Positions 1 to 64,000 of a stretch of 64,000 nt of DNA are shown here, piece after piece. A program made the position numbers and the translations under genes. The DNA is from Leptolyngbya sp. SIO1E4 (GTDB lineage Bacteria; Cyanobacteriota; Cyanobacteriia; Phormidesmidales; Phormidesmidaceae). Every line of letters starts with the position of its first letter. Position 1 is the first letter of the stretch. The stretch is from positions 570,001 to 634,000 of the forward strand of contig JAAHFU020000002.1 in NCBI GenBank assembly GCA_010672825.2, in the 5' to 3' direction. The notes under the pieces were generated by a model. It searched no databases, had not been told where the DNA came from, and saw nothing but the letters and a program-made list of their open reading frames with translations.

Positions 1-661
1 CTGAGCAATTAGATTTGCCAACAATCAACAAAACTGCATCAGGATTTTGCAATTTTTGAAACGCTTCGATTGCTTCTAAGATCCCTTTATAGCGATAAAT
101 ACTTCCGAACAGCAAGAACACAACGCTCTCACTTGAAATATCCAGAGCTTTACGGGCGTCTGACAGGGCTATTTCATTTTTATACCAGTCGATAAAATTA
201 CCGTGATAAATCACGAATGATTTATCTATGCTTTCATTTCCTAGCTTGTCAACCAGGCTTTCCTTACTGGCTTCACAGTGGGTAATCAGTGCATCAAAAC
301 AGCGGCTAAATATTTTCCCATAGAAAGAGTTATAATTCACCTTTTTGGAGGAAAGTTTATTGTCCCACTCATGTATGGTCCAGACAATTTTGACGCCTAA
401 GCATCTCAAAATAAAAATTTGAGCCGCAAACAAGATAAATTTTATGGTTTGGGCAATATAGTTTCTCCATACCAGGGGAACAGGCACTACATGGAAATGG
501 ATGACATCTAAATTACGAATCTGAAGCGCTTTCACTAAGAAAAAGTGATTCACTCTATGCTCTTCTACATAGATATTCTTGTCATTCAAATTTTTGATCA
601 AGAGTGTCTTATATGGGTTCGAAAACCAATCAGACAAAAATAAAACTCTTAAATCATTCAT
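1..661 (-). CDS. Glycosyltransferase, GT4-like (partial, C-terminus beyond window)
   Basis: I translated this from the minus strand: an ATG at 661 opens a frame that stays open to base 1, giving about 220 residues of the N-terminal part. It begins MNDLRVLFLSDWFSNPYKT and contains the GT-B style segments DVIHFHVV (about 55-62), TIHEWD, ALITHCEASKE and, after the inter-domain hinge, VIYHGNF followed by VVFLLFGSIYRYKGI. That order (N-terminal acceptor domain, then a beta strand ending in G-x-x-x-x-x-K-G) is typical of family 4 retaining glycosyltransferases. The nucleotide-sugar EX7E motif would lie beyond the window. It points into the same minus-strand exopolysaccharide cluster as its neighbours. 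Substrate unknown. Confidence 0.85.
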   Translation of the reverse strand, partial: MNDLRVLFLSDWFSNPYKTLLIKNLNDKNIYVEEHRVNHFFLVKALQIRNLDVIHFHVVPVPLVWRNYIAQTIKFILFAAQIFILRCLGVKIVWTIHEWDNKLSSKKVNYNSFYGKIFSRCFDALITHCEASKESLVDKLGNESIDKSFVIYHGNFIDWYKNEIALSDARKALDISSESVVFLLFGSIYRYKGILEAIEAFQKLQNPDAVLLIVGKSNCS

Positions 662-946
662 GGGCATTCTCCATGGCCTATTACTCAATGGCACTACGAT
701 ATACACTGACGAAGTAGTCCCTTCATGGGTATTCCTTTATGGGTAGCCTCCATCAGCGCCCTTTGCTTGAGTGAATCGATAAAACGCTTGAGTCAACTTT
801 CCTTAGGATGAAAATTGCAGATCACCTTACAGATACAATTAGGGCATTGGCCGGCCAAGGTAATCTGGATGCAGTCAAAATTCAAGACTGATAACTGATA
901 GTAGGCAATATCTCTCGATACAGCCGTTTCCATCAGCAGCCAGTTT

Positions 947-1894
947 TTATGATTTAACTAGTTTCTTCATCTTGGATCTTGCGGATCTGGCAAGATGTTC
1001 AAATTTGCGCTTGGTCGCTATCATCGTCGACAGTGGAAATAGCTTAGCCACAGGGGTCTGTGCCGTGTACCCAAGGCGATTCATTTCGAACCAGGTGATA
1101 CCTTCGATTGCGGCAATTTCTTCAGGCGAAAGATCACGCTGCCATTTCGTTAGCGATTGCTGGTTAACAGGTTTTACCGCAGCGCCTTTCCAGGGTTCTC
1201 GCTGCACATTCACTAGCTTTGTCTCCTTCTTGTGATAATCCAACATGGCTGGATCGAATGCTAAGTCCATGAACGTGCACAGCGATCGCAGGTGGGCCTC
1301 CGGTGACAAGACCAGCTGTTCGTAATGAACTGTGAAAATTTTGTTTGTTCCTTGAGGGGGCTGACGCCATGCCGCAGAGATGTGGAATCGCCAATGTTCA
1401 GCATCTTTGACAACGCTGCCGCTAGACCAAGGAACTGAACGCCAGGAATTCACGACAGCTCTGGGATCTCGGACAAGATGGATGAAACGTGCCTCGGGGA
1501 AAAACGCTTGAATTTTTGGAATATACAGCACATGGTTTGGAGTCTTCTCACCAATGACATTCACTTGCCGTTTGCTGGCAAATTGCTCTAAGAGCAGCGA
1601 GAAAATGGCTGCATAGCTTCTTGGAATCGTCCAGGCTGACTGAGAAAATTCTTGGGCATCTAGCTCCATCTCTAGAAACTCAGGAAGCGCAATGATGTTC
1701 TCTAGTAAACGCCGATAGTTTCCATCTTCAGCTAAATTCCCATACTGATCTCGTCGCCCCCAAAATAGCTGCATAAAATGCGTCTCAGGTGCGATCGCGA
1801 TGTCTGGATGTGCATCTAACATCTGTTGCAGCAGCGTTGTTCCAGAGCGAGGACAACCGACGATGAAAACCGGTTTTCTAGTGTTAGCTTGCAT
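947..1894 (-). CDS. Sulfotransferase family protein (Sulfotransfer_3 type)
   Basis: Predicted PAPS-dependent sulfotransferase, 315 residues, the usual size. The 5'-phosphosulfate loop GCPRSGTT is at residues 13-20, right after a hydrophobic first strand (VFIVG). The 3'-phosphate-binding segment RFIHLVRDPRAVVNSW is at about 136-151. GEKTPNH at 115-121 is also typical. It would transfer sulfate from PAPS to a hydroxyl, most likely on a sugar given the glycosyltransferase neighbours. The next sulfotransferase gene upstream ends only 10 bases away, so the two are probably co-transcribed. The acceptor is not predictable from sequence. Confidence 0.9.
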   Translation of the reverse strand: MQANTRKPVFIVGCPRSGTTLLQQMLDAHPDIAIAPETHFMQLFWGRRDQYGNLAEDGNYRRLLENIIALPEFLEMELDAQEFSQSAWTIPRSYAAIFSLLLEQFASKRQVNVIGEKTPNHVLYIPKIQAFFPEARFIHLVRDPRAVVNSWRSVPWSSGSVVKDAEHWRFHISAAWRQPPQGTNKIFTVHYEQLVLSPEAHLRSLCTFMDLAFDPAMLDYHKKETKLVNVQREPWKGAAVKPVNQQSLTKWQRDLSPEEIAAIEGITWFEMNRLGYTAQTPVAKLFPLSTMIATKRKFEHLARSARSKMKKLVKS

Positions 1895-1904
1895 TGACGA
1901 TAAA

Positions 1905-2852
1905 TCATTCCTCTAAATATCCGAGAGACGCTAGCATCTCTCTAGCTTCCTTGTAGACAAAGTGCAAATCTTCTTCTGAGAGTTCTTTGCGCCATTGCCC
2001 AACAGAGGTTGAGCGCACCTGTGAAACCGCATTTTGGAAATAAGCACGGGCCGTGGTCTGATATACATCTAGAAAATCTAGAAGACGATCTGCCTCTTGG
2101 GCAGGAGTAGCTACGAGAGATTCATAGCGGAGTTCATAATATTGACTTTCAGGAAGGGTTGCTGCGGCCTTTAATGCGCTCTCGGTATGTCGTCGCCAGG
2201 CCCATATACAGCGATGAATATCGCTAGTTGATTCAAATTCAGCAACCCGCTCTCTTTCAACCCAAAACCTGGCATAGGGCCCAATCCGAAATCCCCCCGG
2301 TTCAAATCCACCATCAGAGGCATGGGCCGCTTGCATCCAGGGCTTTTTGCTATGGGAAAGCGCCGCATCCCGACCATCACGAATAATATGGATAAACTGG
2401 GCATCCGGGAAAGTTTTATGCAGAAAATCAACTAAAAAACAATTGCGAGGCGTTTTCTCTGCGAACTGCAGATCGCCGTCTAGATGCTGCTGCATTAGCC
2501 ACGAATACATCCTGCGATAGTAACGCTGAGCTTTTCGAATATCCCACTCACCGGTAAAGATATAGTTGGCAGCGAACTTAGTGGCAATGGGTTCAAAATG
2601 ATAAGAAATTCCCGGAATTTTCTCTAGACAGGCTCCCAAAAAAGTAGTCCCTGAGCGAGGCGAACCAATTAAGAATATGGGCCGATTGAGGTTAGGTGAA
2701 AGATTCTTAAATATCCTGTCTAATGTGGTGGATCGAGATTTCTTATGATATTTTCGGCGATCTACCCTTAAGGTATTTTGAGTCAGTCTCAGAAAGTTAA
2801 AGTTACGGGCTTTAGCGGATGAGATATTCAAGCTGTTTCCTCGATTTATCAT
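1905..2852 (-). CDS. Sulfotransferase family protein (second copy, divergent)
   Basis: A second PAPS-dependent sulfotransferase of 315 residues. After a basic N-terminal extension of about 55 residues it shows FLIGSPRSGTTF (phosphosulfate loop, about 60-71), AEKTPRN (131-137) and QFIHIIRDGRDAALS (152-166). It is clearly related to the neighbour at 947-1894 by motif order but low in overall identity, so it probably sulfates a different position or sugar. The N-terminal extension has no obvious signal peptide. Start ATG at 2852 taken as the longest frame; a later start would still keep the catalytic core. Confidence 0.9.
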   Translation of the reverse strand: MINRGNSLNISSAKARNFNFLRLTQNTLRVDRRKYHKKSRSTTLDRIFKNLSPNLNRPIFLIGSPRSGTTFLGACLEKIPGISYHFEPIATKFAANYIFTGEWDIRKAQRYYRRMYSWLMQQHLDGDLQFAEKTPRNCFLVDFLHKTFPDAQFIHIIRDGRDAALSHSKKPWMQAAHASDGGFEPGGFRIGPYARFWVERERVAEFESTSDIHRCIWAWRRHTESALKAAATLPESQYYELRYESLVATPAQEADRLLDFLDVYQTTARAYFQNAVSQVRSTSVGQWRKELSEEDLHFVYKEAREMLASLGYLEE

Positions 2853-3036
2853 GGGAAATTGAATGACTATTTCAGAATTGAGTGGGACAATTGCTTACTC
2901 GTGCCTTTATACACTTCAACCGAGCAGATGCTGATCGGAACCATCTACTCGTGAAGATTGACTCTAATAGCCTGCAGAGTCTAGAAAAGGAAGGCAACAC
3001 CAAGGGCAATAATGTCCTTCTTCCACTCCATGGGGC

Positions 3037-3185
3037 ATGGCGGCTTGCATTCGAACAAAGTGCACCCTATTGCACCTGAAGTGCTAGTCAGAACAATCGG
3101 ATTTCCTGGAATCCTTATGCAGCAAGGGTTTGCTTTCTGCCTTCTGCCTTCTGCCTTCTGCTTTTTGCCTTCTGCCTTTTGCTAT
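3037..3185 (+). repeat. Dispersed ~140-bp repeat, copy 1 (inverted partner at 23157-23283)
   Basis: Compared by eye with the reverse complement of 23157-23283. Shared blocks are ATGGCGG at the left end, CTGAAGTGCT, then a strongly conserved core beginning ATTTCCTGGAATCC and ending CAGCAAGG, then the TTCTGCC heptamer run and TTTTGCTATA. Mismatches are mostly single substitutions. No transposase is nearby. Confidence 0.75.
3131..3184 (+). repeat. Heptamer tandem repeat (TTCTGCC)n
   Basis: About seven near-perfect units of TTCTGCC, with variants TTCTGCT, TTTTGCC and TTTTGCT, in uninterrupted heptamer phase. Short tandemly repeated heptamers of this kind are a known feature of filamentous cyanobacterial genomes. 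The same unit recurs at 20978-20995, 23161-23200 (other strand), 38908-38936 and 39699-39730 (other strand). Confidence 0.8.
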
Positions 3186-3304
3186 AGACCTTAGCCTCTG
3201 CCTTAACTCAGAGGGACTGGACTCCACAGAACAAGACGACACAAGCATCTCTTAGACAGAAGGTTGCATGAAACACAAGAGTAGAACGCTCCTCTGAGCA
3301 GGTG

Positions 3305-5275
3305 CTATGTACGGCCTGAATCCCGCTCAATTGTGACTAACTGATTAGGCGCCGGAGCCTTTACCTGTTGCAAATAGCCATCAGGCCAGAAAACGTTCAA
3401 AGCGTTGATTTGTGAGTTTTTTCCCAGCCCAAAATACATCCGGTAGTGCCCCTGTGACCGAATAGAATTATCCGCCTGACCCACCTGCTGATGCTGAACC
3501 CCATCGGCAGTAATCACCTCCACATGGGCACCAATGGCGGGTCGATTACCCTTAGGTCCAATCAACTGGAGTTGGAGCCAGCGATCGCTGGCTCCAACAT
3601 TTCGATACAGCACTATTTTCCACTCCGGCAGAGTAAATTTTTTATCGCGCTGCTGTTCGTAGACAAGCTGCTGCGGTTGCAATAGTGCTACCAGCTTCTG
3701 CTGCATCTTCTGCCATATCGTAGATGAGGCTTTCATGGCTATCAGCAAATCTTGCCTGCCATCATTGTCCGCATCAAACCAGGTGCAGAAGACATTACTC
3801 GTTTTCGAGACCTTACTCTCTAACAGATGAGTAGCTTCAAACTGATGTTCCCGTCGTTGCCGGTAAATCCCATCAGGAAAAACGTATAGATCAGTCAACC
3901 CATCGTTATCGTAATCAATCCAGTTAGCCGCAATGCTCTTGCTGGGTAACCCAACCGACTGAGGGTTCTCAATTTTGTAGGCACCATTGACATTCGACAG
4001 CAAAATGTTGCCTGTCTTCAGTGCTGTAAATACATCCAAATCACCATCTTGATCGTAGTCAGCAATTGTGAGTTGCCTCACCTTGCCAGCATGCCGCCCG
4101 ATAGATTGAGGTTTAAACCCGTCAGCATGATTGACGTACAACCAAAAGGTTTCATCATCTGCAAAGAGCAAGTCCATATCTTGGTCGTTGTCAGCATCTA
4201 ACCAGACAAAGGTACCTGCAGCCGGGATATCCAGCCCCCGTTCTGCTGCCACGTTTACAAATTGCCCCTCGGCCTTTTGCCAGTGCAGCTGATTTGGATA
4301 GAACTGTCTCGGTGGCTTACCCCTCCCGCAGCCAGTGTAAACATCGAGTTGATTATCGCTATCAAAATCGACCAAGGCTACCTGACGCCCCGGGCAAGCG
4401 TTCTTAACGATGCCAGAATTCAGGGTTCGATCCTCAAAGGTGAGGTCTTCCTTGAGCAATAACTCATCATTACTCCGCACGGGGTCGGGCCTCATCTTCC
4501 CACCCCCACCCCCGCGGATCACAAACACATCAGTTTGGGTATCGCCGTTAAAATCAGCCCAGGCCATTCCATGGCGGTCTCTGCCCGGATTGACCGTAAA
4601 CTCATGGGAATCAGGATGAACTTTTTCAGCGCCGATATAGATCTGATCCAGCGGCAGCCGTCCATCCAATTGGAAGGCAGGCGTAAAGAAGAAGCGTTGA
4701 GATTTTATTGTGAGCCGACCATTACTTCCGGACGTAAAGTCAACCATTAATTTTCCATCCTGCTTTTGGATGGTTGCATCAAAGCTACCGCTAGTTTTGA
4801 TAGCTACGGATTCAGGTAGTCGAATCTGTCCTCTAATGGGGTCAAGGTCAGCAGGCCGGCGCGATCGCACCACGAGGGCCGATTTATACCAATAGATATA
4901 AAGCCCAGAAACCTCGATCAGGGGTTCAATATCGGTAGGCCCAACCCCTGGCAAGCGAGGGTTCTGATAAAGCCCCAGGGTTACAAGCTGATCCGTAAAT
5001 TCTCCACGCTCATGATTGATAAGAATACTCTGTCGAGCACTATGGTTAACCGTGTAGACATCCAGCCAATTATCGTCGTTGATATCAGCAACCCCTAAAT
5101 CAAATAAATGGTGAGTTTCATCCAAGGAGTGCTGTGTAAACCAGCGCTCTGTTTTCAAAGGATTAACTGTGCTGTCTACTTGGGGCCACAACAACGCCAT
5201 ACTCAACGTTATCGTAGCGAGAGACACTATCCAATATATGCGGATGACTGAGGGATGGAAAAGATGCTTACCCAT
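3305..5275 (-). CDS. Membrane-anchored FG-GAP/VCBS repeat protein with ASPIC/UnbV domain (CRTAC1-like)
   Basis: 656 residues from the ATG at 5275 (an in-frame TTG lies at 5287). An N-terminal hydrophobic segment (about residues 10-35, IRIYWIVSLATITLSMALLW) predicts a signal anchor, so the rest is periplasmic or extracellular. At least seven calcium-loop FG-GAP-type repeats follow, for example ADINDDNWLDVY, ADFNGDTQTDVF, DFDSDNQLDVY, DADNDQDMDLL, ADYDQDGDLDVF, DYDNDGLTDLY and DADNDGRQDLL; these usually build a beta-propeller. The last 100 residues (GNRPAIGAHVEV…RSQGHYRMYFGLGK…VFWPDG) match the ASPIC/UnbV domain. The role is unknown; by position it may bind or process the surface polysaccharide. 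Confidence 0.85.
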   Translation of the reverse strand: MGKHLFHPSVIRIYWIVSLATITLSMALLWPQVDSTVNPLKTERWFTQHSLDETHHLFDLGVADINDDNWLDVYTVNHSARQSILINHERGEFTDQLVTLGLYQNPRLPGVGPTDIEPLIEVSGLYIYWYKSALVVRSRRPADLDPIRGQIRLPESVAIKTSGSFDATIQKQDGKLMVDFTSGSNGRLTIKSQRFFFTPAFQLDGRLPLDQIYIGAEKVHPDSHEFTVNPGRDRHGMAWADFNGDTQTDVFVIRGGGGGKMRPDPVRSNDELLLKEDLTFEDRTLNSGIVKNACPGRQVALVDFDSDNQLDVYTGCGRGKPPRQFYPNQLHWQKAEGQFVNVAAERGLDIPAAGTFVWLDADNDQDMDLLFADDETFWLYVNHADGFKPQSIGRHAGKVRQLTIADYDQDGDLDVFTALKTGNILLSNVNGAYKIENPQSVGLPSKSIAANWIDYDNDGLTDLYVFPDGIYRQRREHQFEATHLLESKVSKTSNVFCTWFDADNDGRQDLLIAMKASSTIWQKMQQKLVALLQPQQLVYEQQRDKKFTLPEWKIVLYRNVGASDRWLQLQLIGPKGNRPAIGAHVEVITADGVQHQQVGQADNSIRSQGHYRMYFGLGKNSQINALNVFWPDGYLQQVKAPAPNQLVTIERDSGRT

Positions 5276-6070
5276 AGGTCGACTCAAAATCTAATTTTTC
5301 AGAATCGAGACGATAGCAATATTCGCTTTGATCGACAGAAGTCATTCAGGGCCAATTTGAACAAGATCACTAATTTTCTTAATTAATTTCTCAGTCTGGC
5401 TCAGGCTTCTGCTTCTAGGACAGGCAAAGGGGGTATGAACATAGGTATAAGATAGTGCTCAGCCCATTCTATATAGCCTTGATAATTGGGCTAAGCGATC
5501 GCCCAGTCCTCCTAGCTGTAACTTGACAGCAAAAAATCGCTCTACTTGATTTTCTATTCTGCAGCAATTGTTCTTTTTCTGGATATCATTTAGTGTACTC
5601 ATTATGGCACTTCCGCTAAGCTTTACGAGCTTATACTGGCCAATCATATTCTTCAGAATTTCTAATTTAGATTTAGAATTGACACATAGACTATGATTAA
5701 CTGTATAAATTTGAGGTAACCATCGCCATAGGTGTTAGCAACACCAAGATTAGATAATGAGTAAGTTTTACCTAAAGAGTACCGTGCAAATTATCAGCAT
5801 TCTTTGAGAAAATTAGCCGCACAATATATCTGAGGTTATTATCATGACTTCTTTAAAACCATCGCAGCGAAAGAATCTATCCTGTATATGCAGACACGCG
5901 AGTGATAGTAAAGATGCCGCCCCACCTATCGACTTAAAACTTAAGTCTTGGAAGTTCATTGAATGATTATGCTCAACGAACTTCCAAGATTCAGATAAGT
6001 CGTCATTTAGCCTATAACTTATTCTTGCCTGAAGCTCATGCTTAGGCATATCATAAAAGTTTTACCGCTC
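5276..6070. other. Intergenic, AT-rich, no supported gene
   Basis: About 0.8 kb between two minus-strand genes. Short minus-strand frames at 5459-5647 and 5813-6049 have no recognisable motif and no convincing ribosome-binding site. The space is long enough for a promoter of the genes downstream on the minus strand. I see no clear terminator or repeat. Confidence 0.5.
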
Positions 6071-7171
6071 TTATACTAAAGCCTCTTTTAGAAAACGCTT
6101 AGATTGAGCAATCTCCTTTTCAAGGACTTGATTCACGGTAGAATAATCAACCGGAGATAGATGCTTAGATAGAGTATTTTCATTAACTCCATCTAGCAGC
6201 CGATCTTCCAATTTTAGTCTTCTCAACAAATCAGGTGTTTTACTTGCCTTACTCAATTTGTAGATGGACGTAAACTGCCTCTTGAATTTAATCGAAAAAA
6301 CAGTTCCATGGAAGAAATTAGTAATAACATAAGTAGCACCATGAAAGTAATTTATCCAATCAATCGGGCTGACTGACATCAGACTCTGGCCGAGTCCAAT
6401 CGGATCTCCAATCGAAATAACCTCTAAATTTTGGCTAGACGCAACTGATTTTACAAACGTTCGATGAGATTTGTTGAGCCCTCCTTCAATGTACAGGAGA
6501 AGATAAGGTTTTTGAGTCAAAGACGATGACTGAAAGAACTCACTGAAATCGATTAAAAATGTGGGGTCAAGCACCATGGTTGGAGGTCTTTCACATGTTT
6601 TACTTAATAAGTCACGGCTGTTAGCATCTCTGACAGATATCGCATCAAATTCTGAGATCAACGTGCCAATTTTTTCATCATGTGATCCCCAGGTTTGCGT
6701 GGTTCCACAACTGGCTGCGTAGCTTATTTTACGGGCTTTTTGAACATCCTTCGAAAAGTCCAAAAAGTATGTAGAATCAAAGCCTCGCATTGAGTCAATA
6801 CACCATACCTGATCGCTACCACAGACAATCACGTCATATTCTTTTGCCGCCCAGAACTCTTCTAGTTGCGCTCGATCATATAGTCTTGCTCTGCTGAGCT
6901 TTATATTCCACTTCAAGAAGTAGTGCATCCTGAAGTATTTTAGTAGCCCTGCCAAGGAATATTTTATTTTCTTCTTGACAGGAACTTTTCCAGCTATTGG
7001 CTTAGCTGCATTAAATATTTTTTTTCGATAGTGATTGATAGCAACTTGTGGTCTATAATCAATCACTTCCACATCATGATTTTGTCGTTTTAAGGTTTGT
7101 GATAGCGCATATGCTTGTAAGGTTGCCCCGTAATTAGTGGTGTGATGAAAGGTCAAAATTCCTATTTTCAT
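6071..7171 (-). CDS. Polysaccharide pyruvyl transferase family protein
   Basis: 366 residues. The N-terminus MKIGILTFHHTTNYGATLQA followed by YALSQTLKRQNHDVEVIDYRP is the hallmark opening of the polysaccharide pyruvyl transferase family (CsaB/WcaK type). Further family features are DVIVCGSDQVWC (about 113-124), ISYAASCG, AISVRDANSRDLL, VLDPTFLID and a C-terminal THFHG-like segment seen here as VITNFFHGTVFSIKF. Members transfer a pyruvate ketal from phosphoenolpyruvate to a glycan, or are GT-B-like relatives of unknown activity. It lies in the exopolysaccharide cluster, 51 bases after the MurB-like gene, so probably in the same operon. Pyruvylation is inferred, not shown. Confidence 0.85.
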   Translation of the reverse strand: MKIGILTFHHTTNYGATLQAYALSQTLKRQNHDVEVIDYRPQVAINHYRKKIFNAAKPIAGKVPVKKKIKYSLAGLLKYFRMHYFLKWNIKLSRARLYDRAQLEEFWAAKEYDVIVCGSDQVWCIDSMRGFDSTYFLDFSKDVQKARKISYAASCGTTQTWGSHDEKIGTLISEFDAISVRDANSRDLLSKTCERPPTMVLDPTFLIDFSEFFQSSSLTQKPYLLLYIEGGLNKSHRTFVKSVASSQNLEVISIGDPIGLGQSLMSVSPIDWINYFHGATYVITNFFHGTVFSIKFKRQFTSIYKLSKASKTPDLLRRLKLEDRLLDGVNENTLSKHLSPVDYSTVNQVLEKEIAQSKRFLKEALV

Positions 7172-7222
7172 GTTTCTTCTCTCAAATAATTGAAGGTGAC
7201 AGCCGAAAAATCAATTCATCCA

Positions 7223-8125
7223 TCATTCAACTACAATGATTTCAAGCACTGGCTTTTTCCGTTTGATGGCATGAAGAAGTTTCGCAATCAGGATTAATAT
7301 CTTGATATTGATAGGGCTATCTGACTTATTAGATATCCAATTATTCGTTTTCTCTGAGAATTTTGCTTTGCCAACGCGATAACCTTTCAGTTTTGACAAT
7401 ATCTGATAGTCAAATTTCTTAAAGACTGAGCCACAGCTAGGAGCAGAATAGTCCTGATTCTTTTTAGACCACCTACACCTTTCCTGGATTGGATTACCAT
7501 TCAAGCTACACTTATCAAACTCAAATACTGCACTTATGACAAAAGAGCTTTGTATCCCTGTAAAGATCGTATTCCTATAACCTAAGACAATGTCTTCTGG
7601 TTTTAACGTCTTGACACATCCGTCTTTAGAATCGAAGAAGTCAACACTTTTGACGTGATCATAAATCGAAACATTAAATTTCTTGCCGCGTCCAGCATTC
7701 ATTGCTAATGCACCACCCACTGTAGCCGGAACAGATGCCAGGTAATAAAAGGAGTCCAGAGAATTTTCGTAACAGTACTTCAGAACCTCTCTGACTTGAA
7801 CTGAGGAAGAAACTTTAATTTGATTATCGGATAACACCTCAATTGATTTTGGAATCTGATTTCTTAACACAACTGTTTTGATATTTTTTCTTCCAAACAG
7901 TGTGTTAGAACCATTCCCCAATATATATATTTGAAAGTCATTCTCTTTGGCCCAATTAAAGTACTCGATAAATTCTCCGGGGCTTTGGAAATCAGCATAC
8001 GAATTAAAAGTGTTCTCTGTTCGGTAATATGAAAGCTGATTAGTTGTGATTTGCTGGATGTTACCTATTTTGGTCAGTTTTTGATCAACAACCATATCAG
8101 TCTCTCTCTTTGAGGTATAATTCAT
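7223..8125 (-). CDS. MurB-like FAD-binding oxidoreductase, divergent paralogue in polysaccharide cluster
   Basis: 300 residues resembling UDP-N-acetylenolpyruvoylglucosamine reductase. FAD-binding parts are clear: LGNGSNTLFG (69-78), SVPATVGGALAMNAG (131-145), LGYRNTIF (181-188) and SCGSVFKKF (230-238), the last holding the serine that protonates the product in MurB. The usual HANFIVN block is replaced by EKTNNWISN (258-266), and the C-terminal L-E-x-E-V segment with the catalytic glutamate reads VLEIIVVE, so that glutamate appears absent. It is therefore probably not the housekeeping MurB but a paralogue acting on another sugar nucleotide or flavin substrate. An alternative start is the ATG at 8095. 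Confidence 0.8.
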   Translation of the reverse strand: MNYTSKRETDMVVDQKLTKIGNIQQITTNQLSYYRTENTFNSYADFQSPGEFIEYFNWAKENDFQIYILGNGSNTLFGRKNIKTVVLRNQIPKSIEVLSDNQIKVSSSVQVREVLKYCYENSLDSFYYLASVPATVGGALAMNAGRGKKFNVSIYDHVKSVDFFDSKDGCVKTLKPEDIVLGYRNTIFTGIQSSFVISAVFEFDKCSLNGNPIQERCRWSKKNQDYSAPSCGSVFKKFDYQILSKLKGYRVGKAKFSEKTNNWISNKSDSPINIKILILIAKLLHAIKRKKPVLEIIVVE

Positions 8126-8260
8126 GTCGCAGATTGTAGCTAGCAGCAGGCTGAATTTTCCCTGGCATAACCAGGCACACTAGCTCTAAAATCACCAAAT
8201 CTTCTTTCTATTACCGACGAAGTCAATGATAGAAACAGAGTATTCTTGAGTGCTGCATAG

Positions 8261-9163
8261 CTAGCTGTTTCTGAGCACGCCAAACTCACCATAAAATTTC
8301 TGAATGGGAAAATCACTGATGAGTTTATCTTGGTGAACTTCTCCTTGCCTAGGGCCATCATGATTACCATGGCCACACCCTTTGGCTGCACCAATCAATG
8401 ACAGTGAAGAGAATTTGAAGTACGCATTTTGGTTGATATGTCTGCCCAAAATGTTCACAATACTGTCTTCAGTATGATAGGTTGACTTTGAGCGATCGCT
8501 GAGCCAAACAACCGGTTCTTCAGGAACCTTCAAAGACGCATTTGGCAGTTTAGAAGGCCAGCAGCTAAATTTCTCAGTGATATTAGTATCAATAGATTTT
8601 AGCCTTCTCATCAATGGCTTGGGCTTGAAAATCCGACAGGAACCACAGGAATGATCAAAGTTTCTAATTTGATAGGCAGCTTCATATTCTATAGAATATT
8701 GAGGGGTAACTTCCAGATTGATATGAAGTCCCTGTTTGATCATGTAACCATCCGACAGCTTATTAAAATGGTTTTTCCAAATCAACGACTTAGCTAGATT
8801 GATATTCACATAGTCGTCAGCATCCATCGGCATAATTAAAGCTGGATTTAAATTCTTTTTTGCATATAAAATTCCAATGATATATTTCAGACCTTTATCT
8901 ACTCTGACAGGGTTTGTGTTAGGTGGAAAGACAGACAGATTTGAAACATCTAAGAACGTTACCTGATTGCTATAATCACTAGACCATAAAGGAACTTGAT
9001 GACAAACAACCACGACATGGGTATTTTCCCAGGTTTGTCGAGTTAGCGATCGCACTGTCTCGTGCAAAGCCGTTTCAATGCATTGATAATTGCTGACCTT
9101 ATCATCCTCTGGATTCCGGACAGGAATCACAAACACAAAAGAATTACGCGCTTTGCCACTCAT
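8261..9163 (-). CDS. Glycosyltransferase-like protein, GT-A fold
   Basis: About 300 residues from the ATG at 9163; the frame extends to a TTG at 9235, but the family core begins just after MSGKARNS, which favours 9163. It starts with FVFVIPVRNPEDD, has a nucleotide-sugar fold pattern (LTRQTWENTHVVVVC) and a DXD-type metal site in IMPMDADDYVN. It is not a close match to ordinary GT2 enzymes; the layout is nearer to rhamnosyltransferase-like GT-A proteins. The C-terminal region with CGSC and several His is unassigned. It sits between a GT2 gene (27 bases from the TTG frame) and the MurB-like gene, in the same direction, so probably part of the polysaccharide operon. Confidence 0.7.
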   Translation of the reverse strand: MSGKARNSFVFVIPVRNPEDDKVSNYQCIETALHETVRSLTRQTWENTHVVVVCHQVPLWSSDYSNQVTFLDVSNLSVFPPNTNPVRVDKGLKYIIGILYAKKNLNPALIMPMDADDYVNINLAKSLIWKNHFNKLSDGYMIKQGLHINLEVTPQYSIEYEAAYQIRNFDHSCGSCRIFKPKPLMRRLKSIDTNITEKFSCWPSKLPNASLKVPEEPVVWLSDRSKSTYHTEDSIVNILGRHINQNAYFKFSSLSLIGAAKGCGHGNHDGPRQGEVHQDKLISDFPIQKFYGEFGVLRNS

Positions 9164-9262
9164 TGATTTCTGTTCTGCTAAAAAACTGACTGTATTCTGA
9201 CAGCAAGAAAATTCTTGAGGCCTTAGTTCATCCAATCAAGCACTTATGACCCAGCTGGTTCT

Positions 9263-10354
9263 TTATTTAGCTAAAAGCACTTTCTGGTTTGGCTGTTTGT
9301 GCCGCCATTTTCCATTGCGGACTGTTTGAATACTGATGTCATAAGCCTTACGACTGCTTAATAGCTCCAAAAGTCTGCCGATTTTGATTTCAATTCGCAA
9401 GACTTCACGATTCCCCTCCATGGGGCTAAGCAGCGAGGCAACCAACCTATCCGGACGCTTAAGCAGCTCTTTCAACACGGAAAGTGCCTGAAAATACCAG
9501 GTTTGTCGATTACAGTCTTGCTGAGATTGCCTCGCGACATTCCACCAAAAAGCAATTTGGCTCTCACTGCCACTTTCTTGTAAGGCAAATCGGTAAGGAT
9601 CAAACCCAAGGGTTGCCTTACCTCCATTTCTAGATAAGCGCCGCAAGTAAGACCATTGCAGACGTTCAGATTGTAAGTGATGACGGAGTGTCAGCCGGGG
9701 GTCGTACCATAACCGCCACCCCGCTAACACGAATGCAAACGACAGTTCAGTATCTTCCCCCCGATTCAAGGCTTTCCCTTTACAGCCAACCAACAAGGAA
9801 TTAAATCCTTCATCCACAAGGTTCTGCCAGGCCAACTTCCGAATAGTCAGGCCTGCGCCAATCAGGCGCCCCCTCGACCAGGTGATATCTCCTCCTTCTT
9901 CAGGTCCTTGGGTACCAACGGCATAACTCCTAGGACTGAGATCGAACCACCAGGGTTTCTCCCCATCAAATTCTGGAATGTTATGTCCGCCACACGCCGC
10001 TACTTCAGGGTGTTGACTCATGACCTCTGATACCGTTTGCACCCAGTTCGGGCAAACCCAGTTGTCATCATCGATAAAGCTGAGAATCTCATATTTGGCC
10101 TCTGCTAATGCCCGATATCGGGCATTGATCAACCCTAAATTAGGCTCATGAACCACCCTTAGTGGAGCAGGTGCAGCCTCTGGCCAGCAAGACTGAGCCA
10201 CTTGTGCTGTGTGATCTGTTGATGCATTATCGATGATCAAAACTTCCCACAAAACATCTGAAGAAACCTGCTGGACTGCCAAATGTTGAATTGTTTGTGG
10301 CAACTCTTGAGCACTATTATGGCAACAGATAATAACGCTAACGCCTAAGTGCAT
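9263..10354 (-). CDS. Glycosyltransferase family 2
   Basis: 363 residues. The N-terminus VSVIICCHNSAQELPQT, then WEVLIIDNASTDHT, then EILSFIDDDNWVCPNW, gives the GT2 nucleotide-binding aspartates and the DXD motif (DDD). The middle segment GAGLTIRKLAW and RGEDTELSFAFVLAGW (the ED acceptor-side motif) completes the GT-A catalytic core. No membrane segments, so probably a cytoplasmic or peripheral enzyme adding one sugar to a lipid-linked repeat unit. The sugar and linkage cannot be told. Confidence 0.9.
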   Translation of the reverse strand: MHLGVSVIICCHNSAQELPQTIQHLAVQQVSSDVLWEVLIIDNASTDHTAQVAQSCWPEAAPAPLRVVHEPNLGLINARYRALAEAKYEILSFIDDDNWVCPNWVQTVSEVMSQHPEVAACGGHNIPEFDGEKPWWFDLSPRSYAVGTQGPEEGGDITWSRGRLIGAGLTIRKLAWQNLVDEGFNSLLVGCKGKALNRGEDTELSFAFVLAGWRLWYDPRLTLRHHLQSERLQWSYLRRLSRNGGKATLGFDPYRFALQESGSESQIAFWWNVARQSQQDCNRQTWYFQALSVLKELLKRPDRLVASLLSPMEGNREVLRIEIKIGRLLELLSSRKAYDISIQTVRNGKWRHKQPNQKVLLAK

Positions 10355-10384
10355 ACTTAATTTCTCACCTCACAGTGGCATCTA

Positions 10385-11320
10385 TCAATTGGCTAAAGAT
10401 TTCTGTTGACCCAAATTTTTAGAGGCTCTCAGCACCATCTTCCAACGTTCTAAGGAATAGGGTTGACGTGCTAAGAGAATCAAAGAATGTTTGAGACCCG
10501 TCAAAAAATAGCCCTGAGCCATGGCCGTTCTTGCCCAGTGACTCCTGCTTTCGATGGGAGACAAAATTTGTTGGGTCTTTAACAAATTATCTGGAAGCTC
10601 ACCCAGACCTCGATCTAACCAGGCTTGCCGGACAATTTCTTGAACCTTTTCGAGCTGCACCACTCGCTTTTGATCAGTTGTTCTCTTACAGTGAAGGCGA
10701 TATTGTATCAAAACCTGGGGCAGATTCGCGAGCTTACCCACCTCAGATAGTCGGATAAATAAATCCAAATCTTCAGCAGGTTCAAGTTCACGATTATAGC
10801 CACCAATTTTTTTCAGCGCAGCGCGAGGAAACATCGCACTCGGATGGTTAATAACTCCCCCTTTACCATTTAAAAATGCATGGAGGATTTCTTCATGTTG
10901 AGTAGGCTGTCCCTTAACCCCAATGGGCAAACCGCTGGGATCAATCCTCAATATCTCAGAGCCTACAGCTACACAGTCAGGATTTTGAGTTAAGAACTTT
11001 AGCTGGATCTCAAATCGATTTTTCATCGCAATATCGTCTGAGTCCATACGGGCAATGAATTTGCCCTTAGACTTTTGCAATCCTTCATTGAGTAGCAGCG
11101 TTAAGCCACCATGCTCTCGCAGAAACAATTGAATTCTTGGATCTTTAGCGGCATACTGCTGCAGTCGCTCCCGTGAACCATCTGTAGACCCATCATCAAA
11201 GATTAAAAGCTCAAAGTCTTCGAAACTTTGCTGTAAGATACTCTCGATCGCGAAATCTAAATAACGCAGAGAGTTGTAAACGGGCATGATTACGGAAATG
11301 AGTGGGCTTGAATCGACCAT
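10385..11320 (-). CDS. Glycosyltransferase family 2
   Basis: 311 residues. ISVIMPVYNSLRYLDFAIES, FELLIFDDGSTDGS, GKFIARMDSDDIAM (DXD motif DSD) and EPAEDLDLFIRLSE (ED motif) are the standard GT2 landmarks. It resembles the gene at 11479-12501 in motif wording and may be an old duplicate. 30 bases separate it from the next downstream gene, consistent with one transcript. Sugar specificity unknown. Confidence 0.9.
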   Translation of the reverse strand: MVDSSPLISVIMPVYNSLRYLDFAIESILQQSFEDFELLIFDDGSTDGSRERLQQYAAKDPRIQLFLREHGGLTLLLNEGLQKSKGKFIARMDSDDIAMKNRFEIQLKFLTQNPDCVAVGSEILRIDPSGLPIGVKGQPTQHEEILHAFLNGKGGVINHPSAMFPRAALKKIGGYNRELEPAEDLDLFIRLSEVGKLANLPQVLIQYRLHCKRTTDQKRVVQLEKVQEIVRQAWLDRGLGELPDNLLKTQQILSPIESRSHWARTAMAQGYFLTGLKHSLILLARQPYSLERWKMVLRASKNLGQQKSLAN

Positions 11321-11478
11321 TAGGTATTTCCCAAATTACTGAGAGCAATGTATTTTACAAACAAGTACTTCATCAAACATTGATCCGATGGAATCTACCA
11401 GAAGTACTTTTTCGCACAGCAAATGGTGAGCCCCCTGTCCTTAAAGACACTGCCGCTTCGTCAAAAGCCATTCGCAAT

Positions 11479-12501
11479 TTATTGCTGTAGGATTAACTCC
11501 GGTGACCAACGAAGAGCCAGCAAGTATATTTGTGTTTTTGCCAATGGCTGACTTCGCAAGCTCAACCGATTTGCCCAATCTAAAAACTTTTGCCCAATCA
11601 AAGTACTTAAAAGCCGTTTTGTCTTAGGGGTTTGATGCGCAACATAAGCTTGATAAACGGCCTCTAACTGATGGCTAAGGCAACTTGCAAGTTCAGTCTT
11701 AGGAAATCTATCTGCTTTAGTGCCCTCGTCAGTGGACCAAAAGCGATGGAGATTCTCAACTTCAGTTAGTGCCAGCGCCTTACCTGTCAACTGCTCAATA
11801 TTTTGAGCCACTTGATTGAAAACCAAGGCACTCTGCTCTGAGCGTTTGTTAGCTGAGATACTGGTACCGTGAAATCGCTGGTGTAGTAAGACATCTGGCA
11901 ACACATCCAGATTGCCAACTTTGGCTAACCGGCACCATAGCTCATAATCCTGACTGTAGCGATAGGCTTCATTGTAGCCACCCAAGTCCAGGACAGGTTG
12001 ACGCCGAAACATCACCTGGCTGTGGCCACCTAAGTGATTGTGAAACAATAAATGCCAGGGCAGCAGATCAGACGAGCAGGCCCTTTGACTGACATTCCCC
12101 AAAGTGCCATTGGGTTTGATCCTCTGAATTTCAGAAGACACTAAGGCAGTTTCAGGATGCCTCGTCAGCCAAGCAACTTGTTTTTCAAAGCGACTCGGCA
12201 TTGAAATATCATCAGCATCTTGCCGGGCAACATACTCACCTCGGGCAAGATTGAGCCCTTTATTTAAGGACTTAGTGAGACCAATATTTTGCGCATTTCG
12301 GAGCACATAAATCCTGTCATCACGGCTCAGATACTGCTTTAAAGTAGATTCAGTATCATCGGATGAACAATCATCAATAATGATGAACTCAAAATCAGAG
12401 AAGCTTTGATTCAAAATGCTGTCTATTGACTCTCTCAAGTAATCAAGAGAGCCATTATAGACTGACATAACAACACTAACGGTAGGAACTGAATGAATCA
12501 T
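11479..12501 (-). CDS. Glycosyltransferase family 2
   Basis: 340 residues. VSVVMSVYNGSLDYLRESID, FEFIIIDDCSSDDT, GEYVARQDADDISMPSRFE (DXD) and YSQDYELWCRLAKVG are present in GT2 order. The tail after about residue 230 is helical and unassigned. It begins the block of five same-direction sugar-transfer genes running down to 6071. Upstream (12502-12985) is a 480-base AT-rich gap that could hold the promoter. Confidence 0.9.
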   Translation of the reverse strand: MIHSVPTVSVVMSVYNGSLDYLRESIDSILNQSFSDFEFIIIDDCSSDDTESTLKQYLSRDDRIYVLRNAQNIGLTKSLNKGLNLARGEYVARQDADDISMPSRFEKQVAWLTRHPETALVSSEIQRIKPNGTLGNVSQRACSSDLLPWHLLFHNHLGGHSQVMFRRQPVLDLGGYNEAYRYSQDYELWCRLAKVGNLDVLPDVLLHQRFHGTSISANKRSEQSALVFNQVAQNIEQLTGKALALTEVENLHRFWSTDEGTKADRFPKTELASCLSHQLEAVYQAYVAHQTPKTKRLLSTLIGQKFLDWANRLSLRSQPLAKTQIYLLALRWSPELILQQ

Positions 12502-12985
12502 CTGCCATAGCTTATAGAATCATGAACAAGACTTGAACTTTAGAGCATCAAAGGTCATATTCAAAGTCTTTTATGTACTTTGAATAAAATTCAAGTGCCT
12601 TTGAGATCATGAGTATCGTACTAAAAGGCATGTTTTCTTATGTTTCTATTCGAATACACAAGCACACTTAGAAAATTCCTTAAGGTCTTTGTATATCTTA
12701 CTAAGATCTTTATCTAAAGGCTCACAATTTCCAATAGAGCAACAGTGGCAAAGTTTTTTATTCGTCAAGAAGATATATTGGTGCTCGACAGCATAAGTTT
12801 GAGTCATCATGTAGATTTCATGATCATCTACATCTATTCATCAGGAGATATGATCACCCTAAGAATGCTTATTACAAAGGCTGTTTATAAGCAGTAGACA
12901 TCTATCTAAGTATGCTGTTTTTTTATTTATCAACCTTTTTCCCTTCGCTTTGCTGAGGCTTATGTTCCAATTAGCAGTCATTTAA
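12502..12985. other. Intergenic, AT-rich, no supported gene
   Basis: No frame of meaningful length and no RNA gene recognised. Strong AT bias. By position it may contain a promoter for the minus-strand genes from 12501 down, and the 3' end of the sulfotransferase transcript; no clear hairpin-plus-T-tract seen. Confidence 0.5.
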
Positions 12986-13708
12986 CTAGAATTCATAGTC
13001 AAATAACTGGATGTCTTTTGAGTATCTTTTCTCAAAAATATTCAAGGCTTCATCTGTATAATATTCTCTATATTTTGCATGACGAGTTCTATTGGACTTA
13101 GGGAGATGTATCTCTGGTTTATTCAATCTTTTGAAGATGTAATGAAAGTCTTGATCGATGTTTTCAAATTTTCCAATAAAGTCTGCAATCAGTTCACCTT
13201 CTTTATCCGTCAAAAAGGTATGCTGAGATCTGAAGTGTTGTTCCGCTTCGCAATCGGGAATCTCTGAAACTGCCTTTAAAAATTCTTCAAAGGGCATATT
13301 TGCCTCGAAGATCCCATATTTCAAAAATCCTTTATGTACTCCATTTTCAAAGGAGTTTGTCTTGCCAAAAAAGTTCTTATCAGGTTTAATTTTTTCTGAA
13401 TAGCAAGAGACTAGCCTGTCCCATGGATTTCTAACGAAACAGAATTTCCAATAATCATCATATTTACAAAGTGAATCCTTATCAACCACTGGAAATTCCG
13501 CTCGGTGAATATTAGCTCCATCAAGAGGTATTTCAATCTTAAGTAAGTTCGCAATTACTCTCTTGATACTAGAACAAGCAACCTTAGGTATAGGTATGTA
13601 GAGTGCCTTTAAAGGAGCTATCTTAATAATTTTCTCGCTATAATTTGTTGCTTTCTTATTTTTATTCACTTTTACTAAACCTAAAGTTTTTCGAATCAGA
13701 CTGCTCAT
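12986..13708 (-). CDS. Sulfotransferase family 2 domain protein (carbohydrate sulfotransferase type)
   Basis: 240 residues. LYIPIPKVACSSIKRVIANL (about 35-54) is the 5'-phosphosulfate segment of the Sulfotransfer_2 family, in which K-x-x-x-(S/T) replaces the classical P-loop, and FCFVRNPWDRLVSCYSEK (about 88-105) is its 3'-phosphate segment (FVRNPWDRLVS). This family includes chondroitin/HNK-1-type carbohydrate sulfotransferases, so it differs from the two Sulfotransfer_3 genes at 947-2852. It makes a sugar acceptor likely. No signal peptide or membrane anchor, unlike the eukaryotic Golgi forms. Confidence 0.9.
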   Translation of the reverse strand: MSSLIRKTLGLVKVNKNKKATNYSEKIIKIAPLKALYIPIPKVACSSIKRVIANLLKIEIPLDGANIHRAEFPVVDKDSLCKYDDYWKFCFVRNPWDRLVSCYSEKIKPDKNFFGKTNSFENGVHKGFLKYGIFEANMPFEEFLKAVSEIPDCEAEQHFRSQHTFLTDKEGELIADFIGKFENIDQDFHYIFKRLNKPEIHLPKSNRTRHAKYREYYTDEALNIFEKRYSKDIQLFDYEF

Positions 13709-13736
13709 TTTTTTCCTTTGAATTAGTATGAATAAC

Positions 13737-14942
13737 TTATTGATGAAATCCCAAAAATGGTAATCGTCTGAAAGTGAATTCTTCCTTGAGATTGCATTTG
13801 TTATCTTCCCGTACAGTCAAAAGTATACCTAGAAGACGAAACCATGTTGAAAAAGCATTACTGTGAGATCTTTCACAAGAAAGTAACTTCCAGCAGACAT
13901 GATAGGTTCCTGCCGTTGGCACACGAACTGCAGGTGATATCATTTTCGATAAACCTAGTGTCTTCAAAATTTTAAACTTCTTCCCTCCACGAGGCTGTAG
14001 CTTCTCCTTGCTGTCTGCAAAACCACCATCTTCAGCACTATACAAACCTAGGAGTGCTTGATAAGCACTTTTCATTGATTGCTGCACATCTTTTGCGCGG
14101 TAATCAGTCATGGCTGAGGCTTTAGCTAGAAGATCGATCGCATCGTAGTCTAAGCAGGTTTGGCCAATCACATTCCCTTCGCTAAACAACCCATGAGACT
14201 GCTGTAAGCTCAGACAAGAATCAATGATTCGTTCTAGGTGCTGAAGCGGACGTCCGCGATAGAAGTAGAAAAAAGTAAAGTGAAACGTGGCTGCCATGGC
14301 ATTGACCAACGACACTTCATACGGTCCTTTCCACAAACCTGTTGCTGGGCTTTGGTGAGCATCAAGCCAGTCTAAGGCAGTATCGACATGCTGTAGCAAC
14401 TCTGGGCGATTATGACGTTCAGCATCGTGGCAGAGTTGACTCAAAAGAAACATGACGGGATTTGAATCCATCCATGGATCTTGCCAAGCGAGTGAATCAA
14501 AATAGTGAGTAATACCGTCCTTAATTCGTGGATCAGACTCCCAATCGCGGGGTGGGGGTGGAGGTGCTGACAACGCATCTAAAGCCTGCTGACAGATAGA
14601 CGTTGTTTCTTCCTGGAAATAGGCAAGGCTATGCTTCTCACTCAATGAATCGTTAATATCAAACAGTGGATCAGCAAACGAACCATCGGCCTTAGCATTC
14701 CCCATTAAGTAATCGATAGCAGCTGCTTTCTGAGCAGAGTTGAGATGATTGAGTCCGCCTAAAAGCTCGAGCCCAAGGACGACATAGGAGGTTGCCATCA
14801 AGGTTGCTGGCTGTGCAGTTGTGAAGCGAAATCCGCCTGTTTCTCCATCCCAAAGACCTAGAAAGTATTCAAGACTCTTCTCATAAAGGCTTTGAGAGCG
14901 AGTAGGCTTAACACTTTGTCTTTGAAAAAAGGAAGTTTGCAT
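13737..14942 (-). CDS. Alpha/alpha-toroid (terpene cyclase/prenyltransferase-like) hypothetical protein
   Basis: 401 residues without a known enzyme name. It has repeated Gly-rich turns between helices of the alpha/alpha-toroid type: LWDGETGGFRF, GNAKADGSFADP, QSPATGLWKGP, QQSHGLFSEG, SAEDGGFADS. This is the fold of squalene-hopene cyclases, prenyltransferases and some polysaccharide-modifying proteins. The cyclase catalytic DXDD motif is not visible. A poly-proline run (APPPPPR, about 123-129) splits two helical parts. The C-terminal segment with TYHVCWKLLSCERSHSN is distinctive. It is 28 bases upstream of the sulfotransferase gene, suggesting a shared role in glycan synthesis. Confidence 0.6.
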   Translation of the reverse strand: MQTSFFQRQSVKPTRSQSLYEKSLEYFLGLWDGETGGFRFTTAQPATLMATSYVVLGLELLGGLNHLNSAQKAAAIDYLMGNAKADGSFADPLFDINDSLSEKHSLAYFQEETTSICQQALDALSAPPPPPRDWESDPRIKDGITHYFDSLAWQDPWMDSNPVMFLLSQLCHDAERHNRPELLQHVDTALDWLDAHQSPATGLWKGPYEVSLVNAMAATFHFTFFYFYRGRPLQHLERIIDSCLSLQQSHGLFSEGNVIGQTCLDYDAIDLLAKASAMTDYRAKDVQQSMKSAYQALLGLYSAEDGGFADSKEKLQPRGGKKFKILKTLGLSKMISPAVRVPTAGTYHVCWKLLSCERSHSNAFSTWFRLLGILLTVREDNKCNLKEEFTFRRLPFLGFHQ

Positions 14943-15026
14943 ACTAGTGGCCTCACATCATGATTCAACTGCCAAATACACAATGGATAGGTTGTTTTGA
15001 ATCCACTGTTTGCTTTTAGGAGCAGA

Positions 15027-16145
15027 TTACACCTTCAGCTCTTGAACAGAACCACTAGGCTCTCCTTCGATGTTGTAATACAGTTTAGGTAACAGATCTG
15101 GTTGAAAGAAAGCGATAACAATGCCAATAGTATGGAGAAGTTCGAACCATAACATAATAGGAATTGCTAGAGGAAAGAGAAACAAACGACGTCTATCTTC
15201 CTTTAAAACTGATCGAATCTGCTTCCACTTAAATGGCTTTGCTTTAAAGATTGTAGAAGCAAAGATTGAAAACTTCTTATTTTGCAGAAAATTGGAATCG
15301 CCTAATAATTGAGAGCAGTCAGCCATCTCTTTATTTTCTTCTAATTCGGATAGCAGATATTCTCTTACAAGGCGATCGCGACCTTTCAACAAATAGCGCC
15401 AAAATGAGAAAGATGGGGTTGGGGGTTCATGAAGGGTTCGGGAATGAGGATTTTTCCAGATTTTATGCCCTTTGATTTTGAAGAGCTCATAGGCATGTAC
15501 AACGCAGTTACCTCGATATAGTGGCAAACTACTCGGGATAGGATTTTTCAAGAGAAAATTACGTCGGAAAGCTACGTTATTCAAAAAGTATGAATTTGAT
15601 TTATACAACTTCTTTCGACCCGAAAATCGAGGAAAGAAATAGTGCATGGCTATAGCAAGCTCATATACATTCCTGACAGGTGTACTCGTTTCCCCTGCGA
15701 CAACATCAACTTCTGGGTTTTCTGCAAAGGCAACGAGCATATCCCTCAGCCAGGTTTTACCATAGGTACAATCTGAATCACAATAAACAATAATTTCCCC
15801 TGTCGCCAAAGTGGCTCCCTGCATTTTTGCCGTGTAGTAGCTAATGCCTGGAGATTTCTCGACAGTAATCCAGGGATACCTTGAACACAGGTCTTCAATT
15901 ACCTCAGCAGGGGCATTACCACTATCTACGATTAGGAATTCATTAGCTTGTTCAGGTGAAATCTCCTGAGTAGCCAGTGAAGCAAGGCTATGATATATAT
16001 TTTCGAGTTCTACACTGGAGAGGTTCTCTGTTTCATACACGATTGAGAAACTTGGAAGCTCTAAATCGGCTTGTCTTTCACACTGCTGTTCAAGATTCAA
16101 CATAATGATTTCCGGATAAATATAATTTGTGACTAATCCATTCAT
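15027..16145 (-). CDS. Glycosyltransferase family 2 with C-terminal membrane segments
   Basis: 372 residues. FSIVYETENLSSVELEN, NEFLIVDSGNAPAEV, TGEIIVYCDSDCTYGKTW (DXD as DSD) and, near residue 215, the acceptor-side region with NCVVHAYELFKIKGHKIW give a GT2 core. Hydrophobic stretches FLFPLAIPIMLWFELLHTIGI and VIAFFQPDLL near 320-355 suggest one or two membrane helices. Other possible start: ATG at 16103, which would remove a 14-residue leader without motifs. Confidence 0.85.
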   Translation of the reverse strand: MNGLVTNYIYPEIIMLNLEQQCERQADLELPSFSIVYETENLSSVELENIYHSLASLATQEISPEQANEFLIVDSGNAPAEVIEDLCSRYPWITVEKSPGISYYTAKMQGATLATGEIIVYCDSDCTYGKTWLRDMLVAFAENPEVDVVAGETSTPVRNVYELAIAMHYFFPRFSGRKKLYKSNSYFLNNVAFRRNFLLKNPIPSSLPLYRGNCVVHAYELFKIKGHKIWKNPHSRTLHEPPTPSFSFWRYLLKGRDRLVREYLLSELEENKEMADCSQLLGDSNFLQNKKFSIFASTIFKAKPFKWKQIRSVLKEDRRRLFLFPLAIPIMLWFELLHTIGIVIAFFQPDLLPKLYYNIEGEPSGSVQELKV

Positions 16146-16337
16146 TCAGCCATCTTCGAAGCAAAAACTAAGAATGTATCAATTGCTTCCTAACAATAGG
16201 AATTCACCCTGTCAAGTTATGCAAGAAAGTGACTTAGTCCAACCATTTGACATCGAATAATAAGATTTAAATCTCAGAGATCGTATCTCATTATTCAATG
16301 ATTAACTAAGACTTTAAAGTCAGAGAAAATCGATTTT

Positions 16338-17288
16338 TCAATGAGATTTAATTAGCGCTTTCTTTAACCAGGTTCGCACACCAGATTTTGGTTTAAAGCT
16401 ATCCACGATCAGTAAGAATGAGCTGTACTTGACGTCTAAGTTTTTAAGGAACCCTGGAAATTTAAAAACGAATCTCAAAAGTAATCTGAAGGCAATCATC
16501 CTTCTCCGCCCACCTAAAGGATTCTTAAGCGCTTTCAAAATAATGTATTTATAGTAGCCTGGAAACCCCTTTTCAACTAACACTTGAGCTGATTCAGGTC
16601 GCCTGGCACAAGCCTTATTCATTAGTTTTGTATAGGATGCCTCTGACCTAAGAAGATTTCTAAATGATTTAGAGTTATATGAAACTCTGTACAGTACCAA
16701 AGGGGATGGAATCGCGACAAAATGATAGTCTTGAGCCAATCTCAAGTACAGATCCCAATCTTCAGCATTAGGCAGTGATTCATCAAAATCACCCACTTTT
16801 ATCAAGGCTTCTTTCTCAATCAGGGGGTTTGAGCCATTTCCTAAGAAATTATGGACAAGCATTTCCTCATAGACATCGCCGCTCATGTCAAATCGGTTAC
16901 TTTTGCGAATGAAGTTGCCCTGGTTATCAATGCAATCTACCCAGCAATAAACAACTTTTGCCTGGGGTGATTTTTGTAAAGCGGCTAGCTGCATCTCTAA
17001 CTTGCTTGGCAACCACAAATCATCAGCATCTAGAAAAGCAATATACTCCCCTGAAGCATGCCGGACACCTTTATTACGGCTTTTTGAGGCACTGCCACCA
17101 TTATGAGCAAACAATTTGATACGCGGGTCTTGATAGCCTTCAACTATTGCGCCTGTTGAGTCCGTTGAATTGTCATTAACAATGACAATTTCAAAATCCT
17201 GAAAGGACTGTGCTAATACTGATTCAATCGTTTCCTTGATCGTCTTTTCAGCATTATGCGCTGGAATTACAACTGAGACTAGTGGCAT
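16338..17288 (-). CDS. Glycosyltransferase family 2
   Basis: 316 residues. VSVVIPAHNAEKTIKETIES, FEIVIVNDNSTDSTG, GEYIAFLDADDLWLPSKLE (DXD) and LPNAEDWDLYLRLAQDY (ED motif) are textbook GT2. The C-terminal 100 residues are rich in basic and aromatic residues (FKFPGFLKNLDVKYSS) and may associate with the membrane surface. Preceded by a 147-base gap to the pyruvyl transferase-like gene. Confidence 0.9.
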   Translation of the reverse strand: MPLVSVVIPAHNAEKTIKETIESVLAQSFQDFEIVIVNDNSTDSTGAIVEGYQDPRIKLFAHNGGSASKSRNKGVRHASGEYIAFLDADDLWLPSKLEMQLAALQKSPQAKVVYCWVDCIDNQGNFIRKSNRFDMSGDVYEEMLVHNFLGNGSNPLIEKEALIKVGDFDESLPNAEDWDLYLRLAQDYHFVAIPSPLVLYRVSYNSKSFRNLLRSEASYTKLMNKACARRPESAQVLVEKGFPGYYKYIILKALKNPLGGRRRMIAFRLLLRFVFKFPGFLKNLDVKYSSFLLIVDSFKPKSGVRTWLKKALIKSH

Positions 17289-17435
17289 GGCAATACCTTT
17301 CTATAGCTTTCCAAATCAGTCCTTATCCTGCAGCAATGATGCTTTGCACCAAGCCTAACCCGCCTCCATCTTGACAAGTTAATTCAAGTTTTTCAGGCTC
17401 AGCAACTCATTTTTTGAATCCAACCCTGCTAAATA

Positions 17436-18590
17436 CTAGCCCTTTAAATCACCAATAATAGAGTCTAAACTGTCACTGACTTCAATCCCATTCTTGATTA
17501 TAAGAGCTTTATATTCACGAGCAATTCTAGCTCTATTTTTGTCGAAGGCCTTACCGTCAAAGATAGTTTCACTACGTACTTCTTGGATATTACGAGCCTT
17601 GAGAAACTTATTTTTTGAGATGTGAGGAATAGCGGTTACGCTACAAAGTTCTTGAGTTCTTGAGTCATGATAGATACAGATTCCTGGTATTCCTGCCTGT
17701 GTTGCCAACATATTGCCATGCATGCGTGTTCCAATAGACATGTCGAAGGAAGATAAGAACTCAATCCAGGCACCAGCATCAAAGAAAACTCGGAAGTATT
17801 GCCTAATAAAAGTCATAAACTGTGAGCGAGATTGAAAATGCCGATGGATTCTAGGCCTCAGGTACCGATGTAAGTTATCTATCCATTCGTCTGAAATTTC
17901 ACCTTGCCCTTCTCGTGCCAACGAAACTAAACGTAAGGGAGACTGAGTGACATACACGCCTTTATGTTGAAGGAGAAAACTGATTAATCTTCTTTCAATA
18001 TTCTTCAAATGCTCCTTTTTAGGCATCCCAGCAGTTACGACTAAATTTTGAGGAGCAATATGACGAAGCTTTTGATGAATAATCTCTCCTAATGTTGGAG
18101 TTGAATTAATTAATAGAGAAGGGCAACCCAAAACAGCCGTATTCTTAATACCAATATTAGCTAAGGCAGCTGCAGTATATTCGCCGCGAACACCAATAAT
18201 ATGAGATCTTTCAGAAACTGCCTTCATCCATCTTTTAGTATCTTCTTTCAACTTCAACTCATGATCCAAACTAGGCGCCTGTGCACCTAATCCTACAACT
18301 AGGCAAGGTAGATCAACTGCTTCAACAAATTTAGCTCTTCGTGCATGCGTGTGCTCACTCTCTGGATTGAGTGAATTTGCAGAAGGAAATACAAGCACAT
18401 CACAAGTATCTCTCACCAGGTCAGGATCAGAAGTACTTGAAAAGAAAAACTTTTCTGAAGCTATATGATTGGCTACAGCATAGCGAAAAGCTAAATTGCC
18501 TGTATTATTGTTCGCCTTCCATAAGGCTTCGGTAGACATTTCAAAGCTATTCTGGAAGCGTCCTGGATTTCCAATAATGCCAACTCGCAT
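17436..18590 (-). CDS. Polysaccharide pyruvyl transferase family protein (second copy)
   Basis: 384 residues. Opening MRVGIIGNPGRFQNS, then CDVLVFPSANSLN, LVVGLGAQAP, IIGVRGEYTAAALANIGI, VLGCPSLLIN and, near residue 275, FDMSIGTRMHGNMLATQAG. The G-T-R-x-H-G motif in the last is the most conserved part of the polysaccharide pyruvyl transferase family. It is better conserved than the gene at 6071-7171, so this is the stronger candidate for true pyruvylation from phosphoenolpyruvate. It is the first of the long minus-strand run of sugar-transfer genes after the ABC exporter. Confidence 0.88.
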   Translation of the reverse strand: MRVGIIGNPGRFQNSFEMSTEALWKANNNTGNLAFRYAVANHIASEKFFFSSTSDPDLVRDTCDVLVFPSANSLNPESEHTHARRAKFVEAVDLPCLVVGLGAQAPSLDHELKLKEDTKRWMKAVSERSHIIGVRGEYTAAALANIGIKNTAVLGCPSLLINSTPTLGEIIHQKLRHIAPQNLVVTAGMPKKEHLKNIERRLISFLLQHKGVYVTQSPLRLVSLAREGQGEISDEWIDNLHRYLRPRIHRHFQSRSQFMTFIRQYFRVFFDAGAWIEFLSSFDMSIGTRMHGNMLATQAGIPGICIYHDSRTQELCSVTAIPHISKNKFLKARNIQEVRSETIFDGKAFDKNRARIAREYKALIIKNGIEVSDSLDSIIGDLKG

Positions 18591-18831
18591 AGATATTTTC
18601 CTTGTCCAATGACTACAATTTTATTTTCCAAGCAGGGTTTCTTTTTACCAGGTTCAGCACACGGGCTGCTTCAGTGGTAGAGAAGCTTCAGGCATTTTCG
18701 CCTCTATTGAGAGAATCAAAATCTAGTTGCGGTCTGCCCAGCATGCCCACGTTGAAGCCGCGTCATCAGCCATCAACGTTGCTGATTGGCTTCTCAGGGA
18801 TTTGTTCGCTGGCGTTAAGTATCCTTTCCCC

Positions 18832-20682
18832 TTAACCTGCATGCCCCAGTTCGTGCTGTATTTGGTGATATTTCCAGAGTTTTCCGCGCTTCTCCAATAA
18901 CTCCTGATAGCCTCCCTGTTCCACAATGCGTCCCTGTTCCATGACCACCACCTTGTTGGCGCGCACAATAGTCGATAATCGGTGGGCAATGGCAATCACC
19001 GTTCGCCCTGTAGTGAGTTTCTCTAACGATTCCTGAATTAATCGCTCGGTCACTGAATCTAGGGCACTAGTGGCCTCATCTAAGATAAGAATTTCAGGAT
19101 TACGCAGCAGAGAGCGGGCGATCGCAATCCGCTGGCGTTGCCCCCCCGATAAACGAACCCCTCGATTACCTAATTGCGTATCAAACCCCTCGGGTAATTC
19201 CTCAATAAACTGGAGAGCATTGGCTAACCGCGCCACTTCCCGAACCGCTTCTTCATCAACCTCTTCTAGTCCGTAAGCGATATTGTCTTTAGCAGAAGCG
19301 TTAAAAATAAAGGTATCTTGGCTCACAATAGCCATCTTCCGACGCAGCGTATTAATCTCGATTTCTCGAAGATCAATACCATCAACCAGAATCTGCCCCT
19401 GGGTTGGGTCGTAAAACCGAGGAATTAAATCTGCCAGGGTTGTTTTACCAGCACCGGATGCTCCCACCAAAGCGGTGGTTTCCCCTTGATTAATCGATAG
19501 GGTGACATCATGAAGAACCGGTTCGTCGGCGTTGTAACCGAAATCTACTGAGACAAAATCGATCGAACGCTTTAATCCAGAAAACTGGTGAACTCCATCC
19601 TTTAAGTAAGGCTTATCATCGGTTTTTAAAAGATCGTTGACGCTGCCCAAAGACCCTTGAAAGCTATTGAACCGTGTCATGGCGGCATTCAACTGGGACA
19701 CGACAGGCAATGTGCGCGATAACGCCAGCATAAACGTAATTAACCCAGCCGTCTGCAGCTGTCCCTCGGCTACCAGGAACTTGAATGCCACCACAATCAT
19801 GATAATCAGCGCCGAGCCCGATACCCCTTGCATAATGGGTTGTACCACCGTCGAAAGCTTTGCAACTCTGAGGGCGGCATGCATCACTTTCTCAACGGAC
19901 TGGCGAAACCGCTTGCGCTCAAAATCTTGCGTCGCAGAGGCATGTACGGTGCGAATACCGTTGATGAATTCCAGTGATGCTGAGGAGAACTGCTTATTGG
20001 CGAGGGGAACGGCAAAGCTGGCTTCTCTGACCCGGCTATTGACATTGGAGATGCCAACTGACAACAAGCTGAAAATCATTACTGATGCAAGCGTGAGTTG
20101 CCAGGACAGTGCAAACATCAGCCCTACGAAAACCAGAAGCATAGAGCCCTGAGAGACAAAAACAGACATCACGCCAAAGGCTTGCTGAATCTGATTTACG
20201 TCTCCCCTGAGGACGCTCATCAAATCTCCTGGACGGACTTTTGCGTAATAACTCAGGCTCAAACTCTGAAGCTGTTCAAATGCCCGCTTACGGAGACGAT
20301 CTACTAAATTTAAGGTCGTGAATTTAGAGAAGAGGCTCCCTAAGTACATAAAAAGGGAGCGCAGCCAGGTCACCACTAAAATCAGCCCGGCTAATCGAAG
20401 GATTTTCTCAGAGGCAGGGGCCTCAGCTGCCAGCAGCCAAACATCAAACCAGTTAATACCAGTTTCAATCGACAGCTCCTCAGGATTTGTTAGCCCCTGT
20501 AAAAATATTCCGATTAAACCAACGGTTAAACCCGCCACTAACGCTGAAACCAGAGAAAATAAGATAGCTAAGGTTGCTAGCCAGCGAAGCTGCTTTAGCT
20601 CCCTCAAGATAAAATAATTCTCTCGCCAGAGACTTGTGGTCTTTAGTAAATTTCGGACTGGAGTGGGCAGTTTGAAACGCAT
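18832..20682 (-). CDS. ABC exporter, fused permease and ATPase (HepA/MsbA-like)
   Basis: 616 residues in one chain. Residues about 35-320 form a six-helix transmembrane domain (LATLAILFSLVSALVAGLTVG, ILVVTWLRSLFMYLG and others). The ATPase follows: Walker A GASGAGKTT (about 399-407), Q-loop VSQDTF, signature LSGGQRQRIA, Walker B ILILDEATSALD and the switch histidine in IAIAHRLS. Such half-transporters flip lipids or glycolipids as homodimers. The closest known cyanobacterial group is the HepA family, needed for the heterocyst envelope polysaccharide, so export of a glycan or glycolipid is likely here. No heterocyst genes are seen near it, so I give no symbol. Confidence 0.9.
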   Translation of the reverse strand: MRFKLPTPVRNLLKTTSLWRENYFILRELKQLRWLATLAILFSLVSALVAGLTVGLIGIFLQGLTNPEELSIETGINWFDVWLLAAEAPASEKILRLAGLILVVTWLRSLFMYLGSLFSKFTTLNLVDRLRKRAFEQLQSLSLSYYAKVRPGDLMSVLRGDVNQIQQAFGVMSVFVSQGSMLLVFVGLMFALSWQLTLASVMIFSLLSVGISNVNSRVREASFAVPLANKQFSSASLEFINGIRTVHASATQDFERKRFRQSVEKVMHAALRVAKLSTVVQPIMQGVSGSALIIMIVVAFKFLVAEGQLQTAGLITFMLALSRTLPVVSQLNAAMTRFNSFQGSLGSVNDLLKTDDKPYLKDGVHQFSGLKRSIDFVSVDFGYNADEPVLHDVTLSINQGETTALVGASGAGKTTLADLIPRFYDPTQGQILVDGIDLREIEINTLRRKMAIVSQDTFIFNASAKDNIAYGLEEVDEEAVREVARLANALQFIEELPEGFDTQLGNRGVRLSGGQRQRIAIARSLLRNPEILILDEATSALDSVTERLIQESLEKLTTGRTVIAIAHRLSTIVRANKVVVMEQGRIVEQGGYQELLEKRGKLWKYHQIQHELGHAG

Positions 20683-21065
20683 ACTTAGTGGTTAAATCGC
20701 TAATAGAAGAGCACTATCTGGAAATAGAACAAACCTTAAACATTTCTTTGCATTTGACCTGATTTGTTCTGATAAGTTCCCAAGCCTTTAAGGGAAAGGT
20801 ATCTGCTTGTTTGAACGATTCATACACGCAAGTCTTCAGAGGGGAAACTACTATATTTTGAGAGCATCAAACACTGATTGACTTTTGAGGTCGGTCCCAT
20901 ATAGCTACTGCCAATATTTTTGTGGCATTTAGACAGTGGCATTTAGACATCTGAAAACCTTTCACAGAAGGTGTTCTTTTCTGCCTTCTGCCTTTCGCTA
21001 CGCCTCCAAGGACTTTTTCTACAAGGCTGACCTCCCAGGCACTCCCCATGCAATTCTGTCAATCT
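20683..21065. other. Intergenic region with 14-bp duplication and heptamer run
   Basis: No supported gene. It contains an exact tandem duplication of GTGGCATTTAGACA (20922-20935 and 20936-20949) and, at 20978-20995, a short TTCTGCC heptamer run like those at 3131 and 38908. Confidence 0.55.
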
Positions 21066-21848
21066 CTAAACCTTGTCCAACCATTCGACTGTGCAGTTTG
21101 CCGGAATGGATGCTGATTCAGACGACCTATCCCATTGATCTAAGGGATGTTCTTGCAGTCGCCCTAACGCTGCATAGTTCATTAATCCCAAATACTCTCT
21201 CAATGCCAGGAGAGATTTGTCTAGAGCCGGAAGTTGAGGGGGAAATGGAGACACTTGAGGCAACACCTTAAAGCCCAACGCCTGAAGGGTCAAAGTAGAT
21301 CGCAGCATGTGGGGCGAGTCTGTAATCAAAATGACTTTCTCGACATGCTGAGGATGCAGGATGGCAGCAGCCGACATGGCCTCTTCATAGGTGGTTCGGG
21401 CACAGGTCGTTCCCTCCAAAGCAGCCAGGGGCCATCCTTCCTGCTTAAACCGAGCTGTCATATACCCGACTCGCCCAATTGTAGTGACAAATATCTTGGG
21501 GGCACGATGCGCTTGCCACAGCCGAATTGCGAGATCATATCGTGAGTAACCCAGTTCATCCCCACGGCTAAGAACCACAATGGCATCTGCTGACTCACCA
21601 GCATTAGCAAACCCAAACGCCGTCAACCCTTTGATCAGTATGGAAGCCGCTAAGGGGGTCGCCAGACATAAATAGGCGGCTAATAAGCAAGCGACGACTT
21701 TCCCTAAGGCTTTAAACCATTTGGGAGTTTTGATCACTAAGGCTAAGAGCACAATACTCAAGCAGGCCGGAATCAAAATCTTAGGGGCACTGGCCCAGTC
21801 AAAGAGCGTCCACGTAAAAGTTGTCCAGAGGCTAGTCAACCTTGACAT
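21066..21848 (-). CDS. YdcF/ElyC/SanA family protein (DUF218)
   Basis: 260 residues from the ATG at 21848, which has AGGGTG about 10 bases ahead; a GTG lies three codons earlier at 21857. Two hydrophobic stretches near the start (PACLSIVLLALVI and VVACLLAAYLCLATPLAASI) suggest membrane anchoring with the domain outside. The DUF218 core shows ADAIVVLSRGDELGYSRYD, PKIFVTTIG, ARTTYEEAMSAA and KVILITDSPHMLRSTLTLQALG. Relatives ElyC and SanA in enterobacteria affect envelope integrity and lipid-carrier use; the activity is not firmly known. Position next to the exopolysaccharide genes fits an envelope role. Confidence 0.85.
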   Translation of the reverse strand: MSRLTSLWTTFTWTLFDWASAPKILIPACLSIVLLALVIKTPKWFKALGKVVACLLAAYLCLATPLAASILIKGLTAFGFANAGESADAIVVLSRGDELGYSRYDLAIRLWQAHRAPKIFVTTIGRVGYMTARFKQEGWPLAALEGTTCARTTYEEAMSAAAILHPQHVEKVILITDSPHMLRSTLTLQALGFKVLPQVSPFPPQLPALDKSLLALREYLGLMNYAALGRLQEHPLDQWDRSSESASIPANCTVEWLDKV

Positions 21849-21902
21849 AAAAGTCACCCTAACGTTCTGATGGGTTGCGCGAAAGTCATTGAACCCTTAA
21901 TT

Positions 21903-22334
21903 TCATCCCTGCACAAACCGAAAATCTTTTGCGCCATTGAAGCCCACCATCCGGGCCTGCCGTCGCGTAAACTCGCTCACGGAGGGGTTACCGGAAGGGT
22001 GAACAACGCCATAAACCTGCTGCCACAGCTCTTCTGGAGCGACACTGAGTGTATAGGTGCGATCGCCGGTCTTACATACGTGATACCAGGTTTTCTCTTG
22101 ACACTGGTCACACCAAAAGGCCTCCAACCACTCTCCCTGTAAGGCAACTGTGTTGTAGCTAGCTATCAGGAGTAAGGCCTTCTTACGACTGACGCCCCGC
22201 TGCTGTAATTGCCCCTCCCGATCTGCAAATAACGGGTACTTCCGACTAACGCTATCTAAATAGCATCCGTGAGCTGGGCAATAGATTGCCCGCCGCTTTG
22301 AGCGTTTTCGATTTCGATCACACCGTCTCTGCAC
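21903..22334 (-). CDS. Conserved cyanobacterial hypothetical protein with Cys/His-rich segments
   Basis: 143 residues, GTG start supported by AAGGGAGG 6 bases before it. The N-terminus is strongly basic (QRRCDRNRKRSKRR) followed by AIYCPAHGCYLDSVSRKYPLF; a second cysteine pair sits in FWCDQCQEKTWYHVC. The C-x4-C and C-x2-C pairs with His could bind a metal, perhaps as a small nucleic-acid-binding protein. I recognise the pattern as one conserved in cyanobacteria but know no function. It is 54 bases upstream of the YdcF gene, same direction. Confidence 0.75.
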   Translation of the reverse strand: MQRRCDRNRKRSKRRAIYCPAHGCYLDSVSRKYPLFADREGQLQQRGVSRKKALLLIASYNTVALQGEWLEAFWCDQCQEKTWYHVCKTGDRTYTLSVAPEELWQQVYGVVHPSGNPSVSEFTRRQARMVGFNGAKDFRFVQG

Positions 22335-23156
22335 TCCGACCTCCCTTTAACAGACACCATCATCCTGTAGAAGGCTGCGTTGGAGGGACTGAGATCAAAC
22401 GACCATCAAAGCCCAAACTCCTGTAACAAACATTGAAATATTCGATTTTGAATCAGGAAATGATTATCGAAGCACTTAAAAAACAGCCAGTTTATGGAGC
22501 AGACAAACTCGTTTCAGTTCATCAAGCAACATCCGTGCTAGGAATAAAGTAAACCCTTCGGGACTTAGCCATTGACTTGCGAACTCAATTCAATGCGTTA
22601 ACACAATGTCCACAAAAACTGTTTTCAAAAACTTTCACGATAGTCCGAATGCTTTTTAAGGAATCAGATTTTAGGTGTTATCAATTTCACCCTTGAATTC
22701 AATTGAATCTTTGAGCATCCTGTAAACAATCCCAAAATCCCCATAACACTCTGGACGATTTTTTATAAGCAAGGTTCCACAGGGTTCACTTTTTAGCTTT
22801 TAGAGCAACCTCGTAAATTACCTGAGTTTACCTATCCAATCTCTTCAGTAATTCACACAAAAATCCGGATAATTTATGTAAAAAATCTGCTTTTACAACA
22901 TCTTTATCCGCTATTTGTAGTGGAAGATACTTAATGGGAAAATCGTGCTTTTACGTTCTATATTTGCCGAATACCTGTTCCAAAAGCAGTTGTACATATC
23001 ACAACTCCTGTAGTTGCTTTTAGCACTCTGTACTCAACACCGGGGCAACGCCCGACGTCTCAACCAAAATGACCAGCGCTATCGATTGGGATAGGGCATT
23101 GTTATGGAAAGTATGACTCTGGTTGAACCGCTTCAGGGCAGCCATGCCACAAGTTG

Positions 23157-23283
23157 TATATAGCAAAAGGCAGAAATCAGAAGGCAGAAGGCAGAAATCA
23201 AAACCTTGCTGCATAAGGATTCCAGGAAATTCGACTGTCCTAACCAGCACTTCAGATGCAATAGCACAAAGGTGCACCGCCAT
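23157..23283 (-). repeat. Dispersed ~140-bp repeat, copy 2 (inverted relative to copy 1)
   Basis: Reverse complement matches 3037-3185: ATGGCGG, CTGAAGTGCT, the core ATTTCCTGGAATCC through CAGCAAGG, and the heptamer tail. The heptamer run here has fewer units (about five) than copy 1, as expected for slippage in tandem repeats. Confidence 0.75.
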
Positions 23284-23470
23284 AGTGCATATTTGTAACC
23301 GTGGGATGACACCAACTCACCAAAGTCGGACGACAGTTCTAATTCCCTGGGAATCTCCCTCAATCTCCTTCAACAAGAGGGGAATCAATCTCTAGTCTGT
23401 AGTGCCAACGCCTCCCTATCCTTCCTAATTCAATTTTTGAGGAGAACAAGGAGGAATATTCGATGCCTTT

Positions 23471-23595
23471 TATACCCGTTCTCGTTTCTAAAACACAGAT
23501 CAGACCCCTCCCCACCTCCCCTTGGAAAGGGAGGTGCCGCAGGCAGTGGGGTGGCGATGTATAGCGGATTTGGAGAATTGGTATTAGCCGCTTCT
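23471..23595 (+). repeat. Dispersed ~125-bp hairpin element, copy 1
   Basis: Shares with 38785-38914 the blocks GTTCTCGTTTCTAAA, CAGATCAG, the GTGCCGCAGGC segment after the hairpin, GTGGGGTGGCGAT, TTTGGAGAAT and a GTATTA end. The hairpin stem is CACCTCCC (23513-23520) pairing with GGGAGGTG (23529-23536). Same orientation as the second copy, 15 kb apart. Confidence 0.8.
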
Positions 23596-23602
23596 AAGGG
23601 CA

Positions 23603-24808
23603 TCAAAAGCGATTCAAGATATTCAATAGAGAACCAAAGGGATTTAAGATCCGCTGTGCCCAGCTCAAAATTGTGGATGAATTTCGTTCTGGAACAATGA
23701 CTACATCTCCTTCCTGAATCTGAATCTCATCCACGAGATTTTGCAAGTCTATTTCCTGACTTTCAATACCGCCTTGATCATTGAGACGAATGAGCTCTAC
23801 CCGTCTCAATGCGGCATCACCTGTTGGCCCTCCGGCGATCGCCACCGCACTCGACAAGGTGCTATCGGGCGGCACCAAAACTTCTCCAGGAGAGGTCACC
23901 TCTCCTACAACCCGTACCCGCACCGTGTCAGGAGCCAGCGTTGATCGGGCCACCAGCCGCTGATCAAGCTCTTCACCCTCTGGCAATTCGGACACGACAA
24001 TCGTATCTCCATCGCGCAAAATCAGATGCTCAGCCCCTTGGCTTGTGGCGCCTGTCGCCACCTGATCCTCAACCCAGATAGAATCCCAGAGGTTCAGGGT
24101 GGTCGACGCTAATTCGCCATCTGGCAGCTGACGAGTCAAAATAACCCGACGAATATCAGCCTTACGCGTTACCCCCCCGGCCTCGGTCAGAGCAGTGCTA
24201 ATGGTGGGCATCCTCAACGAATTCCCAGTCTGCGTTTGCTCAACGACCTGAATTGGCCCAGGCCGTTGCACGGCGCCTGCCACGGTGATCGTAATGGCCC
24301 GTCGCCCGACTAGCTGTACCGTTACATCCGGGTTAACGAGTAACTGATTCAATTCCTGAGTTAGCGCCGTATCAAACGAGTTGAGGGTGTGGTTACCAGC
24401 TCTGATCGTCCCCAGCACCGGCAAACTGATCGTGCCATCTGACAGCACGCCATAGGTACCGCCATATTCGTCATACCCAAAGACTGAAATCTGCACTTGG
24501 TCGCCAGGTCCTAATAGATATTGGGTATCCATCAGGCCAGGGTCTTGGCGCAGTTCCCCGGAGGGTCTAACGCCCTCAATCCCATCGATTTCCGGCGATT
24601 CTGCCTCGGGGAGCGATTGAAAGAGGGGATCTTCTTCTGACGATATATCTGGGGTTGTTTCCTGGGCTGTTGCTGCTTGGGCAATGACTGCTTGTGCTGC
24701 CAAGGGCAGGATACCTAACAGTGCTGTCATGCCGATAGAAGAGGAAGCGGCAACCACCGATGTGAGCTTTCGATAACGGGAGAAATAAACCCTAACTTGG
24801 CTCTTCAT
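23603..24808 (-). CDS. wza: Polysaccharide export protein, Wza-like (Poly_export plus SLBB domains)
   Basis: 401 residues. N-terminal signal peptide (about 1-45: basic start, hydrophobic VVAASSSIGMTALLGILPLAAQA). After an acidic linker comes the polysaccharide export domain, QYLLGPGDQVQISVFGYDEY (about 96-115), GVLSDGTISLPVLGTI and LLVNPDVTVQLVGRR, then two SLBB-type segments (ITVAGAVQRPGPI and VRVVGEVTSPGEVLVPP). This is the periplasmic/outer-membrane exit component that pairs with a Wzc-type kinase, and the kinase gene lies 168 bases upstream in the same direction. No lipobox cysteine is seen at the signal-peptide end, unlike E. coli Wza. Confidence 0.9.
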   Translation of the reverse strand: MKSQVRVYFSRYRKLTSVVAASSSIGMTALLGILPLAAQAVIAQAATAQETTPDISSEEDPLFQSLPEAESPEIDGIEGVRPSGELRQDPGLMDTQYLLGPGDQVQISVFGYDEYGGTYGVLSDGTISLPVLGTIRAGNHTLNSFDTALTQELNQLLVNPDVTVQLVGRRAITITVAGAVQRPGPIQVVEQTQTGNSLRMPTISTALTEAGGVTRKADIRRVILTRQLPDGELASTTLNLWDSIWVEDQVATGATSQGAEHLILRDGDTIVVSELPEGEELDQRLVARSTLAPDTVRVRVVGEVTSPGEVLVPPDSTLSSAVAIAGGPTGDAALRRVELIRLNDQGGIESQEIDLQNLVDEIQIQEGDVVIVPERNSSTILSWAQRILNPFGSLLNILNRF

Positions 24809-24882
24809 AGTTTCCGTAAATCCAATTTCAACCTAACAATGCTTTTCCTGTTTCGACACCACACAATCCCCTGACGCTAGAG

Positions 24883-24899
24883 AACGTCTTGATGACGTT
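24883..24899. promoter_or_regulatory. Short dyad AACGTC-N5-GACGTT between the wzc- and wza-like genes
   Basis: A perfect 6-bp inverted repeat with a 5-base centre in the 168-base gap between the two export genes. It could be an operator or a weak RNA hairpin; nothing distinguishes the two. Confidence 0.3.
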
Positions 24900-24976
24900 T
24901 TGATAGAAACTGGCATGCAAAATGGGCATTCAGTTGTCGTATGACGTCCTGTCAAGGGAGATGTTTCTGGATTGAA

Positions 24977-27220
24977 TTAACCTGCCTTGCCAACCGGCAT
25001 TAGCACCGGCTCCTGATCTTCTTCAACCGATTCAGTCGTCTCTTGGCGCAAGTAATAGAAATGTCCATCGGGTTCATTGGCAGGGTTCACCCCGTTGGCC
25101 ACCATCCCTAATACCCATTGTTGGGATTGAGCCAGAACATCCTTGGCAATCCGACCCTGGGCATAATCCACCACCCCTGGACGTGCCACCAGAAGCGTTC
25201 CATCCGCCATCTTGCCCAAAATGGGTGCATCGGCATAGCCCACCAGTGGCGGGGCATCGATAATCACAACCTCATAGACTTGGGCTAAGGACTGCAAGAG
25301 GGATTCCATGCGTTTGGAATCTAACAACGCCACTGGATTGGGGGGGACTGCCCCTGCTGTCAGCACATCTAGATTCTGCATAACCGTTTGGATGGCAGAC
25401 TTGACCCTTGCCTGCCCCGTAATGACATGGCTTAAGCCGACTCTATTCAAGACCTTAAGTGCGTGATGCTGGCGCGGATACCGCATATCAGCATCAATCA
25501 GGAGCACCCGCCGCCCAACTTGAGCAAGGGCTGCAGCCAGGTTTGCCGCGATCTCTGATTTCCCTTCGCCTGGCACCGCACTGGTGATCATGACCGTTTT
25601 CAATTCGGTATCTGACTGGAGAAACTTCAGGTTTGCCTGCATCATCTGATAGGCTTCTCGCACGCCCACGTGAGCGGGTTGATTCACCAATAACCGAGGA
25701 TAAGGGTGATCGTCTGCGGCCTCTGCCTCAGAGCGTCCGGCCCCTTTGACTAAGGGAATAACCCCCAGCACGGTGTAGCCGTAAAGCTCTTTGACTTCTT
25801 TGACCGTCTTGACTGAGCTGTCTAAGAGATCGAGCAAGAAGGCGGTGGCGATCGCCAGCAAGACCCCCATAAAGCCCCCTGCCACCAGATACATTCTGCG
25901 GTCTGGCCCCGCCGGGCTATTGGGTATCTGGGCAAGAGAAACCACCCTCACGTTACCCACGGTCTGATTTTCAATCACTCGCGTTTCTTGCAGCTGACTC
26001 AATAGGGTTTCGTAGGTCGTTTGAGCCGCCTCTAACTGCCGGTCTAACTCGCGCTGCTGCTTTTCAAGTTCGGGCAGGTCATTCGCTCGCTCCAGATAAT
26101 TGGCCCGCGCCTCCATAAGCTGGGACATGCGGTTACTCAAACCGATGCGTTCAATCTCTAAGCTGGTGAGTTCGGCAATCAAATTTTGGCGCAGCTCACC
26201 TAATTGCAAACGACCCACGTTCAGACTATCGACCGGAACCGTCAGTTCTTGCCCTAACACTTCTTGAATGCGATCGCTCAGTAACGCCTCGATCTCTGCC
26301 TGCTGCAGCTCTAACCGTTCAATCGCCGGATGCCCTTCTCGATAGCGGGCCCGCTCATTGGAGAGCTGGGTTTGAACTTGCTGCAGCTGAGACAGAGCCT
26401 CTTGTACCCCTTCCGACTGATTCAATGAACTGAGGGCAATCCCCTCACTTACGTTGACTCCCAACTGCCCGCGCAGTTGCCCCAGCTGAGCGCTAATATC
26501 TGCGAGTTGCGCCTGTATATTGCCGATGTCTTGATCCAGCCCAGCTAATACCGACACAGCATTAGACGCTTCTTGGTCTAAGGAAATAATGTCGTTCGTT
26601 TCCTTAAACTCGCGCAGGGCACCTTCTACCCGCAGCACTTCTGCTTCTGTCGTCGGGAGCTGTTCCTCAATAAATTGCCGGGCGGCAGCCGCCTCTTCCC
26701 GGTTACTTTCAATATTTTGTTCGCGGTATGATTCAATCACCTGATTCACAATGGCGGCGGCTTCCTCAGGGTCTTCAGATTCCACACTGATTCTCAAAAC
26801 ATCCGTGCCGCCCACGGGTTGAGCACTCACTTTACCAAGCAACGCTCTCGGATTTAAAGGCCTGCCGCTCGAAGTTGTTAAACCCAGAGCATCCACAGTT
26901 GCCTGCATGAGTGGAAGGGAGCGAATCAGCTCCGCCTGGGTATCTAGGGGGTCGGCTGCGAGGATTTCGACCCGCCCACGGTCATCTCCTAAGCCAGTCA
27001 GGGAGGTAGTGCGATCGCTTCTAAACAACACTCTGCCTTCAGCCTTATAAACGGACTCTTCCGACAGTGCTGCGAATACAGAGAGCGCTACTGTCGTACT
27101 AAAGACAGCAAATGCTGGGATCCACCGCCGCTTGAGAACGAGCCAATACTTTTGGAAGTCGAGTTCTTCAATGTATTCGGTGTATGTTCTGGTTTCACCA
27201 TTTGCTTGTTGAGCAACCAT
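24977..27220 (-). CDS. wzc: Polysaccharide co-polymerase / tyrosine autokinase, Wzc-like
   Basis: 747 residues. A Wzz-type chain-length domain begins near residue 15 (LDFQKYWLVLKRRWIPAFAVF, first membrane helix about 32-52). A long coiled-coil follows (about 165-420), ending in a GNVR-like part and the second helix (MYLVAGGFMGVLLAIATAFLL). The cytoplasmic BY-kinase has Walker A TSAVPGEGKSEIA (about 543-555), Walker A' VLLIDADMRYPRQH and Walker B EVVIIDAPP. The C-terminal tail holds only a small tyrosine group (HFYYLRQ), fewer than in E. coli Wzc. It controls chain length and export with the Wza-like protein through cycles of tyrosine phosphorylation. Confidence 0.92.
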   Translation of the reverse strand: MVAQQANGETRTYTEYIEELDFQKYWLVLKRRWIPAFAVFSTTVALSVFAALSEESVYKAEGRVLFRSDRTTSLTGLGDDRGRVEILAADPLDTQAELIRSLPLMQATVDALGLTTSSGRPLNPRALLGKVSAQPVGGTDVLRISVESEDPEEAAAIVNQVIESYREQNIESNREEAAAARQFIEEQLPTTEAEVLRVEGALREFKETNDIISLDQEASNAVSVLAGLDQDIGNIQAQLADISAQLGQLRGQLGVNVSEGIALSSLNQSEGVQEALSQLQQVQTQLSNERARYREGHPAIERLELQQAEIEALLSDRIQEVLGQELTVPVDSLNVGRLQLGELRQNLIAELTSLEIERIGLSNRMSQLMEARANYLERANDLPELEKQQRELDRQLEAAQTTYETLLSQLQETRVIENQTVGNVRVVSLAQIPNSPAGPDRRMYLVAGGFMGVLLAIATAFLLDLLDSSVKTVKEVKELYGYTVLGVIPLVKGAGRSEAEAADDHPYPRLLVNQPAHVGVREAYQMMQANLKFLQSDTELKTVMITSAVPGEGKSEIAANLAAALAQVGRRVLLIDADMRYPRQHHALKVLNRVGLSHVITGQARVKSAIQTVMQNLDVLTAGAVPPNPVALLDSKRMESLLQSLAQVYEVVIIDAPPLVGYADAPILGKMADGTLLVARPGVVDYAQGRIAKDVLAQSQQWVLGMVANGVNPANEPDGHFYYLRQETTESVEEDQEPVLMPVGKAG

Positions 27221-27402
27221 AGCCTTTTGCCACCGTAGAAGCGAAGAACCGAGATTACAAAAACCTCGGTCTAATGAACATGTAAAAGAGTCCTGTACTC
27301 ACCTTTCTGGATACCGAAACTTGCCTAAAAGTTCCCATTTGCGTTCGATTCCAGAGTCAGATTTGAACTAAGTGTGTTCGATGTTGCTAGCGTGCTAATT
27401 CA

Positions 27403-27419
27403 ATTTACGGGCCGTAAAT
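27403..27419. promoter_or_regulatory. Perfect 17-base dyad upstream of the wzc-like gene
   Basis: ATTTACGG-G-CCGTAAAT, an 8-bp perfect inverted repeat around one base, 183 bases upstream of the kinase start and in the gap after alr. Its size and symmetry suit a dimeric repressor or activator. The regulator is unknown. Confidence 0.45.
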
Positions 27420-27507
27420 CTGCACAACCGGATAAAGTCTTTCAGTAATTTCTGGGAAAACAGATATCCGTGTTTTTAGGGTTGGTTTAATTACACAGAT
27501 ACCCTAG

Positions 27508-28713
27508 TCATCTCCGATCAAGGGGCTCTGCCTGTGAGACCTGGGACGATGATTGATTGATGATGATGCGAGGTAGACGGTGCTTAAAACCACAGAGAAT
27601 TTCCCAGGAAATCGTGCCCGTTTGCATAGCCCAGTGGTCGGCAGTTATCTGATGTTCACCCGATGTTCCCAACAGCGTCACGAGGGTTCCCTCCTGCAAG
27701 TCTGGAATCGTAGTGACATCTATCATGAGCTGATCCATCGTGATGGCACCAACCTGGGCAGCCGACTGCCCGTTCACCAAGACCGACATCTGGTTAGAAA
27801 GGGCCCGCGGAACACCATCGGCATAGCCAATTCCAACGACGGCTAAACGCATCGGATGGGGCGCCACAAACTGATGCCCATAGCTGACCCCCGTCCCTGC
27901 CTGAATCTCTTTGAGATGGGTAATGCGGGCCTTAACCTGCATCACAGGCCGTAAAGACAGGGTAGATTCGAGATGAGGCGCAGGATACAGGCCATAAAGG
28001 GCTAACCCCACCCGCACCATGTCGTAATGCAAGTCTGGAAAAGCCAGCGTGGCAGCGGAGTTAGCCAGGTGTAGCCGTGGCAAGGGCGCACACTGAACAG
28101 AAATCTGGGCGATCGCCGATTGAAAGCGCCGATGTTGCTGATGCAGCACCGTTGGGTCTACATCATCGGCAGTGGCCAGGTGAGAATAGATACTGGCCAC
28201 CTGCAGGTGGGGCAGCCGCTGAACAAACTGGACAAACTCTTGGGCCTGCTGCCACGGGAATCCCAGGCGAGACATGCCGGTATCTAGCTTCAAATGCACG
28301 GGCAGCACTGGTCGTTGGGTTTGGGCTAACCCTTCCGAGAAAACTAGCGCTTGCTTAGGAGACACCAGGGTCGGCTGTAACTGCCAATGAGCGATCGCCC
28401 CCATCTCTTCTCGGCTGTTCACTGCCCCCATGACCAAAATTGGGGCTTGGATACCCGCCTGGCGCAGTTCTACGCCCTCTGGAACCGTCGCCACCCCTAA
28501 CCATTGGGCACCCGCTGCCAGGGCTGCCTGAGCAATTGTCACGGCACCATGACCATAAGCATCCGCCTTGACCACAGCCATCAGCGCCGTTTGTCCTCTC
28601 AGATGGTGAGTCAACTGTTGAACGTTATGTTGCAAGGCCGCCAAATCAATTTCTACCCAGGCACGACAGCAACGCAGGGTTGTTAGGGCAGGCGTTTTAT
28701 CCCAACTCAACAT
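27508..28713 (-). CDS. alr: Alanine racemase
   Basis: PLP enzyme converting L- to D-alanine for peptidoglycan. 401 residues, normal length. The PLP lysine is in MAVVKADAYGHGAV (about residue 49). The tyrosine that acts as second base is in TGVSYGHQFV (about 277). ARVEIDLAALQHN-like start (AWVEIDLAALQHNVQQL), LHLANSAAT and MVRVGLALYGLYP are all standard. It stands between the exopolysaccharide genes and unrelated plus-strand genes. Confidence 0.96.
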   Translation of the reverse strand: MLSWDKTPALTTLRCCRAWVEIDLAALQHNVQQLTHHLRGQTALMAVVKADAYGHGAVTIAQAALAAGAQWLGVATVPEGVELRQAGIQAPILVMGAVNSREEMGAIAHWQLQPTLVSPKQALVFSEGLAQTQRPVLPVHLKLDTGMSRLGFPWQQAQEFVQFVQRLPHLQVASIYSHLATADDVDPTVLHQQHRRFQSAIAQISVQCAPLPRLHLANSAATLAFPDLHYDMVRVGLALYGLYPAPHLESTLSLRPVMQVKARITHLKEIQAGTGVSYGHQFVAPHPMRLAVVGIGYADGVPRALSNQMSVLVNGQSAAQVGAITMDQLMIDVTTIPDLQEGTLVTLLGTSGEHQITADHWAMQTGTISWEILCGFKHRLPRIIINQSSSQVSQAEPLDRR

Positions 28714-29296
28714 CTCAACAGTCCTCTACCACAAAATTAATTGTGCCAATTGTGCATCAACTCAGAGTTTGTACCAAGGGGCTCTTTGCAGATTGCCCGA
28801 TGGCCCTCATCCCCCAGCTTCTTCTCTCAAATTTGGAACGAAGGGGAGCCAATGCTGCAAAGTTCCTCTCCCAAGCTTGGGACAGAGATTTAGGGTATAC
28901 AGCGTTTCTCACTCTGATGAAGGACTAACCTTAGACCCCAAACCCTAGCCCCTATTGCGACCAGGATGTACCTCACTCAGCTAAAAAAGGCTGTAGAGCT
29001 TTGCTGTTCTTGTAGAGTAGGCACAAATGCGACAGGTGCCCTACCCAAAGTGCCTGAAATGACGGTTGGGCCAATAATTGTTTGGCAGACTCTCGGGGGT
29101 TGGGTGCAGTCTGAAAAGCAACACTGCCAGATCAGAAAATCTCTAAAGGTGGGGTTTACTGCTGCGCTAAAAAACTGCTCTAAACGTGCTATTTCTGACT
29201 ACACTAAAAAGACTCAGGGTGCACTTATTGCAGTGGCACACAGGCTGCAGTGAGGAAATTAAAGCATTAAGGCTGAAGGGATGATCAAGAGCCTTG
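28714..29296. other. Intergenic between divergent genes, no supported gene
   Basis: About 580 bases between alr (minus) and the cyclase-kinase gene (plus), so promoters for both are expected. Two plus-strand frames (28680-28928, 28966-29253) have no recognisable features. At 28931-28955 a fragment of the CCCCAAACCCTAG heptamer motif occurs, as at 55611 and 61153. Confidence 0.5.
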
Positions 29297-31420
29297 ATGA
29301 GGCATTTTTACCATGCTCCCGCCATCAGTCCCCCTGCCATGACTATCGACACCCCCGCAGAAGATCGTGGTCAACAGACCTTAGCAGCCATTGTTTTGAC
29401 AGATGCCGTCGGTTTCAGTGCACGGATGTCTGTAGATGAAGAAACCACCCTCAGTCTCATTCATCGGGACTTGAAGTTGACGGAAGCGCTCTGTCGGCAA
29501 TTTGAAGGGCGCGTGATTAAGTCTACCGGAGACGGGCTGCTGATGTATTTCGCGAGCGCTGTCCAAGCCGTCAAGTGCAGTCTCGAAATTCAGCAGCAAC
29601 TCGCCCAAGAGCATCAGGATCGAAAAATAGAAAACCCTCTGCAACATCGCATCGGCGTTCACCTGGGAGACGTGTTTTTCAAAGACTCTGACGTTATGGG
29701 AAACGGCGTGAACATTGCCGCACGACTGCAGACAGAAGCCCACGCCGGAGGTATTTGCATCTCCCAAATTGTGTACGACGTGGTGAAATCTAGACTTAAC
29801 CTGAATGTGGCCTATGCCGGACGGCTACAGCTAAAAAATATTCAGGATCCTCAACCGGCCTATCACCTATATCCCCAGGGTCAGGCCCCCACCCCCTCTG
29901 CTAAAGCCAATCAGCCCCCAGAGCAAACCAAACCATCCGGCACCCGAGAGCACCCCCCAGCACCTTTGCGGCCCCACCCGCCAACGCCTCGTGATTGCCT
30001 AGAACCTGGCAGCAAAGTAGGGGGACGCTATCAGGTACAGCGGGTCTTGGGGCAAGGTGGGTTTGGACGCTCTTATCTCGTGGAAGATAGCCAGCGATTT
30101 GGCGAACTGTGTGTCTTGAAAGAATTTTTCCCGGCTAGCACCTCTAAACGGAGCCTACCAAAAGCGCTGGATCTCTTTAAACGGGAGGCCAAGACCCTTT
30201 ATCAAATTAATCATCCCCAAATTCCTAAATTCATGGCCTGCTTTACCCAGGGCAAGCGCCTGTTTATTGTGCAGGAATATATCAACGGGGTGACCTATGC
30301 CCAATTATTAAAGCAGCGCAAGCGAGAAGGTTGGTGCTTCTCTGTAGAAGAGGTGATCCAATGGTTAATTCATCTGCTACAGGTATTGGATTATCTCCAT
30401 GACCTGAACGTAGTGCATCGGGACATTTCCCCCGACAACATTATGTATTCCAGCGATCGCACGTTGCCGATGTTAATTGATTTTGGCCTCGTCAATGACA
30501 CCATGAACGACATTTTCTCAGCCGACGACGAAGAGGCCACGGCCGGAAAAGTCAAATCGGCCACAATTGTCGGCAAGTTTGGCTATTCTCCCCCAGAACA
30601 AATGCAGTTGGGGCAGTGTTTTCCCTCCAGTGATTTGTATGCCCTGGGGGTCACCGCCATCGTCCTTTTAACCGGGAAATATCCCCGGGAGCTGATGGAT
30701 CGAGGGTCTCTAGAGTGGGACTGGCAAAGGCATGTCGATTTACCGCCCCGATTTGTTCAGCTCCTCAACCGCATGATTCGGCAAAAACCCCGGGAGCGTT
30801 TTCAATCAGCGAGAGAGGTGCTAGAGGTTGCGGTCACCCTCATTGCCAATGCCACCTCTCCCCTGCCGCAAGCGGTGGTCAAGCCGATTGATCTGTCTGT
30901 AGAACAAACAGCACCGCCGCTGTATGACGCCCCCTTACAACGCGGGCAACCGGTGATGCCCGATCCGATCTTTCTAGCCCAGTGCCAGAAAGAACTCACC
31001 CGATCCGTGGGGCCAATGGCCAGCGTCCTGGTCGAGGATGTTTTAGAGCAGCATCCAGATGCCAGCCCCCAAGAGTTGGTGGCGTTACTGGCTGCTCAGC
31101 TATCTGATGGTAACCAAGCCGATGACTTCACCAGTCGGATTTATGCAAACCCTTCCATACTGGCCCATCCGGGTGGTGCCAAACCACCCCCATCAACAGC
31201 CCTTTCTTCAGCTCCTTCCCCTGAAACCCGAATCGGCCCAGAATTCTTAAATCGATGTCGTCAGGTGTTAAGCCAATCTATCGGGCCAATGGCAGACTTT
31301 CTCATAGAAGAAACCTTGGCAGACTACCCCGGCTTAAGCCCCCAAGATCTCGTCTTGCAGCTCGCCACTGAAATCCCTGACCCCAAAAAGGCCCGAGAAT
31401 TTCAGCAGCGGTTGCTGTAG
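29297..31420 (+). CDS. Class III nucleotide cyclase-Ser/Thr protein kinase fusion
   Basis: About 707 residues; alternative ATG at 29339. Cyclase domain about 28-190: metal aspartates in LTDAVGFS and IKSTGDGLL, the purine-binding lysine in IKSTGD, and the transition-state pair N and R in GVNIAARL. The usual acidic residue before GVN is Asn here (MGNGVN). A Pro-rich linker (about 195-232) leads to a Hanks-type kinase: Gly-rich loop LGQGGFGRSY, lysine in CVLKEFF (about 275), HRDISPDN (about 374-381), DFG (about 395-397) and SPPEQ. Two copies of an approximately 60-residue domain end the protein (FLAQCQKELTRSVGPMASVL and FLNRCRQVLSQSIGPMADFL). All kinase residues look intact. Cytoplasmic signalling protein of unknown input. 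Confidence 0.92.
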   Translation: MRHFYHAPAISPPAMTIDTPAEDRGQQTLAAIVLTDAVGFSARMSVDEETTLSLIHRDLKLTEALCRQFEGRVIKSTGDGLLMYFASAVQAVKCSLEIQQQLAQEHQDRKIENPLQHRIGVHLGDVFFKDSDVMGNGVNIAARLQTEAHAGGICISQIVYDVVKSRLNLNVAYAGRLQLKNIQDPQPAYHLYPQGQAPTPSAKANQPPEQTKPSGTREHPPAPLRPHPPTPRDCLEPGSKVGGRYQVQRVLGQGGFGRSYLVEDSQRFGELCVLKEFFPASTSKRSLPKALDLFKREAKTLYQINHPQIPKFMACFTQGKRLFIVQEYINGVTYAQLLKQRKREGWCFSVEEVIQWLIHLLQVLDYLHDLNVVHRDISPDNIMYSSDRTLPMLIDFGLVNDTMNDIFSADDEEATAGKVKSATIVGKFGYSPPEQMQLGQCFPSSDLYALGVTAIVLLTGKYPRELMDRGSLEWDWQRHVDLPPRFVQLLNRMIRQKPRERFQSAREVLEVAVTLIANATSPLPQAVVKPIDLSVEQTAPPLYDAPLQRGQPVMPDPIFLAQCQKELTRSVGPMASVLVEDVLEQHPDASPQELVALLAAQLSDGNQADDFTSRIYANPSILAHPGGAKPPPSTALSSAPSPETRIGPEFLNRCRQVLSQSIGPMADFLIEETLADYPGLSPQDLVLQLATEIPDPKKAREFQQRLL

Positions 31421-31515
31421 CCTCGACCCTGGGGCCAATTTAGGACAACTCCGGATATAACGCCCCTGCCGCTATTGCAACCACTGCAGCCCCCCTTATT
31501 TCACTCAGGAGCACT

Positions 31516-31776
31516 ATGGGTAGCCAATCTACTGCTAAGACAATTTTTCTCCTTGCCTCCATGGTGGGCTGGTTAATGGTGGGGGCCGCCTTGATGTATC
31601 TCTTCCCCGCCATTGCCGATGGGCTGGTAGGGAGCGATCGCACCCACCTGTGGATGGCTACCCTGGCCCAGAGCGGCTATGACCCCAAACTGGCCTGGAT
31701 AGGCGGGGGAAGCATCCTCGCAATAACCGTGCTGGGCAACTTTATCTGGTATCAGCAATTTGAAGACAAGCTGTAG
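31516..31776 (+). CDS. Small two-helix membrane protein, unknown
   Basis: 86 residues, ATG preceded by CAGGAGC 6 bases away, a good ribosome-binding site. Two hydrophobic segments: about 10-32 (IFLLASMVGWLMVGAALMYLF) and 58-76 (LAWIGGGSILAITVLGNFIW). I do not recognise the family. It follows the cyclase-kinase gene by 95 bases on the same strand, so it may share its transcript. Confidence 0.6.
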   Translation: MGSQSTAKTIFLLASMVGWLMVGAALMYLFPAIADGLVGSDRTHLWMATLAQSGYDPKLAWIGGGSILAITVLGNFIWYQQFEDKL

Positions 31777-32032
31777 TCAGGTCGCATTAGCCAGGTCACA
31801 GTCCAATTCAGATTCCAACTAAAAATAGCGATATGTTTCAATTCTTGAAGCTTTAGGGGGTATCTGTTGCCTTGGGGTTGATAGACTGTGCAACAATGAC
31901 GAGGCAACTGCCAGCACCCCTAACGCTTGTCTAAAGGCAATTCTGGGTGATTTATAAAATTTTTCAATGCTGGTAGCCTGTTTTAATTAGTTGTTGTCGT
32001 TCTCGGCATCTCAAGCTTGCACTAGAGGACTC

Positions 32033-33109
32033 ATGGTAGATTCCCTGAAAAAGCCTGAATTACAAGAAATGCGCCCTGGGGTTAAGGTGCCTGCAAAGGA
32101 GACGATCCTAGCCCCTCGTTTTTACACGACTGACTTCGATGAGATGGCCAAGATGGATATCTCTGTCAACGAAGATGAGTTGACAGCCATCCTCGAAGAG
32201 TTCCGTGCTGACTATAATCGCCATCACTTCGTCAGGGATGCTGAATTTGAGCAGTCTTGGGAACACATTGATGGCGACACTCGAAAGCTGTTCGTCGAAT
32301 TCCTGGAACGGTCTTGCACAGCCGAGTTCTCTGGCTTCCTTCTATACAAAGAATTGGGGCGTAAGCTCAAAGATAAAAGCCCGGTGATTGCAGAGTGCTT
32401 CACGCTCATGTCTCGGGATGAAGCTCGTCATGCTGGCTTTCTAAATAAGGCCATGTCAGACTTCAACCTGCAGCTAGACTTGGGCTTCTTAACGAAGAGC
32501 AAGAACTACACCTTCTTTAAGCCCAAATTTATCTTCTACGCAACATATCTTTCTGAGAAGATTGGCTACTGGCGCTACATCAACATTTATCGCCATCTAG
32601 AATCCCATCCCGAAAATCGCATCTACCCGATTTTCCGCTTCTTTGAGAACTGGTGTCAGGACGAGAACCGCCACGGCGATTTCTTCTCCGCCATCATGAA
32701 ATCTCAGCCCCAGTTCCTCAATGACTGGAGAGCGCGTTTGTGGTGTCGCTTCTTCCTGCTGTCTGTGTTTGCGACGATGTATCTCAATGATTTGCAGCGG
32801 AAGGACTTCTACGCTGCTATTGGGCTCGACGCTCGCACCTATGACATCCAGGTGATTCGAGAAACCAATGCAACCTCTGCACGCGTTTTCCCAGTTATTT
32901 TGAACGTCGATCATCCCGAGTTCTTCAAGGCGCTAGACATTAGCTCAGCGGCCAATACGAAGGTTGTGGAAATTGGGAAGTCGAACCAGCCCAAGCTGGT
33001 TAAGTTGTTGCGTCGTCTGCCCCATATCGCCAACATTGGCTGGCAGATGGTACGGCTCTACTTCATGAAGCCCATTGATGCCGATCAGATGCGAGGTGCG
33101 GTTCGTTAA
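32033..33109 (+). CDS. acsF: Mg-protoporphyrin IX monomethyl ester oxidative cyclase
   Basis: Oxygen-dependent cyclase forming the isocyclic (fifth) ring of chlorophyll: converts Mg-protoporphyrin monomethyl ester to divinyl-protochlorophyllide. 358 residues from the ATG at 32033 (AGAGGAC just before it); the frame also has an upstream TTG at 31991 that would add a leader foreign to the family. Ferritin-like di-iron motifs are visible: [28 protein letters not shown] (E-x-x-H), [14 protein letters not shown] (E-x-x-H). Family-typical start [18 protein letters not shown] strong terminator follows at 33143. This is the marker that the host makes chlorophyll aerobically. Confidence 0.97.
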
Positions 33110-33142
33110 GGCCGCGGCAAATAATCCCTAGCTACGTACTGA

Positions 33143-33168
33143 GCCTCAGTTATAAACTGGGGCTTTTT
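33143..33168 (+). terminator. Rho-independent terminator after acsF
   Basis: GCCTCAGTT (33143-33151), loop ATA, AACTGGGGC (33155-33163) with one G-T pair, followed by TTTTT. Placed 34 bases after the acsF stop. Confidence 0.9.
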
Positions 33169-33321
33169 GCTGCATCAAGCTCGCGATCGCAATTTGTGCG
33201 GATAATGCAGCGGCCGCCTGAAAGAAGTCAATGGGCCATCTAGCAGTGTCCCTTGGCTATCCTGGATGGGGTTGTCAAGTGTGTAAGCATGGCATATCAA
33301 ACCTTTAAGTTGAGTCACTCT

Positions 33322-34371
33322 ATGCAGCGCATCGGGGGATTGTGGCGATCGCAATGTTGCCTGGTGGTCAGCCTGGGCCTGATGTTGAGCTTGGGGGAGA
33401 GCGCCCTAGCCCAACCCAAACCTATCCCTCAAGCCCTGCCCAAGGTCTGCACCACTGTCGAACCCGCCAGGGAACCCGCCAGGGAACCCGCCAGGGAAAC
33501 CACTAGCGAACCCACTAGCGAACCCGCCAGCACCCTGGCCGTAGGCTCGAAGAACCCCTGCGATCATGCCCTCGGCACCGAGCCAGCCCTGTCGCTCTCA
33601 CCCCCTCCAGCATCAGCCCTGGCTTTAACCCATCCTCGCTTGGCCGAAATGGCTCTGGCCGAAACAGAGAGCCTGCCTGCCGCTAACCCTGCCCCAGAAC
33701 CCGCCCCAGAACCCACCTCAGCCATAGAGAACGCCCCCCCTGAGGACGCGCCTCCATCTTCCCCATCCCCTATTCCCAACTTAGACATTGACCCTCAGAT
33801 CATTGAAGACAGCCCAGTACTACAGCGCTGGTTAAAAGAGGTCCCCGATGTCTCCACCGATATCACCTACGACCCAGCTTTTCGGACACGGGTCAGGGTG
33901 GGGTACACCGAGTTTCCCTCAACAGACAACACCGGTGGCATTCAGGTGGGGGTGCAGGATGTCTTTGTAGGGCGCACTCCCCTGACCTTTAGCGCAGAGT
34001 ATGCCGGTAATGGCCGGGGCGATCGCACAAGTTTCGGCATCGACGCTCAATATTACCTTTTGCCCCTGGGCTGGTATGGCAATGTGGCACCAGTTCTGGG
34101 GTACCACGCTATTGAAACCTCCAACACCAGAACTAACGGCCTCAATGTCGGATTTCGGATTATTTTGATTCCCTCGCGATCCGGCGGGGCCGATCTGTCC
34201 CTGACCCAGAGTTGGGTCGCCCCCGGCAGTGAAGCGGAAGTCAGCCTAACCACGTTCGCCGTCGGGTATGCCGTGAGTCAAGATCTGCGCCTTGGCACTG
34301 AGATTCAATCCCAAAACACCCAACAGAGCCGAGACAGCAGCGTCAGCATCTTGCTGGAGTGGCTCCTGTAA
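33322..34371 (+). CDS. Secreted Pro/Glu/Ala-rich protein with C-terminal beta-barrel-like domain
   Basis: 349 residues from the ATG at 33322, chosen because the signal peptide is then canonical (MQRIGGLWRSQ basic, CCLVVSLGLMLSLG hydrophobic, SALAQ cleavage); ATG 33289 and TTG 33253 are also in frame. A low-complexity spacer follows, built on six tandem 12-base units (33460-33531; EPAR/EPTS repeats) and further EPAPEP runs. The last about 165 residues alternate polar and hydrophobic residues (RVRVGYTEF, GIQVGVQDVFVG, LTFSAEYAG, SFGIDAQYYLLPLG) and end in EWLL, fitting an outer-membrane strand structure. Function unknown. Confidence 0.75.
   Translation: MQRIGGLWRSQCCLVVSLGLMLSLGESALAQPKPIPQALPKVCTTVEPAREPAREPARETTSEPTSEPASTLAVGSKNPCDHALGTEPALSLSPPPASALALTHPRLAEMALAETESLPAANPAPEPAPEPTSAIENAPPEDAPPSSPSPIPNLDIDPQIIEDSPVLQRWLKEVPDVSTDITYDPAFRTRVRVGYTEFPSTDNTGGIQVGVQDVFVGRTPLTFSAEYAGNGRGDRTSFGIDAQYYLLPLGWYGNVAPVLGYHAIETSNTRTNGLNVGFRIILIPSRSGGADLSLTQSWVAPGSEAEVSLTTFAVGYAVSQDLRLGTEIQSQNTQQSRDSSVSILLEWLL
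33460..33531 (+). repeat. Intragenic 12-base tandem repeat, six units
   Basis: GAACCCGCCAGG three times, then GAAACCACTAGC, GAACCCACTAGC and GAACCCGCCAGC. In frame, giving EPAR/ETTS/EPTS/EPAS. Copy number is likely to vary between strains. Confidence 0.85.
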
Positions 34372-34459
34372 CCAGGGTATGGTAATTTGTAGAAACAATA
34401 ATATGGGCGGTAACGCCTTATTTTGTGATGTCTGGTATTATGTAAACCTCAAGTTTGTG

Positions 34460-34479
34460 TCGGCTAATGGCTTAGCCGA
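34460..34479 (+). promoter_or_regulatory. Leader hairpin upstream of rpsU
   Basis: TCGGCTAA pairing with TTAGCCGA around TGGC, 65 bases before the rpsU start. An 8-bp stem without a T tract, so possibly a 5'-leader structure and not a terminator. Confidence 0.35.
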
Positions 34480-34544
34480 GAAATCTTGAAACCCTCAAGG
34501 GCCACTATTGTTTTAGCTGCTGTTGTCAATTTTCAAAGAACGGT

Positions 34545-34721
34545 ATGACTCAGGTCGTTATTGGTGAAAACGAAAATATTGAATCTGCTTTACGTCGCTT
34601 TAAGCGTCAAGTTTCAAAGGCTGGTATCTTTTCTGAAGTGAAGCGTCATCGCCACTTTGAAACCCCGCAAGAAAAGCGCAAGCGCAAGGCGGTTGCCCGG
34701 CAGAAGAAACGGTTCCGCTAA
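34545..34721 (+). CDS. rpsU: 30S ribosomal protein S21
   Basis: 58 residues, found by reading the gap. It begins [20 protein letters not shown], continues [19 protein letters not shown] and ends in a very basic tail ([15 protein letters not shown]). This matches cyanobacterial S21 in length and in the conserved ALRRFKR and E-x-x-K-R motifs. S21 binds the 30S subunit near the anti-Shine-Dalgarno region and assists initiation. Its own leader hairpin lies upstream and a symmetrical hairpin separates it from the convergent tldE-like gene. Confidence 0.95.
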
Positions 34722-34785
34722 GGGCTCTAACGCTGTATTGCTTTAATGCTGTATTAAAGATTAAAAGCTCGATTTTAGGCTTAAC

Positions 34786-34807
34786 GCGCCACTCCTGGGA
34801 GTGGCGC
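34786..34807. terminator. Symmetrical hairpin between convergent rpsU and tldE-like gene
   Basis: GCGCCACTC (34786-34794) pairs with GAGTGGCGC (34799-34807) around CTGG. The tail is only partly T-rich (TTGTCGTATT), so efficiency is uncertain, but placement between convergent genes suits a bidirectional terminator. Confidence 0.65.
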
Positions 34808-34815
34808 TTGTCGTA

Positions 34816-36159
34816 TTAGCCTTCCCCCGTAATGGAAAGCCCTTCGACCCAAACGCGGGGGCAGACCCCACCTGGGGTGATCTCAGGTTCTGCTTCAATG
34901 TGGATGATGGACTTCAGCAGATCGCGGAAATCTCCGGCCACGGTGGCAGACTCGATGCTGATCTTTTCACCCTGATTCACCAGCCAGCCATCAAACGGCA
35001 GCGAGAAAGAGCCCTGCAGGGCATTAACCCCGGCGTGAAGCGCCTGCAAGTCATCAATAAAAATGACATTCTCTGCCGTATCCAGGCTCAGGGATGCCCC
35101 AGATGGCTGCCCCGGCATTACATGATAAAAGTTCGGCCCTACACTGACCTTAGCCCCAATGCTGGCGTGGCCAGTGGGCTGGGTTCCCATGCGCTTAGCC
35201 GTACCCGCACTGTGCAAAAAATGACTTAATACGCCTTCGGTAATAATGGGCAGGCGACGGGTCGGCGTCCCTTCTCCATCAAAGGTTTCAGCGCTAACAT
35301 TCTCAGCGTGGAGCGCGTCATCATAGACGGTTAGCAAAGGCGTTGCAATCTGAGTGCCGAGGGAATCTACGGTAGACAAACTGCGGTTGTCTAGAATGCT
35401 CTGGGCATTGAACAGGTTAGAGAACGCATCTAGCAAACTCAGAAACGCCTCCGCCGAGAACACAACCGGGTACTTGCCAGAATCAATTTTCTGGTAGTCC
35501 AGATGGCTCAAAGTTTTATCCGTTGCTTCTTGAATGCAGGCGGGCACATCCAGGTCAGCGAGCCCGCGATTCACTCGAATTGCTCCGGCCGATCGCGGCT
35601 TCCGGCCCTCCTGTTCGGTTTTGCTGTAGAGGTACACAGAGGCATAGGTGCGATCTTCTCGCCGCAGTGCCCCACCACTGTTGAGATAGAACCGATCCAC
35701 CGCACGCTGAGCCAAACCATTGTAAGGAACCGAAGCGATCGCAGGGTGGGCAGCTAGCAAGGCTTTCTCTGCATCGACCAGGGTCTCAATCAGGGTTTGA
35801 ACAGGGGCTGCCGCTGCTGTCTCGTAGGAAACCGCAGCGGTCGGGGCCTTAGCTTCAGGGCTAAAGTCGGGAATATGCTCTTTAGCGCCAAAGGCACTGG
35901 CTTCAGCCGCAGTTTGCAACGCCAGGTTAATGCCGTTAGGGTCCACATCTGTAGTGGTGGTCACCCCAAGACGCCCCTGCTCATTCCACACCCGCACAAT
36001 TACACTAGAGCGCTGAGATGCCTTGACCTGCTTCGGTTCTCCCTTATCAACCTGAACACTGGTTTCCTCCACAGAGGAGCCATAAAGGTCATATTTTTGG
36101 ATGCCCAGCTTGTGGGCACTCTCTTCCGCGTACGCAGCAATATCTTGAAGGGTTGGCAT
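34816..36159 (-). CDS. tldE: TldE/PmbA-type metalloprotease partner
   Basis: About 447 residues from ATG 36159 (the frame reaches a TTG at 36183). Features of the TldD/PmbA family: YDLYGSSVEETSVQVDKGEPK, SSVIVRVWNEQGRLGVTTT, KRMGTQPTGHASIGAKVSVGPNF and FSLPFDGWLVNQGEKIS. The HExxxH zinc site of TldD is absent, which places it with TldE/PmbA, the partner subunit. TldD/E cleaves peptides such as microcin B17 precursor and the CcdA antitoxin in E. coli. The matching TldD is not in this window. Confidence 0.88.
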   Translation of the reverse strand: MPTLQDIAAYAEESAHKLGIQKYDLYGSSVEETSVQVDKGEPKQVKASQRSSVIVRVWNEQGRLGVTTTTDVDPNGINLALQTAAEASAFGAKEHIPDFSPEAKAPTAAVSYETAAAAPVQTLIETLVDAEKALLAAHPAIASVPYNGLAQRAVDRFYLNSGGALRREDRTYASVYLYSKTEQEGRKPRSAGAIRVNRGLADLDVPACIQEATDKTLSHLDYQKIDSGKYPVVFSAEAFLSLLDAFSNLFNAQSILDNRSLSTVDSLGTQIATPLLTVYDDALHAENVSAETFDGEGTPTRRLPIITEGVLSHFLHSAGTAKRMGTQPTGHASIGAKVSVGPNFYHVMPGQPSGASLSLDTAENVIFIDDLQALHAGVNALQGSFSLPFDGWLVNQGEKISIESATVAGDFRDLLKSIIHIEAEPEITPGGVCPRVWVEGLSITGEG

Positions 36160-36221
36160 AGGGGTCAATGGCCTATTCAGCAATGAACAATCATGCAGCC
36201 CATTTTAAAGGCCCAACCTCC

Positions 36222-36345
36222 ACCTTGCCGCATCCCCCCATCTCCCTTCCTCATACCCTTTACCCCAATACCCTCTACCCCAACCCCCATACCCTTCACC
36301 CTCTACCCTTCACCCTCTACCCTCCACCCTCCCCTCAACCACCAA
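36222..36345. repeat. C-rich degenerate heptamer tract
   Basis: On the plus strand almost free of G: runs of CCCTTTA, CCCTCTA, CCCTTCA and CCCCATA in approximate seven-base phase. It fills the gap after tldE and enters the 3' end of the next minus-strand gene, where it encodes the odd tail VVEGRVEGRG. Confidence 0.7.
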
Positions 36346-37407
36346 CCCCCGCACTTGACACGCCCGCTGAAACAACTCAGTCGGCACCGCCTGTTCCACC
36401 GGCCATACCCCCGGTGCCTGTAGCTCACCCGATAGCAACAGCTGGGCGACGCTGCCCGTGCCCATGCCCGCTGCCGCCGCCGTATCCGGATGGACAAAGG
36501 TGGCGGTATAGCGTTCAGCCACCCCGTTATGGACGCCATCAATATCGGCCCGCATGGCAATGCCAATGCCGCTGAGGCGATCGCTGATTTCCGTCATGCG
36601 ATAGCTGACGCGAGCCAGAAACTCAACGGTGGCAGGCTGACGCAGCCATCCTTTAGGCACGCCATGGGCCATCATCCAGGTGAGATGGTTGTACACATCC
36701 GGCACTGAGCCAAACTTCGTGATGACGGTTTTGACTGGAAAAGATCTCGGCAGGGTCATGGCTTCAATCGTGTTAAACCAGTAAACCCCGCAGCGGTGGT
36801 AGGGGGCCGGAAACGTCACCATTTCTCGTTGGCTGTAGGGCTCTATCGACTGCCAGGCTCCATCAATCCACCCCTGAAACGGATGCTGGAGTTCTAGAAA
36901 TGTTGTGCGCATGACGGTGACCCCCGCCCCTCCAGAACCTGCCACTACATAGCTGAGCTGCACCGAGTCTGCCTCGTCCAACTGCTCGATGCCCTGGCGC
37001 ACCATACTGTTTGAAATGCCTGGAAAGACCCCGGTACTGACGATCGCCGTCACCCCTTGCACCTGGGCTGCAGATCTCAACTCCAAAGCAGTTTGAACAT
37101 ACCGGGGATTATCGGCCACATCCACATAATTCACCCTTTGGGCAATGCAGGTTTCTAGCACATGGGCATCGCGGTAGCTAAACGGCCCAGCACAGTGAAT
37201 CACCAGGGTATGACGGGCGATCGCCTGCTCTACAGCCGCCTGATCGGCTAAGTCCAGGGCTGAAAACTCACAGCGGGGGGGTAGCGGCTGCCCCGTTGGT
37301 TGCCGTCCGGTCACGGTAATGGCTGCCTCGGTATGCGCCAGCACATCCGCTGCAACGCTCGCCCCAATACGCCCCTGCCCCCCTAAAATCAAAACCTTTT
37401 GTGTCAT
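36310..37407 (-). CDS. Saccharopine dehydrogenase-like NAD(P)-binding protein
   Basis: About 365 residues from ATG 37407 (a TTG ten codons earlier is unlikely). Rossmann start KVLILGGQGRIGASVAADVL with the GxGxxG-like loop, then TVTGRQ, SALDLADQAAVEQAI, LVIHCAGPFSYRDAHVLETC and YVDVADNPRY, all typical of the saccharopine-dehydrogenase/trans-acting reductase superfamily. STGVFPGISNSMVRQG is also characteristic. In cyanobacteria such proteins include carotenoid or lipid enzymes, so the substrate is open. The last ten codons come from the C-rich repeat tract. Confidence 0.85.
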   Translation of the reverse strand: MTQKVLILGGQGRIGASVAADVLAHTEAAITVTGRQPTGQPLPPRCEFSALDLADQAAVEQAIARHTLVIHCAGPFSYRDAHVLETCIAQRVNYVDVADNPRYVQTALELRSAAQVQGVTAIVSTGVFPGISNSMVRQGIEQLDEADSVQLSYVVAGSGGAGVTVMRTTFLELQHPFQGWIDGAWQSIEPYSQREMVTFPAPYHRCGVYWFNTIEAMTLPRSFPVKTVITKFGSVPDVYNHLTWMMAHGVPKGWLRQPATVEFLARVSYRMTEISDRLSGIGIAMRADIDGVHNGVAERYTATFVHPDTAAAAGMGTGSVAQLLLSGELQAPGVWPVEQAVPTELFQRACQVRGLVVEGRVEGRG

Positions 37408-37480
37408 TTTCGGCGACCAGATAAATTTCCACGTCAAGCTAAAAATGCAGCCATTTTCATGCTCTCACGCCTCCTGATCT

Positions 37481-38596
37481 ATGGTGTTTTCTCCTTGGCT
37501 CTGGCCCGGGTTCGGGCGCCCAATAGCGGGCCTTGGCCTGCTGGCGATCGCAGGCTGTCACAGCCTGATGCCCCCCCATTCAGCCCGTGCCGTCACGATG
37601 GTACAGTTCATAGAACCTAGCCCCCTAGAACAGTCACCGGTGATGCCAGAGCCCCTCCTATTTGATACCGCTGCTGACTTTGCAGAAGGAACCGCCGCCG
37701 TGCGCCAAGGAGATCGCCTCGGCTATATCGATCATTCTGGCAGCCTGGTGGTGACGGTCGCAGACGCCAACGTGAGCGTGGCCGGGCCTTTCTCAGAAAA
37801 GCTGGCCCTGGCTCGGGCGGGGGATTACCACGGCTATATCGACACGACCGGAAACTGGGCGATCGCGGTTCAGTTTCGTCAAGCCAAGGCGTTTTCGGAA
37901 GGGTTAGCCGCCGTGCAGGGGGGCAACACCTATGGCTTTGTCAATACCCAGGGTCAGTGGGTGATTGAGCCTCAATTTGAGTTGGCCGAGAGCTTTTCTG
38001 AAGGGCTGGCTGTGGTGAAGCAGGAAGGGCTTTACGGTTACCTAAACCCAGCGGGTGAGTGGGCAATCCCAATTCAGTTTCGCGATGCCTGGCGATTTTC
38101 AGAGGCTCGGGCGGTCGTTAAAGTCGACAGCCAATACGGGTATCTGGCCCCCGATGGCACCATTGCAATTCCCCTCACCTTTGATGGGGCCTTCACCTTT
38201 TCTGATGGGCTGGCTCGGGTGCGCCAGGGCGATAAATGGGGGTTCATCAACCCCGCTGGGGAATGGATGATTCCAGCCCAGTTTGACTACGCGGCAGACT
38301 TTTCTGAGAATCGGGCGGTGGTGCAGCAGCAGGGTCAAGGGGGCTATGTAGACAGTACCGGCACCGGAGTCATTGCGGGGGAGTTTAGCTACGCGGCAGA
38401 TTTCTCAGAAGGGCTGGCCGCCATTCAAGTGGACGGGCGTTACGGTTACATCAACCTGGCAGGGGATGTCGTGATTCCGCCCACGTTTCAAAACGCTGGC
38501 CCCTTTTCCGAAGGGTTTGCCCGCGTTCAGGTCAATAATCAGTGGGGCTTTATCGACACCCAAGGCCAATTTCTCACAGAGTCAGACGCACGCTGA
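37481..38596 (+). CDS. WG-repeat lipoprotein
   Basis: 371 residues. A short N-terminal hydrophobic segment ends in the lipobox LAIAGC (about residues 21-26), so it should be lipid-anchored in the periplasm. At least seven copies of the WG beta-repeat follow, each about 45 residues, with patterns such as GYIDTTGNWAI…FSEGLAAV, GFVNTQGQWVIEPQFE, GYLNPAGEWAI and WGFINPAGEWMI. WG repeats form beta folds of unknown binding partner and are common in cyanobacteria. Terminator follows at 38609. Confidence 0.9.
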   Translation: MVFSPWLWPGFGRPIAGLGLLAIAGCHSLMPPHSARAVTMVQFIEPSPLEQSPVMPEPLLFDTAADFAEGTAAVRQGDRLGYIDHSGSLVVTVADANVSVAGPFSEKLALARAGDYHGYIDTTGNWAIAVQFRQAKAFSEGLAAVQGGNTYGFVNTQGQWVIEPQFELAESFSEGLAVVKQEGLYGYLNPAGEWAIPIQFRDAWRFSEARAVVKVDSQYGYLAPDGTIAIPLTFDGAFTFSDGLARVRQGDKWGFINPAGEWMIPAQFDYAADFSENRAVVQQQGQGGYVDSTGTGVIAGEFSYAADFSEGLAAIQVDGRYGYINLAGDVVIPPTFQNAGPFSEGFARVQVNNQWGFIDTQGQFLTESDAR

Positions 38597-38608
38597 TGTA
38601 GAAAAAAA

Positions 38609-38637
38609 AGAGACGCGCCAGGGGCGCTGTCTCTTTT
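38609..38637 (+). terminator. Rho-independent terminator after the WG-repeat gene
   Basis: AGAGACGCGCC (38609-38619), loop AGG, GGCGC, one bulged T, GTCTCT, then TTT. An 11-bp stem 13 bases after the stop codon, preceded by A8. Confidence 0.9.
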
Positions 38638-38694
38638 GGGTCAAGGGTCAATGCAGAAAGGTGGAAACGTTCAAACGTGACGAAGGGTTGACTG

Positions 38695-38788
38695 TAGCCC
38701 TATTCAGGTCAATCCAGTCCGTTTTGGTGAAGGCAGGGTCTAGGGTTTGGGGTCTAGGGTGTGCTTGATCCAAATGCACACCGCTATA
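38695..38788 (+). repeat. Dispersed heptamer element, copy 1
   Basis: Shares with 61107-61202 the run GGGTCTAGGGTTTGGGG followed by TAGGGTGTGCTTGAT and ends ACCGCTATA; the left part (TAGCC…TTCAG…TCC) also aligns. It directly abuts the hairpin element at 38785-38914. Confidence 0.75.
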
Positions 38789-38914
38789 TGCCAGTTCTCG
38801 TTTCTAAAGCGACAGATCAGCCCCCTCCCAACCGCCCCTTGCCAAGGGGCGGTGCCGCAGGCGGTGGGGTGGCGATAGGTAGCGCTGCTTTGGAGAATGG
38901 GTATTACGCCTTCT
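38785..38914 (+). repeat. Dispersed ~125-bp hairpin element, copy 2
   Basis: Second copy of the element at 23471-23595. Its hairpin is ACCGCCCCTT (38831-38840), loop GCC, AAGGGGCGGT (38844-38853). Where copy 1 has a T-A pair in the stem, this one has G-C, so both partners changed together. Confidence 0.8.
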
Positions 38915-38933
38915 GCCCTCTGCCTTCTGCCTT

Positions 38934-39416
38934 TTAGAACGTATAGCCGACCCCAACCACGCCATTCACTTGGCTATTGTCATAAATTGACCAGTTGACG
39001 GCACCGTTGACGGTGACTTTGTCGGTTATGCGGTAGTCAACCCCGGCGGTGAGCAGTGGCCCAATGTCGCTGTCATCACCTGTGATCGCCGCAACCCCAG
39101 CCCCAGCATAGGGGAACAGTTTACCGTCAGGGCTGATGGCGTTGAAGTCGTAAGTAATGGGCACATGAAAAGCGGTTTCGCCATCGGAGCTGAAGTCGAG
39201 GTCGCTGATGATGCCAGGACGGACGGAAACGTTGTTTCCGAGGGTGAGTTTGCTGTTGATAGCTAGGCCAACGCTGCTGTCGCCAATTTCACCGAAGCCG
39301 ACGCCAGCACCCACATAGTTGTAGCTGGTGGGTGCGGTTTGGGCTTGAGCCGCGGGAGCCAGAACTGCAGCACCGGTGAGGCCCAATGCCATGAGGGATA
39401 AGAGTTGAGTTTTCAT
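38934..39416 (-). CDS. Small outer-membrane beta-barrel protein
   Basis: 160 residues. Clear signal peptide MKTQLLSLMALGLTGAAVLAP with AQA cleavage site. The mature part is about 135 residues of alternating beta strands with glycine turns (VGAGVGFGEIG, VGLAINSKLTL, FPYAGAGVAAITG, LLTAGVDYRIT) and ends VVGVGYTF, where the terminal Phe is the usual signal for outer-membrane assembly by BamA. Eight strands would fit an OmpA/OmpW-sized barrel. Heptamer repeat lies just after the stop. Confidence 0.85.
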   Translation of the reverse strand: MKTQLLSLMALGLTGAAVLAPAAQAQTAPTSYNYVGAGVGFGEIGDSSVGLAINSKLTLGNNVSVRPGIISDLDFSSDGETAFHVPITYDFNAISPDGKLFPYAGAGVAAITGDDSDIGPLLTAGVDYRITDKVTVNGAVNWSIYDNSQVNGVVGVGYTF

Positions 39417-40013
39417 GTTGATTCTCCTAGTGCGAAGCGAAAGTTACCAGTCAGGCCTGCCGGGCAGGGGTTTCCCAGAACCGGGAGGGGCTGACTGCCA
39501 GTCTGAGGGAAATGGGTTTGCCCTCAAGCTGTGAGACTGTTCTAACGCTGGAGGCTAAAGAATGTGCCAATTTACTGTGACACTTGCTGTGGTGGCAAAG
39601 GATAATCCGCAATTGGCGTAGAGGAAAAGGCACGGGGTTTTGGGGCTGAATCCAGCGATCGTGAAGCCTGCTGTGGAGATAACCCCAGGCTTATAGCGAA
39701 AGGCAGAAGGCAGAGGGCAAAAGGCAGAATGAAGTGCTGACTGCAAGGGGTATACAGCTTTCTAGATGTCGTAACCTAAGTGGCGGCTGCTTTAAAGGGC
39801 AGCGTTGGTAAACGCTTCTCCTTGGAAGAAAATAGACCCCAGCCCCTAACCCCCAGCCCCCCTATCACCCCAGACATCTCACTCCTGGCCAAAAAAACGA
39901 TATGGGTTCCGGGTAGCAGCAAGCTTGCCCGATTGGCACAGCCTCTAGAAACAGTCCTAGGAGATTAATTCGGCGATAGATCTCTACTATCTATCAGCTG
40001 TCTGTATAGCTAC
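39417..40013. other. Intergenic region with heptamer run and C-rich stretch
   Basis: No supported gene. A GGCAGAA run (39699-39730, minus version of TTCTGCC) and CCCCAGCCCCTAACCCCCAG (39838-39870 area) are visible. The region separates the outer-membrane gene from the DUF433 gene. Confidence 0.5.
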
Positions 40014-40073
40014 TCAAAAAGAGTCGTTGACTGACGATGTTTCAGCATCAATAAATAGCCGTACTTGGCTCAT
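40014..40073 (-). pseudogene. Truncated DUF5615-like toxin start after DUF433
   Basis: An ATG overlaps the DUF433 stop as ATGA and opens MSQVRLFIDAETSSVNDSF, then stops. The opening resembles the N-terminus of DUF5615 PIN-like toxins (V-R-L-(F/Y)-(I/L)-D-E), the usual partner coded directly after DUF433 antitoxins. I find no continuation in other frames of the next 100 bases. Confidence 0.5.
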
Positions 40074-40357
40074 ACAGGCTGTTTCGTATCAGAGGACGCT
40101 TGCTGATAAGCTGCCTTTTCTTCTGCTAGATAAGCTTCTATTTCCAACTTGTTGGCATGATAATGGGCCAGCGCAGCATATACCTGAGCTAAACTCACTG
40201 TGCCAATCCGCTCAACAATCTCTTCGGCACTTAAGCCTTTTTTGTACCAGGCAGCAACTCGTTGTACAGATAGACGGGTTTCTCGGATATGGGGACGTCC
40301 GCCTAAAATCTCTGGTGTGTGGATGATCAAGGTGCCAATATCGACAGTTGATTGCAT
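40070..40357 (-). CDS. DUF433 domain protein (antitoxin-like)
   Basis: 95 residues. The core IIHTPEILGGRPHIRETRLSV with VQRVAAWYKKGLSAEEIVERI is the standard DUF433 helix-turn-helix-like domain (G-x-P-x-I-x-x-T-R), followed by SLAQVYAALAHYHANK and a helical tail (LAEEKAAYQQ). DUF433 proteins are usually antitoxins paired with DUF5615 PIN-like nucleases. Here the downstream toxin appears truncated (40014-40073), so this may be an orphan antitoxin. Confidence 0.9.
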   Translation of the reverse strand: MQSTVDIGTLIIHTPEILGGRPHIRETRLSVQRVAAWYKKGLSAEEIVERIGTVSLAQVYAALAHYHANKLEIEAYLAEEKAAYQQASSDTKQPV

Positions 40358-40543
40358 TTCGGTTTGCCTGAAAGTGGCCTCTCCATTCTACAAATCAAGT
40401 GATGGTGGTGCCGAGATCTCGGGATTTTTGGTATTTCCAAGTTAAAGGATGCACGATACCGTGATCGGGATGTTCATCAACCGCTATGAATTTGGGCGTG
40501 CAACCTGATTGCTTTCCACAGGTCTAGAACACTACCGGAATTT

Positions 40544-43027
40544 TTAACCCCCAAAGGAGACGTGGGCCACTGTCACCCCTGTCCCGCCATCTGCCTGCTC
40601 TGCCGCCTCAAATTTTGCCACCTGGGGATGGCGCTTGAGGAATTCCTGCACCCCCCGGCGCAATTTGCCCGTCCCATGACCATGGATGATCCAGATGGGG
40701 CCATTAGCCCCCGCGATCGCCTCCTCTAAGTGAGCCTCCGCTTCCGCCACCCGCATGCCCCGCAGATCAAAGGTGTTTCGAGAAGTCCGCACGGCTGGGG
40801 CTTGGGGCTGCGAGGGGGGCGGTGGAGGAGCCACCTTGGGTTTAGGAATATCCGCCTTTTCCCCCTGGAGAGACTCGATATCTTCCAGGCTAACGGTCAT
40901 TTTCATCAGCCCAAAGCGCACCATCAGCTTGCCGTCTGCATCAGGGTCGCTCTGCACCTCTGCAGTTTGCCCCAGGCTCGGAATCCGGACGCGATCGCCC
41001 TCTTTGGGCTTAAAGCCTGGCTTCGGTTTCGGCGTATTGACCTTGGGCTGCCGTTTCTCGGCAATGGCATTGACCGTCTCGGTCGCCTTCTGCGCATCCT
41101 GGGCTGTCGGATCCCCCTGCTGCAGCCGTCGAATCACCTGAGCAATTTCCTTGCGGGCCTCTGCGATCGCAGCCTGAACCGCCTGCTCCTGCTGCAGCTG
41201 CAGTTCCCGCTCCCGCTCCTTTAAAAATTCTGCCTTACGAGACACCTCTCGATGCAGCCTTTCGGTTTCTGCCAGCAGTTTCGCCGTTTCCCCAGTCTTG
41301 CCTTCTTGCTGCCTGCGTTGGGCCTCCAGTCCGGCAATCACCTGGTTCACATCCTGTCGAGTTCCCATCCCCACATAGGACTGAGCCTGCTCCACAATCG
41401 CCCCGTCTAACCCCAGCCGCCGCGCAATGGTGAGCGCATTCGATCGCCCTGGAATTCCCCACAGCAAGCGATACGTTGGCGAAAGACTGACATCATCAAA
41501 CTCCACCGACGCATTCTCAAACCGCTCATCCTCATACTTCAGCGCCTTCAGCTCCCCATAGTGCGTCGTAGCCACCGTAAACCGTGCCTGGTCAGCCAAA
41601 TGCCGCAGCAGCGCGATCGCCAAAGCACTCCCCTCACTAGGATCAGTCCCCGCACCCACCTCATCCAAAAGAATCAAAGCATTCGAAAGACCGGCCCCAG
41701 CATCTTGCTCATCTCCCCTATCTCCCTCATCTCCCCTATCTCCCTCATCCCCTCTCTCCCCAACTTCCTGCTCCCCGCCACCATCCACCCCTTGGACAGC
41801 CTCTAAAATTCGCCCAATACGTCTGATATGCCCCGAAAATGTGGACAAACTCTGTTCAATCGACTGTTCATCGCCAATATCAGCCAGTATTTGATCAAAC
41901 CAGGGAATTTCCACCGGCTCTTTTGCGGGAATAAACATTCCGGCCTTCGCCATCAGGGCGGCAAGGCCCAGGGTTTTTAGCGTTACGGTTTTGCCCCCGG
42001 TATTGGGGCCAGTAATAGCCACAACGCGAATGCGAGGATGGACAATTGCATCAATAGGCACCACCGGGCTGCCATCCTCATGATGCTGCTGCCACACCAA
42101 GAGGGGATGACGCAGTTGGCGCAGGGTCACTTGCTCTTCTGAAGACACAAAGCGAGGGGCATTTGCCCCCAACCAGTGACCGTACCGGGCCCGGGCAGTG
42201 GCCAGATCCAGGGTAGTGACGATCCGCAACAGGTCTTCTAAATCGTCGTAAACTTCGGCAACGCTCTCAGTCAAGGCACGGCAGACCGCTTCTTCTTCTA
42301 CTTGCTCTTGCCGCCGCAGCTGCCGCAGGCGATTACCCATCTCAATGATGCTATTGGGCTCGACATATAGCGTGGCTCCACTGGTCGAAGCATCGTGCAC
42401 AATACCCGGAATCGCGTCTTTTTGGGGTGCCTTGACCGGAATCACAAACCGATCGCCCCGTTGGGTAATCACCGCTTCTTGAACCGCATTGCTATGGCGC
42501 TGCAGCAGCCGCTGCAGCTTTTGATAGATGCTGCTGCGCTGGGTTTTGAGCTTTTCTCGAATGCCCCCCAATTTGGGACTGGCCCGGTCGGCCACTTTGC
42601 CGCGATCGTCAATGCAGCGATGAATGTCTTGCTCCAGCTCTGGATAGGTCCGCAGTTCTGCCACCAGAGCTTGTAAGGTCGGTAATTCTGCCGTTTCGTA
42701 TCCATCTATGGTGCGGCGCAGCTGACGGGCACCCGCCAGGGTCATTGCAATTGCCAGCAGTTCATCTCCCCGCAGCACGCCCTGCCGCTCAGCCCGCTCT
42801 AACGCGTCACCAATATCTTGAATCCCCGTAAACTTTAGCCCTGGTGGGTTGAGATCTAGCAGGGCAGCCTCACAGGTTTGAGCCAACAAAGTCTCACTGA
42901 TAGCCAGGCGCTCGGGCAACACTAACCGGCGGGCAGCGATCGCCCCTAACTTCGTCGCGGCAAAGGTCGATAGGTGTTGACACAGGCGGGGCCACTCCAG
43001 AAGGGTGAGGGTTTCAGCTTGGATCAA
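40544..43027 (-). CDS. mutS2: MutS2 endonuclease
   Basis: 827 residues, TTG start; the N-terminus IQAETLTLLEWPRLCQHLS is the family start, so the start is kept. MutS-type core and clamp are followed by Walker A TGPNTGGKT (about 342-350), IGDEQSIEQSLSTFSGH, Walker B ILLDEVGAGTDPSEG, a coiled-coil, and a C-terminal Smr nuclease domain with FDLRGMRVAEAE and IIHGHGTGKLRRGV. MutS2 suppresses recombination and rescues collided ribosomes in other bacteria. An acidic insert (about 428-447) just ahead of Walker B is coded by three 18-base repeats and is unusual. Confidence 0.95.
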   Translation of the reverse strand: MIQAETLTLLEWPRLCQHLSTFAATKLGAIAARRLVLPERLAISETLLAQTCEAALLDLNPPGLKFTGIQDIGDALERAERQGVLRGDELLAIAMTLAGARQLRRTIDGYETAELPTLQALVAELRTYPELEQDIHRCIDDRGKVADRASPKLGGIREKLKTQRSSIYQKLQRLLQRHSNAVQEAVITQRGDRFVIPVKAPQKDAIPGIVHDASTSGATLYVEPNSIIEMGNRLRQLRRQEQVEEEAVCRALTESVAEVYDDLEDLLRIVTTLDLATARARYGHWLGANAPRFVSSEEQVTLRQLRHPLLVWQQHHEDGSPVVPIDAIVHPRIRVVAITGPNTGGKTVTLKTLGLAALMAKAGMFIPAKEPVEIPWFDQILADIGDEQSIEQSLSTFSGHIRRIGRILEAVQGVDGGGEQEVGERGDEGDRGDEGDRGDEQDAGAGLSNALILLDEVGAGTDPSEGSALAIALLRHLADQARFTVATTHYGELKALKYEDERFENASVEFDDVSLSPTYRLLWGIPGRSNALTIARRLGLDGAIVEQAQSYVGMGTRQDVNQVIAGLEAQRRQQEGKTGETAKLLAETERLHREVSRKAEFLKERERELQLQQEQAVQAAIAEARKEIAQVIRRLQQGDPTAQDAQKATETVNAIAEKRQPKVNTPKPKPGFKPKEGDRVRIPSLGQTAEVQSDPDADGKLMVRFGLMKMTVSLEDIESLQGEKADIPKPKVAPPPPPSQPQAPAVRTSRNTFDLRGMRVAEAEAHLEEAIAGANGPIWIIHGHGTGKLRRGVQEFLKRHPQVAKFEAAEQADGGTGVTVAHVSFGG
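41708..41761. repeat. Three 18-base tandem units inside mutS2
   Basis: CTCATCTCCCCTATCTCC twice exactly (41708-41725, 41726-41743), then a degenerate third unit to 41761. In frame on the minus strand it encodes GDEGDR-type repeats. Confidence 0.85.
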
Positions 43028-43412
43028 GGCTTACAAACACCGGGTAAAACAGCACGCAATCCAAGGAGGATCTTGATGTTCAGTATAGAAGCTATGGAGT
43101 AAAACCGAAAAAATACAGAATCTTCACCTATCGAAACGTTAAAGATGAGACAATCCTAGGGATTAATAGCAGGAAAGGAATGCCACTCCTGCGGGTGCAT
43201 TTTTTAATTTTACTCAGTGAAATTACGGGTTCATAAACCCGTGAGGCGTATCAAATTTATCTCACAAAAAGATAAAACCTAAATGAACTTGAAGAGAGAT
43301 TGTTATTCTCGCCTTTAACAGCACCACAATCATTAATCTTTATCTTTAACTTCTAATACGTTGAATTTCTCTTGAGACTTAGTATGCTTCCTTGACAATC
43401 GTAGCTTAAGCC
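43028..43412. other. Divergent intergenic region with two hairpins
   Basis: Between mutS2 (minus) and the hybrid kinase-cyclase gene (plus), so promoters for both are expected. Hairpin 1 (43179-43201: AATGC-c-AC … GT-GCATT) is followed by T4 and could act as an attenuator on plus-strand transcripts. Hairpin 2 is ACGGGTT (43225-43231), loop CATA, AACCCGT. No small gene seen. Confidence 0.45.
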
Positions 43413-46400
43413 ATGGCCTCTAAGTTTAGCCCCCGATCGGTTCTCCATCTTTCTCAGAAGCTACCGTTGCGCATCGTGCTGGTGGTTTCCTTTATCGTAC
43501 AGATTGCGGCGGCAGTAGGGCTGACGGCGGGCTTATCTCTACGCAATGGTCAAAAGGCCGTCAATGAGTTGGGGGTTCAGCTAGGTGAAAGAGCGACCGC
43601 CCAAATTCAAGAACATCTCCAAACTTATCTGCTGCAATCCAATCTGCTCCAGCGCAATAGCCGCAGCATTTTACTGTATGACGACATTGACCGGACAGAT
43701 TTTGACGCCCTAGCGGGTCATTTTTGGCATCAACTCCGTGCCTCTGATGGCATTACCAGCATCTATATGGGGTACCCAGACGGCAGTTTTATCGGGGTTC
43801 AAGAGCGCGATAGCGGGCAGACAGTATTGTGGGAAATCACCTCAGATAGGGCCCCCAGACGCACAACCTATCGTCTTGACTATGCCGGGCGCCAACAGGA
43901 GGCGATCGCTGAGCAAACCTATGACCCCCGCAATCGTCCCTGGTATCAGGCCGTTGTGGAAAATCGCCACGCTAGCTGGAGTTCTATTTACGAGTTTGCC
44001 TCAGAAGATTATCCAGTCTTGGGGATTACCCTGGCCGCTCCGCTGTATGGCGATCGCGGCCTGCTAGATGGCGTGATCGCCCTTGATCTCACCCTTGAGC
44101 AACTCAGTAACTATTTGCGCGTATTAGATATCACCCCCAACGGTGAAGCCTTCATCATTGAGCGCAGCGGTAATATTGTCGCCACTTCCGCCAATGAGCT
44201 TCCCTTTGTCACCCTGCCCAATGGTGAGCAAATTCGCATGCAGGCCACCGGCAGCCGCCAACCTATCATTCGAGAAACGGCCCAGTACCTATTAGAAGAG
44301 TTTGGCACCCTAGAGCGCATTCAGTCTCACCAGCAGCTCACCTTCGAGGGAGTCCAGACACGGCAAATTGTGCAAGTTGAGCCTTTCCGCGATGGGCGGG
44401 GGCTAGACTGGCTGATTGTATCGGTCATTCCCGAATCAGACTTTACCGGGCAAATCGCAGCCAATACCCGTCACACGCTGCTCCTGTGCCTGTTGTCACT
44501 CATTGTTGCCAGCATTATTGCAGGCATTACTGCCCGCTGGGTCGCCCAACCGATTTATCGCCTCAATGTTGCGGCTCAAAAATTGGCAGTGGGCACCTGG
44601 AACCATTCACTCCCAAACGCCCGCTTCAAAGAATTATCCGAGCTATCCAAGGCTTTCCAGAGCATGGCCAAACAGCTGAAACAGTCTTTTCGGCAGCTCG
44701 AAGAGCGCAATCAAGAACTCCAACGGCTAGATAAGCTTAAAGATGAATTTTTGGCCAACACGTCCCATGAACTGCGAACGCCACTAAACGGCATCATTGG
44801 CCTGGCAGAATCCCTCATTGATGGAGTCAGTGGCCCGCTACCCCGACAAACGAAGGGCAACCTCGCCATGATTGTGGCCAGTGGACGGCGGCTCTCATCC
44901 TTAGTTAACGACATTCTGGACTTTTCGCAACTGCGCTACAACCGCTTAGAAATCACCCCACGGCCTGTGGGCATCCGCGAAGCCACCGAAGTCATCTTGG
45001 CGTTGAGTCGCCCCCTAGCCCGTGAAAAAGACCTGCAGCTCATCAATGCAGTGTCGCCCAAGCTGCCCGCTGCCCTCGTCGATGAGAATCGCTTACAGCA
45101 AATCTTGCATAATCTCATTGGCAATGCAGTGAAGTTTACCAACTACGGCATGATTGGCATTTCAGCCCAGATTGTGCGGCAAACCCCTGCGCCGATAGCG
45201 ACCTCTCCTTCAACGCCTCCGACATTAGACACCCAGCCCGTTACGATGAGTTCACAGGTGCCATCAGCCATCGGTGAAGATGGCGATGGCAAAACCGTGC
45301 TCCTCATGGAAGAAACCCCTGCCGTTGCCGCTCAGACACTCTCCCATGCGTTGCCTGGCGATTATCTGGCTGTGACCGTTTCTGATACGGGCATCGGCAT
45401 TCCTGAAGAAAATTTAGATCGCATTTTTGAGCCATTTGAACAGGCCGATGGTTCTACCACCCGGCTATATGGCGGCATGGGCATTGGGCTGGCTGTAACC
45501 AAACGCTTGGTAGAACTTCATGGTGGCACCCTGCGGGTTCTGTCTGCCGTGGGGGTCGGCTCTCAATTTACCTTTACGCTCCCCATTGCCCCCGTGAAAG
45601 CGGCGATCGCCCTAAACGATGACAGTGCCAACGGCTTACTGGCAGATGTCTTGCCAGATATTCGAGCCGCCAATACGCTGTGGCCGGTGCAAATGTTGCG
45701 TCAAGATGAAGCCCCCAATCTCCCAACCGTCAGCAGCAACCGAGAAGATGCCCACCTGGATCAGCGAGAATACACGGTTCTAGTAGTCGATGATGAACCC
45801 GTCAATCGTCAGGTGGTTGTCAACTATCTCTCGCTTAAGAATTATCGCGTCACCCAAGCATCGAACGGGCTGGAAGCCCTGGCCATGCTGAAACATGGGC
45901 TAGAGCCCGATATTATTTTGCTGGATGTGATGATGCCTCGCATGACCGGGTTTGAAGTGTGCCGCACGCTGCGGGAAACCCGGCCAGCCTACGATCTACC
46001 CGTCATCATGCTAACGGCCAAAAACCAGGTTGGAGACCTGGTAGAAGGGCTCTCTTCAGGGGCTAACGACTACTTAACCAAACCCGTTTCCAAGAGCGAA
46101 CTCTTGGCTCGGTTGAGAACCCATCTCCGTCTTTCCAAAATCAATCAGGCATACAGTCGCTTTGTGCCGCGAGAGTTTCTACAGTTCCTCAACAAAGAAA
46201 GCATTGTTGATGTGCAACTGGGCGATCAGGTGGAGCAACATATGTCGGTCATGTTTGCCGATATTCGAGACTTCACCCACCAGTCTGAGCAAATGACCCC
46301 CGAGGAGAACTTTCAGTTCATTAATGCGTTCTTATCTCGGATGGAACCGGCGATCGCAGAGCATAACGGCTTCATTGATAAATACATCGGTGACGCCATC

Positions 46401-46967
46401 ATGGCCCTCTTCAGCCAGAGTGCAGACGATGCCCTACAAGCCAGCATCTCTATGCTGAGACGCTTGCGGCAATACAACCAAGAGCAAGACAAAGTCGGCA
46501 ACCCCATCATTGAAATCGGCATTGGGATTAACACTGGATGTCTGATGTTAGGCACCGTGGGGGGGCGCAACCGCATGGATGGCACCGTCATCAGCGATAC
46601 CGTGAATGTGGCCTCCCGGATTGAACGCATGACCCGCGTGTACAACGTCAACTTGCTCATTTCCCATCACACCTTCATGCAGCTTGATGAGGCCAATAAC
46701 TATGCCATGCGGGTTATTGATCGGGTGCAGGTAAAAGGCAAAACCTCCTTTGTCAGCGTTTACGAAGTCTTTGAACCCGACCTTCCAGAACAGCGGGCAG
46801 CCAAGTTAAACAGCAAAACAGAATTTGAAAGTGCCCTGTTGCTCTACTACCAGGGCGCCTATCAGGAAGCTTTAGAGCGGTTCCAGCACTGCCTCAATGT
46901 CTGCCCCTCAGATACAGTCACCCAGAACTATCTGCAATGCTGTCAGAACCGTCTAAAGCAAGCTTGA
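43413..46967 (+). CDS. Hybrid sensor kinase-response regulator-adenylate cyclase (CyaC-like)
   Basis: 1184 residues. Order: first membrane helix (about 19-40), extracellular Cache sensor (about 45-345), second helix (about 352-375), HAMP, coiled-coil, HisKA with the phospho-histidine in [12 protein letters not shown] (about 452), HATPase with [18 protein letters not shown] and GMGIGLAV, receiver domain with phospho-aspartate in IILLDVMMP (about 838) and KPVS, then a class III cyclase with [20 protein letters not shown] and [11 protein letters not shown]. The Lys and Asp in the last two predict ATP as substrate. An approximately 60-residue low-complexity insert splits the ATPase domain. CyaC of Anabaena and Spirulina also joins kinase, receiver and cyclase. 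Predicted to make cAMP under phosphorelay control. Confidence 0.93.
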
Positions 46968-47027
46968 TACGCCCAACCGCGATTTTGCCCCTGTGCCCCA
47001 CAGCAACAGACCGTCGCACCAAGCACC

Positions 47028-47115
47028 CCACACACCCCTAATTCCCCACTCCCCCAATCCCCTAATTTCCTACCTCCCCACTCCCCCTTTCCCACCCTCC
47101 TATTCCCCCAACAAA
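47028..47115. repeat. C-rich, G-poor tract between the cyclase and bestrophin genes
   Basis: Irregular CCCC-rich DNA (CCCCACTCCCCCAATCCCC and similar) with almost no G over about 85 bases. Similar in style to 36222-36345. Confidence 0.65.
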
Positions 47116-47180
47116 CGAGATGTCCTCAACCAAAATGCACGGGGCTATAGTGTTGCCAGTATCTATTGAGAGAATTTTTT

Positions 47181-48143
47181 GTGCGACCACACTTGCCTGT
47201 CACCTGTCCTCCGATCGATAACCGTCGGCCTTGGTTTCAGACGCTCTTTCAATGGCAGGGCTCGGTAATTCCGGCTATCTTACCCAGAACCCTAGTTTGT
47301 GCTGGGTTTGGCTTGTTCATTGCCGCGCTGTATGCCGCCGGGGTTCCCGTTGCATTAACCACCTTAAGCAGCCTGGTGCCAGGCATTGTGTTGGGTCTAC
47401 TTCTGGTATTTCGCACCAACACTGCCTATGAGCGCTTCTGGGAAGGTCGCAAACAGTGGGGCACCCTGGTAAACACCAGTCGCAACCTGGCCCGGCAAAT
47501 GTGGGTGGCGATTCAGGAAACTGAGGCCTGCGATCGCACAGCCAAAGTTCGTCACCTTCGCCTCTTAGTCGCCTTTGCCTTGGCAATGAAGCTCCATCTA
47601 CGGGGGCAGCCGCTCGACGAAGAATTTGCTGAGATGGTTACTCCAGAGCAGTTCGAAAAGCTGCAAATCATGAACCATCCTCCCTTAGAAGTGGCATTCT
47701 GGCTGGCAGACTATCTACAACGCTGTAGCGATCGCGGTCAGCTAAACCCTTATCAGCTCTCAGCCATGTTGTTGCTGGTTGATCGGCTAGTCGACGCCCT
47801 AGGCAGCTGTGAGCGCATTCTGAAAACCCCCATTCCCCTAGCCTATGCCATTCACCTCAAGCAACTGCTGCTGTTATATTGCCTGGCCATCCCCTTTCAA
47901 GTGGTGGCCTCGCTTCACTGGTGGACGGCTGGCATCGCCGGGCTCATTAGCTTTACCGTCTTCGGTATCGAAGAAATTGGCATTGAAATTGAGAATCCCT
48001 TCGGCCATGACCCCAACGATTTGCCTCTAGATGCCATCTGCCGCACCATGTATCAAAACATCGAAGACCTGATTACGCTGACCCCTGGCAATTGCCGCTG
48101 GCTTACCGACGACCCCTCAATGGCAACGCCGCTCTCAAACTGA
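47181..48143 (+). CDS. Bestrophin-family chloride channel
   Basis: About 320 residues from the GTG at 47181, which has GAGAG 8 bases ahead; a TTG at 47166 is in frame. Family landmarks: early W, SVIPAILPRTLVCAGFGLF (first helix), then LGLLLVFRTNTAYERFWEGRKQWG with TSRNLARQ, the most conserved part, and the C-terminal IEEIGIEIENPFGHDPNDLPLD. In cyanobacteria and plants, bestrophin-like channels are linked to bicarbonate or chloride movement across the thylakoid or plasma membrane. No clear operon partner. Confidence 0.92.
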   Translation: MRPHLPVTCPPIDNRRPWFQTLFQWQGSVIPAILPRTLVCAGFGLFIAALYAAGVPVALTTLSSLVPGIVLGLLLVFRTNTAYERFWEGRKQWGTLVNTSRNLARQMWVAIQETEACDRTAKVRHLRLLVAFALAMKLHLRGQPLDEEFAEMVTPEQFEKLQIMNHPPLEVAFWLADYLQRCSDRGQLNPYQLSAMLLLVDRLVDALGSCERILKTPIPLAYAIHLKQLLLLYCLAIPFQVVASLHWWTAGIAGLISFTVFGIEEIGIEIENPFGHDPNDLPLDAICRTMYQNIEDLITLTPGNCRWLTDDPSMATPLSN

Positions 48144-48516
48144 GACAGCACTGAGGCTCAGCCCCCTTGAAAACGCCTGAGACGAACAATCATCGTGGTC
48201 GTATTTTGAGTCACACAGCGCAGCGTCAAAATGCAGCGTCAAAAGCATCATTATCGATCAATTTCAGAATTACCCAGTGAGGGGCACAACCCTTTTGTTA
48301 TCTTTAGAGGTAACCTGTAACCTGCAGCTGGCTTACCCCCTTGCTTCAAGTCAAGTGACGATAGCTATAATCATGGCCTTAAACGCAATCTTTTCGTAAA
48401 CAAATGAGATCCTTTCAGAGATTTTGCGCACAATAACATCAGCGTTGAGCGGCACAATGTGCCCTAGCGGTTATGAGTAAGCAGGTGATCGCGCCAAATT
48501 AGGGATAACTTTACCC
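48144..48516. other. Intergenic region, promoter likely, no gene
   Basis: About 370 bases between two plus-strand genes. A short imperfect duplication (CAGCGTCAAAATGCAGCGTCAAAAG, near 48230-48255) is visible. No hairpin terminator or small reading frame stands out. Confidence 0.45.
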
Positions 48517-50340
48517 ATGGGCCAGTTGGACAACACACCGAGCAATCCAAGAAATGAGGAAAAAGCTGCTCGGGAGGTGCTGCGTAGCGTTACCGACGAG
48601 ATCAGGGCGCTGCGAAATGACCTCTCCGATCAGCTCAATCAAGACATTGCTCGTCTCCAAGGCACCAAGCATCGGCTCCTCAACGATATTGAAATCCTGG
48701 AGGAAGAGTATCAATCTCTCCAGGCTCAGCACAAAACCTTAAAAGCCCAGCACGAGGTTGGGCTGAGTCAGCAACAGCTAGCCCAACAGCAGCTCTGGGC
48801 GAAGCGTTTGGCACAGGCCATCGCCACCCATCTCCAAAGCCGCCTCACAGAAACCATCTACAGCACTGCCTCCATCGGCGGTGCTGGTCAAAGTGGCTCT
48901 CTCCAAAACGCCTATCAATTATTGGCCTCGTTGGATGCCAGCCTAAACGATACGCTGCATTCTCTTCAGCAAGACCTCAATAGCTATCAAAGCTCCCTGT
49001 CCCAGCAGGTTAGCCGCATGCACAGCATGGAGCAGCAGGGTGAAGCCATTCTGGAAGCACTCATTAATCGTTTGAGTTTACAACTACAGACTCAACTCGT
49101 TCGCCCCCAGGCAATTCCAGGGGGGGCCAACGGTAATGGTGTTGGGACATCCCCTCACCTACCCGGCTATCCATCCACTCCATCACGACAGCCTCTCAAT
49201 GCACCGCACAACCCGGTGATGGCTGCCTATGAACAGCCCTCTACAATAGCCTCTACGTATCGATCCAAGACACCACCCAGCCCTCCAGCTTCAGCACCAC
49301 TCCCAACCCCCGCTTTAGGTAACCGGTTTTCGGCCTTTCAGAAAGGGTTGGTTTTTATCATTCTGTCTACGCTAGCGCTGTCATTTCATAACGTTTTGGT
49401 CGTCATCATTGGCTATGGCGGCAACATCTTGGGGCGGTTTCCCGTTGACGCGATCTTTCAGCTAAACATTCCCAATTCGCTGACGTTATTGTGGTTGCGC
49501 ATGGCCGTCGTCCTGCCGCTGATGGCATTTTTGGCAGGCAGGCTATACCGCAACTTATGGCAAGACATTCGCCAGTTTTTAAGTACTGATGATAAGCGCC
49601 CTGTTATTCAGGTGATTGCCAGCGGTTGCTTCTTATTCATGTCACAGGTGTTGATTTACAAAGCGATTCCAGAAATTGGGCCAGGGGTTGCCGTCACCTT
49701 GCTGTTTATGTATCCCCTGATCACCGTGCCGTTGGCGTGGTTTTTATTTGGCGATCGCCCAACTTCACTTCGCGTCGTGGTAATGTTCGCTATCACGATT
49801 GGGGTAGTGTTAACCGCCCTACCCAGCATCAGTACTGACCTGTCTGGAGGAAATGTATCGCCTTGGGGCGTGTTTTCTGGCGGTTTATCGAGTGCATTTT
49901 TCGCCCTCTATTTGATCGCGATGCAGCTGAGTTTCCGCAACAAGCTGCATCCTGTCCCCGTGAGCTTGGTGCAATTCACAACTATTTTTGTCCTCACGAG
50001 TACGATTCTGGTTTTGGGCTCCTTCTTCGGCTTCGAAAGGACGGAACCGAGCAGCTACTGGGGGTTAGGGCTGGGGGGTGTCCTGCTGGGCGGGCTAACG
50101 CTACTGGGCTATCTATTCAATAACTATGGGGTGCGCTTCATGGGTGCAGCGCAAGCGTCCATTGTGGCCTCTAGTGGCCCTGTGTTGACGGCGATTCTGG
50201 CCTACCTGATTACCCCTGGTGAAAAGTCCACGCTGCAATTCATTCAGTGGATCGGGGTCATATTGGTGACCCTCGGGGTCTTAGCCTTAAGTTCAGAGAA
50301 GCTGAAACAGAAAACCAAGCCTAAGCGGATTAGAGCCTAA
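48517..50340 (+). CDS. EamA/DMT-family transporter with N-terminal coiled-coil
   Basis: 607 residues. The first about 195 residues are a hydrophilic coiled-coil (EVLRSVTDEIRALRND, EILEEEYQSLQAQHKTLK, long Gln/Leu heptads). Residues about 200-265 are a Pro/Ser linker. The remainder is a 10-helix EamA transporter with two repeats: the first begins at FSAFQKGLVFIILSTLALS, the second near WGVFSGGLSSAFFALYLIAM. EamA proteins export metabolites such as amino acids, but substrate cannot be assigned. Fusion of an approximately 265-residue coiled-coil/linker to a DMT transporter is unusual and seems cyanobacterial. Confidence 0.88.
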   Translation: MGQLDNTPSNPRNEEKAAREVLRSVTDEIRALRNDLSDQLNQDIARLQGTKHRLLNDIEILEEEYQSLQAQHKTLKAQHEVGLSQQQLAQQQLWAKRLAQAIATHLQSRLTETIYSTASIGGAGQSGSLQNAYQLLASLDASLNDTLHSLQQDLNSYQSSLSQQVSRMHSMEQQGEAILEALINRLSLQLQTQLVRPQAIPGGANGNGVGTSPHLPGYPSTPSRQPLNAPHNPVMAAYEQPSTIASTYRSKTPPSPPASAPLPTPALGNRFSAFQKGLVFIILSTLALSFHNVLVVIIGYGGNILGRFPVDAIFQLNIPNSLTLLWLRMAVVLPLMAFLAGRLYRNLWQDIRQFLSTDDKRPVIQVIASGCFLFMSQVLIYKAIPEIGPGVAVTLLFMYPLITVPLAWFLFGDRPTSLRVVVMFAITIGVVLTALPSISTDLSGGNVSPWGVFSGGLSSAFFALYLIAMQLSFRNKLHPVPVSLVQFTTIFVLTSTILVLGSFFGFERTEPSSYWGLGLGGVLLGGLTLLGYLFNNYGVRFMGAAQASIVASSGPVLTAILAYLITPGEKSTLQFIQWIGVILVTLGVLALSSEKLKQKTKPKRIRA

Positions 50341-50456
50341 GCAAGGTCGGCATTGCCAATTTGGGTCATGACTTCTTCTGGGTCATGACTTCAAGGTCAA
50401 CAAGCGCGTGTAGCTCGCAGAACGTGTCTGAATAATCGCATCTAAACCCTGAATTC

Positions 50457-50493
50457 AAAGGCCGGTGTGAGCGTGACGCTCATACCGGCCTTT
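50457..50493. terminator. Strong symmetrical hairpin after the EamA gene
   Basis: A 17-bp stem (AAAGGCCGGTGTGAGCG with CGCTCATACCGGCCTTT, one G-T pair) around TGA. It begins with A3 and ends with T3, so it can terminate on both strands: the EamA transcript from the left and the tRNA-Ser transcript from the right. Confidence 0.85.
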
Positions 50494-50547
50494 AGACTAA
50501 CTCTACAGGAACCCCAAGAGGGCTAAGACCTCTGTAGACAATTAGAA

Positions 50548-50634
50548 CGGAGAGAGAGGGATTCGAACCCTCGTTAGAGTTACCCCTAAACAGCATTTCC
50601 AGTGCTGCGCCTTCAACCACTCGGCCATCTCTCC
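50548..50634 (-). tRNA. trnS-GGA: tRNA-Ser, anticodon GGA
   Basis: 87 bases on the minus strand. Acceptor stem GGAGAGA pairs with TCTCTCC, discriminator G. The anticodon stem CAGCA/TGCTG encloses the loop CTGGAAA, giving anticodon GGA (reads UCC/UCU). A long variable arm typical of serine tRNA is present, and the T arm GAGGGTTCGAATCCCTC is perfect. CCA is not encoded. Confidence 0.97.
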
Positions 50635-50833
50635 TGATGGCGTGCTGCTTCCCTAGGGAAGTATGTCACAGACGTTAATACTATCAAACAATGGGTCAAT
50701 AAAGCCGCGATCGCCTCGGAAAAATCCTACTGTCCAATATTATCCTTCTTAGCCACCGAACTGGGCACCTTAAAGCTATCTCTCTACAGACGACGGCGCA
50801 TAAACCAAATTTCTTGTGAGAGCATGGACACAT

Positions 50834-50855
50834 GAAGGGGTTGTATAGCCCCTTT
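50834..50855 (+). promoter_or_regulatory. Hairpin in the leader of the ferredoxin gene
   Basis: AAGGGG…CCCCTT around TTGTATAG, followed by T and AA, 26 bases before the ferredoxin start. Close enough to affect translation or to be a processed leader; role unproven. Confidence 0.3.
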
Positions 50856-50880
50856 AACAGTCCACTGGTTTGACATAGGC

Positions 50881-51249
50881 ATGACTTGTTCCTATAAAAT
50901 TACGATTCACCATCGCCAATCCAATACCGATTACACCGTTGAGGTGCCAGAGGATCGCTATATTTTGCAAACTGCGGAAAATCAAGCGGCTGATCTGCCC
51001 TTCGCCTGCCGCAATGGGGCCTGTACAACCTGTGCCGTCCGCGTGCTGTCCGGTGAAGTGTATCAGCCTGAAGCCATGGGTCTCTCGCCAGAGCTCCGAG
51101 CCCGTGGCTATGCCCTCCTCTGTGTTAGCTACCCCCGATCTGATTTAGAGGTAGAAACCCAAGATGAAGACGAGGTGTACGAACTTCAATTCGGGCGCTA
51201 CTTTGGCAAGGGCAAAGTCCGATTTGGCCTGCCGTTAGAAGACGACTAG
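50881..51249 (+). CDS. 2Fe-2S ferredoxin with C-terminal extension (FdC2-like)
   Basis: 122 residues. The plant-type cluster motif CRNGACTTCAVRV (C-x4-C-x2-C) is at about 43-55, with the fourth Cys in ALLCVSYPRSDLEVETQ (about 80). Normal photosynthetic ferredoxins are about 98 residues; the extra approximately 20 at the end (DEVYELQFGRYFGKGKVRFG) are typical of the FdC2 group, a low-abundance ferredoxin essential in some cyanobacteria. It is an electron carrier in the cytoplasm or at the thylakoid; the redox partner is unknown. Confidence 0.88.
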   Translation: MTCSYKITIHHRQSNTDYTVEVPEDRYILQTAENQAADLPFACRNGACTTCAVRVLSGEVYQPEAMGLSPELRARGYALLCVSYPRSDLEVETQDEDEVYELQFGRYFGKGKVRFGLPLEDD

Positions 51250-51281
51250 CTAGAGACCAGAAAACAGAAGGGCAAGAGAAA

Positions 51282-51836
51282 ATGGGGAGCAACTGGGACA
51301 TTTCCCGGCGAGTGCGTTGGCAAGCCGTAGGAGCGATCGCGTTGCTGGTCATTTTCTTGGGTGTAGGGCGAGCTTGGGCTCAAGCACCGGGAATGATCGC
51401 CACCGTAGATTACGCCAAAAGCGGACAGACCCTGGAGCTACTTTCAGAGCTGAGTACTCAGATGCCCGTTATGGATATTCGGCTAGCGGGCATTCAAGCG
51501 CCAGACATGGAACAAACACCCTGGGGGCCAGAGGCACGCCAGTGTTTATCAACATTGGCTGAGGGCCAAATACGGGTTGAACCGCAGGCCCCCACCCCCG
51601 ATCGCTACAATCGCCTCTGGGCTTATGTCTGGGCTGACGGTCAGCTCGTCAATGCAGCGGTGTTAGCTCAAGGGTGTGCGGTTTTAGCCAGCGATCGCCT
51701 GCCGCAGCAGCGCTATGGTGCACAGCTGGTGTATGCCCAAGAAGCAGCTCGCTTGCTCGGGTACGGCATTTGGGCACCCGAAAATCCCTTGCGAGAAACA
51801 CCAGACGCCTTTCGCCAAATCCAGGCATCCCCCTAA
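51282..51836 (+). CDS. Staphylococcal-nuclease-like secreted protein
   Basis: 184 residues. Hydrophobic N-terminal segment with Ala-x-Ala end (AIALLVIFLGVGRAWAQA) predicts export. The SNase-fold features are ATVDYAKSGQTLEL, VMDIRLAGIQAPDMEQTPWG (the L-x-G-I-x-A-P-[DE] strand), DRYNRLWAYVWADGQLVNAAVLAQG and AQEAARLLGYGIW. The order fits a thermonuclease fold, and R-L-A-G-I keeps the first active-site Arg region, but whether it is catalytic is uncertain. It starts 32 bases after the ferredoxin gene, so the two probably share a transcript. Confidence 0.8.
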   Translation: MGSNWDISRRVRWQAVGAIALLVIFLGVGRAWAQAPGMIATVDYAKSGQTLELLSELSTQMPVMDIRLAGIQAPDMEQTPWGPEARQCLSTLAEGQIRVEPQAPTPDRYNRLWAYVWADGQLVNAAVLAQGCAVLASDRLPQQRYGAQLVYAQEAARLLGYGIWAPENPLRETPDAFRQIQASP

Positions 51837-51945
51837 ACTAGAAACGGATTTCTGACCGGTGGGCTCGATTATTGAGGATCTATCTGCTCCCCATACTTGA
51901 CCTCACCGAAACTTCGAATCAATTGCTGCAATCCGTGACTCACCG

Positions 51946-52797
51946 ATGACTATGACCGCCTCTAGCGACCACGACCTAGCGCGTTATCTCGACATTGCCA
52001 CTGAGGCCGCACTTACAGGCGGGGCTATCTTGCAGACCTACTGGGGCAAGTTAGAGTCCATTGAAGAAAAAGGCCGTCCCGGAGATTTAGTCACAGAAGC
52101 TGATAAGGCCGCTGAGGCCGCAGTTTTAGAGGTTCTAGCGCGTCATCTGCCAGATCATCCCATTCTGGCTGAAGAGTCTGGTGCCATTGCAGGAAAGGCC
52201 GAGAGTCCATTTTTATGGGCCATAGATCCCCTCGATGGCACCACTAATTACACCCACCAATATCCTTTCTCAGCAGTTTCTGTAGGGCTGTTGATCAACG
52301 GTTATCCTGCTGTTGGCGCTATTTTCGACCCCTTCCATGAAGAACTTTTCCGTGCAGCCAAGGGCTTAGGGGCCACCTTAAACCGCCGCTCTATTCGGGT
52401 TTCTAGAACCGATAAGTTAACCAACAGCCTATTAGTTACTGGGTTTGCTTACGATCGCCATGAACGCATCGACAATAACTATGCCGAATTTTGCCATCTG
52501 ACCCATCTGACTCAGGGGGTAAGGCGAGGGGGGGCTGCTGCGATCGACCTGGCCTACGTCGCCTGTGGTCGTCTAGACGGCTATTGGGAACGAGGATTAT
52601 CTCCTTGGGATTTGGCCGCAGGCGTTGTTTTAGTAGAAGAAGCAGGGGGGCAAGTCACCGCATACGATGAAACCCCGTTTAAGATTGAATCAGGGCGCAT
52701 TCTAGCCACAAACGGGCGCATTCACAGTACCCTTAGCCAGGTACTCCAGCAGATAAAACCTCTGACTGACTTTCAGCCAATCGAGCTCGTAGAATGA
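51946..52797 (+). CDS. Inositol monophosphatase family phosphatase (possible HisN)
   Basis: 283 residues. Li-sensitive phosphatase motifs: GDLVTEADKAAE, ILAEESG (metal Glu), WAIDPLDGTTNYTH (the DPxDGTxN signature) and WERGLSPWDLAAGVVLVEEAGG. This family hydrolyses inositol phosphate, histidinol phosphate (HisN), fructose bisphosphate or PAP. The hisZ gene is two genes downstream in the same direction, which mildly favours histidinol-phosphate phosphatase, but PAP phosphatase is also worth considering in a genome with sulfotransferases. Confidence 0.9.
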   Translation: MTMTASSDHDLARYLDIATEAALTGGAILQTYWGKLESIEEKGRPGDLVTEADKAAEAAVLEVLARHLPDHPILAEESGAIAGKAESPFLWAIDPLDGTTNYTHQYPFSAVSVGLLINGYPAVGAIFDPFHEELFRAAKGLGATLNRRSIRVSRTDKLTNSLLVTGFAYDRHERIDNNYAEFCHLTHLTQGVRRGGAAAIDLAYVACGRLDGYWERGLSPWDLAAGVVLVEEAGGQVTAYDETPFKIESGRILATNGRIHSTLSQVLQQIKPLTDFQPIELVE

Positions 52798-52966
52798 TTT
52801 ATTTGACACAAACATTAAGCAATAATGTTGAATGACATCCTCTGGGAACGACAAAGACATCGATAAACTGTAGATCAAGCTCTTGCAATTCAGAAGCAAT
52901 GCAGAGGCCCAGGCGGCCTGTTGCGAGGAACACAAAGCCCAGTGGCGGGGGAGATGACCATCAGTC

Positions 52967-53908
52967 ATGAAGATTGAACAAGGACTGTTTAAGCAAGACT
53001 TCACGGATTATCACGCAATTCTTGGGGTTTCTCTCGACGCAGATGCAAAGCAAATTCGTAAGCGGTATCTCAAAATTGCACGTAAGCTTCACCCCGATAG
53101 CTTAGCTTCAGCGACGGATGCAGAGAAGCAACAAGCCAGTGAGCTACTCTCTAAGATGGTGAATCCAGCTTACGAAAAGCTGACTCAAGAAAAGGATATG
53201 GCTGAGTATAAAGTTGTCCTGCGCATGCGAGGGCAACAGCTTAGCCAACAGGCTACCCGCTTAGATATGCAGACAGAGGCCGCCAAGGCGCTACTCAAGG
53301 CAAATAATTCACTCAACCTCTACAACAGCGACCTCAAAAAGCTCGCCGATCAGCAATACGAATCCTTAGACGACGTTCTAGACGTCACAGGGCAAATCAG
53401 CGAACTGAACCTGGCCTACTTAATCAGTTCTGCAGGTAGCACCCCTGTGACCGCCCCACCGACGTCAACCTCAGCCGCGGGCTCAACGACAGCCACAGCA
53501 ACCGATGCGGCGTCAACGAATGAAACTGAGGCTCCGCCCCCGCCGTCCCCGAGACAGCACCGGGAATCGATTATTGGCAGCTACCTCAATCGAGCCTCGG
53601 AATTCGAGCAAAAGAAAGCCTATTCCAGGGCCATTCTGGAGCTGCGAGAAGCGGTTAAAGCGCATCCCAATAATGCCCCCTGCCACAGCAAGTTAGCCAG
53701 TCTTTATCTGAAAGCAGGACAGCCAACCATGGCACGCATTCACCTAAAGCGAGCCCTAGATATTGACCCCGAAGATTCCTTAGCCAAGCAATTAGAACCC
53801 AAAATCAATAAAGCCAACCAGGGCAAAACCGGTAAGGGTGGCCAAAGAGGAAGCCAGTCAAAATCGCGCGGGGGGTTGTTTGGGTTGTTCGGAGGCAAAC
53901 AAAAGTAA
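52967..53908 (+). CDS. J-domain protein with TPR repeats
   Basis: 313 residues. J-domain at about 9-75: TDYHAILGVSLDADAKQIRK, then KLHPDSLAS, whose HPD is needed to stimulate Hsp70. A Ser/Thr/Ala-rich linker (about 160-190) leads to a TPR region (GSYLNRASEFEQKKAYSRAI, AHPNNAPCHSKLASLYLKAG). No zinc-finger, so a type III J-protein that would direct DnaK to specific clients. Its stop codon is immediately followed by the hisZ start (TAA|ATG), so the two are translationally linked. Confidence 0.92.
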   Translation: MKIEQGLFKQDFTDYHAILGVSLDADAKQIRKRYLKIARKLHPDSLASATDAEKQQASELLSKMVNPAYEKLTQEKDMAEYKVVLRMRGQQLSQQATRLDMQTEAAKALLKANNSLNLYNSDLKKLADQQYESLDDVLDVTGQISELNLAYLISSAGSTPVTAPPTSTSAAGSTTATATDAASTNETEAPPPPSPRQHRESIIGSYLNRASEFEQKKAYSRAILELREAVKAHPNNAPCHSKLASLYLKAGQPTMARIHLKRALDIDPEDSLAKQLEPKINKANQGKTGKGGQRGSQSKSRGGLFGLFGGKQK

Positions 53909-55126
53909 ATGGTGTATCAACCCCCTTCCGGCGCGCGGGATCTACTCCCGCTAGATGTTGCCCAAAAGCACTGGATAGAAGCTCGTTTGGAGCAAACATT
54001 TCAGCAGTGGGGCTATCATCGCATCATTACTTCAACGGTAGAAAATCTGGAGACCCTCATGGCCGGAGGGGCGATTGACCAGGCATCTGTCATTGAGCTG
54101 CAGGGATCTGGAGACCAACGTCTGGGCCTTCGACCTGAGTTAACAGCCTCCATTGCACGGGCTGCGGTGACTCGGTTAGCCCACGTAACTTACCCTCAAC
54201 GCCTTTATTACACGGCCAATGTCTTCTGTCGCTCGGAGAACGGTAGCCAGGCAGGCCAGCAGGAATATTATCAGGCAGGCATTGAACTCCTTGGCACTGG
54301 GGGCATCTTGGCTGATGCTGAAATTTTGCTGCTTTTATTGGGCTGCATGGAAACCCTGCAGCTGCCAGATTGGCAAGTGGTTTTAGGCAACGCTGGGTTG
54401 ACACGATCGCTGCTAGAGTCTTTTCCACCCCATCTGCGCACGACCGTTCGCGACGCGATCGCCCAACTAGACCGGGTCACCCTAGAAACCCTAGATTTGC
54501 CACAGGAGTTACGGCATCGGGCGCTGCAAATGCTAGATTTGCGAGGCCATCCTAAGGATGTCTTGCAGTCGGTTAGTCAACTTGGGCTAACGCCTCAGCA
54601 GCAGTCCATTGTGCACGAACTCAAGTCTCTAGTTGATTTACTGCAAAGCTCCATCGCAGATCAGCCTTTAATTCTCGATCTCAGCCTCATTCAGTCATTT
54701 GACTACTACACCGGGGTTGTCTTTGAGGTGGTTGCAAATACCCCTCAAGGTCGTCAAGTTGTCGGCAAAGGAGGCCGCTATGACAACCTTTTGGGCGTTT
54801 TTCATCCCAAAGGACAGAGTTATCCGGGCATCGGTTTTATGGTCAGCGTTGAGAGCCTGCATCAGGCTCTGATCACAACTGGCTGCCTGCCGGAGGCTAC
54901 CCCTGCCAGCGATTGGTTAGTCGTGCCTAAAACCCCTCAGGCGGCCACCGCCGCCTTTAATTACGCCCAGACGATTCGAGAAGGCAATGCCCTGATTCGG
55001 GTGGAGCTATATTTGGAACCCGAAGAAGATGCTGCCGTCATTCGCGATCGCGCCCGTGCCCGGCGCATAGGCCGCGTCGTCTGGATTGCTGAAGACAGCT
55101 CACCTGAAATTGAGACTGTAAACTAA
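53909..55126 (+). CDS. hisZ: ATP phosphoribosyltransferase regulatory subunit
   Basis: 405 residues, a histidyl-tRNA synthetase paralogue lacking the anticodon domain. It starts PPSGARDLLPLDVAQKHWIE (motif 1), LRPELTASIARA (motif 2 area) and SFDYYTGVVFEVV with GGRYDNLL near the end. HisZ works with short-form HisG at the first step of histidine synthesis. The short length and loss of the tRNA-binding end separate it from HisS. Adjacent to the J-domain gene with no spacing. Confidence 0.94.
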   Translation: MVYQPPSGARDLLPLDVAQKHWIEARLEQTFQQWGYHRIITSTVENLETLMAGGAIDQASVIELQGSGDQRLGLRPELTASIARAAVTRLAHVTYPQRLYYTANVFCRSENGSQAGQQEYYQAGIELLGTGGILADAEILLLLLGCMETLQLPDWQVVLGNAGLTRSLLESFPPHLRTTVRDAIAQLDRVTLETLDLPQELRHRALQMLDLRGHPKDVLQSVSQLGLTPQQQSIVHELKSLVDLLQSSIADQPLILDLSLIQSFDYYTGVVFEVVANTPQGRQVVGKGGRYDNLLGVFHPKGQSYPGIGFMVSVESLHQALITTGCLPEATPASDWLVVPKTPQAATAAFNYAQTIREGNALIRVELYLEPEEDAAVIRDRARARRIGRVVWIAEDSSPEIETVN

Positions 55127-55212
55127 AGTAACAGCAGCTTTTGTACCTGAGATAAATCAGCGTCTTCCAGGTAGGGCTGTCTGATTGTCAAGCACAATAA
55201 GGAAGGAGAACA

Positions 55213-55440
55213 GTGGCTCACACCATCGTGACCAATGTTTGTGAAGGCGTAGCCGATTGCGTCGATGCTTGCCCGGTCGCCTGCATTCATGAAGGCCCTG
55301 GCAAAAATGAGAAGGGAACAGACTGGTATTGGATCGACTTTGCAACGTGTATTGACTGCGGCATCTGTATTCAGGTTTGCCCCGTAGAAGGGGCAATCTT
55401 GCCGGAAGAAAAGCCCGCTCTGCAAAAAACCCCTGCTTGA
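55213..55440 (+). CDS. 4Fe-4S ferredoxin
   Basis: 75 residues, GTG start with GGAAGGAG 4 bases ahead. Two clusters: CEGVADCVDACPVACI and CIDCGICIQVCPVEGAI, the second a perfect C-x2-C-x2-C-x3-C. Bacterial-type small ferredoxin carrying electrons in the cytoplasm. Same direction as hisZ, 86 bases apart. Confidence 0.93.
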   Translation: MAHTIVTNVCEGVADCVDACPVACIHEGPGKNEKGTDWYWIDFATCIDCGICIQVCPVEGAILPEEKPALQKTPA

Positions 55441-55537
55441 TGCAGGCTGCTACGGCAGTATCGCGAGTCTCCCTTGCACCCCTCTAAACAAACGATAGTG
55501 AAATAAACGAGTTCAATCTGGCCTTACCGGCCCCCCT

Positions 55538-55567
55538 TGTCAAGACGCCAATGCTGGCGTCTTGACA
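55538..55567. terminator. Perfect 12-bp hairpin between convergent genes
   Basis: TGTCAAGACGCC (55538-55549), loop AATGCT, GGCGTCTTGACA (55556-55567). No T tract follows on the plus strand, so it may work as an RNA stabiliser or a bidirectional terminator, or be a mobile-repeat remnant. Confidence 0.55.
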
Positions 55568-55610
55568 GGCTTGGTCTGGGGATTCCATAACGGTTCGCAT
55601 TTGGAGCAAC

Positions 55611-55670
55611 GCACCCTAAACCCCAAACCCTAGACCCCAAACCCTAGACCCCACGACTGAACAAGTCTAT
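55611..55670 (-). repeat. Dispersed heptamer element, partial copy
   Basis: Alternating CCCTARA and CCCCAAA heptamers over 40 bases. The reverse complement shares GGGTCTAGGGTTTGGGG and the CTTGTTCAGT flank with 61107-61202. Confidence 0.65.
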
Positions 55671-55743
55671 GAACGGACATCCGCACACTTCCTGCCCCGT
55701 CTTGATCAACCTGGCAACTCGATCAGACATCCCTAATGACTCG

Positions 55744-56331
55744 TTACACAAACGTACAAGGGAGCGTCAGTGCCTGTTTTAAGCGTTTTCGGTAATCCCG
55801 ATTTGAAATGATGTGAGCCCCAAAACGAGACAGGTGAGGATTCATCATTTGCACATCAAACAGGCAGAAGCGGCGCGATCGCAACCGTTCTACCAGCTTC
55901 ACCATGGCCACCTTAGACCCATCTGGGATGCGATAGAACATTGACTCTCCAATAAATGCGCCCCCAATCGCTAATCCCAAAATGCCTCCGGCCAGTTCAT
56001 CCCCTTGCCAAGTTTCAAAGCTAAAGGCCCAACCTGCTTGGTACAGTTCCCAATAAATATCTTTCAGATCATCCGAAATCCAGGTGGTGTCGCGGTTAGC
56101 ACAGCCATCCACAACGGCCAAAAAGTCTTGGTTGATCGCCGCTTGAAATCGGTCTTGATTGAGCACGCGACGCAGCGATTTGGGATAGCGAAACCGCTCA
56201 TCTAAAGGAATCAGCGTCCGCTGACGACTGGAATACCAGCCCAGGTTCTGCCCATCGTCATCAGCCATCAAAAAATAGCCTTTGGCGTAGCCTTCAATAA
56301 TCGCAGCAGTGTCGTACTTAGATGGAATCAC
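55744..56331 (-). CDS. aat: Leucyl/phenylalanyl-tRNA-protein transferase
   Basis: About 195 residues from the GTG at 56331, chosen because AAAGAGG stands 4-9 bases ahead and IPSKYDTAAIIEGYAKG is the usual family start; another GTG lies at 56352. Landmarks: GYAKGYFLMA, LGWYSSRQRTLIPLDERF, WELYQAGWAFSFETWQGDELAGGILGLAIGGAFIGESMF and the FDVQMMNPHLSRFGA end. It adds Leu or Phe to proteins with basic N-termini, marking them for ClpS/ClpAP degradation (N-degron pathway). Confidence 0.95.
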   Translation of the reverse strand: MIPSKYDTAAIIEGYAKGYFLMADDDGQNLGWYSSRQRTLIPLDERFRYPKSLRRVLNQDRFQAAINQDFLAVVDGCANRDTTWISDDLKDIYWELYQAGWAFSFETWQGDELAGGILGLAIGGAFIGESMFYRIPDGSKVAMVKLVERLRSRRFCLFDVQMMNPHLSRFGAHIISNRDYRKRLKQALTLPCTFV

Positions 56332-56370
56332 AGCCTCTTTACACAGGAACACCCCGGGAGAAAACGTTAA

Positions 56371-57315
56371 CTAAGCGCCTTGCCTTTCTAAATCTGCATA
56401 GGCAGCATAGACGCCCTGAACGTTATACCAATTCAGAAATATCCGGGCGACCTCTAACGCTAACTGAGGACGACCCTGATCAATCAGCCACTGCAGAAAG
56501 GGAGCTAGCGTCTTTTCATTGAGCCTACCTCCAACTGACAAAAGCCCCCACAAAGCGCGATGTAGCCAGGTCATTTGAATCATCATGCGCACGTCCCAAG
56601 TGGGGTGCTTCTGGTAAAACAAAACCCCCATCCGGCCTCGCTGAATTTCTTTATCAATCAAAGACGGAACTTGCTCCAAAGAGAAGGGTGGATGCCAGTG
56701 GTAACCCACAGCAGCAGGAACTTTCACGAGAGACAGGCCCAGGGTCTTCAAACGAACGCCAAGCTCTAAATCTTCCCAGCCATAGAGTTGAAACTGGGTA
56801 TCAAATAACCCCGCTGTCTCTAGCCAGTGGCGGGCGATCGCCACGTTTCCTGTGGCAAAAAACGCCTGCGAATAATCTGTCACTTTAAAGGGTTCCGATG
56901 TTGGATCGTCAAAGTTACAGGTATTGACCACACGCCCATAGGTAAACACCTGATCGTTCCCCCGGTTTTCGTAGGCTTGGGTCAGGGCAATCGCGTGATG
57001 ATGCAAAAAAGTAGGCAAAACTACCAGATCGCTGTCAATAAAAACAATGGTGTCACCTTGTGCCGCTTGAACCCCCAAATTGCGAGCGATCGCAGGGCCT
57101 TTATGATCTTGCTCCAACAGCCGCACATGGGGAAACTCCGCTGCATTTCCCTGCAGCCACGCCACAGTACCATCAGTAGAGCCATCATCCACAACGATGA
57201 TTTCGTACCTATCAACTAACCTATCTGCAGAGAATTGCTGCTGCTCCATCGCTCGCAGGCACTTTTCCAAAATAGGTTTGCGGTTATAGGTTGGGATAAC
57301 AACACTAAAAAACAC
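56371..57315 (-). CDS. Glycosyltransferase family 2 (outside the main cluster)
   Basis: 314 residues, GTG start. FSVVIPTYNRKPILEKCLRA, YEIIVVDDGSTDGTVAW, GDTIVFIDSDLVVLP (DXD) and FQLYGWEDLELGVRLKTLG (the ED motif) give a complete GT2 catalytic core. It sits 40 bases upstream of aat in the same direction but is far from the polysaccharide locus. A short distance from argG on the other strand suggests divergent promoters. Substrate unknown. Confidence 0.9.
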   Translation of the reverse strand: MFFSVVIPTYNRKPILEKCLRAMEQQQFSADRLVDRYEIIVVDDGSTDGTVAWLQGNAAEFPHVRLLEQDHKGPAIARNLGVQAAQGDTIVFIDSDLVVLPTFLHHHAIALTQAYENRGNDQVFTYGRVVNTCNFDDPTSEPFKVTDYSQAFFATGNVAIARHWLETAGLFDTQFQLYGWEDLELGVRLKTLGLSLVKVPAAVGYHWHPPFSLEQVPSLIDKEIQRGRMGVLFYQKHPTWDVRMMIQMTWLHRALWGLLSVGGRLNEKTLAPFLQWLIDQGRPQLALEVARIFLNWYNVQGVYAAYADLERQGA

Positions 57316-57378
57316 GGCACACCTCAGAACAGCATTCCAATCCTACTTTAGGGAGCAAGCTGTTAACAGACGAGAAAA

Positions 57379-57409
57379 CCAGACAATTCTGGACTTTCTC
57401 AGCGCTGAG
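57379..57409. promoter_or_regulatory. Two adjacent dyads upstream of argG
   Basis: CCAGA-CAAT-TCTGG (57379-57392) and the perfect palindrome CTCAGCGCTGAG (57398-57409), about 100 bases ahead of the argG start in the divergent gap. Candidate operator or RNA fold; the regulator is unknown. Confidence 0.35.
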
Positions 57410-57505
57410 TCCATTTTGCATTGCATAATCGCTCATTGTCTTGCAGCGAAAGTTCCCCAAGTCTGCAAAAATAGGTGGCTTGTGAGTTTTATTAGGTGAC
57501 GCGTA

Positions 57506-58711
57506 ATGGGTCGTGCAGAAAGAGTGGTTCTGGCGTATTCGGGCGGGGTAGATACTACCGTATGTATCCCTTATCTAAAGCATGAATTTGGGGTTAAAGA
57601 AGTGATTACCTTGGCCGCAGATTTAGGCCAAGGAGAAGATCTAGAACCCATTCGTCAGAAGGCTCTGAAAGCCGGGGCATCTGAGTCGCTGGTGGTCGAT
57701 GCCACCGACGCCCTCGTGAAACACTATGCCATCCCAGCAATCAAAGCAAATGCCCTGTATGAAAACCGCTACCCCCTCTCCACTGCCTTGGCCCGGCCCT
57801 TGATTGCGAAACTGCTCGTAGAAGCCGCCAACCAGTGCCAGGCCGATGCCGTAGCCCACGGCTGCACCGGCAAGGGAAATGACCAGGTTCGTTTTGACGT
57901 CTCGATTGGGGCTCTAAATCCTAGCCTTAAAGTGCTGACCCCGGCACGGGAGTGGGGCATGAGTCGGGAAGAAGCGATCGCCTATGGCGAGAAGTTTGGG
58001 CTCACCTTTCCGGTCAAAAAGTCTTCTCCTTACAGCATTGACTTCAACCTCTTAGGACGCAGCATCGAAGCAGGTGTTCTAGAAAACCCTTGGCAAGAAC
58101 CCCCAGAAGAGGTGTTTGCCATCACCCAAGCGATCGCCGATACGCCCGATGAGCCCACCTATGTGGAAATTGGCTTCACCGCTGGCGAACCGACCCACTT
58201 AAACGGGGTAGAAATGTCTGTCACCCAACTGCTCATCCAGCTCAATGAGATTGCTGGCCAGCACGGGGTCGGGCGCATCGACATGATCGAAAATCGTCTG
58301 GTGGGCATCAAATCTCGTGAAATCTACGAAATTCCTGCCCTATGGGTGCTGATTGCTGCCCACCGCGATCTCGAAAGCCTAACCCTTGCAGCCGATGTCA
58401 CTCAATACAAGCGGGGCATCGAAGACACCTACAGCCGCCTGGTATATAACGGCCTCTGGTATAGCCCGCTAAAAGCTGCTCTAGACGCTTTTATTGAGCA
58501 AACTCAGACCTACGTCAACGGCACAGTGCGGGTAAAACTCCACAAAGGCAGCACGCAAATCGTCGGACGACAGTCTGAGAATGCCTTATACAGCGAAGCG
58601 TTAGCCACCTATGGGGCTGAGGATCAATTTGACCACCGAGCTGCAGACGGCTTTATCTACGTTTGGGGTTTACCCACTCGCGTCTGGTCACAACACCTGC
58701 GCGACGATTGA
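57506..58711 (+). CDS. argG: Argininosuccinate synthase
   Basis: 401 residues, normal length. ATP-binding P-loop [13 protein letters not shown] (about 9-21), [15 protein letters not shown] and [13 protein letters not shown] are signature segments. It joins citrulline and aspartate with ATP to make argininosuccinate, the penultimate step in arginine synthesis. Urease subunit genes follow on the same strand, which places nitrogen metabolism genes together. Confidence 0.97.
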
Positions 58712-58801
58712 GCGTAGAAACGTAAACATCAGTTAATTTCGTACAACCAGCTGAGTGATTTCAGCGTATTGTCAGACACGATGTGAGAGGTATGCACTTT
58801 T

Positions 58802-59104
58802 ATGCAACTGTCACCCCAAGAAAAGGACAAGCTGCTTATTTTCACCGCCGCGCTGTTAGCTGAGCGGCGCAAAGCAAAAGGCTTAAAGTTGAACTATCCT
58901 GAGGCGGTCGCATACATTTCTGCAGCCATTTTGGAAGGCGCCAGAGAAGGGCGCAGCGTTGCTGACCTGATGCATTACGGCACCACCCTGCTAATCCGTG
59001 ATGACGTCATGGAAGGGGTTCCAGAAATGGTCGATGAAGTTCAGGTCGAAGCAACGTTTCCAGATGGGACAAAACTCGTCACCGTTCATGACCCCATTCC
59101 TTAA
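58802..59104 (+). CDS. ureA: Urease gamma subunit
   Basis: 100 residues, full length. [42 protein letters not shown] and [20 protein letters not shown] are diagnostic for UreA. It is one of three structural subunits of the nickel enzyme urease. The beta subunit follows after 91 bases containing a hairpin. Confidence 0.97.
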
Positions 59105-59132
59105 ATGGAGATGCGGCGTGTCGCATCTCCAT
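59105..59132 (+). terminator. 11-bp hairpin between ureA and ureB
   Basis: ATGGAGATGCG (59105-59115), loop GCGTGT, CGCATCTCCAT (59122-59132), beginning at the base after the ureA stop codon. No T tract; may set the ureA/ureB ratio by stabilising or partly stopping the transcript. Confidence 0.55.
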
Positions 59133-59195
59133 ACTTTGGCCAACACTTTGGTCAACAGGATAGTTTGATTAACCCATGCGCGATGGAGATAAACC

Positions 59196-59507
59196 ATGAT
59201 CCCTGGAGAACTTTTGCCCGCCGAAGGTGACATTGAGCTGAATGCAGGTCGTCAAACCGTAACGCTAACAGTCGCCAATACGGGCGATCGCCCCATTCAA
59301 GTCGGTTCTCACTTTCATTTTTTTGAAGTGAACACCGCATTGCAGTTCGATCGCGCCCAAGCCAAGGGTATGCGCCTGGATATTCCCGCCGGAACTGCTG
59401 TCCGGTTTGAGCCTGGAGATGAGCGAGACGTCACCTTGGTCGCCTTGGTAGGCAGTCGCCAGGTATACGGGTTAAACGCGCTCATTAATGGTGCACTCGA
59501 CGACTAG
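59196..59507 (+). CDS. ureB: Urease beta subunit
   Basis: 103 residues, full length. [56 protein letters not shown] and [14 protein letters not shown] are the UreB landmarks. The catalytic alpha subunit gene, ureC, normally follows; here the next gene is a flavoprotein, so UreC must be encoded elsewhere. Confidence 0.97.
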
Positions 59508-59693
59508 CAGCAGTCTTTACGCGTCTGTTGCCTCAGCCATGCCAGCAATCGCCAGCCAACGCTCCAGTCTTACAAATTTTGCAAATAGCGTTGTTGCCCT
59601 TTTCTCAAAGACACATTTCACCACGTCCCCAACAGTTGCCTCACACTCGCTGTCTTTTGGGCAGCTCACCCCCTACTTGGCAGGAGTTACCCC

Positions 59694-60986
59694 ATGTCTA
59701 CCCCATTGTCCGCCATTAAATCCGCTGCAGCTGATGTTTTGATTGTTGGGGCTGGCCCTGCCGGTGCAACCGCTTCCCTCTTTTTGGGGCAGGCTCACAT
59801 TCCCCACACCCTGATAGATAAAGCCACCTTTCCTCGGGAGAAAGCTGATGGCAATGTCTATGGCTCTAAGGTGATTGAGATTCTCGATCGCTTAAACCCC
59901 AATTATTTTCCTGAGCTGATGGCTCAGGCAGAACAGACCCTGGGGTGCGCCACAGCCCACATCTTTACGCCCAATGGCGAAAGGTTCACCCTAAACTTTG
60001 CCAAATCACCGGTGAATGGGGCAAACAATCACGCAGCCAGCCCAGCGCAGGTGTCTGACGATATCCCCTTTTTCACGATGAATCGTCGGCACTTTGATAA
60101 CTTTTTGGTGAATAAGCTAGACCACGCCTATGTTGATCTACATTTTGGCACCACCATCACAGCACTAGAACGGCAGCAAACCCAGTGGCAGGTCACCTTA
60201 GAAACCTCAGGCCAAACCACCCACTTAACCCCTAAACTAATCATTGCTGCAGATGGGGCAAAGTCTAGCGTGGTTCAGCAGCTAGGGCTAATGCCGCCCA
60301 TTGAACGCTACTACGACAGCGTGCAGGGCTATTTTCGTGGCGTCACTGGCTTTGAACAGATAGAGACCCCTGCAGGAGCGACCCAAGCTGGCTACGCCTC
60401 CCACATTGAAGCGCACTTTTTACCCACCTCCAATCCGGGATTTTTCTTTATTGCTCCTCTGGCCAACGGCATTTTTAACGTCGGGGTCGGCAAGCCCCGC
60501 CGCGATGTTCAGCAGCAAAATATGGATTTGCATCAGGTTGTAGATGCCGTGATACGCAACCACCCAAAGCTAGCAGCCCGCTTTACCCACAGCGAACCCG
60601 TTAGCGATTTGCGGCCTTGGCCAGAGATAGTAGGAGCCCTGGGGCGAGTCCCGGTTTCAGGCCCTGGGTATCTGATTGTTGGGGATGCCGCAGGGCTGTG
60701 CAACCCCCTTACCTGTTTTGGCACGGGTAATGCCATGATTTCTGGCATGTTGGCTGCGCAACAGGTGAAGCAGTCTGTCACTCAACAGCGCTTTGATGGG
60801 GCCACCCTAAACGCTTACGACCAGGCACTCTATCAAAGGCTGCAAAGAGAATTTCAGATCGGCAATCTCCTAAAAAAAGTCACCCAAAGGGACTGGCTGT
60901 TTAACTTAGTAACCCGTAATCGCCCAGTGCGATCGCTGCTACGCCAGAGTTTTCAAGGAACCCTAGCCATGCTGCAACAGCTATAG
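59694..60986 (+). CDS. FAD-dependent oxidoreductase, geranylgeranyl-reductase-like
   Basis: 430 residues. Rossmann FAD motif DVLIVGAGPAGATASLFLGQ (about 14-33), second FAD motif LIIAADGAKSSVVQQLG and third VGDAAGLCNPLTCFGTGNAMISG (about 325-347), the order of the geranylgeranyl reductase/PHBH family. Members reduce isoprenoid chains or hydroxylate aromatics. It is not the chlorophyll ChlP by overall wording (the N-terminus and mid part differ), so substrate is open. It follows ureB by 186 bases without a shared theme. Confidence 0.87.
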   Translation: MSTPLSAIKSAAADVLIVGAGPAGATASLFLGQAHIPHTLIDKATFPREKADGNVYGSKVIEILDRLNPNYFPELMAQAEQTLGCATAHIFTPNGERFTLNFAKSPVNGANNHAASPAQVSDDIPFFTMNRRHFDNFLVNKLDHAYVDLHFGTTITALERQQTQWQVTLETSGQTTHLTPKLIIAADGAKSSVVQQLGLMPPIERYYDSVQGYFRGVTGFEQIETPAGATQAGYASHIEAHFLPTSNPGFFFIAPLANGIFNVGVGKPRRDVQQQNMDLHQVVDAVIRNHPKLAARFTHSEPVSDLRPWPEIVGALGRVPVSGPGYLIVGDAAGLCNPLTCFGTGNAMISGMLAAQQVKQSVTQQRFDGATLNAYDQALYQRLQREFQIGNLLKKVTQRDWLFNLVTRNRPVRSLLRQSFQGTLAMLQQL

Positions 60987-62045
60987 CATTTCTCCCCCCG
61001 TCAGAGAATACAAGCCCTGACCCCTGCCCTGATCTCAGCCAGGATTGCACCACGCTGACTCGAAACTAGCTACGCTAAAGTCTTGGATTTCTCTGAGCCA
61101 TTCAAATATAGCCTTGTTCAGTTGAGTCCGGTACATCCGGGTCAGGACAGGGTCTAGGGTTTGGGGTATAGGGTGTGCTTGATTAGCCTGCATACCGCTA
61201 TAGGATCCAAAGTTCCCCTGCCCGATTTCATCTAGCCTTCGGCTTTGGCTAAAGTCGCGTAGATATACCCGCTCAACATATCAAATCACGTAGAAATACA
61301 GGAAACTACGGACAGAGTTTTTTCCTGCAGCCGGGCATCATCTATATCATAATCAAAAATTTTAAGTGAGTTAGCTGTTTATCAACAGCTAAGGTGTTCA
61401 CTTAGCTTCTGTTTCTCAACAGATTTCTAGCATTTTTGAATTAAGTCAAGTCGCTTTAAAGACATCCTTCCCAGTCAAAAGCTCTGAGCTGATTTGTGAA
61501 TATAAGCATCCAAAAAATTATTATCAGAACATCTCAACTAAAACAGTAATCTCACGCTTCAAAAATCAAAGATACGAGCCGTCATGTTTGCACTTAAAGG
61601 TCAAACTCAATTTACGACTACCTGTAGCTTCCAGTTTTCTAGAAAAGGTTGGCAGAAGCTAAAGTACATCTAGAGAAAGGCTTTCAGGATTCTGAAGATA
61701 TCAGAGCCTGGCATTTCACGTATCGACCTCCCATTTTTATAAGCATCAATTGAGCATTTACGTTCCCATTTCAAGCTTCAAGAAAAGGGCGTCTAAGGAA
61801 CTGTACATATACTGACAAAACAGAATCCTCGATACATAAATACGTAGAAATGCCGCTACAAAATAATATTTTTTAGGGAACTATTCATCCAGGATGCGAG
61901 GTGAATTGATTTCCGTGCCAGCGCATGGAGCAAAAATTGATTCGCTCTTATCTTCTCGACTTATTTTTTCAGCAAAAATCAGACACCAATTTTTGTTTGA
62001 TTCTCGCTTATTTAAGTTTGAAAGTCGTTTACCGTGTAAGCCACA
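60987..62045. other. Long AT-rich intergenic region before the surface-protein gene
   Basis: About 1.06 kb. It starts with a copy of the heptamer element (61107-61202), then is AT-rich. One clear hairpin is TTAGCTGTT (61371-61379), loop TATC, AACAGCTAA (61384-61392). No coding frame is convincing; it may hold a long leader or several promoters for the gene at 62046. Confidence 0.5.
61107..61202 (+). repeat. Dispersed heptamer element, copy 2
   Basis: Matches 38695-38788 in GGGTCTAGGGTTTGGGG, TAGGGTGTGCTTGAT and ACCGCTATA, with scattered differences in the left half. Same orientation as copy 1. Confidence 0.75.
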
Positions 62046-64000
62046 ATGTCCAATGTCAACAGGGGTCGCAAGCGCCGCAGGCAAAGCGTCTACCGTCCAT
62101 TAATCGTCACTGCTCTAGCCTTTAGCGGCAGTCTTAGTCTGATCAACGCAGTGCTGGCCGAGGGCACAACTGCGGGGCAAACCATCAGCAACACTGCAAC
62201 CGCTACCTACACTGATCCTACCGACGCCATCTTGACCACGGAATCTAACACCGTTGAGGTGACCGTGGCTGAGGTAGCGGGTATCACTGTCACCAACACT
62301 GACATCCGTAATACCCTTGAGCCCGATGGCACCACCCCTGGGGATGGTGAATTTGAGCCAGGCGATACCGTCGTCTTCGAATTTGAAGTCCGAAACGTGG
62401 GTAACGACGCCACCACCATTAGCTTGACAGATGCAGTTATCTCTGCAGGGCCAATTGAAGATATTGCCAGCGTTACCTACAGCTATGACAGCAACGGCGA
62501 TGGTGACTTTGACGACCCTGGTGATGTTAACGGTCAGGTCATCACTGGTCGCCTAGAAACGGTTTCCATCCCTGTGGACGGCTTTGTGGTGGTAGACGTT
62601 GAAGTCGAAGTGGACGACAACGCTCTATTGGGCGATGACATTTCTATTACCCTGGGTGACACCCCCGGTAATGGCCAAAACCAACCCTTCGATGCATCGG
62701 CCGACAGCGTCTTCACCGTGGACAACACTACGGCAGTCCCAGGTGAAGCTGACCCAGCCAACGGCCCAACCAACGGTGAGCGGGAAGCCAGTGACACCGG
62801 CTCTATTGAACTGGGTGGTGTACCGACCCCTCAACAGCCACTCGTCACCATCCTCAAATCCGTTACGAGTGTTACCGACCCAAGCAACACCCCGACGGAT
62901 GTCAGCGACGACGTGGTCACCTATGACTTTGTGGTGGACATGCAGGAGACGCCTCCAGCCGGTAGCGACGTTATCGCTTCTGACTTAGAGCCGATCGCCA
63001 TTAACCTAAACGGTAGAGTCGGCCAAGACCACTACGTCTTTGTTTCAGATGCGATTCCAGTCAACACCGAACTATTCGCCGCACCTACTGCACCTGCAAA
63101 TTGGCAGGTCATTTATTCGACAACGGCTATTGGTGCCGCCGATGCCCTTGACGCCGCATGGACAACAACCCAACCGGCACTTAACACGGTCACCCGCATT
63201 GGTTTTATCTACAACCCTGGAAATACTTCCACGGCAGCAGCAGGGGATGGGGCAACGCTGCTTAGAACGGCGCCGAACGTTAACTTCACCGGCATCCAAG
63301 TGGTTAACACCGCAGCGAATACCGCGAATGAAATTGCTAACATCGCTCAGGTCTATGGTGCTGAGGAGCCAGACGACCCCAACACCCCTGAAGATGAATC
63401 TTTGAATCACCCAGTCATCGATGAATCCGGTGACACCACCCCCAGTAACTATGACGAAACCACCGGAACCTACGGCGGTGTAGATCCTGAGAATCCCGGT
63501 ACCGGCGGTACACCACCACCGGGCTTCGACCCTGACGATGGTCAGGTTGATGACCCCACCACCCTCACACCTGGCGACATTGATGGGGGGGGTGCGACTC
63601 CTGGGGATCCCAACGACGACCACACAGGGGATCCCAACGATGGTCCTGGTGAACCGGTTCTCGTAGAACTTGATCCGCCCCCCGCTTCTGCCATTCTCAA
63701 TGGCCCTGAAGGAGAGCCCGGTGCCGTCGGCCCAAATAGCAATGAAGATGACTTCACCAACAAGTCTACGTTGGGGGGGCCTGGTGTAGATCCGGATCCC
63801 GTTGGTTTCACCAATACAGTGGAGAATGGCAGCACCGTAGAGGGTGACATTCAGCTGGTTCTTGATCCGGCTTCCACAAACCCTGCTGACGATACTTATC
63901 TACCACCGGGCACCGAGGTAGAGATTACTCTGCTAGACACCACTGTTTATCGGTTTACGTTGCAGCCTGATGGCACTTGGACGCCTGATGGTACTAACCC
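62046..64000 (+). CDS. Large secreted Asp-rich repeat protein (partial, C-terminus beyond window)
   Basis: About 651 residues visible, frame open to the window end; ATG 62046 follows an in-frame TAA nine bases earlier, which fixes the earliest start. Signal peptide: basic start (SNVNRGRKRRRQSVYRP), hydrophobic LIVTALAFSGSLSLINAVLA. The mature start GQTISNTATATYTDP is typical of DUF11-like cell-surface proteins built on Ig-like repeats. Long Asp/Pro/Gly/Thr-rich segments follow (DPNDDHTGDPNDGPGEP, DGDFDDPGDVNG), suggesting calcium-binding flexible surface regions. Probably an extracellular or outer-surface structural protein; function unknown. Confidence 0.8.
   Translation, partial: MSNVNRGRKRRRQSVYRPLIVTALAFSGSLSLINAVLAEGTTAGQTISNTATATYTDPTDAILTTESNTVEVTVAEVAGITVTNTDIRNTLEPDGTTPGDGEFEPGDTVVFEFEVRNVGNDATTISLTDAVISAGPIEDIASVTYSYDSNGDGDFDDPGDVNGQVITGRLETVSIPVDGFVVVDVEVEVDDNALLGDDISITLGDTPGNGQNQPFDASADSVFTVDNTTAVPGEADPANGPTNGEREASDTGSIELGGVPTPQQPLVTILKSVTSVTDPSNTPTDVSDDVVTYDFVVDMQETPPAGSDVIASDLEPIAINLNGRVGQDHYVFVSDAIPVNTELFAAPTAPANWQVIYSTTAIGAADALDAAWTTTQPALNTVTRIGFIYNPGNTSTAAAGDGATLLRTAPNVNFTGIQVVNTAANTANEIANIAQVYGAEEPDDPNTPEDESLNHPVIDESGDTTPSNYDETTGTYGGVDPENPGTGGTPPPGFDPDDGQVDDPTTLTPGDIDGGGATPGDPNDDHTGDPNDGPGEPVLVELDPPPASAILNGPEGEPGAVGPNSNEDDFTNKSTLGGPGVDPDPVGFTNTVENGSTVEGDIQLVLDPASTNPADDTYLPPGTEVEITLLDTTVYRFTLQPDGTWTPDGTN

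What the first reader, a model, noticed from the sequence alone, without database searches (positions are those of the whole stretch)
7223..8125. MurB-like flavoprotein in a glycan cluster lacking two catalytic segments
The FAD-binding motifs and the CGSVFK serine are intact, but the HANFIVN block reads EKTNNWISN and the C-terminal L-E-x-E-V segment reads VLEIIVVE, so the glutamate that acts with the serine in MurB seems lost. A MurB fold without the acid partner, next to pyruvyl transferases, could reduce or bind an enolpyruvyl sugar for the polysaccharide instead of peptidoglycan.
Basis: partly seen in the sequence, partly recalled or inferred. Interest (0 to 1): 0.6.

Follow-up and report, generated by a model that had tools for sequence, protein, structure and literature searches.

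The report
MurB-like reductase for lactyl-decorated glycans
A relative of the cell-wall enzyme MurB sits beside a pyruvyl transferase in a sugar-polymer gene cluster, keeps its whole catalytic triad, and together with that partner most likely adds lactic-acid groups to surface sugars; in other microbes the same kind of transferase is paired or fused with one of two unrelated flavin reductases instead.

Summary
The ORF is real (minus strand, 8125..7223, 300 aa) and the genome has a canonical murC-murB elsewhere. The key claim is wrong: the catalytic glutamate is kept (E295 = E. coli E325), two residues out of register. Arg159 and Ser229 equivalents are also kept. Real differences are HANFI->KTxNWI and a shortened loop after the serine motif.

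The functional guess fares better. The ORF belongs to a separate MurB-like clade (10 members, support 95/93) in which every member adjoins a polysaccharide pyruvyl transferase (PS_pyruv_trans): seven cyanobacterial loci, Cetobacterium, Novosphingobium and a haloarchaeon, Natrinema, whose group makes no peptidoglycan. These transferases share a subfamily (GSD[QE]xW, no Arg before the His). Elsewhere the same subfamily adjoins, or is fused to, FrhB-type or nitroreductase-type flavoproteins, with at least nine partner changes on the transferase tree. The E. coli O124/O164 O-antigen cluster carries such a pair; O124 is chemically known for a lactyl ether (4-O-[(R)-1-carboxyethyl]-glucose).

Best model: the transferase attaches an enolpyruvyl group to a glycan precursor, and an interchangeable flavin reductase, here MurB-like, reduces it to a lactyl ether. 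Pairing, residues and swaps are shown; the chemistry is inferred.

The parts
7223..8125 (-). MurB-like flavoprotein reductase (300 aa, P0001)
7574..7576 (-). codon of R184 (= E. coli MurB R159)
7427..7429 (-). codon of S233 (= E. coli MurB S229, proton donor; Thr in three cyanobacterial relatives)
7346..7348 (-). codon of T260, in place of the His of HANFI (Gln288 in E. coli); Thr in all 7 cyanobacterial members
7241..7243 (-). codon of E295 (= E. coli MurB E325), the glutamate said to be lost
6071..7171 (-). PS_pyruv_trans partner (366 aa), GSDQxW / TNFFHG type, 51 bp downstream
   Evidence: PF04230 4.8e-35
17436..18590 (-). second PS_pyruv_trans, ketal-type (TRMHG motif), not part of the module
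8261..9235 (-). upstream ORF in the same cluster, no Pfam match, looks like a family-2 glycosyltransferase by eye
9263..12501 (-). three GT2 glycosyltransferases (9263-10354 HpsE-like, 10385-11320, 11479-12501)
12986..13708 (-). sulfotransferase of the same cluster
947..2852 (-). two further sulfotransferases (947-1894, 1905-2852)

Best explanation
The ORF is a flavin-dependent enolpyruvyl-ether reductase devoted to an extracellular polysaccharide. It works with the adjacent PS_pyruv_trans. The transferase moves an enolpyruvyl group from PEP onto a hydroxyl of a sugar in the cytoplasmic repeat-unit precursor; the MurB-like protein, charged by NAD(P)H through FAD, delivers hydride to the enolpyruvyl double bond, with Ser233 as proton donor and Arg184/Glu295 stabilising the intermediate, as in MurB. 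The product is a 1-carboxyethyl (lactyl) ether, as known from cyanobacterial exopolysaccharides (nosturonic acid, 4-O-lactyl-mannose). Shown: fold, triad, separate clade, constant adjacency, partner swaps and fusions, and presence of such a module in the O124/O164 cluster. Inferred: the enolpyruvyl intermediate, the product, the acceptor sugar and the stereochemistry.
For: (1) MurB fold over the full length: AF2 pLDDT 84, Foldseek ranks 1-18 all MurB; R159/S229/E325 kept. (2) All 10 members of the clade (95/93) adjoin PS_pyruv_trans, gap -17 to 80 bp, in either gene order. (3) Member in the haloarchaeon Natrinema, gene overlapping the transferase, beside a flippase and glycosyltransferases; MurB_C is absent from all four archaeal control genomes. 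(4) The genome has only two EPSP-synthase-family genes, so no spare MurA, and has its own canonical murB. (5) The same transferase subfamily is paired or fused with FrhB or nitroreductase (fusion); at least 9 partner changes on its tree. (6) Control: 0 of 26 other PS_pyruv_trans loci have a MurB-like or FrhB neighbour, 1 of 26 a nitroreductase; Fisher p = 0.001 for 5/8 against 1/26. (7) E. coli O124/O164 clusters hold wzx-FrhB-PS_pyruv_trans plus only glycosyltransferases, wzy and glf; a lactyl ether, 4-O-[(R)-1-carboxyethyl]-glucose, is known from Shigella dysenteriae O-antigen (PMC10609480). O124 was named as a test before it was seen (note).
Against: No enzyme of this module has been assayed here, and no polysaccharide from a MurB-type locus has a known structure here. 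The equivalence of O124 with S. dysenteriae type 3 is from memory. Three of 12 cyanobacterial, 3 of 16 plasmid and 5 of 22 gut-cyanobacterial loci of the transferase subfamily showed no recognised reductase nearby. Nitroreductase homologues on Rhizobium plasmids also occur without the transferase, and two nitroreductases adjoin ketal-type transferases. hhalign did not extend over the C-terminal tail. Three cyanobacterial members have Thr for the catalytic Ser. Several deep branches are long.
Confidence: 0.75

Rival explanations
1. A second MurB: it reduces UDP-GlcNAc-enolpyruvate made by the house MurA, giving UDP-MurNAc (or an isomer) for the polysaccharide.
For: The triad is kept. Some relatives do have a second MurA-MurB pair in exopolysaccharide clusters (G022, G035, G015).
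Against: Those MurA-linked copies form a different, fully supported clade with intact HANWI and loop. The window clade is always beside PS_pyruv_trans instead, also in a haloarchaeon, and has lost the conserved AG.LI[ED]Q.GLKG stretch. FrhB and nitroreductases in the same position have no known link to UDP-MurNAc.
Confidence: 0.1
2. It does not act on pyruvyl groups but oxidises or epimerises a sugar of the repeat unit (DprE1-like use of the fold), and adjacency only reflects the shared cluster.
For: DprE1 structures follow the MurBs in the fold search.
Against: The MurB-specific triad is conserved. Adjacency is to one gene only, in either order, across phyla and an archaeon, and three unrelated reductase families alternate beside the same transferase subfamily, including fusions.
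Confidence: 0.07
3. A catalytically dead MurB-like binding protein.
For: HANFI is replaced and MurB_C scores at the cut-off.
Against: Glu295, Arg184, Ser233 and the FAD motifs are kept across the members over large sequence distances (Ser to Thr in three).
Confidence: 0.04

Closest known systems
MurB, UDP-N-acetylenolpyruvoylglucosamine reductase (type II, e.g. S. aureus 1hsk, L. monocytogenes 3tx1)
   Same: Full-length fold, FAD domain, Arg/Ser/Glu triad; presumably the same chemistry, enolpyruvyl to lactyl
   Different: Separate clade; shortened after SVFK; Thr for the His of HANFI; far below the murB equivalog cut-offs; partner is PS_pyruv_trans, not MurA; not in a mur operon
Polysaccharide pyruvyl transferases CsaB, WcaK (ketal-forming)
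   Same: The partner gene belongs to PF04230
   Different: The partner's subfamily lacks the Arg of the R-x-H motif (Pvg1p R337-L338-H339 are modelled to contact PEP, PMC6801904), has GSD[QE]xW, and is joined to flavin reductases
FrhB-PS_pyruv_trans pair of the E. coli O124/O164 O-antigen cluster
   Same: Same transferase subfamily joined to a flavin reductase, in a cluster for a polysaccharide with a known lactyl ether
   Different: The reductase is an unrelated protein family (FrhB, not MurB)
MurA-MurB pairs inside cyanobacterial exopolysaccharide clusters (G022, G035, G015)
   Same: Second MurB in a polysaccharide cluster next to a PEP-using transferase
   Different: Transferase is a MurA homologue; reductase clade and loop are canonical

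Membership tests
MurB (EC 1.3.1.98) | FAD_binding_4 domain and MurB_C domain above curated cut-off | tested here: inconclusive
   FAD_binding_4 54.1 bits against 26.4; MurB_C 26.6 against 27, 28.5 in the genome search; other clade members mostly below or without a match
MurB (EC 1.3.1.98) | Score above an NCBIfam murB equivalog cut-off | tested here: not met
   Best 125.1 against 259 (NF010480) and 96.7 against 144.5 (TIGR00179)
MurB (EC 1.3.1.98) | Catalytic Arg159, Ser229, Glu325 | tested here: met
   R184, S233, E295 in three alignment modes
MurB (EC 1.3.1.98) | Groups with canonical MurBs in a tree | tested here: not met
   Clade of its own, 95/93
MurB (EC 1.3.1.98) | Reduces UDP-GlcNAc-enolpyruvate for peptidoglycan | not testable with these tools
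   A canonical murC-murB is elsewhere in the genome, so this copy is not needed for it
Transferase plus flavin-reductase lactyl-ether module (proposed here) | Adjacent PS_pyruv_trans of GSD[QE]xW type without Arg before the catalytic His | tested here: met
Transferase plus flavin-reductase lactyl-ether module (proposed here) | Cluster product carries a lactyl ether | not testable with these tools
   Product of this cluster unknown; known only for the O124-type cluster
Ketal-type pyruvyl transferase (CsaB/WcaK), for the partner gene | R-x-H motif and CsaB model match | tested here: not met
   TNFFHG instead of xRxH; no NCBIfam match

The most novel reading that the evidence does not exclude
A general, so far unassigned route to lactyl (1-carboxyethyl) ethers on microbial surface glycans: one subfamily of 'pyruvyl transferases' is really an enolpyruvyl-ether transferase, and its product is reduced by any of three unrelated flavoprotein families (MurB-like, FrhB-like, nitroreductase-like) that have replaced one another repeatedly, in bacteria and in an archaeon without peptidoglycan.
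Probability: 0.65. Interest if true: 0.85.

Novelty: new variant of a known kind. Interest (0 to 1): 0.75.

Why it matters
Lactyl ethers occur in many bacterial O-antigens, capsules and cyanobacterial slimes (PMC10609480, PMC5983295, PMC8466920), but no gene assignment for them was found in the papers searched. This points to the genes, explains the puzzling 'F420 hydrogenase beta subunit' and 'nitroreductase' annotations in polysaccharide loci, shows MurB chemistry used outside peptidoglycan (also in a haloarchaeon), and warns that PF04230 proteins should not all be read as ketal pyruvyl transferases.

Tried and rejected
Loss of the glutamate: rejected. First AF2 model with 5 sequences was poor (pLDDT 56) and was not used; a 34-sequence alignment gave 84. 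hhalign between the clade and canonical MurBs matched well (99.9%) but stopped before the tail, so the glutamate rests on multiple alignments and the bridging sequences. FrhB DNA from a gut cyanobacterium, and FrhB-transferase DNA from a Klebsiella plasmid, gave no useful E. coli match; the E. coli plasmid pair did, and led to O124/O164. Rhizobium plasmid nitroreductases are not next to the transferase. Plasmid MurBs of Priestia and Stenotrophomonas are ordinary MurB-like genes without the transferase. Literature searches for the pairing (MurB, F420 hydrogenase or nitroreductase with pyruvyl transferase, or lactyl ether with pyruvyl transferase genes) found no paper on it; the library is partial. 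Other lactyl serotypes (O58, Klebsiella K37/K66) could not be looked up.

Full report
Observation. The ORF is on the minus strand (8125..7223), 300 aa, intact. Pfam finds FAD_binding_4 (1.8e-14) and MurB_C at its threshold; NCBIfam murB equivalogs match weakly, far under their cut-offs. All sequence matches in the PDB are MurBs. The genome (8.2 Mb, a cyanobacterium by its relatives) has one other MurB, canonical, right after murC, and only two EPSP-synthase-family genes, read as MurA and AroA.

The glutamate. In a 34-sequence alignment E295 falls in an invariant column with the canonical glutamate. With the real E. coli K-12 sequence three MAFFT modes agree: R159=R184, K217=K221, S229=S233, E325=E295. 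Divergent relatives bridge the two forms (TEVILWK in Cetobacterium, TPEVEWKI in Natrinema). hhalign did not reach the tail. An AF2 model (pLDDT 84) matches MurB structures over the full length (ranks 1-18). So the triad is present. Real, clade-wide differences in the cyanobacterial members are KTxNWI for HANFI and loss of the AG.LI[ED]Q.GLKG stretch; three members have Thr for Ser229.

Relatives. Close relatives (51-54%) are rare: two of 386 genomes in a phylum sample, the window's own included, plus G002, G047 (two copies), a Synechococcales MAG (L003 = G517), G464, and a damaged or truncated Okeania copy. Each of the seven intact copies adjoins a PS_pyruv_trans gene (gap -14 to 80 bp); in L003 the order is reversed. 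The plasmid collection added Natrinema pellirubrum (haloarchaeon), Cetobacterium somerae and Novosphingobium sp. P6W, each with the transferase directly upstream. These ten form one clade, support 95/93, apart from canonical MurBs and from MurA-linked copies in other cyanobacterial exopolysaccharide clusters.

The transferase. The window partner belongs to a PF04230 subfamily with GSD[QE]xW and without the Arg of R-x-H. All 27 subfamily members compared have this form; ketal-type WcaK, the second window transferase and the other controls have the Arg. In Pvg1p that Arg is modelled to contact PEP (PMC6801904). The subfamily is joined to other flavoproteins elsewhere: fused to FrhB in gut cyanobacteria (16 of 22 loci, one more adjacent) and in Marinibacterium; beside FrhB in Klebsiella aerogenes, Pseudobutyrivibrio, Ensifer, Sinorhizobium, Bacteroides and, two genes away, Lactiplantibacillus; beside or near nitroreductases in two cyanobacteria, an E. 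coli plasmid, Allorhizobium and Lactiplantibacillus; fused to a nitroreductase in Paracoccus alcaliphilus. On an IQ-TREE phylogeny of the transferase the partner type changes at least nine times, with supported neighbours of different type.

Control. Of 30 PF04230 loci drawn from the class, 26 are not of this subfamily: none has a MurB-like or FrhB neighbour and one has a nitroreductase. Of eight subfamily loci found through the transferase alone (window left out), five have a flavin reductase within about 1.4 kb (Fisher p = 0.001). The three without one (G075, G475, G353) have none within about 9 kb either.

Chemical anchor. Before looking, E. coli O124 was noted as a test because its O-antigen carries a lactyl ether. 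The search then returned five E. coli genomes whose O-antigen cluster, annotated O124/O164 by its wzx and wzy, holds FrhB and PS_pyruv_trans side by side. The other genes are glycosyltransferases, wzx, wzy and glf, so by elimination the pair is the only candidate for the lactyl ether. The ether 4-O-[(R)-1-carboxyethyl]-D-glucose is reported for S. dysenteriae (PMC10609480); that O124 equals S. dysenteriae type 3 is from memory. Lactyl ethers are also known in cyanobacterial polysaccharides: 3-O-lactyl-glucuronate in Nostoc commune (PMC5983295) and 4-O-lactyl-mannose in Cyanospira capsulata (PMC8466920).

Mechanism. Steps shown: fold, triad, co-location, fusions and swaps. Steps inferred: enolpyruvyl transfer by the transferase, reduction by the flavoprotein in the manner of MurB, lactyl ether as product. 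The acceptor sugar is unknown. A haloarchaeal member makes a peptidoglycan role unlikely for the clade; archaeal control genomes lack MurB_C.

Verdict. Observation partly confirmed, central claim (lost glutamate) refuted, functional idea supported and extended.

Noticed in passing
L019:8268-10444, L020:8168-10439, L021:6913-9084: Three relatives (G022, G035, G015) carry a second MurA-MurB pair inside exopolysaccharide clusters, with the triad intact, besides their canonical murB: probably another route to lactyl sugars.
   Followed up: partly
L134:8013-10669 (G531) and L143:3863-6239 (Pseudorhodobacter turbinis): A nitroreductase of the same type adjoins a ketal-type (R-x-H) PS_pyruv_trans, so the reductase link may reach beyond the GSDQ subfamily.
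   Followed up: no
L148:8148-9283: In three of five E. coli O124/O164 genomes the PS_pyruv_trans gene is annotated as two pieces; in two others it is one intact gene.
   Followed up: no
window 947-2852 and 12986-13708: Three sulfotransferase genes flank the module, suggesting a sulfated polysaccharide.
   Followed up: partly
window 13737-14942: Prenyltransferase alpha-alpha-toroid-like protein inside a polysaccharide cluster.
   Followed up: no
window 3305-5287: FG-GAP repeat protein with a UnbV/ASPIC domain just downstream of the transferase.
   Followed up: no
L004:1-527: Okeania copy of the MurB-like gene is cut by the contig end and out of frame in places.
   Followed up: no
NC_011003.1:83136-83870 (Burkholderia cenocepacia plasmid): Plasmid-borne murB next to a carbamoyltransferase, in three records.
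   Followed up: no
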